Virus record (IMG/VR): IMGVR_UViG_3300017971_000678 | Location: 1-27,220 of that record | DNA length: 27,220 bases | From: a virus | Reading direction: 5' to 3' (one strand) | In this document: piece after piece, positions 1-27,220 of the stretch | How positions within the stretch are numbered: the stretch's first letter is position 1 | Layout: each line of letters starts with the position of its first letter | The notes under the pieces: generated by a model | The model's input: only the letters and a program-made list of their open reading frames with translations | Told to the model about the DNA's origin: nothing | Database searches by the model: none | Position numbers and translations under genes: made by a program

Positions 1-64
1 GGCTGTACCATTTCCGGCCGTGAATCCCTATGAGAAAATAAGTATGTATCTTTCGAGTGTTCAT
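1..64 (-). CDS. Partial leftward gene running off the window start
   Basis: An open frame begins with ATG at 64 on the minus strand and continues without a stop for 21 codons to the window edge, reading MNTRKIHTYFLIGIHGRKWY and on. It starts 3 bases after the TAA of the 48-aa gene at 68-214 (TAA-TAA-ATG arrangement) and has no Shine-Dalgarno of its own, so it was probably translated by coupling to that gene. The visible N-terminus is basic and aromatic-rich. The family cannot be recognised from 21 residues. It is called because it is co-oriented with and directly abuts a gene that has a good ribosome site; a chance open frame of this length is possible. Confidence 0.4.
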   Translation of the reverse strand, partial: MNTRKIHTYFLIGIHGRKWYS

Positions 65-67
65 TTA

Positions 68-214
68 TTAGTTATCTGCTAATTGTTTGTGGAGATAAGC
101 TGCAGCCATTGTTTTCTCTTTATCCGGCAAGGTATCTATACATAATCTAATAGCCTGCCGTTTGTCAACGCCTTTCTGAATGAGGTTCGAGATGATGGAT
201 AATAATTCCAACAT
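68..214 (-). CDS. 48-aa hypothetical protein, leftward cassette
   Basis: ATG at 214 is preceded on the minus strand by AAGGAGC seven bases upstream, a good Shine-Dalgarno. The 48-residue product starts MLELLSIISNLIQKGVDKRQ, is predicted largely helical (a leucine-rich first helix, then a basic/acidic second half) and ends in TAATAA. It lies downstream of overlapping sigma-70-like and sigma-54-like promoter sequences at 253-281. No family is recognised. Its size, lead position in a leftward transcript and neighbouring small genes fit an early or accessory phage protein, which is inference from context. Confidence 0.6.
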   Translation of the reverse strand: MLELLSIISNLIQKGVDKRQAIRLCIDTLPDKEKTMAAAYLHKQLADN

Positions 215-252
215 GGTTTAGCTCCTTGTGAAGTGTTTGTGTTTGCTTTTAT

Positions 253-281
253 ATTATGCAGTCTATGTGCCAAACCGTCAA
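253..281 (-). promoter_or_regulatory. Overlapping sigma-54-like and sigma-70-like leftward promoters
   Basis: Read on the minus strand, 273-257 is TTGGCACA-N4-CTGCA. GG and GC are exactly 10 bases apart, as in the sigma-54 -24/-12 element, with one mismatch to the -12 TTGCA. The same stretch also offers TTGACG (281-276), a 17-bp spacer and CATAAT (258-253), a reasonable sigma-70 promoter. Either would start transcription about 30-40 bases before the 48-aa gene at 214. The second sigma-54-like site at 1330-1346 strengthens the first reading. Confidence 0.5.
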
Positions 282-349
282 ATAAAATGTAATTTGTTGT
301 TATCACTCAAGATATAATCTATTAGCGTTAATTCGCAATATCCTGTAAA

Positions 350-365
350 GTACAACTTTTTGTAC
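350..365. promoter_or_regulatory. Operator-like inverted repeat GTACAA-N4-TTGTAC
   Basis: This is a perfect 6-bp inverted repeat GTACAA/TTGTAC with a 4-base centre (CTTT). The same sequence recurs with one change at 1432-1447 and with a different centre at 1454-1469; a related palindrome sits at 1402-1417. The recurrence upstream of divergent transcription units suggests a binding site for a dimeric regulator. No candidate repressor gene is visible in the window. Confidence 0.45.
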
Positions 366-602
366 TCGTTTCTCGGTAATACTACTATTAATCCCATTAA
401 TTGCGTATACTTAATTCGTTTTTGTACTTTTCAATGTGATTGTTCAAATATTTATACTTTTTAATCTGGTATTTATACTAATACATAGTAAATGAGAACG
501 TATAAAATTAGATATTTTATTATATAATAGTAATGAGTGCAGGCCCGGAGAACGGCGTACAGAGCCCAAAAAGCCCAGAAACTCGCTGAGATGCACGACA
601 TT
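366..602. other. Gene-free AT-rich tract
   Basis: No credible gene is seen here. The stretch from about 370 to 535 is strongly AT-rich, with TATAAT-like sequences near 523-528 and two copies of TATTTATACT at 449-458 and 470-479, 21 bp apart (two helical turns). A TTTGTAC half-site like the operator half-sites lies near 421. A long open frame on the minus strand (473-793) has no ribosome site and a TTG start and is not accepted. The tract could be promoter/operator DNA or a duplex-unwinding region; the sequence alone does not decide. Confidence 0.4.
449..479 (+). repeat. Two direct repeats TATTTATACT, 21 bp apart
   Basis: TATTTATACT occurs at 449-458 and again at 470-479. The 21-bp period puts both copies on the same helix face, as is common for regulator or iteron sites. 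It lies in the AT-rich tract between the leftward gene groups. Confidence 0.4.
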
Positions 603-620
603 TTCAAATGGTCATTTGAA
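603..620. repeat. Perfect palindrome TTCAAATG-gt-CATTTGAA
   Basis: Eight-base arms with a 2-base centre. It is the leftmost of three inverted repeats packed between 603 and 716. On a leftward transcript it would follow the terminator at 670-716. It may be a DNA-binding site or an RNA hairpin. Confidence 0.45.
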
Positions 621-640
621 TTTGTAAGTAGCTGAAATAA

Positions 641-668
641 CTGAGAATGACGTGTCGCGTCATTCAGG
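641..668. repeat. Inverted repeat GAATGACG-tgtcg-CGTCATTC
   Basis: Perfect 8-bp arms at 645-652 and 658-665 with a 5-base loop. The stem can extend outward (CTGA/TCAG) with a 2-base bulge. It lies between the palindrome at 603-620 and the terminator hairpin at 687-716. It could back up that terminator or form part of a structured RNA. Confidence 0.45.
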
Positions 669-669
669 T

Positions 670-716
670 ACAAAAAGCAAAGAAAAACGCACGCCACTAC
701 TGGGAGCGACGTGCGT
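670..716 (-). terminator. Intrinsic terminator of the leftward two-gene unit
   Basis: On the minus strand ACGCACG (716-710) pairs with CGTGCGT (693-687) around a 16-base loop, and the stem runs directly into TTTTTCTTTGCTTTTT. The T-rich tail exists only in the leftward direction, so this would end transcripts from the genes at 1275 and 1022. It lies about 150 bases beyond the last stop codon. Confidence 0.55.
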
Positions 717-866
717 CTTAAATAGGTGTCTAACCCCTTAAAAGAATTGCGGGTATTCTCCAGTGAAGTACTAAACCGGGCTATGATGGCCAAGCACGTT
801 GCAGGCTACGACTTCCCGCCACGTGGTAATCCTGACAGTGATAGTTATCCGGCTCTTAGTGGGAGT

Positions 867-1022
867 TTATACCCCTTTAAATTGACTACGGAAGAACGTC
901 ATCCAATAATCCGGGCCTCTATCCTCTGGAATATGGACAGTCAACCGTTGAAGGTCATGGTCAGCTTTGAAGAAGTTAATTATTTTTGTGTGGTGTGTAA
1001 TGGTAACCGTTTTTGATTTCAT
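867..1022 (-). CDS. 51-aa hypothetical protein, leftward cassette
   Basis: ATG at 1022 has AAGGAG nine bases upstream on the minus strand. The product starts MKSKTVTITHHTKIINFFKA and ends with a short basic-aromatic tail (FFRSQFKGV). It follows the 72-aa gene by 34 bases, and both share a near-identical 18-base leader motif just before their ribosome sites. An opposite-strand open frame (726-1016, 96 codons, GTG start, no ribosome site) covers it in the same codon register and is judged a shadow, though that choice is not certain. No family recognised. The 150 bases between its stop and the terminator hold no further ATG-started leftward gene. Confidence 0.5.
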   Translation of the reverse strand: MKSKTVTITHHTKIINFFKADHDLQRLTVHIPEDRGPDYWMTFFRSQFKGV

Positions 1023-1036
1023 CGTGTACGCTCCTT

Positions 1037-1054
1037 GTTGAGTTTTGGGTTGTA
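1037..1054 (-). repeat. Leader repeat copy 1 (upstream of 51-aa gene)
   Basis: The plus-strand sequence GTTGAGTTTTGGGTTGTA recurs at 1290-1307 with 16 of 18 bases identical. On the minus strand it reads as a CAAAACTCAAC leader placed immediately before the Shine-Dalgarno of each small leftward gene. It may be a conserved translational or regulatory leader, or the remnant of gene-cassette duplication. Confidence 0.5.
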
Positions 1055-1056
1055 AG

Positions 1057-1275
1057 CTATCGTTTATATCCCATGTTGTCAAATTCGCTGAATACACATC
1101 TTAACACTTCGGTATCGTCGTTTTTATCAAGTGTTCCCTCATCGATCATATCAGCAGCATTGACCCAACCAGCCAGAAAAGTTTCGAGTTCATTACCCGC
1201 TGAGTTTTGAGATGTGCTATAAGGTATGTTTACATTGCAAGCATCATCCCAGTTCTTTACTTTTGAGAAATCCAT
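1057..1275 (-). CDS. 72-aa acidic hypothetical protein, leftward cassette
   Basis: ATG at 1275 is chosen because AGAGAGGTG lies 4-5 bases upstream; a longer frame from 1320 would begin upstream of the ribosome site and inside the likely leader. The product starts MDFSKVKNWDDACNVNIPYS and is acidic, with a helical middle (ELETFLAGWVNAADMIDEG) and an aspartate/glutamate-rich C-terminal half. It is the first gene after the sigma-54-like promoter at 1330-1346. No family is recognised. Size and position fit an early, regulatory or host-interaction protein; that is inference. Confidence 0.6.
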   Translation of the reverse strand: MDFSKVKNWDDACNVNIPYSTSQNSAGNELETFLAGWVNAADMIDEGTLDKNDDTEVLRCVFSEFDNMGYKR

Positions 1276-1289
1276 GTTGCACCTCTCTC

Positions 1290-1307
1290 GTTGAGTTTTG
1301 GATTGTG
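1290..1307 (-). repeat. Leader repeat copy 2 (upstream of 72-aa gene)
   Basis: GTTGAGTTTTGGATTGTG on the plus strand, 16/18 identical to the copy at 1037-1054. It sits between the putative transcription start near 1318 and the ribosome site of the 72-aa gene. Confidence 0.5.
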
Positions 1308-1329
1308 CGTTAAGGTTCACAGTCTATCA

Positions 1330-1346
1330 AGCAATCCGCGTGCCAA
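1330..1346 (-). promoter_or_regulatory. Sigma-54-type promoter with exact consensus
   Basis: Read on the minus strand, 1346-1330 is TTGGCACG-N4-TTGCT, which matches the sigma-54 (RpoN) consensus YTGGCACG-N4-TTGCW at every defined position with the required 10-base GG-to-GC spacing. The predicted start near 1318 leaves a leader of about 45 bases before the 72-aa gene at 1275. No activator gene is visible in the window, so control would come from a host or distant phage enhancer-binding protein. Confidence 0.6.
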
Positions 1347-1401
1347 GCACGAAGAATAACGTTCTATCCGTATATAGCAACAAAGCAGCGAAGTGAACCC
1401 A

Positions 1402-1417
1402 TACAACGCACGTTGTA
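1402..1417. promoter_or_regulatory. Palindrome TACAACG-ca-CGTTGTA
   Basis: Perfect 7-bp arms with a 2-base centre. The TACAA/TTGTA half-sites are those of the 16-bp operator-like repeats but are spaced by 6 rather than 4 bases. It is the first of three such elements in 70 bases. Confidence 0.45.
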
Positions 1418-1431
1418 GGAACAACCGAAGT

Positions 1432-1447
1432 GTACAACTTTTTGTGC
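1432..1447. promoter_or_regulatory. Operator-like repeat copy (GTACAA-CTTT-TTGTGC)
   Basis: Identical to 350-365 except for one base in the right arm (TTGTGC for TTGTAC). Its centre is 22 bp from that of the next copy at 1454-1469, about two helical turns, as expected for cooperative regulator binding. Confidence 0.45.
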
Positions 1448-1453
1448 TCCAGG

Positions 1454-1469
1454 GTACAAAGTATTGTAC
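1454..1469. promoter_or_regulatory. Operator-like repeat copy (GTACAA-AGTA-TTGTAC)
   Basis: Perfect 6-bp arms, with the last base shared with the first 16-bp tandem repeat. Together with 1402-1417 and 1432-1447 it forms a cluster about 60 bp upstream of the leftward sigma-54-like promoter, a suitable place for either an activator or a repressor. Confidence 0.5.
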
Positions 1470-1538
1470 CAGGTGACGACGCTACCAGGTGACGACGCTA
1501 CCAGGTGACGACGCTACCAGGTGACGACGCTACCAGGT
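1469..1538 (+). repeat. Four perfect 16-bp tandem repeats plus partial fifth
   Basis: The unit CCAGGTGACGACGCTA occurs at 1469-1484, 1485-1500, 1501-1516 and 1517-1532 without mismatch, followed by CCAGGT. It is noncoding. Placed beside operator-like palindromes and ahead of the rightward operon, it could be iterons of a replication origin, a packaging recognition site or a regulator array. A protein-coding origin for the repeat is not supported. Confidence 0.85.
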
Positions 1539-1609
1539 AACAAGGTACGGCGCACGTCGTGCGAGGATGAGAGGTAGGGGGGGCTCCCTTCGCCGCACTT
1601 GGAGTCCTC
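1539..1609. other. GC-rich leader before the rightward operon
   Basis: This stretch holds a palindrome CGCACG-t-CGTGCG near 1552-1564 and a run of seven G followed by CTCCC. No convincing promoter for the rightward genes is seen here; they may be read from a distant promoter or one of a class not recognised. Confidence 0.35.
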
Positions 1610-1684
1610 ATGATTATATTCAGTGAAAATATTTCGCCAGCAAAAAATCCTGGAAAGTCGCCAAGCGTCGTTTCAGGTAAGTAG
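1610..1684 (+). CDS. 24-aa small open frame
   Basis: ATG at 1610 has GGAG five bases upstream and encodes MIIFSENISPAKNPGKSPSV and four more residues before TAG. The stop codon forms the first three bases of a 16-base module that is repeated exactly at the end of the 66-aa zinc-protein gene, which hints that this small frame is a real member of the gene string. No family; it may be a leader peptide or a gene remnant. Confidence 0.3.
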   Translation: MIIFSENISPAKNPGKSPSVVSGK

Positions 1685-1697
1685 CTAATATTAAAGG
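1682..1697 (+). repeat. Gene-junction module TAGCTAATATTAAAGG, copy 1
   Basis: Exact 16-base match to 1959-1974. Each copy contains a stop codon of the preceding frame and the AAAGG ribosome site of the next ATG. Here it precedes the ATG at 1705. Confidence 0.6.
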
Positions 1698-1704
1698 GGA
1701 TATC

Positions 1705-1767
1705 ATGTTTTCTTGCTGTTGAACATTATCTGGCACCGCTGCCTGTAGGCAGTGCCCCAATAACATG
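1705..1767 (+). promoter_or_regulatory. SD-led 5-codon frame, in-frame UGA and hairpin ahead of the 66-aa zinc protein
   Basis: ATG at 1705 has a strong ribosome site (AAAGGGG) and reads M-F-S-C-C-UGA. The same frame continues open through 14 further codons (including CRQC) into the ATG at 1765. From 1732 to 1756 a hairpin forms: CTGCC-tgta-GGCAG with an outer GGCA/TGCC stem and a bulge. Its loop begins 21 bases after the UGA and has G at loop position two, features described for bacterial selenocysteine-insertion hairpins. Alternatives are a regulatory leader peptide, or a Trp-to-stop mutation in an N-terminal extension. Confidence 0.35.
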
Positions 1768-1965
1768 GAGCAGGTATTCAATTTCCCGCCGCCAGTAATA
1801 CCACTCCAGCAAGGATGGTACTGCCCAAACTGCCACAAAACCCATGCGCCAACAGTAAAAACATGCCCAGAAGCGGCGCACGACGTACCTCGTAAAGAGT
1901 GTACTTGCTCTGGTTTTACATTACAGTATGAAGGTAGCTGCCAGTGTGGAGCTTCTTATAGCTAA
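1765..1965 (+). CDS. 66-aa zinc-ribbon phage protein
   Basis: The product starts MEQVFNFPPPVIPLQQGWYC and carries cysteines at 20, 23 and 34 and then 46, 48, 59 and 61, a CPNC knuckle followed by CTC and CQC pairs, typical of a small zinc ribbon. Similar small proteins with a proline-rich start and a GWYCP-type knuckle are known upstream of phage structural genes; their function is unknown. There is no Shine-Dalgarno before 1765. The strong one lies 60 bases upstream at the in-frame ATG 1705, separated by a UGA and a hairpin, so start choice or decoding is uncertain. It ends in TAA inside a module that supplies the next gene's ribosome site. Confidence 0.7.
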   Translation: MEQVFNFPPPVIPLQQGWYCPNCHKTHAPTVKTCPEAAHDVPRKECTCSGFTLQYEGSCQCGASYS

Positions 1966-1974
1966 TATTAAAGG
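1959..1974 (+). repeat. Gene-junction module TAGCTAATATTAAAGG, copy 2
   Basis: Exact repeat of 1682-1697. It ends the 66-aa gene and provides the ribosome site for the 53-aa gene at 1983. Confidence 0.6.
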
Positions 1975-1982
1975 AAAACCGC

Positions 1983-2144
1983 ATGACCAAAAAGGAAAAA
2001 GTCATCTGCCAAGGCTGTTGGGCGATACTCGGCAAGACATATGTTACATGTCCAGACTGTAGTGCGGCGCTACATCGAGGCTGCGCTGACAAAGTAGACG
2101 GCGTACTGTGTTGTGTCGGATGCGCCAAGCTACGGCGTAAGTAG
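1983..2144 (+). CDS. 53-aa RING/PHD-like zinc-finger miniprotein
   Basis: ATG at 1983 follows AAAGG by about eight bases. The product begins MTKKEKVICQGCWAILGKTY. Its metal ligands are spaced C9-x2-C12-x10-C23-x2-C26-x4-H31-x2-C34-x8-C43 (or C44)-x2/3-C47, a C4-H-C3 pattern like cross-brace RING or PHD fingers, compressed to about 40 residues. Prokaryotic RING-like families are known, but assignment by spacing alone is tentative; a plain double zinc knuckle is the alternative. It follows another zinc-ribbon gene and precedes a 25-aa membrane frame. A protein- or nucleic-acid-binding role would be inference. Confidence 0.65.
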   Translation: MTKKEKVICQGCWAILGKTYVTCPDCSAALHRGCADKVDGVLCCVGCAKLRRK

Positions 2145-2148
2145 CACT

Positions 2149-2226
2149 ATGACTCTTACATGCACCCTCAGTATAATTCTTATGGTCGCACTATTAATCG
2201 CCTTTATCCGGTTGGTCGAGAGTTAA
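2149..2226 (+). CDS. 25-aa single-helix membrane microprotein
   Basis: ATG at 2149, four bases after the previous stop, encodes MTLTCTLSIILMVALLIAFI then RLVES. Residues 6-21 form one continuous hydrophobic helix closed by arginine, a typical single transmembrane segment. There is no clear Shine-Dalgarno; translation would rely on coupling to the 53-aa gene. The TAA at 2224 is 11 bases before the terminase small subunit start. It might be a regulatory membrane peptide, but nothing assigns a function. Confidence 0.4.
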   Translation: MTLTCTLSIILMVALLIAFIRLVES

Positions 2227-2237
2227 ATAACTAAGCA

Positions 2238-2948
2238 ATGCGAAGAATCGACGATAGAATAAACAGAACGCGAAAAAATTCGAGTAAGCTACCCTCGCAA
2301 ATCGTCTCGCACGAATTGCCGCCGCGTGAGCATACTCCCACTAAAAGGACACTTTTCAAACCTGAGTACGTGCATATAGCCCGAGTACTGATGGAAGCCG
2401 GCTCGAAGCTTACGGAGCTCTCCAGAGCATTCATGGTCGACTTGAAGACCATCAAAAGCTGTTTGCACACTTACCCGGAGTTCAACGCGGCAGTGGTCGA
2501 AGGACAGGACTACTGTAATACCGGTCTGATCGAAAAGGCATTGGTATCAAGAGCAACTGGCTACGATTATAATGAAGATACGTACGAGGCCAAGCCGAAT
2601 CCAAAAAGTAAGACCTCGAAGGACCGATATACGATGGTACTCTCCAAGCGAGTCAAGAAGCACGTCGCACCAAGTGATAGGGCCATCGAGTATTTCCTGA
2701 ACAATAGGGCACGCTTTTCGCCGGACCAGGATGGTAACCCGCGGTGGGCACATACGAACAAGCTGGAGGTTACAGGGGCTGGTGGTAAGGATCTCATCCC
2801 CGACTCGATATCTCCGGAGAAGCTGCTCGCAGAGCTGATCATGCAGCAGAAAAAAGCCGACGAGGTTGTAGAGGCAGAATTGGTTGAGGCGAAACAAATT
2901 GGTGTCGCTGTGGGTGAGGGTACTCACGACGAGACGCTACCAACATAA
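2238..2948 (+). CDS. terS: Terminase small subunit (probable)
   Basis: The 236-aa product has a basic N-terminus (MRRIDDRINRTRKNSSKLPS) and a helix-turn-helix-like block around 49-80 (EAGSKLTELSRAFMVDLKTI), followed by a helical middle with GLIEKALVSRATGYDY near 97-112 and KHVAPSDRAIEYFLNNR near 141-157. This is the usual design of small terminases that recognise the packaging site: DNA-binding head, oligomerising middle, variable acidic tail (here AELVEAKQIG and on). Its position just before the large subunit supports the call. There is no strong ribosome site before 2238. Length is on the long side for the family. Exact family is not certain. Confidence 0.65.
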   Translation: MRRIDDRINRTRKNSSKLPSQIVSHELPPREHTPTKRTLFKPEYVHIARVLMEAGSKLTELSRAFMVDLKTIKSCLHTYPEFNAAVVEGQDYCNTGLIEKALVSRATGYDYNEDTYEAKPNPKSKTSKDRYTMVLSKRVKKHVAPSDRAIEYFLNNRARFSPDQDGNPRWAHTNKLEVTGAGGKDLIPDSISPEKLLAELIMQQKKADEVVEAELVEAKQIGVAVGEGTHDETLPT

Positions 2949-2971
2949 TCACAGAAAAAGGGTTGAAGCTA

Positions 2972-3142
2972 ATGGCAGGTATATCACTCAGAGGATTAAA
3001 GAAAAAACTGCAGGATCTGATGTTTAAAAAGAAAGATTTAGCTGAAAATCCAGATACACCCTACTGGCGGTCGGCTCAAGCCAAGTTGATTGACCGCGAG
3101 AAGCAGTTACGCGAGCAGTTGAAGAAGGCTACGGGCAACTAA
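2972..3142 (+). CDS. 56-aa basic hypothetical protein between terminase genes
   Basis: ATG at 2972 encodes a lysine-rich, helical product starting MAGISLRGLKKKLQDLMFKK, with a second charged helix (LIDREKQLREQLKKATGN) at the C-terminus; both could form coiled coils. The spacing to terS is 23 bases, and GGTTGAAGC provides only a weak ribosome site. No family recognised. Its place in the packaging operon suggests a co-expressed accessory protein, which is inference. Confidence 0.55.
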   Translation: MAGISLRGLKKKLQDLMFKKKDLAENPDTPYWRSAQAKLIDREKQLREQLKKATGN

Positions 3143-3171
3143 AAACTAAGCGCAAACTATTTTTATTCGCT

Positions 3172-3188
3172 GTTCACGAATTGTGAAC
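3172..3188. repeat. Inverted repeat GTTCAC-gaatt-GTGAAC
   Basis: Perfect 6-bp arms around GAATT, extendable by CGC/GCG with one bulged T. It lies in the 63-base gap before the 38-aa gene and just ahead of its GAGGAG ribosome site. It may be a regulator site or an RNA hairpin modulating terL translation. Confidence 0.45.
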
Positions 3189-3205
3189 GCGAGTGAGGAG
3201 TAAAC

Positions 3206-3322
3206 ATGAAAAAGATTATCGACTGGTTCAAGGTTGTATGGGCGATAATATTCAACGGTGAATTTCACATGTTGACGGACGCTATACTCAATTTCCAACC
3301 ATGGAATAAACGTAGTGTCTGA
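3206..3322 (+). CDS. 38-aa hypothetical protein overlapping terL start
   Basis: ATG at 3206 has GAGGAG six bases upstream. The product starts MKKIIDWFKVVWAIIFNGEF and has an amphipathic or membrane-seeking first helix with three aromatic residues, followed by a short polar tail. Its stop overlaps the GTG of terL by eight bases (3315-3322), and terL has no ribosome site of its own, so this small frame probably drives coupled translation of the terminase. No family recognised. Confidence 0.55.
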   Translation: MKKIIDWFKVVWAIIFNGEFHMLTDAILNFQPWNKRSV

Positions 3323-3935
3323 GCCCACCGCGGCGCAGCAGCAAAAAGAGCTTGAGCGCCAGGCGTTTGAATATAAGCGGTGTACGGACGAGTTTAGTTA
3401 TTTCGTCTCGACGTATTGCTATATAGAAGATCGTAAATCAAAGAGAGCCATCCTATTTGATTTATGGCCAGGGCAGCGGGAAGTAGCGCCCTTATTTCTT
3501 ACGATCAAGCATCTGATCCTCCTGAAGGCGAGGCAGCTTGGTCTGACATGGTTAACCGCGGCGTACGTCGTGTGGCGAGCGATCTTCCATTTTCATGAGT
3601 TCATCGTCATTATCTCCGCGAAAGAGGACTTGGCGGTAGAGTTTCTTGATAGAGTCAAGTTTATATTCGACCGGCTCCCACATTGGATAAAACCACATGT
3701 TGGCAAGCGGACGACAACGGAGTTATTTTTGGTAAGGAGGGGAAAGATGAGCATGGGCATGTACGCGTTACTGGTCTTAATAGTACTATCAAGTCTATAC
3801 CTTCAACACCGGATGCTGGGCAATCCAAGACCATCAGCCTACTGGTCCTGGATGAGAGTGCGCTTAATCGGTACTGCAGAGAAATTTGGTCAGCTGCCGA
3901 GCCGACTCTGGAGCACGCTGAAGGGCAAGCAATAG
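3315..3935 (+). CDS. terL: Terminase large subunit, N-terminal (ATPase) part, frame-broken
   Basis: GTG at 3315 begins the ATPase half of the DNA-packaging motor. Residues 71-79 (KARQLGLTW) are the Walker A-type motif of large terminases, preceded by the adenine-binding-like LWPGQREV (50-57). The terminase match ends near residue 137 (KRTTTELF); beyond that the frame reads an unrelated hydrophobic sequence to 3935. The rest of the enzyme continues in the -1 frame from about 3728. Adding one T to the five-T run at 3726-3730 would give a continuous ELFFGKEGK. So terL is one gene broken by a sequencing indel, a real mutation, or a programmed -1 frameshift. Confidence 0.85.
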   Translation: MSEPTAAQQQKELERQAFEYKRCTDEFSYFVSTYCYIEDRKSKRAILFDLWPGQREVAPLFLTIKHLILLKARQLGLTWLTAAYVVWRAIFHFHEFIVIISAKEDLAVEFLDRVKFIFDRLPHWIKPHVGKRTTTELFLVRRGKMSMGMYALLVLIVLSSLYLQHRMLGNPRPSAYWSWMRVRLIGTAEKFGQLPSRLWSTLKGKQ

Positions 3936-5032
3936 TCATATCGAATCCATCCAAGGATAAACCTGGATGGGGCTGGACCCGGGACATGTATACAAATGCA
4001 ATGTCCGGGACAAATGATTTTACGCACATCTTTCTTGATTGGAAGTGTGTACCAGGTCGTGGAGATGATTTTCTCGACCAGAAGCGACGAGCTGGGCAGG
4101 ATGCGGACGGTCTCAGCATGCAGTATCCGACGACTGAGGCTGAAGCTCTGTCGACACTTATCGGGAACTATTTTGGTAAAGTGCTGCTGCGGCATAACTC
4201 TACCTGTGAGGGACTCCGTGGAGTACTTCGGAAGAATGATGCGGATGGCTCGATAAACTTCATTAAGGCTGATGCCGGCACGGATGAGAGTCGTCGAATT
4301 GTAGAGGTCTGGGAACGGCCATACTATCTGCAGGATGACTGGGACGGCACTGAGTGGGAGCGGCGATACGCGATAGGTTCGGATATTAGTGAGGGACTTG
4401 GCCAGACGTACAGTGTGGCGTATGTAATCGATCGGCTGACGGATACAATTGTATGTCGTATGCGGTCAAATAAGATCGACGCCTCGGAGTGGGCCGTCCT
4501 GCTTTACATGCTGTCTGTATATTACAGGAATGGCAAGACGTCGGCGCTGATATGTCCGGAGCGGACCGGAGCCGGCCAGACGACGGCAAAAGAGTTGATG
4601 AAATTGAACGCTCAGTTGTACCGGAAGATCCAGCCGGCGAAAGCTGGAAAGCAGGTTACCCAGCAGATAGGGTGGTCAGAGAGCCGGCAGTCGAAACAGG
4701 ATCTGGCTGAAGATCTGAAGAAGTGGCTTAAAGAGACGGAGAGCGATGTACCTTGTTCGTTGCTATTAAACGAGGCATCAACATTTATATTGTATGAACT
4801 CGGTGGTGTCGGCCACGAAGATGGTAAGATGGACGACTGTGTCATCGCCATGGGCTGTACGCTGCAGGCGAGTTTCTTTCTTGGTGGCAGTCCGAAGCAG
4901 ACCGGCCACGCACGACTGAGAGAGGCGGAGAAAAAAGCGAAGCGCGAGGCGCTCCCGGCATCGCAGCAGAGTATATGGAGCGAACTTGATCGAATATTGG
5001 AACGTCAAGCAATGGAGAACGAGGAATGGTAG
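3683..5032 (+). CDS. terL: Terminase large subunit, C-terminal (ATPase end and nuclease) part
   Basis: This frame is open from a TTG at 3683, but genuine terminase sequence begins near 3728; no ribosome site supports independent translation. Numbered from 3683, the Walker B motif is LLVLDES (53-59), preceded by the IPSTPDAGQSKT segment. The RNase H-like nuclease domain has acidic residues at D234 (GSDISEG), E293 (ICPERTGAG) and D384/D385 (DDCVIAMG), the usual three-acid metal site that cuts the concatemer. Joined to the upstream part the enzyme would be about 570 residues, a normal large-terminase length. The stop overlaps the start of the next gene by seven bases. Confidence 0.9.
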   Translation: MDKTTCWQADDNGVIFGKEGKDEHGHVRVTGLNSTIKSIPSTPDAGQSKTISLLVLDESALNRYCREIWSAAEPTLEHAEGQAIVISNPSKDKPGWGWTRDMYTNAMSGTNDFTHIFLDWKCVPGRGDDFLDQKRRAGQDADGLSMQYPTTEAEALSTLIGNYFGKVLLRHNSTCEGLRGVLRKNDADGSINFIKADAGTDESRRIVEVWERPYYLQDDWDGTEWERRYAIGSDISEGLGQTYSVAYVIDRLTDTIVCRMRSNKIDASEWAVLLYMLSVYYRNGKTSALICPERTGAGQTTAKELMKLNAQLYRKIQPAKAGKQVTQQIGWSESRQSKQDLAEDLKKWLKETESDVPCSLLLNEASTFILYELGGVGHEDGKMDDCVIAMGCTLQASFFLGGSPKQTGHARLREAEKKAKREALPASQQSIWSELDRILERQAMENEEW

Positions 5033-5361
5033 AGACTTACGTGATTGCAAGTGTGGTGTTGGCCATATTCGCCATCAGAGAACTGACCTTCTTGTACCGA
5101 GAGAAAACCTGGAACGCATATAGAGATCAAATCAGTAAAGAGCATCGAGTGAAGGAAGCCATGTTATTGAATCGACTCTTTACCGAGTCGTCGCACGAGT
5201 ATGCAATACTCAATGATCAGACCGCACAGATCGAAGATACTATTCTCTCACCGGCCGCAGCAACGGTCAAGGATAACCCGGCAAAGACTATTGACGACTT
5301 GCTTGAGAAAGTCGATCTGAACGATGGTGGCTATTCTCAAAGTGGAGTATCTGTAGTCTAA
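5026..5361 (+). CDS. 111-aa membrane-anchored hypothetical protein
   Basis: ATG at 5026 overlaps the terL stop (ATGGTAG). The product begins MVETYVIASVVLAIFAIREL: one N-terminal membrane helix (about residues 4-20), then a charged helical region (LYREKTWNAYRDQISKEHRV) and an acidic C-terminal tail. This single-pass, coil-bearing layout is frequent in small phage genes between terminase and portal, but no family is recognised. A lysis-related role cannot be excluded; there is no lipobox or holin-like second helix. Confidence 0.7.
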   Translation: MVETYVIASVVLAIFAIRELTFLYREKTWNAYRDQISKEHRVKEAMLLNRLFTESSHEYAILNDQTAQIEDTILSPAAATVKDNPAKTIDDLLEKVDLNDGGYSQSGVSVV

Positions 5362-5369
5362 GGAGTGAT

Positions 5370-5543
5370 ATGCCAGCAAAAATTCGCAAGAAAAAGAAAG
5401 GTAAATACTCAGTTAAGACCCTGGGCGGCGTGAAATCTAAAGGCACGTCGCTGCGAAATGCTATGGCCCAGAAGAGATTATTAAACGCCATCGAGCATGG
5501 GTTCGATCCGAAGAAAGCCAAGCGCATGCGGCTTAAGTACTAA
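5370..5543 (+). CDS. 57-aa very basic phage protein
   Basis: ATG at 5370 is preceded by AAGGAG at 5360-5365. The product begins MPAKIRKKKKGKYSVKTLGG and is rich in lysine and arginine throughout, with a helical middle (LRNAMAQKRLLNAIEHG). It is followed 18 bases later by the portal gene. Small basic proteins at this position are common in podovirus-like genomes. DNA or scaffold contact would fit the charge but is unproven. Confidence 0.65.
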   Translation: MPAKIRKKKKGKYSVKTLGGVKSKGTSLRNAMAQKRLLNAIEHGFDPKKAKRMRLKY

Positions 5544-5561
5544 TACCGGAGATTTTAGTAT

Positions 5562-7691
5562 ATGACACAAGTCGCTGGAATAAATAAAGAGACAACACTG
5601 GAGGAGTTGTTCACTACGGTGTTCAACCCGAACCTCGACCCTGCCCGAACAATTCTTGAGCGGACATGGTTCAGGAATATCCTCTACTATATGGGGGAGC
5701 AGTGGATTGAGTGGCTTACGGAGTCCGGCGTGTTTCAGCGGCGGTACCGGTACCAGCCGAATATGCCAACACCGGTATCGAACATAATTAAAGATTACGT
5801 TCGGTCTATGAAGTCCTTGATATTGAATAAGGACTACGCCATACGTGTTTGGCCAAACTCAAATGATGTTGGAGACAAGGACGCAGCCGTCATAGGTGAG
5901 CGGTACCTTAACTGGGCTGACAGTGCGAACGACGATGCATTTCTCGATGAGCGAGAGAAGGTGGCTATATGGATGGTCATTGCCGGCACAGGATTTCTTC
6001 GCACGCTGCCGAATCTTCCTCGGGATCAATGGGCGTTTAACAAATCAGGAACGATTCTCAATAACGCTTTTGAGCAGACACGATCTGTAATACCTTTCAA
6101 CGTAGTTGTGGACCATCTTGGAGATAACCTCAGAGATAAACGGTTCGTCGGAGTCAAATCTCTGCAATCCAGAGAGTGGATCGAGGATACGTTCAAGACA
6201 TCACTAACATCTGACGGTATTAGCAACGATGTGAATTATCAGCGAAAGCTGATGAACTTGGTCGGTACTGTATCGCCATGGAAGGGGAGTGGCTTCACTA
6301 CTCAGATGGCTGAGATGAAAGACGAAGATTTTGGCTTGCTATATGAGTTGGAGTTCAAGCCGACGAAGAAGTACCCTGAAGGACGCTATGCGCTGTATGC
6401 CGGTGGGAAAGTTATCGCGGACTATAAGCGACTTCCTGTCCCAATGGAGCAGGATGTCTGGGATTATACGCTGACTGACTTCCATTTTCACCACGTCCCC
6501 GGGAGATTCTGGTCAGAATCAGGTGTAGACGATTTGATATCGCCGCAGAATGCGATCAACCAGATTGACCAGGCGTTGGAGATGAACCGTAAAGGCCTCG
6601 GCCGGCCGACGTTGATTACCACGAAGGATATGGAGCTGAAGAAGCTCAACAAGGATGGACACTCCTTCCTGGCGATTGAGTACGACGCACTACTCTCTGG
6701 GGGCCAAGCGCCGAAGATTTATCAAGGCAAGCCGCTGCCGAACCAGATCTTAAACGAGCGTGAGAATCATCAGGCAGTTGCGCAGGATGCGGCTGGCGAT
6801 CCGAAGCATGTCCTCCGAGGTCAATCCCCCTCTGGAAATGCGTCAGGTATCCTGGTCGACATATTACGAGAAGCTGCGGAGCAGGGGCATGTCCCGGATA
6901 TACTGAGATTTTACCGTAGTCTCAAGCGCGTATATCGCAAACGTCTGGTATATGCAAAAGAGTTATGCACGAAAAATCGACTGATCAAGATCGCCGGCAA
7001 AGGCACCGACATCAAGATCATGTCGTTCAAGGGCTCGAAGTTAAAAAATAATACTGATGTACGGTTGGAGTTGGCGTCGGGTATTTCATCGACGCATGCC
7101 GGCCGGACGCAGAGTATTATCAGGTTACATGAAACGAATTTTTTTGGTGATGTAACACAAGATCCGGATCTGCAGCAGGATTTACTGCAACGGTTAGGTA
7201 TGGGCGCCCTGACATTTAAGGCCAACGCCGACGTTAAAAGAGCCATGCGAGAGCATTCGTACATCATTCAGGGAGCGCACGATAAGATTTATGTGACAGC
7301 TCCTGCAGAGGTAGAAGATGAAGATGGCGAGATACTCATAGACGAGGCTGCACCACCGGAGATTCTGGTCGATGACCCATTATTTGACTATGATAATCAC
7401 GCTATACATTTTGAAGTTCATCGTAAATTCATTATGAGTGAGGAGTTTATAACTCTTGATACAAAACTTCAGGCTTTAATGTTAGGCCATATTGCGGCAC
7501 ATCAAGAGGCAATGGATGAGTTAGTCGCGGATCAGCAGGCAGCAATGACTCCAGACCAGCAGGGTCCGCCGCAGGAAGAGTCAGGCGCACTTGATGCAGG
7601 AGCTAACCCGGAAGCTGTAGCCGCTGCAGCGAGACAAGCACTTTCCGCTGGCGTAGCGCCAGAGCCTACGACAGGGGTACAAACTGTGTGA
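5562..7691 (+). CDS. Portal protein, P22-like
   Basis: This is the dodecameric ring through which DNA is packaged and leaves the capsid. The 709-aa length and the N-terminal block (FRNILYYMGEQWIEWLTESG near 38-57, then NIIKDYVRSMKSLILNKDYA) match P22-type portals. The central region has FHHVPGRFWSESGVDDLISP near 309-328, and the long alpha-helical barrel-like part around 440-480 is rich in arginine and lysine. The C-terminal 60 residues are Ala/Gln-rich (AAMTPDQQGPPQEESGA) and low in complexity. CGGAG lies about 10 bases before the ATG. It follows terL in the standard order and precedes the scaffold and capsid genes. Confidence 0.92.
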   Translation: MTQVAGINKETTLEELFTTVFNPNLDPARTILERTWFRNILYYMGEQWIEWLTESGVFQRRYRYQPNMPTPVSNIIKDYVRSMKSLILNKDYAIRVWPNSNDVGDKDAAVIGERYLNWADSANDDAFLDEREKVAIWMVIAGTGFLRTLPNLPRDQWAFNKSGTILNNAFEQTRSVIPFNVVVDHLGDNLRDKRFVGVKSLQSREWIEDTFKTSLTSDGISNDVNYQRKLMNLVGTVSPWKGSGFTTQMAEMKDEDFGLLYELEFKPTKKYPEGRYALYAGGKVIADYKRLPVPMEQDVWDYTLTDFHFHHVPGRFWSESGVDDLISPQNAINQIDQALEMNRKGLGRPTLITTKDMELKKLNKDGHSFLAIEYDALLSGGQAPKIYQGKPLPNQILNERENHQAVAQDAAGDPKHVLRGQSPSGNASGILVDILREAAEQGHVPDILRFYRSLKRVYRKRLVYAKELCTKNRLIKIAGKGTDIKIMSFKGSKLKNNTDVRLELASGISSTHAGRTQSIIRLHETNFFGDVTQDPDLQQDLLQRLGMGALTFKANADVKRAMREHSYIIQGAHDKIYVTAPAEVEDEDGEILIDEAAPPEILVDDPLFDYDNHAIHFEVHRKFIMSEEFITLDTKLQALMLGHIAAHQEAMDELVADQQAAMTPDQQGPPQEESGALDAGANPEAVAAAARQALSAGVAPEPTTGVQTV

Positions 7692-7698
7692 GGAGACT

Positions 7699-7866
7699 AT
7701 GCGAGGAGTGAATATGATGGTTGGGTCGCATAAGGGGTCCAATCCTGTGTTCGACAAAGGATATGATGGAATGGTTTGGGATAGCGATTCCTCAGAAGTG
7801 AAGGAGAAAAAACGTAAGAGACAAGCCCTTGAAGCTAAAGAAGCTGCAAGGAAATTCAATAAGTAA
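7699..7866 (+). CDS. 55-aa hypothetical protein between portal and scaffold
   Basis: ATG at 7699 has AGGAG three bases upstream; in-frame ATGs at 7714 and 7717 also have an AGGAG, so the true start could give 49-50 aa. The product has a glycine/aspartate-rich N-terminal half (GSNPVFDKGYDGMVWDSD) and ends in a highly basic helix (KEKKRKRQALEAKEAARKFN). No family recognised. Its place suggests a head-assembly accessory protein. Confidence 0.6.
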   Translation: MRGVNMMVGSHKGSNPVFDKGYDGMVWDSDSSEVKEKKRKRQALEAKEAARKFNK

Positions 7867-7870
7867 ACCT

Positions 7871-7899
7871 TTGATGTTGCGTTAATATTCATATATTAA
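7871..7899 (+). promoter_or_regulatory. Sigma-70-like promoter before scaffold/capsid genes
   Basis: TTGATG (7871-7876), a 17-bp spacer and TATTAA (7894-7899) lie in a short AT-rich gap. The repeat GCGTTAATA occurs at 7879-7887 and 7904-7912, flanking the -10 region. It could boost transcription of the abundant head proteins. Confidence 0.35.
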
Positions 7900-7925
7900 T
7901 GTAGCGTTAATACCAGGAGGTTACC

Positions 7926-8774
7926 ATGGCAGAAGGAGTAGTTGATACCACGATAGTACCAGTAGGTGAGACGAACGATAATGCAGCACAACCAGGAGGC
8001 AATTCTCCGGACCCCTCTCCCGGAGCTGAGGCAAATACTAATGATGGTTCCTCAGCATCTTCAGATACAGTACCGTTCGATCAAGATCCTAAGTGGCAAT
8101 CGGCACGCGCAGCCGAGAAAAACCTTAACGAGCTTCTGGAGAGTAAAGGCTTCGGGTCTATTGAAGATCTCGTAACTGCTCTTGAGAAAGGCTCTGCTTT
8201 AGAGGAAAACCTCTCCGGTCGAGACCTCACAGAAATTCTTGAGAGTCACGAAACTCTCCAGGAATACCAGAGAATCTGGGCGGAGGAGGAGCGCAACAAA
8301 CAACTGGAGGGTGAAACTCCGGCTGATACCATCGCTCGATTAGAGCGTGAAAAGAAGGAACTGGAAGATACATTCAATAAAGAAAAGAGTGCGCAGACTG
8401 CGGCGCAAGAAGCGGTGGAGGCAGTTAAGCAGTATAACTCCGATGTAAATACTTTTGTGGGGAAGCAGGATCTCCCGGAAGAGTACCATAGTTTCGCTTC
8501 ACTTTTGATGGGTGCGGATAATCCCATGTTGGATGTGGATATGACCGATAACAGAGCATTTACAGCATCGGCTACTTCGGTAATCGATCAGTTGAAGGCT
8601 TTCGAGCAGTCAGTCATTGAGCGGTATAAGGCCGGTAGGACTGAATTACCACCTACGCCACCAGCTGATGGCGGTAATTCGCCAGCTCCAGGACTGAAAC
8701 GTGAACCAATCAAAAATCTCGCGGAGGCAAAAAAGGTGGCTCTTGAGCGCCTTACTGCAGCCCGAAAACAATAA
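7926..8774 (+). CDS. Capsid scaffolding protein
   Basis: The 282-aa product lies directly before the major capsid gene. It has a long acidic, Pro/Gly/Asn/Ser-rich disordered N-terminus (about 1-55), a coiled-coil middle (about 110-170, including DTIARLEREKKELEDTFNKE) and a basic C-terminal helix (REPIKNLAEAKKVALERLTA) of the type that binds capsid subunits. This architecture and position are those of phage scaffolds, which guide procapsid assembly and then exit or are cleaved. No protease domain is visible. AGGAGG sits five to six bases before the ATG, one of the strongest ribosome sites in the window. Confidence 0.8.
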   Translation: MAEGVVDTTIVPVGETNDNAAQPGGNSPDPSPGAEANTNDGSSASSDTVPFDQDPKWQSARAAEKNLNELLESKGFGSIEDLVTALEKGSALEENLSGRDLTEILESHETLQEYQRIWAEEERNKQLEGETPADTIARLEREKKELEDTFNKEKSAQTAAQEAVEAVKQYNSDVNTFVGKQDLPEEYHSFASLLMGADNPMLDVDMTDNRAFTASATSVIDQLKAFEQSVIERYKAGRTELPPTPPADGGNSPAPGLKREPIKNLAEAKKVALERLTAARKQ

Positions 8775-8784
8775 GGAGTAAGTA

Positions 8785-10101
8785 ATGGCTATTGATTATC
8801 ATGATCTTACATCGATCACTGATACACTGAAGACTGTATACGGCGAGGGACTGGCCAATCAGTTCAACGACGAGCAGATGACCTATAACCTTTTCCCTAA
8901 ATCCAGCCGTAAGCCGGCCGGTTTAGCCTATGAGTTTGGTGTCAGGTATGCCAGAACTCAGAGTGTCGGTGCTCGTGGAGAATCTGCGCCGCTGCCCGAT
9001 CCCCTGGTTGGCAAGTTCGACAAAGGGCAGATTACCCCGAAATACATCTATGGTGTACTCCGGTTGACTGGCCCCTCTATCGAGGCTGGTAAGGGTAATA
9101 CTGCTGCATTCGTCGATACCCTGTCGGATTCCGTGAATGATATTTACGAGTCTCTGGTCAACGACATGAACCGCCAGACTTGGGGTGATGGATATGGTCT
9201 GTTAGGTACTCTGTCCACGACCTCTGGTACTTTGTCCACTTCCACTACCTGGACCGGTACTTATGATAACGACCGCGGCATTATGTATATGGAGCCCGGC
9301 ATGGTCGTCGATCATTATGAGAGTACTGCCATCGATCAGAGTTCATGTTCATCGCGTATCCAATCAATCAATCCATCAACTAAGGTCGTAACTTTCGAGA
9401 AAAATGATAGCACGTATCTGGCAAATCATCCAATCGTAGCGGCTCGTTCTTATACCATCGCCGCCAATACGATTGCTTCGGGTGCCTTCATGGTGCGCCA
9501 GGGTGCGCGACTGGCTACCCACGCTACCTCGAATGCGTCATATGAGATTTCTGGTATTGAGGCTATCTATGACGATGGCACCAACGTAGCGACGTTCGAG
9601 AATATCACTGTTGCCAGTAATCCGCAGTGGGCGGCTAATGTCATAAGCAATAGTGGTGTGAATCGTGAACTGTCTCTTGATCTCATGCTGCAGGCACTCG
9701 ACCTGAGCCGGACCAACTCTGGTAAGAAGATCGCAACTATTCGCATGGGCCTCGGCCAGCGGAGGAAGTATGCGAATCTGCTGCTCCCGGATGTACGGTA
9801 TGCTCCGGCGGACTTGAAGGGCGGGTACGAAACTCTAACGTTTTCCGGTGGAGATGGCTCTGTTGAGATCGTCGTTGATCCGCTGTGCCAGCCAGGCAAG
9901 ATTTATTTTGAGCCGGCGAATACCATTATGAAGTACGAGTTGCTTCCGCTGGGTTGGGGCGACCTGGATCAGCAGATGCACCAGCGTGCAGGCTACGATG
10001 AGTGGGATCAGTTCTTGCGTCTGTATACCAACCTCGGTTGCGAGCAGCGTAACGGCCTGACCGTTATGAAGGATCTTGTCGAGCCCAGTCTGTACGGTTA
10101 G
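8785..10101 (+). CDS. Major capsid protein (HK97 fold, N4/P22-type)
   Basis: This 438-aa protein has the features of major capsid proteins of podovirus-like phages: an N-terminal segment rich in charged residues (TDTLKTVYGEGLANQFNDEQ), a long central beta-rich domain, the helix-forming GKKIATIRMGLGQRRKYANL near 311-330, and a C-terminal domain with EIVVDPLCQPGKIYFEPANT near 355-374 and AGYDEWDQFLRLYTNLGCEQ near 397-416. It follows the scaffold by 10 bases with AAGGAG before the ATG. A strong hairpin follows the gene. No cleavage site is obvious. Confidence 0.9.
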   Translation: MAIDYHDLTSITDTLKTVYGEGLANQFNDEQMTYNLFPKSSRKPAGLAYEFGVRYARTQSVGARGESAPLPDPLVGKFDKGQITPKYIYGVLRLTGPSIEAGKGNTAAFVDTLSDSVNDIYESLVNDMNRQTWGDGYGLLGTLSTTSGTLSTSTTWTGTYDNDRGIMYMEPGMVVDHYESTAIDQSSCSSRIQSINPSTKVVTFEKNDSTYLANHPIVAARSYTIAANTIASGAFMVRQGARLATHATSNASYEISGIEAIYDDGTNVATFENITVASNPQWAANVISNSGVNRELSLDLMLQALDLSRTNSGKKIATIRMGLGQRRKYANLLLPDVRYAPADLKGGYETLTFSGGDGSVEIVVDPLCQPGKIYFEPANTIMKYELLPLGWGDLDQQMHQRAGYDEWDQFLRLYTNLGCEQRNGLTVMKDLVEPSLYG

Positions 10102-10122
10102 TAGGTAATAATTAACTATTTA

Positions 10123-10148
10123 GTGAGGTGGTGTAATAACCACCTCAC
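10123..10148 (+). terminator. Hairpin after the major capsid gene
   Basis: GTGAGGTGGT pairs perfectly with ACCACCTCAC around a GTAATA loop. No T run follows, so it is more likely an mRNA-stabilising or attenuating hairpin than a full terminator. It lies 22 bases after the capsid stop codon. Confidence 0.55.
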
Positions 10149-10201
10149 TCCTTAGTATCCGGCTATGACCGGGGGAAACTATTCCATATAAGGAGAATTT
10201 C

Positions 10202-11908
10202 ATGATTAAGGACCGAAATATCGATAATGCTGCTGCGATCCAGGAGCATAAACTGAATATCGGCGGTAACGTCGGTGTTAAGAAACTGTACGTCGGTACT
10301 GACGGCACGCAGGCTTACGAGCTTGCGAAGACTCGTGTACCGGATGCTGACCTCTACACCACTCTCGACGCGGCTGTCGCTGGTACTGTTGCCAACCGTG
10401 GAGATATTATCTACGTACTGCAAAACCATGCTGAGAACTTAGCAGCTGACTCCGCCGTTGATCTTGACGTTGCCGGCATCAATGTAGTCGGTCTCGGTCG
10501 AGGTGAAGATCGACCAACTTTTACCTTTATCACTGCTACCACAGCCGATTTCAAGATCGCTGCTGCGAATGTCTCCGTCCATAACTTGCTGATGAAATGT
10601 AATATCGATCAGCTGGCCATGATGATTGAGGTCTCTGGTGATGACGCAGAAATCTCGCATTGCGAGTTCAAGGAAGGATCTTCGAAAGAAGCTCTGACAT
10701 TCATCACTATCGGTGTTGCTGATGCTGACTCTGATCGGTGTCATATACATCATTGTAAATTCTACGCCCCGACTGCCGGCGACGGCGACGCGGCTATTTC
10801 TTTTGCCACGGATCATACAGGTGTAACCATCGAGCATTGTGACGCCTACGGTGACTGGGATCTGGCCTGTATTGACATCCCTGTTGGCGGTAACGCACAG
10901 GTTGATCTGATCATTAGGGACTGCTATCTCGTGAATCTGTTGACTGGCCAGCACGCCATCCAGATTAATGGTACCGGCTCGACCGGTACAATTCAGCGGA
11001 TCAATTGTGTGACCGACGCTCTGGCGACCAGCATCGACGCTGGTGGCTGCGAGATGTTCGATTGTTACCACAACCTCGGCACCGACCAGGGTGGGTGGAC
11101 GCCCATTGTAGCTCCGGCAGATACCGCTTCAAATATCCTGGGCGCCGATAATAACAACAACGCCTTCGCCTCGACGAACGTTGCTGCTAATAAAGACGGC
11201 TCTATTATTGAGCGTCTTGAGCAGATCATGGAGGCTGTTAACCCAGACTCTGGTACATCCCTGGCTGCTACGGAGTCTCTTGCAGATATTCTGTATGCAA
11301 CGAATGGTATCGCAGCTTACCCATCTGCCGCTGCCCCAGCGAACGGTGTATCATTGGCGGAAGTCCTCCGGGATATTTGGGATGCACTCCGCAATGGTAC
11401 CGGTGGAGCCGAGCCAGCCACCAATAAGTCCTTAATGGATTACCAGGGTGTATCGCCTGATTTCTATTCGCCGCAGCTTGGATATACTGTAACCAAGACT
11501 TGTGATCTTGGTGCTGCAAACGACGACCTCTTCACTGTAACCGGCAAGGTTCTGATTACCTTGATCGTTGGTGAGGTCACCACCACGTTAACAGGTGCTG
11601 AGGCTTTCCAGCTTCGAATTAAGACCGATAACATCGCTTTGTGTGCGGCTACAACCATCGATACTGATGCTGACGGTACTCAGTATATTCTCACTGGTGA
11701 CTTCGGTGACACTATGAATGGTGGTGGTGCGATGGTCTTGAGAGCTGCCGACTGCAATAGCCTCGGCGCCAGCAGGCATTTTGTAGTTGGCGATGCTGGT
11801 GGGACTGCAACGATCGAGTCGAATACTACGGGTAATAACGGTAACATCTTGTTTACGTTATGCTATATCCCGCTGGAAGCCAGTGCGACTGTAGTAGCTG
11901 CTGCGTAG
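10202..11908 (+). CDS. Beta-helix head decoration/structural protein
   Basis: The 568-aa product has a repetitive region (about 90-300) with regularly spaced short strands, such as AEISHCEFKEG, CHIHHCKFYAP, VTIEHCDAYG and LIIRDCYLVN, typical of a right-handed parallel beta-helix. A helical linker follows (SIIERLEQIMEAVN, about 338-351), then a beta-sandwich-like C-terminal domain (about 435-568). Proteins of this kind often follow the capsid gene in uncultured phages and are taken to be capsid decorations or head fibres; enzymatic (pectate-lyase-like) activity is not evident. It has AAGGAGAATTTC before the ATG and is bracketed by hairpins on both sides, suggesting its own expression unit. Confidence 0.7.
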   Translation: MIKDRNIDNAAAIQEHKLNIGGNVGVKKLYVGTDGTQAYELAKTRVPDADLYTTLDAAVAGTVANRGDIIYVLQNHAENLAADSAVDLDVAGINVVGLGRGEDRPTFTFITATTADFKIAAANVSVHNLLMKCNIDQLAMMIEVSGDDAEISHCEFKEGSSKEALTFITIGVADADSDRCHIHHCKFYAPTAGDGDAAISFATDHTGVTIEHCDAYGDWDLACIDIPVGGNAQVDLIIRDCYLVNLLTGQHAIQINGTGSTGTIQRINCVTDALATSIDAGGCEMFDCYHNLGTDQGGWTPIVAPADTASNILGADNNNNAFASTNVAANKDGSIIERLEQIMEAVNPDSGTSLAATESLADILYATNGIAAYPSAAAPANGVSLAEVLRDIWDALRNGTGGAEPATNKSLMDYQGVSPDFYSPQLGYTVTKTCDLGAANDDLFTVTGKVLITLIVGEVTTTLTGAEAFQLRIKTDNIALCAATTIDTDADGTQYILTGDFGDTMNGGGAMVLRAADCNSLGASRHFVVGDAGGTATIESNTTGNNGNILFTLCYIPLEASATVVAAA

Positions 11909-11933
11909 TAACTGCTATACTATAAACCTTTAC

Positions 11934-11967
11934 GTGCTGTACCTCTTCGGGGGTACAGCACCGTTTT
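11934..11967 (+). terminator. Intrinsic terminator with UUCG tetraloop
   Basis: GTGCTGTACC pairs with GGTACAGCAC; the inner TC/GG pairs close a TTCG tetraloop, giving a 12-bp stem with one wobble, followed by CGTTTT. It ends the decoration-protein transcript 25 bases after its stop. Confidence 0.8.
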
Positions 11968-11981
11968 AAAGGAGAATTTCG

Positions 11982-12251
11982 ATGGGATTGTTCAGTAAAA
12001 AGGAAAAACCTGCGCCTGAGTCGAAGTCAGTACAGAGGCGAAAGGCACTCCAAAAAACCGCTACGCCTATAGCACCAAAGGTAGCCCCTGTGGACAATAT
12101 TGCGAAAGCGTTGGCTATGGCTTATATCCGCGGTAAACTACATGCTAAAGGACACCCTAAAGCTGACGACCATACATATCTGGAGCGGAGTATCGGCACT
12201 ATCTGGAAAACTTTCCTGGCTGATGCACGTGCGGTAGCCTTAAAATCTTAG
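11982..12251 (+). CDS. 89-aa hypothetical protein
   Basis: ATG at 11982 follows AAAGGAGAATTTCG, the same leader as the decoration gene. The product starts MGLFSKKEKPAPESKSVQRR with a basic disordered N-terminus (about 1-35) and a helical C-terminal half (KALAMAYIRGKLHAKGHPKA). No family recognised. It is the first gene of a run of three unknown proteins between head and adaptor genes, so a minor head or completion role is possible. Confidence 0.65.
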   Translation: MGLFSKKEKPAPESKSVQRRKALQKTATPIAPKVAPVDNIAKALAMAYIRGKLHAKGHPKADDHTYLERSIGTIWKTFLADARAVALKS

Positions 12252-12262
12252 AAGGAGTAACT

Positions 12263-12682
12263 ATGTCAGCCACACCAGATTCTGGCTTCATGAGGAAACT
12301 TAAGAAGTTAGACCCAAAGCTTGGATGTGAATTTGATTACGATACGGAAGTCTTTTTCATTACGTATGAGCGAGCAACCGGGCAACCGGTCCCAATTCTC
12401 ATAGTCAAAAATACAGATGGGAGTTTTCGGCAACCTGATGATCGAGAGATCGAAGCTCTCCACCAGGGTGATAGGAAGCATGTAGATCAGTCTACCTATC
12501 TCGAAAAGGCCGCAAAGTACATGGAGGATGTCCGTACAAAAACCGCCAGAGATCGTAGGTCCAACATTCGCGACTACACTAAGGATGATAAGATTCAATT
12601 GATGCGAGCTTTGAACCCAAGTTCAAAAGCAAATCGTCCGTTCAGGCAGATCGCACCGAAGGTGACAGGGAAAGTTTTCTAA
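12263..12682 (+). CDS. 139-aa hypothetical protein
   Basis: ATG at 12263 has AAGGAG six bases upstream and lies 11 bases after the previous stop. The N-terminal half (KLGCEFDYDTEVFFITYERA) looks like a compact beta domain. The C-terminal half (YLEKAAKYMEDVRTKTARDR and on) is a charged helix with a basic tail. The pattern is that of a small virion-associated protein in the neck region, but no family is recognised. Confidence 0.65.
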   Translation: MSATPDSGFMRKLKKLDPKLGCEFDYDTEVFFITYERATGQPVPILIVKNTDGSFRQPDDREIEALHQGDRKHVDQSTYLEKAAKYMEDVRTKTARDRRSNIRDYTKDDKIQLMRALNPSSKANRPFRQIAPKVTGKVF

Positions 12683-12743
12683 CAATAATCATTATTACAT
12701 AGGACTGTGTTGTATAGCAATATAGTACTGTGGAGGAGACACG

Positions 12744-13421
12744 ATGAGTACAGTAGTATTTAATCCAACGCACGAAGAATTTAAAACTCAGTACGTAGGT
12801 GAGGCAATCACTATCCCGGCTGGGAAGAAATTGAAGATGGACGACCCCCGGGCCAGGCATATCCTCAACGAGCTTGGTCAACGCGGTCTCTGTCGATTGG
12901 ATTACGGTGACGACGAAAAGTCTATCGCTGCTGAAGGGATCGAGCGTAACCGCGAGTTTCGCATGAAGCAGATTATCACGTATAACCAAATGAACGAGGC
13001 ACGGCGCCAGCAGAACCAATCATATATGGAGCCGCCTAAGCATGTCAAGGAGTACGCGAAGGAACTTGGTACAGGTCTCATTACCCCTTATGCCATTAAG
13101 GACCAAGGTAACGCCGAGATAGCTGAAATGAAAGAGGAGAACAGAGAGCTTCGCAAGCAGTTGGGAACCATGCAAGAGTTTATGCAACGTTTGATTGATG
13201 CTCAGGAGGGGGGCGGAAAGAAAATAGACCCTTCTACCGAGACACCGGAAGAGGCTGTGATCGCAGCCAACCAGCTAAAATATAAACGCTTGGGTAAGAC
13301 CAACCTCAAGGGTTGGATTGAGAACAATAGAGAAGAGATTGGCGCCTGGCCAGAGGAGAATAGGTCTGAAATCCGTAAGAAGTATCTCAGTGTTTATGGC
13401 CAGGAATTGAAGGGACTATAA
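12744..13421 (+). CDS. 225-aa hypothetical structural-operon protein with coiled coil
   Basis: ATG at 12744 has GGAGGAG about six bases upstream. Residues 1-60 (MSTVVFNPTHEEFKTQYVGE, then a DPRARHILNELGQRGLCRLD segment) resemble a small domain seen in other phage structural operons. Residues about 130-160 (IAEMKEENRELRKQLGTMQE) form a clear coiled coil. The C-terminus (LKGWIENNREEIGAWPEENR) is helical. No named family can be given. It precedes the adaptor gene by 12 bases. Confidence 0.7.
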   Translation: MSTVVFNPTHEEFKTQYVGEAITIPAGKKLKMDDPRARHILNELGQRGLCRLDYGDDEKSIAAEGIERNREFRMKQIITYNQMNEARRQQNQSYMEPPKHVKEYAKELGTGLITPYAIKDQGNAEIAEMKEENRELRKQLGTMQEFMQRLIDAQEGGGKKIDPSTETPEEAVIAANQLKYKRLGKTNLKGWIENNREEIGAWPEENRSEIRKKYLSVYGQELKGL

Positions 13422-13433
13422 TCGAGGAGTCGC

Positions 13434-14306
13434 ATGTCAACCTACTTGAACGCCAGAGAGATCTTGAAAGATCTGCGGTACGAGCTGAATGAGTATTCGA
13501 CAGCACGTCTCAATGGTACAGATACGTCAGGTAAATTCCAGAACGAATTCTTAATTCGAAAGATCAACCAGGCTCAAAGGTTTATCTATTCTAAGGTCTT
13601 CAAGCGCCGGCCGAATGATTTTCTCGAATCTGTAGATCTTACCGGCGTGAACTCCGTCTTTACCTTACCGGCGAACTTCAGCGTTCTCGTATGGTTCAGG
13701 GATGCTAATGGAGATAAGGTTCACCCGATCGGCGTGGATCGCCTTAAGCGGGAAGACGCTACTGGGTCTGCCAGACATTATTACCGTAAAGGTAATACTC
13801 TGGTACTGGATAAGGATGGGATTACAGATACATATACTCTCTGGTACCTTAAGAAATGTCGCGACTTAACTACAGGAATGGCGTCGGCAGGGGCTGCGAC
13901 AAGCATAACCCTTGCCACGACTGCCAGCAAACTGGTTGACTTCTATAATGGCGTAACCCTTGAGAATGAGACTCAAGACTGGGTTGACACTATCGATGAC
14001 TATACGACTGCCAGAGTAGCAACGATCTCAGAGACTGCCGCGGCGAACGACTATTATGGTACGGTGAGCGAACTCCCTGAAGATTTTCATTATTTCATAG
14101 CCCCGCGAGCTGCGATGATTATTAATTCTGGGTTTCCGGCAAACACTAAAACAGTTTCGACAGCCCAGGTCAAACTTTGGGAGGACGAATTTATAGCGGC
14201 TCTGCAGGCGTACTGCGGCGCAGCTGAGGATGTATCGATCGAGGAGATTATAACTGATTTCTCCCCAACAACGCCGACGTTTGGCGGTATCGTTACGAGT
14301 GAATAA
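13434..14306 (+). CDS. Head-tail adaptor/connector-type protein (probable)
   Basis: GAGGAG precedes the ATG by five bases. The 290-aa protein begins MSTYLNAREILKDLRYELNE and has a helical N-terminal half (FLIRKINQAQRFIYSKVFKR near 40-59), a beta insertion (about 75-190) and a C-terminal helical segment (AQVKLWEDEFIAALQAYCGA). This helix-beta-helix layout and the place after head genes and before the large hub protein match phage adaptor or gatekeeper proteins that sit under the portal (gp4/gp6-like role). The match is by architecture and order, not by a specific motif. Confidence 0.6.
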   Translation: MSTYLNAREILKDLRYELNEYSTARLNGTDTSGKFQNEFLIRKINQAQRFIYSKVFKRRPNDFLESVDLTGVNSVFTLPANFSVLVWFRDANGDKVHPIGVDRLKREDATGSARHYYRKGNTLVLDKDGITDTYTLWYLKKCRDLTTGMASAGAATSITLATTASKLVDFYNGVTLENETQDWVDTIDDYTTARVATISETAAANDYYGTVSELPEDFHYFIAPRAAMIINSGFPANTKTVSTAQVKLWEDEFIAALQAYCGAAEDVSIEEIITDFSPTTPTFGGIVTSE

Positions 14307-14308
14307 GT

Positions 14309-16717
14309 ATGGCGTATAGTCGCGTAGGAGATACTAAAGCTGTCAAGCTTCGTGGTGGGGCAATAACTGCCCGGCCTAAAGCATTGTTGCCACTTGGCGC
14401 GTTCTCCATGGTGCAGAATCTACGCCCTAAGCACCCGGGATTTGAGAAGCGTGCTGGGCAGTCAGCGCTCCACACTACCGCGGACAGTACCAACCAGGTC
14501 TTGACGCTATACCAATTCAACAAGCAACGTGTGAGCGAGCAACACTTTTACGCCCAGATGGGAGATGGCGACGTTCTCGAAGCGACGAACGATCCACCGA
14601 CCACTACTACCGGCGTATTTGGTAGTGAAGTTTTCTCCGGCAGTTCCGGCCAGCGTCCCGCTGCATGGAGTAACTTGGATGATAAACTTATCTACTCCAA
14701 CGGAGTGGACTCACATCAGATTTATGGTGGTAGCTCCAGTTATGTAGAGGGGTTCATAGTCTATAAGGGCACTGCTGCCATCCCGGACGTACCCGAACTT
14801 GGTGAGGACTACTCGGAGCAAGTATCAGATGGCGACTCGACTACCGTCGCGATTCTCGACTCTCTCGACACACTGGCGAATTTCGACTGCCTGTTCATCA
14901 AGACGCCGGTCCCAGTAAAATCTTTCACGCTTACCATCCCCGCGGTTAACGGTAACGCTGCCACCTCTACGGTAGCATATTGGAATGGTGCCTGGACAAA
15001 TGTCAGTGGTCAATCAGATGGGACATATACAGGGACCGAAACGCTATCTCAGAGCGGTACAATTTCCTTTACAGAACCTACCGACATCATCCCGAAATAC
15101 CTCTATGGCACTAATGGCTATTGGTATCGCTTAGTTGTCTCCGCGGCACTTGATGCCGAGGTTGAGGTCTCCGCCGTAACTTTCGACTCCAGCTGGCAGG
15201 ATATCGATAATGTATGGGATGGAGTCATGCCCGAGGCTGTAGAGGTTCAGGTAGAAGGGGCGAGCACATATTCTGTTTTCGGCTCCGGAGCAGTAGACCT
15301 CGATGCCGTTACCAACGGCAAGAAGATAATGATCTCCTGCGCAGATCCCAGCGTTGGATTTTATATCGACGTAGGCGCAACTCCGAATGCTACTGGTACA
15401 GCAGTTACCGATATAAAGTACTGGAACGGCACTGCTATGGCGTCTGTAGGTACTGTGAATGACGCTACCAGTGGGCTCAGTAATTCAGGTTTTATGACCT
15501 TCGGCCGGCAGTCGGCAGTACAGCCACTCCAATTTAATAGCTCTCAGTATTATGCATACTGGTACGAACTGACTCTCGACACTACGACATCGGCTGATAT
15601 GGTTATCAGCTTCCAGTATATCCCGTATTTTGACATCACAGAACTCGGTAATGGGGTATGTAATACTACCTGGAAGGAGCGCATGATATATGCGTTCGAT
15701 AAATGGGGCGAGTATCTTTACGTCACTCGGACAGGCGAACCACTTGTATTGAACGGTAGTGATTATGGTATACTCAAGGCCGGCGACGGTCGAACTAACC
15801 AGATCGTAGCCATGCGGAAGTTCCATAATGAGCTTATGGTGTGGCAGGAAGAGAAGGGAGTTGAAGGTGGGTGCCTCACACTTTTCGAGGGCAACTCTCC
15901 AGTAACATTTGGAAAACTGCTCCTATCTTCCCGCGTTGGGACGATGAGTGATAAGACCGTTGAGGTTGTCGATGGCGTACTGACGGCTACTGCAACGGAT
16001 GAATCGATCAAGACTCTCGCGTTCTTCATCAGTAGGTACGGTGTATGCGCCTCGGACGGCCGAACGGTCTCTGTTATATCCGACGATATCCAGAATTATT
16101 TCGATCCGACAGAATCCGAATGTATCCGTAGAGGGTATGAGGACCAAATGTGGCTGAAATACGACTCGGCGTACAACGTACTCCGCCTCGGACTCGTGAG
16201 TGGGTCATCGGCTACCGTGCCAAATATCTTTCCTGTCTTCGATCTCACTGATAAAGTGTGGTATTTCGACGTTCTCGCGCAGGAACTCTCGTGTATGGTT
16301 GAGGTTGAAGCTCAGTCCGGAAACGTACCAGTTGTTCAAGTTGGAGGTGGTGTAGATGATGGACTCGTGTACCTCCTCAATACCGGTACAAATGATGTCA
16401 GCACAGCGATTGACGGACACCTCATTATGGAGGTGTCGAATGACGGTTTCTATGTCAATCTCAATGAGTTAATGCTTCGGATGAAGGTCCAGGCAGCAGG
16501 GAATGCCACAGTCACACTAACCCAGAACGAACTTACTGGTTCGACACTGACTTTGGCGATGACCGCAGAAGTGACGAACGAGTTGATCAGGCGCCATAGA
16601 GAAAGCGTAAATATTACAAATCAAAATATATCGATCAAGGTACAACATGCTACCGCAAGCCAAACGATGTACATATATGACATAGGGTTAGGGGTTGATC
16701 TATGGGTAGACCGATAA
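14309..16717 (+). CDS. Large tail-hub/stabilisation-type protein with internal duplication
   Basis: The 802-aa product starts MAYSRVGDTKAVKLRGGAIT two bases after the adaptor stop, without its own ribosome site, so coupled translation is likely. It is almost entirely beta-rich. Two related segments, about 222-300 (VAYWNGAWTNVSG to VTFDSSWQDI) and about 369-447 (IKYWNGTAMASVG to YIPYFDITEL), share a YWNG start, an SG-T/M-SF/TF core and a YWY-x-L turn: an internal domain duplication. The N-terminal QNLRPKHPGFEKRAGQ block is typical of P22 gp10-like or tubular tail proteins that seal the neck. The C-terminal part (from about 455, TTWKERMIYAFDKWGEYLYV) suggests propeller-like repeats. Confidence 0.7.
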   Translation: MAYSRVGDTKAVKLRGGAITARPKALLPLGAFSMVQNLRPKHPGFEKRAGQSALHTTADSTNQVLTLYQFNKQRVSEQHFYAQMGDGDVLEATNDPPTTTTGVFGSEVFSGSSGQRPAAWSNLDDKLIYSNGVDSHQIYGGSSSYVEGFIVYKGTAAIPDVPELGEDYSEQVSDGDSTTVAILDSLDTLANFDCLFIKTPVPVKSFTLTIPAVNGNAATSTVAYWNGAWTNVSGQSDGTYTGTETLSQSGTISFTEPTDIIPKYLYGTNGYWYRLVVSAALDAEVEVSAVTFDSSWQDIDNVWDGVMPEAVEVQVEGASTYSVFGSGAVDLDAVTNGKKIMISCADPSVGFYIDVGATPNATGTAVTDIKYWNGTAMASVGTVNDATSGLSNSGFMTFGRQSAVQPLQFNSSQYYAYWYELTLDTTTSADMVISFQYIPYFDITELGNGVCNTTWKERMIYAFDKWGEYLYVTRTGEPLVLNGSDYGILKAGDGRTNQIVAMRKFHNELMVWQEEKGVEGGCLTLFEGNSPVTFGKLLLSSRVGTMSDKTVEVVDGVLTATATDESIKTLAFFISRYGVCASDGRTVSVISDDIQNYFDPTESECIRRGYEDQMWLKYDSAYNVLRLGLVSGSSATVPNIFPVFDLTDKVWYFDVLAQELSCMVEVEAQSGNVPVVQVGGGVDDGLVYLLNTGTNDVSTAIDGHLIMEVSNDGFYVNLNELMLRMKVQAAGNATVTLTQNELTGSTLTLAMTAEVTNELIRRHRESVNITNQNISIKVQHATASQTMYIYDIGLGVDLWVDR

Positions 16718-16857
16718 CAAAAAAGAAAGTTCGAAGTTGGACACAACAATTTTTAAATGTAAAAAAGATTGCAGACGAGCCGGCGCTGAATCGCCAAGGC
16801 TTCTGGAAAAAACCGGATTATCCACATGTCACCGATAAAAAAACCAGCGTCAAGTAG
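16702..16857 (+). CDS. 51-aa basic hypothetical protein overlapping both neighbours
   Basis: ATG at 16702 starts inside the end of the 802-aa gene (16-base overlap), and the gene ends 32 bases inside the next one. The product begins MGRPITKKKVRSWTQQFLNV and is lysine-rich, with a tryptophan/proline-bearing C-terminal half (RQGFWKKPDYPHVTDKKTSV). The double overlap and the AT-richer composition, starting here and continuing downstream, mark a module boundary. No family recognised. Confidence 0.55.
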   Translation: MGRPITKKKVRSWTQQFLNVKKIADEPALNRQGFWKKPDYPHVTDKKTSVK

Positions 16858-18037
16858 CCAGGATTACGGTCGCCGCCCTGAAATGAAAGGTGGTAAAGAC
16901 GCGCCAGATTTCAAGGGGCACCTACACGGCGGCGGTAAGTCTGGAACGTATCGAGAATTAATCGGACGAGGTGCGGAGTCTACCGTCCTACAACGTGCGG
17001 TTGCATCATGGAAGAAACACTCAGAGTTCAAGAAACCGTATCTTAGCGATGAATTTCCTGAGATGGAGCACTACTATGCTAAACCGGTAAACTTCCCTGG
17101 CTCTGAATATAGCCCCTACGACGCTGATGGCGTCCCAAGCCAATGCTGGGACGTCTGTAAGAAGAATCATTCAGGCGTCTATTTCGACGATGACTGCTAC
17201 GTTTATGTCTGGATGGATCGTCTGCTCACACTACGTGACAATGAAGTAATTATCGACAGCTCATACACTGTAGCGATGGTACAGATCGACGATGTTTCGA
17301 TCGCCGGCACGATGCGAAAAGTGTTTAAGAGCGTCTCGGACGTGGGTGCGAATATAAATGTTATCTGGACAGTTTTCCAGCCACTGTTCGAAGCATGTCC
17401 TGGTGTAGACGAGATTCATGCAAGGAGCTGTAGAAAAACATATGATAAAACTGCAACCTGTGCGACTGTAGAATGGGATTATACTACGAGTGCCGAAACG
17501 ATAGTCCAAAATCAAGATCCACCAGTAATTATAGCGGTAATATATGGCACTCCCCCATATTCGTGGTCAGTAAGTGGTACTGGATTCTCTCTCGGTAGCA
17601 CTACCACGTCTGGAGTCACGAATACTTTAGATGCCGATGGTTCAGCTTGCGGAACAGCTGTAATTACAGTTACTGATGCCAGCGGTGATACGGCTGTTGG
17701 TGGTGTTAGGTGTACAACTGGTGTGTGGGGCGCGCCTGACCCTAACTGTGTTGCGCTTGGTGGAGGTTTATGCAGTTGGATACAAGATGGGTTTAGATAT
17801 ACTATCGGGGTGCGGTGCGCTAATGACGGTACAAGTCCTTGGTATAACCCATGTAACGCACCAAATACTTTTGGGTGCAAAGAGCCGGTTTATACAACCT
17901 GCACAGATGCAGAAGGTTCTCCCGGTGACTGGTATCAAGTACCGTGCTGGAGTTTTGAAGGGTGTGATGACCCGAGCAACCCAGAAAAATATTTATATAG
18001 ATCCCTGTGGAAGGTGGAGCCTTGGAATTGCGCTTAG
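16826..18037 (+). CDS. Cys-rich virion protein with Ig-like domain
   Basis: The 403-aa product has a basic Gly-rich N-terminus (about 1-45), a mixed domain (about 85-200) with several cysteines (SQCWDVCKKNHSG), a bacterial Ig-like domain at about 212-298 (GTPPYSWSVSGTGFSLG, then ACGTAVITVTDASG and GGVRCTTGVW), and a C-terminal part of about 100 residues dense in cysteine, tryptophan and proline. Ig-like domains of this type are common on phage surfaces and bind glycans or other virion parts. The Cys content is high for a cytoplasmic protein and suggests disulfides or metal binding in the virion. DNA from about 17440 on is more AT-rich than neighbouring genes. Confidence 0.65.
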   Translation: MSPIKKPASSSQDYGRRPEMKGGKDAPDFKGHLHGGGKSGTYRELIGRGAESTVLQRAVASWKKHSEFKKPYLSDEFPEMEHYYAKPVNFPGSEYSPYDADGVPSQCWDVCKKNHSGVYFDDDCYVYVWMDRLLTLRDNEVIIDSSYTVAMVQIDDVSIAGTMRKVFKSVSDVGANINVIWTVFQPLFEACPGVDEIHARSCRKTYDKTATCATVEWDYTTSAETIVQNQDPPVIIAVIYGTPPYSWSVSGTGFSLGSTTTSGVTNTLDADGSACGTAVITVTDASGDTAVGGVRCTTGVWGAPDPNCVALGGGLCSWIQDGFRYTIGVRCANDGTSPWYNPCNAPNTFGCKEPVYTTCTDAEGSPGDWYQVPCWSFEGCDDPSNPEKYLYRSLWKVEPWNCA

Positions 18038-18555
18038 ATGAAATATTAGCCGCATTTAATTTTAGCTCGCTGCAAGAATGCGAGACTATATTGAAACTTC
18101 TCAACCAAAAAGAAATTCCGGTCGAAGATTTTTACGTGTTCGTGGCTGATGCAAGACTCGCGATCCTAAAAAATAAATTAAGTTCGGAAGATTGTAAACC
18201 AAAAACAATATCAAAATATATGCCACGATGCCCATCATGCCGTGAAACACTGACATTGATGGAATCAGAAGAAGATTTTTATGAGTCTAAGTGGGTTTGT
18301 AGGTGTGGGTACGAATACTACACCCAACTCTCTATAGTAGATCAAAGGATGTTGATCGATGCAAAAATCAATGGGACCGATCCGGACTTCGAGGTGGAGG
18401 AACTAAGAGCCTCGCTGGAAGAACGAAAACGCAGACGCTCTATCTGTGAAACATGCGACCAGTTAATGCCAAGTAAAACATGCAAGGCTTGCGGCTGCAG
18501 GATGAAACACCGAACGTACTATGAAATTTTAACTTGCCCAAAGAAATTCTGGTAA
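18007..18555 (+). CDS. 182-aa double zinc-ribbon phage protein
   Basis: The frame opens at GTG 18007, overlapping the previous gene by 31 bases; TTG at 18022 with AAGGTGGAG just upstream is an alternative start. The N-terminal 65 residues are helical. The first zinc ribbon has C75-x2-C78 and C98-x-C100; the second has C147-x2-C150, C159-x2-C162-x-C164 and C177 (ICETCDQ, CKACGCRM and CPKKFW). The second pattern, ending in CP-x-x-W, is shared with many small phage proteins encoded near tail genes whose function is unknown. Low GC like its upstream neighbour suggests that both arrived together. Confidence 0.7.
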   Translation: MEGGALELRLDEILAAFNFSSLQECETILKLLNQKEIPVEDFYVFVADARLAILKNKLSSEDCKPKTISKYMPRCPSCRETLTLMESEEDFYESKWVCRCGYEYYTQLSIVDQRMLIDAKINGTDPDFEVEELRASLEERKRRRSICETCDQLMPSKTCKACGCRMKHRTYYEILTCPKKFW

Positions 18556-18564
18556 GGAGTGGTT

Positions 18565-19239
18565 ATGGCAATAAGAAGTATAGAGGAAGAATTAGCTTCA
18601 GGGCGAGAATTACCGTCTGGAGATACGTCATATACTTCTGGACGTAGTGGTGAATTCTCTTTCGGGAGTGTTGGAACTCCTTTCGGAGCTGGCCAGAACA
18701 AGAAAACGTATACATTTGGCACTACGCCTGCTACAACGTCGAGTCAAACTGTATCGCAGACATATAAACCTACCGGGCCGGCACCGACATTCGAGAGACA
18801 AGTCTTCGAAGCGCCAGAATTTGACGAGCGGGAGGTAGCCGCTGAGACCCAGCGTCTGCAAGCACCGAGCATCCGCAAGTTACGTAGGCAGTTACAGCAA
18901 ACTCAGACACAACGCTTCGTTAACCCTAATGTACGAAGGATGACTACTCGTGCAGCACTTGCCGGCTTCGGCGCCGGGCTGGAGAGTATTCAGACTGGAG
19001 CGAGGCGCGAGGCGCGGCAAACTGTCCAGCAGAAGTATGCGCGTAAGCTTGACGTAGCTAAGACGCAATTCGGAGCTGATGTCGATTTCGCTAAGCAGGC
19101 CTACCAGAGAGCGTGGGACTTATACCTGAAATCAGGTACCACTACTACGACTTCAGGTGCCACGCCAGCGACAGCTACCGCCGCTAAACCACTGGATATG
19201 CAAAGAATAAGTAATCCTTTTACGCGTACAACTTTATAG
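18565..19239 (+). CDS. Candidate internal/ejection protein 1 (224 aa)
   Basis: ATG at 18565 is chosen because AAGGAG lies at 18554-18559; a GTG at 18559 overlaps that site. The product has a Ser/Thr/Gly/Phe-rich disordered first half (GEFSFGSVGTPFGAGQNKKT) and an Ala/Arg/Gln-rich helical second half (RKLDVAKTQFGADVDFAKQA), with no enzyme motif. It heads a three-gene series of rising size before the tail fibre, the order of ejection proteins in P22/T7-like phages, so a role as a DNA-injected or internal virion protein is inferred. Confidence 0.6.
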   Translation: MAIRSIEEELASGRELPSGDTSYTSGRSGEFSFGSVGTPFGAGQNKKTYTFGTTPATTSSQTVSQTYKPTGPAPTFERQVFEAPEFDEREVAAETQRLQAPSIRKLRRQLQQTQTQRFVNPNVRRMTTRAALAGFGAGLESIQTGARREARQTVQQKYARKLDVAKTQFGADVDFAKQAYQRAWDLYLKSGTTTTTSGATPATATAAKPLDMQRISNPFTRTTL

Positions 19240-19248
19240 GAGCGACTG

Positions 19249-20484
19249 ATGGCTGATGCAGTATTAACCTCCCCAGCAAGAGAACCGGTCCCTACGGTAA
19301 AAGCTCCTGTGAAACCTGCGGCAAAGCCTGCGCCAGTTCCAGCGAAGCCGACTGGTGATCAGGTACTGTCTAAGCAGCCTGAATTGCCGGCATTTCTACC
19401 GCCGAAAGCTCCGGAAGAGATGGAGCCGTTAGGTGGCTCGAGTCTAACTATCCAGAAGCCAGGCGAGGAGCCGGTCACAGAGGCTATGGAGCAGAAGGTC
19501 TGGGATGTACGGCGCCAGGAGTATGTCGAACCATACAAGAAAGCTGGCATGCCGGCGAAACCTGCTGAGGGAAAGCAGGCAAAAGGATTCCCTACCAGAG
19601 ACGAGTTTGAACAATTCGCGTTTCAGGCTATTGGAGGCAATCCTTTCAAGATCGAACCGACACAAGAAGTAATAGATGCCACAAAAGATTTACGCCCACT
19701 ATTTAATTATGCGTTTAACAATAAAGTATATTGGGGTGATAGAGATAAACTCAGCCAAGAACAAAAAACATTTTGGGATAGTACTGTAAAAGCGTATCGA
19801 GCACAGGTATACAACCATGCCGCAAAAGTACGCCAAGAGAAGATTGACGTTTACAATCACATGTTGAGTAAATACAGTGATGAATTAAATGAGCAAAAGG
19901 CTGCTGAAGATAAAATTGCTGCGCAGAATGCGGCAATACTCGCTGCGGCCAGGGAACGCCGTCTTACGGAAGTGTCTGAAGCGCGTGAGGAGCGCATGGT
20001 TGCCGCAGAGGAGCGTAAGGCTGAAGCGGCACAGCGCGCTGAGGAACGTGAAGCTCGCCTCGCGGAAGCTGCTGCATGGAAGAAGCAGCAGGATATAATG
20101 AAGGGGTTGAAGCCTGAAGAGCCGTCTCGCTCTGACATCCAAGCTATTGCGAGAGCTGAGAGTGACGCATTTGATGCCGTGGATGCGGATGACAACTTCA
20201 TTATGGAGAAGGATGAAGAGCTTGGCCGGAATGTCTATACGACACAGCTTAACCCAAAAACATTGAAAGATCTCAATGCCGCCAGGGAAGCAGCCGGTAT
20301 GCCGGAGTTGTACGAGATTGTGACAACAGTGCCGGACGGTAATCGTTATCAATACCTCGAAGCTCCAGAAGCGGAGTTCGACAAAGAGGTAAAGAAGCAA
20401 TACCCTAACGCCGTGAAATACGGCGACGCATGGTGGGCTCTTTTACCAAATGGACAGTACCGCAAAATAACCGCTGGAGAATAA
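19249..20484 (+). CDS. Candidate internal/ejection protein 2 (411 aa), coiled coil
   Basis: TAGGAG precedes the ATG. The 411-aa product has a Pro/Ala/Lys-rich N-terminus (about 1-65, KAPVKPAAKPAPVPAKP), a helical middle and a very long charged helix (about 190-285, including EERMVAAEERKAEAAQRAEE), followed by a small C-terminal beta domain (KYGDAWWALLPNGQYRKITA). The Pro/Ala/Lys start and extended coil are common in internal virion proteins that must unfold for ejection. It sits three bases from the giant gene downstream. No specific family is assigned. Confidence 0.65.
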   Translation: MADAVLTSPAREPVPTVKAPVKPAAKPAPVPAKPTGDQVLSKQPELPAFLPPKAPEEMEPLGGSSLTIQKPGEEPVTEAMEQKVWDVRRQEYVEPYKKAGMPAKPAEGKQAKGFPTRDEFEQFAFQAIGGNPFKIEPTQEVIDATKDLRPLFNYAFNNKVYWGDRDKLSQEQKTFWDSTVKAYRAQVYNHAAKVRQEKIDVYNHMLSKYSDELNEQKAAEDKIAAQNAAILAAARERRLTEVSEAREERMVAAEERKAEAAQRAEEREARLAEAAAWKKQQDIMKGLKPEEPSRSDIQAIARAESDAFDAVDADDNFIMEKDEELGRNVYTTQLNPKTLKDLNAAREAAGMPELYEIVTTVPDGNRYQYLEAPEAEFDKEVKKQYPNAVKYGDAWWALLPNGQYRKITAGE

Positions 20485-20487
20485 TCT

Positions 20488-23400
20488 GTGGCTGTTTCGT
20501 TGAAATATGAAGATGTTGCTCCCGAGGAAGTTCCCGGGGCGATATCTCAATTTGAATCTCTCGAAGGACTCGATGCCGCATCGTATGATCGAAGGCAGGA
20601 GGTGTCGGATGCGTTCGCCGCCCAGCCTTCGATCGCTTTCGAACCACAATCTCGTCCTGCTCCGGAGCCAACGCCGACCCTAATGGCGCCACCAAGACCT
20701 CCGTCGACCACTGCCGTCCCTCGCCGGCCGGCTCCGCAGCAGTACGCTCCTCAGAAGCCCAGGGAGCCGCAGCGACTTGAGAAGCAGCATGAAGGAAAAG
20801 GCTACGATGTAATCGGTGGATTTAGAGAATTGGCTCGTGGGTTATTCAGCATGCGAATACCGAAAGCGGTTGCTGCAAATATCGCGTCAGCTCTCCAAGG
20901 CTACGAGGGCGCCAGTGTAGTCGAAGAAGATTACGGGGACTATCTTGTAAACTTAGCTGAGAGGGATTCTGAGAAGGCTATCGAGGAAGCGTCTAAACGA
21001 TACAGCGCTAAGAACTGGGTTCCTGGTATAACTATGGAGCATATCGTTAATCTTCCTGAAAGTATAGCTGCATCACTAACGTCGGCCGGCGCCGGTATAC
21101 TTACCGGTCTCGGAGTCGCGGCCGCGACTGGACCTGCCGCCCCAGTGACTGGGTGGGCTGCTGGTACCGCCGCCGCAGGTACCGCTGCGTATCAGATGAC
21201 CGGCTACGAAGTCATGAAGGAATACCTCACGATAAAAAATGAAGAGTCGAAACAGAAATTCGGCCGAGGTATTTCACTCGATGAAGAGAAGGCACTGAAG
21301 AAGGATTTCGCAAAGACCGCACATACTATAGGACTCTGGGAAGCTATCCCGGAAGCAGCTGGACAGGCCTTGGGCCTTGGTATTATCTTCAACAAGCTGG
21401 TTAAAGTGGCCGGCAAGCCTGCCGCTACTCGGATCATTGCCAAGCTGGCAGCGTTCTATGGCGAAGAAGAAGTCACCGAGATGACGACGTACATCGGGAC
21501 GAAGAATGAGCGGATCTCCGCTGGTTTAGACGACGATACTCCAGCTGAGTGGACCGATCCCGGGACATATGTCGAGGCATTTAAAGAGACCATGCCACAG
21601 ACTTTCTTGCTGTCTACGATCATGGGTGGTGCCGCATCCGGAAGCCATGCTATACACAAGAATAGAAATGCACGGAAGGACGCCACCATAATCAAGGATG
21701 CCGTAGCCGAGAAGGGCTACGAGGTCATGCCGACTGACGACCTTAAGCAGATGGTCGAGAATGTACAGAAGACTGCCAAGCTGCGACCAAGCGACAGGCA
21801 GTTGCAGTCTGCAGTCAAGGAGATGGAGGACCATCTTGCTGCTCGACCCGGGCCGGACCCGGTGAAATCACTTATTCCCGAGGCAGTTACGCCAGAACCC
21901 GAGGCAGTTACGCCAGAACCTGGAGCTGCCCCGCAGTTCACAGTAAGCGACGTTGCCGAGGAAGAGGTACCCGAAGCGATACGCACGCAACTGGCCGCGG
22001 TACAGCCGGCCCCGGAAGCGACACCTGTGGACACCTTGCGCTCCCAAGTTACCGAAGCTCTTGGAGACGAGACACAGGCCGACGCGGTAGTCTCGCTCGT
22101 CGAGGCCCGGGCTCGTGCGGCCGGCGAGACGACGGACGCCTATCTACAGAAGCGTGGCATCGAGATACAGAAAGGCAAAGCTGCGGATGTCAAAGATACT
22201 CAGCTCAAGCAGCGGGAAGAAGTTCGAGCGTTCGAGTCGAAGCTGCAGAACGTAGCAGCTGAGAAGTTCCAGGGCATGAAGGCCCAGAGCGTCGTCAATT
22301 TCCTTTCGAAGCAGGGCGTTAAGAAATCTGAACTCGAAGCGACCGGGTTGCAGGCATGGCTCGATACAAAGAGACCTACCGATAAGGTTACGCAGCAGGA
22401 GCTGAACGATTTTGTCAAAGCAAATACTGTGCAGCTTTCAGATGAAATTTTAGGTGCTCCAAGTATGGCAGCTGAATTAAACGAAAAATATATGGCTGTT
22501 TTAGACCAATTAGTGACTAATGACGAAGCGTCAAATATTAACGTATTAAGTCAGAGAGATGAATCCGAACTGAGCGATCTGCAAAAAGAAGCTGTTCGGT
22601 TATTTAGAGAAATCGAAGCTCGACCATCTAATGAATCTCGATATAGCTCAACCGCACAATACTCCGAGTACACCGAACCAGGAGCGGAGCCCGGGACATA
22701 TCGGGAGTTGTTTATTACGGCTCCTGGAGCCCAAGATAAAACGGCTCAGGAATATTATGGTTATACAGACGCAGAATGGCAGGGGCTTAGACCAGGTTAT
22801 CGAGATCAATTGACTGTGGAGTATCAGCAGAATCTTCCCGGAGCTTGGGTAGACGGCCACGCACCATACTCTAACATTCAAAACCCGATCGTCCGCGCCA
22901 GGTTCGACACCAGGACCGACGCGCAGGGAAGAAAGATCCTCTTCATCGAAGAACTCCAAGGTCCGAGCAAAGACAACCAGAAAAAGATGCCGGCGTATCT
23001 CCGGGACAATATCTACCAGCTCGGGGTTAAACGTATCCTGGCCTACGCCAAGGCGAACGGATACGACGGCGTTGCCTGGACGACCGGGGAGATGCAGGCA
23101 GAGCGGTATGATTTGAGGAAGCAGGTAAGTAAAATTAATTACGAACAAATCTATAGTGCTGATTACGGGTGGAGGTATAAATTATCTATATTTGATAAAG
23201 GCAGAGGTCTTATTTCCTATAAGTATTACCAGAAAGACGATCTTGAAAGTGCGATAGGAAAAGAAGCAGCACAAAAGATAATCGACCAAGACCAAGACGA
23301 AGGATCACTTACCGGCCTCGACCTCAAAGTAGGCGGCGAAGGTCTGAAGCAACTCTACGATGTAGACATGGCCAACATGTTCAAGTCTTACGGGAAGGAG

Positions 23401-26322
23401 AAGGTTGGGACGACAGAACTCGGTGCTGCACTGAAAGGCTTTCCAACATTTACGAAAGACAGGAAGTTTTCAACCCCATTCGTCCCAGTAACCAAAAAGA
23501 CTCCAGGCACGTATCAGTTGTTCCAAGGAGAAAAAGGCGCCGTAGAGTTCACCGAAGACAATAAGACGATCATCAGCGCGTTCGAGTCCGCTGATGTGTC
23601 CACCATGGCCCACGAGCTTGGGCATGTGTTCCGGAGAGATCTCGACGAGACCGACCTGAAGACCGTCGCCGACTGGGCCGGCCAGGAAGATCCCGCAGCG
23701 CAGTGGTCCGTCGAGTCAGAGGAGAAGTTCGCTCGAGGGTTCGAGAGTTATCTTGCCACCGGTAAGGCACCGACATCCAAGCTTCAGTCGGTGTTCGAGA
23801 GATTCAAGCAGTGGCTATCCGAGATCTACCGGACGTTGAAGGGCAGCAGCATCGATGTGAGCATAACCCCTGAGATCCAGGACGTTTTTGACCGTCTCAT
23901 ATCTCCAGCGGAAGCAGTCGGCATGGAGGTGCAGGACGTGGCTCCGGAAGAGGTACCCGAAGCGATCAGAGCACAACTCAAAGCGCCGGTCACGGAACCG
24001 GTCATCGAAGCGCCTAAACCTGTAGAACAACCGGAAAAAGGTATTGCAAAAACGGAAGCACAAAAGACGAAGCAGATGGCTACGGAGCTTGAGAGTCTCA
24101 TTGAGGATCTCAAGGAGCCTCCTGCCGCGGCGCCCGTAGAGAAGCGTGTGCCAGTCGAGGCCACGCCGGAAGCCGCAGCGACATTGAAGGAGATGGAGCA
24201 GCGCCTGAAGCCAACCAAGACGATCCCACAACAGATTGTCAGGGAAGAGGATTATACCGCCAACCGCGAGACGAAGCGCAGCGTACGCGGTGCGGTGCAG
24301 CGCAATCTTAAATCTTTCGTATCGTCAGTGACCGGTGGTCTGGATAAGGCTCTCGGGGCAATATCAACAAGGCTTGGAAATATAAGTCCGAAGATTAAAC
24401 ATAAAATGCGGGAGTTGGATTTCAACACCGCCACGAAATTCACGCAGGATGCGAATGAGATAGCTCCGCTACTTCGTCAGGCGCATAAGCGCATGTCCAA
24501 CGCAGATTTTGCTGATTGGGATTACGCACGTAAGAATTCAGACGCACCTAAGATAGACCAGATAACGAAGAAGTACGGTCTCGAAAAAGAGTACGCAGCA
24601 CTTCGGTCCCTGCTTGATCGTATGCGAAAGGAGGCGATCGACGTAGGTCTCGATGTTGGTTATATCAAGGACTACTCTCCGCGTATAATCAATGATACGA
24701 AGGGCTTCTTAAATAAGATCGGCAAGGGCGATAACTGGCCGGCCATATCCAGGCATTTAGCAGAACGTGCCAGAGAACTCGGCATTACTACCGCTGAGAT
24801 GCCGGATGATATGAAGGCGGACATAGTGTCAAGTTTTATTCTCGGCAGACCCACAGGGCTCGCTGGTATCAGTGCAACAAAAGAACGTAAACTCACCACG
24901 ATACTGCCAGAATTTAACGAGTTCTATATGGACTCGGATGCTGCGTTGATGTCCTATATCTACTCGACACGTAAGGCGATCGAGGCACGTAAATTCTTTG
25001 GGCGGGTACCGGAGAAGGTAAAGAAGCTCAAGCAACGACTGAGAAGAGCTGAGACTCGTAAACGAGACCTTGAGAGTAAAGGCCTTGTCGAAGGTGCTAA
25101 GCAAGTCGCTGATGATATTGTCGATTACAAAGCACAGATAGCCAAGTTCAATAACCAACGAGATTTCTCCGAGAACATCGGTGCGTACATTGTCGAGTTA
25201 ATGGCCGAAGGCAAGATCGATCCATCGAAGGAGGGGGAGCTTAGAGAGATTCTCATGGCCAGGTTCCACGAACGTGGTGCCCACGGCTTCTGGAAAGGCT
25301 ATAAGAACCTCGCATACATTGACGTTATGGGCTCACCGATATCGGCTCTGACGCAGATTGCCGATCTTGTATGGTCGGCATACGAGGGTGGATTAGCCCC
25401 TACTATTAAGCACGCTTTCAAGTCAGCCATTGGGAAGTCGAAAGTTTCGAGGGAAGATGTCGGTATTACACACATCGCACAGGAGTTCGCGGACCCGGGC
25501 ACGCTCGGCAAGGCTGTTTCGTTCGTATTTAAAGCTGTAGGTCTTGAGAAGATCGATGCGATAGGCAAGGAAGCACTTCTTAATACAGCATTTGAGAAAT
25601 TCCAGAAGCAGGCGAAGACAGACCCTGCAACACTTAAGACGAAAATCAGCGACGTGTTCGAAGGCGAGACTGACGCAGTTATCGAGGATTTAAAGAAAGG
25701 CGACATTACAGATAATGTGAGACTCCTTGTATATAATAGACTGCTTGATTTCCAACCTGTAGCGTTATCCGAAATGCCCGAGAAGTATTTGAAGGGCGGT
25801 AACGGCCGGCTATTTTACATGTTGAAGACTTTTACGATCAAGCAGATGGATGTATACCGCAATGAAGTATACAAGCAGATCGCATCACCAGACAGGAAGG
25901 TCAAACTGCAGGGCCTGAAGAATATGGCCCGACTGTCAATGTATTTCGTATTGGCGAACGCTGGCGCCGATGAACTGAAAGACTTTATCCTTGGTCGAAA
26001 GACTTCGTTCTCTGATCGTGTGATCGAGAACTTCCTCCGTCTCGGCGGTATCTCGAAATATGTTACATGGACGGCAAGGCGTGAAGGTGTCGGTACTGCC
26101 GCGGCAAAGCAGCTCCTGCCACCATTTAAATTTATCGATTCGCTGTCGAAAGATATCCTATCTGCAGGTGACAAAAAAGGTGTACGTACAATAGGCTCAA
26201 TACCGTTTATTGGCAAGCTCTACGAGTGGCGTTTTGGACGCTTGGCTGAAGGTCGAAAGAAGAAGCCGGTCGCCGGCCGACGCCGCCCGGCACGTCGCAA
26301 GGCCGTAAGGAGTCGCCCATGA
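20488..26322 (+). CDS. 1944-aa polyvalent/ejection protein with metallopeptidase domain
   Basis: The GTG at 20488 has GGAG about ten bases upstream. Visible modules: a Pro/Arg-rich N-terminus (to about 100); a Gly/Ala-rich hydrophobic segment (about 190-237) able to insert in membrane; a conserved region of large phage polyvalent proteins with YRELF (738), LFIEELQG (818-825) and AWTTGE-MQ-ERYDL (863-875); a zinc metallopeptidase motif HELGH (1042-1046) with candidate third ligand E1078/E1079; a helical C-terminal part with YIKDYSPRI (1392-1400), GFWKGYKNLAYID (about 1600) and a hydrophobic segment near 1805-1825; and an Arg/Lys-rich tail. DVAPEEVP-type motifs recur at 9, 488 and 1150. Such giant proteins are thought to be packaged and injected; the functions of most domains here are unproven. 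No RNA polymerase or lysozyme motif was seen. Confidence 0.8.
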   Translation: MAVSLKYEDVAPEEVPGAISQFESLEGLDAASYDRRQEVSDAFAAQPSIAFEPQSRPAPEPTPTLMAPPRPPSTTAVPRRPAPQQYAPQKPREPQRLEKQHEGKGYDVIGGFRELARGLFSMRIPKAVAANIASALQGYEGASVVEEDYGDYLVNLAERDSEKAIEEASKRYSAKNWVPGITMEHIVNLPESIAASLTSAGAGILTGLGVAAATGPAAPVTGWAAGTAAAGTAAYQMTGYEVMKEYLTIKNEESKQKFGRGISLDEEKALKKDFAKTAHTIGLWEAIPEAAGQALGLGIIFNKLVKVAGKPAATRIIAKLAAFYGEEEVTEMTTYIGTKNERISAGLDDDTPAEWTDPGTYVEAFKETMPQTFLLSTIMGGAASGSHAIHKNRNARKDATIIKDAVAEKGYEVMPTDDLKQMVENVQKTAKLRPSDRQLQSAVKEMEDHLAARPGPDPVKSLIPEAVTPEPEAVTPEPGAAPQFTVSDVAEEEVPEAIRTQLAAVQPAPEATPVDTLRSQVTEALGDETQADAVVSLVEARARAAGETTDAYLQKRGIEIQKGKAADVKDTQLKQREEVRAFESKLQNVAAEKFQGMKAQSVVNFLSKQGVKKSELEATGLQAWLDTKRPTDKVTQQELNDFVKANTVQLSDEILGAPSMAAELNEKYMAVLDQLVTNDEASNINVLSQRDESELSDLQKEAVRLFREIEARPSNESRYSSTAQYSEYTEPGAEPGTYRELFITAPGAQDKTAQEYYGYTDAEWQGLRPGYRDQLTVEYQQNLPGAWVDGHAPYSNIQNPIVRARFDTRTDAQGRKILFIEELQGPSKDNQKKMPAYLRDNIYQLGVKRILAYAKANGYDGVAWTTGEMQAERYDLRKQVSKINYEQIYSADYGWRYKLSIFDKGRGLISYKYYQKDDLESAIGKEAAQKIIDQDQDEGSLTGLDLKVGGEGLKQLYDVDMANMFKSYGKEKVGTTELGAALKGFPTFTKDRKFSTPFVPVTKKTPGTYQLFQGEKGAVEFTEDNKTIISAFESADVSTMAHELGHVFRRDLDETDLKTVADWAGQEDPAAQWSVESEEKFARGFESYLATGKAPTSKLQSVFERFKQWLSEIYRTLKGSSIDVSITPEIQDVFDRLISPAEAVGMEVQDVAPEEVPEAIRAQLKAPVTEPVIEAPKPVEQPEKGIAKTEAQKTKQMATELESLIEDLKEPPAAAPVEKRVPVEATPEAAATLKEMEQRLKPTKTIPQQIVREEDYTANRETKRSVRGAVQRNLKSFVSSVTGGLDKALGAISTRLGNISPKIKHKMRELDFNTATKFTQDANEIAPLLRQAHKRMSNADFADWDYARKNSDAPKIDQITKKYGLEKEYAALRSLLDRMRKEAIDVGLDVGYIKDYSPRIINDTKGFLNKIGKGDNWPAISRHLAERARELGITTAEMPDDMKADIVSSFILGRPTGLAGISATKERKLTTILPEFNEFYMDSDAALMSYIYSTRKAIEARKFFGRVPEKVKKLKQRLRRAETRKRDLESKGLVEGAKQVADDIVDYKAQIAKFNNQRDFSENIGAYIVELMAEGKIDPSKEGELREILMARFHERGAHGFWKGYKNLAYIDVMGSPISALTQIADLVWSAYEGGLAPTIKHAFKSAIGKSKVSREDVGITHIAQEFADPGTLGKAVSFVFKAVGLEKIDAIGKEALLNTAFEKFQKQAKTDPATLKTKISDVFEGETDAVIEDLKKGDITDNVRLLVYNRLLDFQPVALSEMPEKYLKGGNGRLFYMLKTFTIKQMDVYRNEVYKQIASPDRKVKLQGLKNMARLSMYFVLANAGADELKDFILGRKTSFSDRVIENFLRLGGISKYVTWTARREGVGTAAAKQLLPPFKFIDSLSKDILSAGDKKGVRTIGSIPFIGKLYEWRFGRLAEGRKKKPVAGRRRPARRKAVRSRP
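21877..21918 (+). repeat. Two 21-bp in-frame tandem repeats inside the giant gene
   Basis: CCCGAGGCAGTTACGCCAGA plus A occurs twice in tandem, encoding a doubled EAVTPEP linker just before the second DVAEEEVPEAI motif. It marks a flexible, length-variable linker. Confidence 0.8.
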
Positions 26323-26564
26323 TAATAAAGAATGGTCGGGAACGTACACTTATATCGTACTCCTACATTTATAAAATGGCGTACGACGGCAGCGACAATC
26401 TCGAATATGTAGGTACAGCTCCTACCGGCGCCGCAACGTCGGAGGCCAAGTGGAAGATTATGAAGATGTCGTACAGTGGCAGCAACATGCAAGATGTGCT
26501 GTACGCTGACGGAGGGCAGTTCACTCAGATCTGGGATAACCGGGCTGCGCTTAGCTACGCATAA
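26319..26564 (+). CDS. 81-aa conserved small phage protein before the tail fibre
   Basis: ATG at 26319 overlaps the giant gene's stop (ATGA) and has AAGGAG ten bases upstream. The product contains the repeated pattern K-M-x-Y-D/S-G-S-N (KMAYDGSDNLEYVGTAPTGA and KMSYSGSNMQDVLYADGG) and ends QIWDNRAALSYA. Short proteins of this pattern (two beta motifs and a terminal IWDNRASL/Y) often stand directly upstream of tail fibre genes in podovirus-like and uncultured phages. The function is unknown; a fibre adaptor or head-fibre base is plausible. Confidence 0.75.
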   Translation: MIIKNGRERTLISYSYIYKMAYDGSDNLEYVGTAPTGAATSEAKWKIMKMSYSGSNMQDVLYADGGQFTQIWDNRAALSYA

Positions 26565-26579
26565 ACATGGATATTAAGT

Positions 26580-27220
26580 ATGGACTTTAAATTCAATCCA
26601 TTCACAGAGAATCTTTGCCTCACCGAGACTACGCGCGTCACGGCGCTGGAGAATACGTATGTTAGATCCCAGTGGTTTAAGCAGATTGATTCAGGTACGT
26701 CAGGCACACTCGTCGCCACCACGGAGATTGGCACGTCTGCGGAATTTATTGCCGACCAGTGGCCAGATGATGTTGACATGCTTGTCTCAGTGGTTACTTC
26801 CGGCGAAAGACCTGACCGCTTCCCGCCGAGAGATGCTGCTGGTAACCCAATATCGGCAACTTTTAATACTTCTACTGGTGCTTGGGCTCTATCTGGAACG
26901 CCTAATGCCTACCCTGTCGCACTTATTTATTGCTATAGGCAGAAGCTTGTCAACTTTACAGATACAAAAGCACTGGTCGATTTTGCTTACGAGTTGCCTA
27001 CAGATTCTGGGCTTATAGTCAGGGAAGAATCCGGAGGTGTAATAGCGAACCATGTCAGCAACATCAAGTTTCCAGATTCTACCTTAACTGATAACGGGGA
27101 TAACTCTGTAAGTATTGTCATACCGCATTCGGTAACTACTGGACGAGCTAATGATGAACATTCCGGGTATTGGTGGCTAAACGGTCGGGCAGGAAACTAC
27201 ACAGCTTATGGTTCTACAGA
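26580..27220 (+). CDS. Partial tail fibre/virion protein running off the window end
   Basis: ATG at 26580, 15 bases after the previous stop, opens a frame with no stop for the remaining 213 codons. It starts MDFKFNPFTENLCLTETTRV. An EFIADQWPDDVDMLVSVVTS segment leads into a beta-rich region with NHVSNIKFPDSTLTDNGDNS, a short strand-turn motif (I-x-F...T-D-N-G-D-x-S) common at domain joints of phage fibres and spikes. The last visible part (YWWLNGRAGNYTAYG) may begin a carbohydrate-binding or trimeric domain. Receptor binding is inferred from position and composition. Confidence 0.65.
   Translation, partial: MDFKFNPFTENLCLTETTRVTALENTYVRSQWFKQIDSGTSGTLVATTEIGTSAEFIADQWPDDVDMLVSVVTSGERPDRFPPRDAAGNPISATFNTSTGAWALSGTPNAYPVALIYCYRQKLVNFTDTKALVDFAYELPTDSGLIVREESGGVIANHVSNIKFPDSTLTDNGDNSVSIVIPHSVTTGRANDEHSGYWWLNGRAGNYTAYGST

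Follow-up and report, generated by a model that had tools for sequence, protein, structure and literature searches.

To our knowledge, it is poorly understood how very large proteins, in a few copies, come to be loaded into the heads of short-tailed phages, and in which order they leave. A described case of a peptide that directs proteins into a phage head is the capsid targeting sequence of T4, a short N-terminal peptide of IPIII, IPII and IPI, which is both needed and sufficient for packaging in T4, the proteins that carry it being packaged in the head and injected (PMC9026906). In IPIII the N-terminal 10 residues are enough for packaging, and foreign proteins can be brought into the head as fusions (PMC9026906). 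Each T4 protein has its tag once, the tag is common to several proteins, and it is removed by the gp21 protease.

The protein described here can be compared with three further systems. Bbp10 of Bordetella phage BPP-1 and its relatives (Pseudomonas PfDIW6 gp16 and the proteins of Xanthomonas CP2, Acinetobacter Ab9 and vir555 of PHROG 9880) occupy the same position after the internal virion proteins, are similar in size and contain a zinc-peptidase module homologous to that of our protein (about 34-42% across its length); their other modules are mostly unrelated to ours by BLAST. T7 gp16 likewise exceeds in size the two proteins, gp14 and gp15, with which it makes up an ejection set, and we know of no repeated word in it. 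It begins with a transglycosylase domain (PMC8954989), whereas none was recognised in our protein. Finally, polyvalent zincin proteins such as P1 DdrB and the N4 virion RNA polymerase are, like our protein, multidomain proteins of very large size, carried by phages and predicted to be injected, with an embedded zincin-like peptidase (PMC5512222); the parts of that survey (Iyer et al. 2017, PMC5512222) that cover domains and propose self-processing make no mention of repeated docking words.

The DNA analysed here, referred to as the window, is a 27,220-nucleotide virus record from IMG/VR with the genes of a short-tailed phage: terminase, a P22-like portal (PF16510, PHROG 156), the major head protein and a nozzle-type gene, followed by two smaller ejection-type proteins and then by a giant protein (Table 1), the terms nozzle and ejection-type being assigned from gene order. 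A matching order was observed in BPP-1, PfDIW6, CP2, Ab9 and vir555, as well as in IMG/VR relatives recruited via the portal and the nozzle. In the window, as in loci L003-L005, L007, L008, L023 and L027-L029, the giant protein is the last and largest of the run of internal-virion-type proteins downstream of the nozzle gene. By gene order, it is predicted to be a virion component, namely the third ejection protein, and the largest, of a short-tailed phage, comparable to Bbp10 of BPP-1. Two other features of the region were observed. The large terminase is split over two overlapping frames (3315-3935 and 3683-5032) and is a single frame in the near-identical contig L009, which points to a frameshift in the record or else to an assembly error. 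At 18007-18555, between the tail and ejection genes, lies a gene for a 182-aa protein with several Cys pairs resembling zinc ribbons (PHROG 13558, weak DUF6171).

Table 1. Features of the giant protein and its neighbours, with nucleotide positions in the window.
Feature	Residues	Position	Strand	Basis
First ejection-type protein	226 aa	18559..19239	+	related phages have homologues at this position (28-41%)
Second ejection-type protein	411 aa	19249..20484	+	related phages have homologues at this position (33-35%)
Giant protein, predicted third ejection (internal virion) protein	1944 aa	20488..26322	+	open frame, GTG start, GGAG upstream, gene order
Motif copy 1, DVAPEEVPGAI	9-19	20512..20544	+	self-comparison and block shuffles
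Module 1	112-388	20821..21651	+	homologous to L114 (41%, E 6e-51), also to G011/L028
Linker 1	389-514	21652..22029	+	Pro/Glu-rich near its end; holds copy 2
Motif copy 2, DVAEEEVPEAIRTQL	488-502	21949..21993 (11-residue core 21949-21981)	+	linker between modules 1 and 2
Module 2	515-1145	22030..23922	+	zinc-peptidase module at its end; homologous to L092 and L097 over about residues 515-1158
Zincin-like peptidase module	1014-1145	23527..23922	+	conserved residues and AlphaFold2 model
HELGH	1042-1046	23611-23625	+	zincin-like peptidase module
EKFARGFE	1079-1086	23722-23745	+	zincin-like peptidase module
Linker 2	1146-1298	23923..24381	+	holds copy 3
Motif copy 3, DVAPEEVPEAIRAQL	1150-1164	23935..23979 (11-residue core 23935-23967)	+	linker between modules 2 and 3
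Module 3, C-terminal, helical	1299-1917	24382..26238	+	homologous to L168 and L249, 31%

An initial annotation of this DNA had described a near-identical motif recurring at residues 9, 488 and 1150 of the giant protein, and self-match scores, shuffles and codon divergence all bear this out. Specifically, the protein carries DVA[P/E]EEVP[G/E]AI three times, the core of copy 2 being DVAEEEVPEAI, extended by RTQL, and that of copy 3 DVAPEEVPEAI, extended by RAQL. The top three 12-residue self-matches of the whole chain are the three motif pairs (BLOSUM62 scores 52, 50 and 40, the next best match scoring 34), which as 11-mers score 48, 47 and 40. When the protein was shuffled 150 times within 40-residue blocks and the best 11-mer pair of each shuffle was recorded, the mean was 33.7 and the maximum 41; no shuffle reached 47, and 6 of the 150 matched the weakest real pair (40). 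The recurrence of the motif exceeds chance.

At the nucleotide level, copies 1 and 3 have 10 residues in common and only 3 codons, where random codon choice predicts 3.5. This agreement at the random level indicates that the peptide was kept rather than the DNA, at least for copy 1 with respect to the others. Copies 2 and 3 have 13 residues and 8 codons in common (4.7 expected) and include a stretch of 20 identical bases; by this excess, the pair may be a more recent duplication. The motif is absent from every other protein encoded in the window. In IMG/VR the strict word had no match, and the looser DVAxEEVP gave 62 single matches, about the number expected by chance according to a rough estimate, none of them with two copies per stretch; no contig with the motif twice was found at the strictness searched.

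The copies were also said to lie, in the second and third case, within Pro/Glu-rich linkers and to separate a membrane-insertion module, a module ending in a HELGH metallopeptidase and a C-terminal helical module. The linkers are indeed rich in Pro, Glu and Ala, and the separation agrees with the ends of homologues near copies 2 and 3, while the position of HELGH had to be refined: the motif lies at residues 1042-1046, the peptidase module runs on to about residue 1145, and copy 3 follows about four residues later. Module 1 contains hydrophobic stretches rich in Gly and Ala and is probably membrane-interacting. The match of L092 to the giant protein covers residues 515-1156 (30% identity), and that of L168 covers residues 1014-1917 (31%, E 4e-111), that is, the peptidase together with the C-terminal module. 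Judged from these matches, the giant protein is a mosaic, the homologues of its parts stopping near copies 2 and 3, and peptide patterns retrieved no close relative of the whole protein from IMG/VR. Linker 1 also contains an exact 21-nt tandem repeat (21877-21918, coding PEAVTPE twice), which, lying near copy 2, is a sign of recent linker growth.

A further segment of the giant protein, at about residues 840-980 (about 23005-23427), is a domain common to several giant phage proteins (G006, G010, G011 and G014), with no Pfam match. In the related phage G006 (L024 1486-14364, minus strand), a polyvalent-type frame of 4293 codons, present besides the usual third ejection protein, matches residues 844-979 of the giant protein, with a shared segment of the form FIEE[IL]Q ... 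AWTTGEMQ. By this match, the module seems to be mobile between injected and other giant proteins.

The peptidase module is common to many ejection proteins. Both His and the Glu of HExxH, as well as both Glu of EKFARGFE, are invariant across 80 sequences. In the AlphaFold2 model, with a mean pLDDT of 78 and values of about 90 or more across much of the core, there are three strands, a helix with HExxH and, further along, a helix bearing the Glu. This arrangement, in which HExxH and a Glu on the following helix stand behind a three-stranded sheet, is the pattern given for zincin-like peptidases in the part of the survey of polyvalent proteins that treats them (Iyer et al. 2017, PMC5512222). Just before and at the start of copy 3 (model residues 161-170) the mean pLDDT falls to 47, and model residues 174-180 (residues 1158-1164, the end of copy 3) form a short predicted helix. 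A Foldseek comparison of the model with the PDB gave no significant match, and sequence search gave no significant solved relative; the best-ranked match by VIA-align, which is weak (Z 4.8, not significant), is a zinc metalloprotease domain.

For the copies, the initial annotation had put forward two functions, processing sites for the embedded peptidase or docking tags, and had proposed to check whether relatives keep the motif at module borders. They do not. Among 150 giant proteins, the window's included, the word occurs in that of the window only (none of the 149 others examined). L168, in which a homologous peptidase is followed by a homologous C-terminal module, has nothing motif-like between the two, and L114 has module 1 with no motif after it. 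The exact word is therefore not conserved at the borders of relatives, the outcome that the annotation itself had named as speaking against its proposal, and this candidate cleavage word is not conserved together with the peptidase. Self-processing by such peptidases has already been proposed, in the sections of the survey that deal with it (Iyer et al. 2017, PMC5512222), and our sequence comparisons disfavour only these copies as the sites.

We then compared the N-termini of giant ejection proteins. A tandem word within the first 60 residues (p<=0.01 in each case) was present in 23 of 81 non-redundant giants and in 2 of the 118 N-termini taken from other long ORFs in these loci (odds ratio 23, Fisher p = 1.7e-8), the giants having been gathered via the peptidase module and the window's nozzle, which does not make them a random sample of ejection proteins, and many of their N-termini resting on automatic start calls. 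A variant of the test gave 28% of giants and 1.3% of internal segments. The N-terminal word recurs elsewhere in the chain in 10% of cases, compared to 0% of control segments (p<=0.01), some of these recurrences being tandem copies just past residue 46. By this test, about 70% of the giants have no N-terminal tandem word; among named phages, AF, HU1, 1.021.A, Jess A, Carin1 and PS25B.1 have no significant one, and DC33 is borderline. This enrichment is a pattern, not a function.

Several giants at the equivalent position in related phages illustrate the pattern. L029 begins with KFLDQFIDYKEE twice and L036 with AGFP[ED]DEI twice. L051 has YDPLGI twice at its N-terminus and again as YDPLKIN at residue 228, and L057 has I[VI]DEAL three times (IVDEAL x3) and again as IVDEALG at residue 222. 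These downstream copies of L051 and L057 lie, as does that at residue 488 in the window, in the first inter-module linker, and they are the closest parallel to copy 2. Clear tandem words are also present in the prophages of Rhizobium sp. BK313 (L186, NPFDQIG/NPFDAIG) and Methylobacillus rhizosphaerae (L224, DIYDSLMD/DIYDQLMD). Since L029, L036 and L057 contain no HExxH anywhere, such repeats do not need a peptidase. BPP-1 has a word of its own twice (FDAAVAG at residues 5 and 26); the Bbp10 group differs from the window in its word, in having the N-terminal tandem only and in the absence of copies found at later module borders. In the window's giant the extra copies are dispersed and form no tandem at the N-terminus; recurrence of its N-terminal word in linkers is therefore what ties it to the pattern.

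The words vary between lineages, and strongly so even where the nozzle proteins are about 50% identical. A single consensus for all of them (for example N-x-[FY]-D-x-hydrophobic) was considered and set aside as not universal, being enriched 2- to 4-fold and in few proteins. Across the other ORFs of the 29 loci with a named tag, no convincing tag copy was detected: only L201 (equal, 29), L190 (25 vs 24) and L141 (equal, 26) scored at or above the 95th percentile of shuffled tags, the matches in L201 and L190 being short and dissimilar. As a separate observation, the gene after the L029 giant (20332 onward) begins with the tandem PTEEGFGI / PKEEGFGI and is one of the two such cases among the 118 other proteins. 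A search of the open-access literature found no report of repeated N-terminal words in ejection proteins, which does not in itself prove their absence.

Of the two functions put forward for the copies, then, the data favour the docking tag, for which the N-terminal enrichment and the recurrence in first linkers speak. We consider the chances somewhat better than even that the motif serves a modular ejection protein, packaged in the head, as a short linear tag for docking. A repeated flexible peptide at the start of one protein only, specific to the phage and carried by prohead-bound cargo, is most simply explained as such a tag. Many giants would have an N-terminal tag that is specific to their lineage and often in tandem, of which the N-terminal copy would be the form in this phage; the copies at residues 488 and 1150, in the flexible linkers that join the folded modules, would provide additional points of docking. 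We infer binding by the tag, its action during head assembly and the identity of its partner: its most likely role would be in bringing the protein into the prohead and seating it there, on the scaffold, the portal or the inner core. Several weak binding points could add up, and the linker copies could hold each module in place.

By analogy, we read the tag as similar in function to the capsid targeting sequence of T4; the N-terminal position of the motif is seen in the window, and head packaging is predicted from gene position alone. The window differs from T4 in that a single protein has several copies, some of them internal, and in that no prohead protease was recognised by Pfam or PHROGs among its genes, a set that may be incomplete and includes some genes without a match. 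A comparison of tag similarity with the similarity of neighbouring genes was uninformative about the partner, because every gene correlated, presumably through shared descent, and the giant's own C-terminus most of all. Strong divergence of the words is odd if the tags bind a conserved head protein, and it counts against docking.

An explanation without a function is that duplication and recombination expand disordered linkers in a non-adaptive way, the copies being leftovers of module shuffling. The exact tandem repeat in linker 1, the 20 bases shared by copies 2 and 3, the clearly mosaic giant and the restriction of the motif to this phage, as far as searched, are all consistent with it. However, 10 of 11 residues are the same in copies 1 and 3 while their codon agreement is at the random level (3 vs 3.5), which would not be expected of neutral leftovers, and tandem words concentrate at the N-termini of giants rather than at those of neighbouring proteins. 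We therefore regard this explanation as unlikely, at roughly one chance in five.

Alternatively, the tag may act after injection, by binding a host protein or by keeping the chain, while unfolded, attached to the ejection channel as it crosses the envelope. T7 ejection proteins encoded at this position refold and pass through the envelope, and an extended tape segment of gp16 binds the gp15 tunnel (PMC8954989); moreover, the words change fast between phages, as expected for host-specific partners. No result implicates a host protein, though, and a tag at the N-terminus would suit a role in loading or docking during assembly no less well, so that we give this possibility a small chance only.

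The smallest chance goes to cleavage at the three copies by the embedded peptidase, or by another protease, freeing the modules before packaging or in the host: the peptidase has all the expected metal-site residues and fold elements, the copies lie at module borders, and zincin self-processing of polyvalent proteins has been proposed, with P1 DdrB cut before packaging, in the relevant parts of the survey (PMC5512222), but the motif does not travel with the peptidase, repeated words occur in proteins without one, those of relatives lie mostly at the extreme N-terminus rather than at borders, a cut at residue 9 would release a short leader only, no prohead protease was recognised among the window's genes, and the N4 virion RNA polymerase, which has a peptidase domain, is packaged uncut according to the same parts of that survey (PMC5512222).

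Returning to the docking tag, we advance more tentatively, as a possibility that we hold to be less probable than not, a general form of it: among the giants of short-tailed phages it would be common to have a docking word at the N-terminus, in several copies and particular to the phage, which would amount to a loading code not described before; some giants, that of the window among them, would repeat the word in linkers, so that their modules would be anchored separately in the head and released in order during ejection. In conclusion, copies of such a motif are not to be taken as cleavage sites merely because a peptidase is in the same chain. If the repeated N-terminal words are loading tags, they would offer a sequence handle on head loading, with testable peptides in many phages, and proteins of choice could be directed into phage heads with them, as has been done with the T4 sequence.
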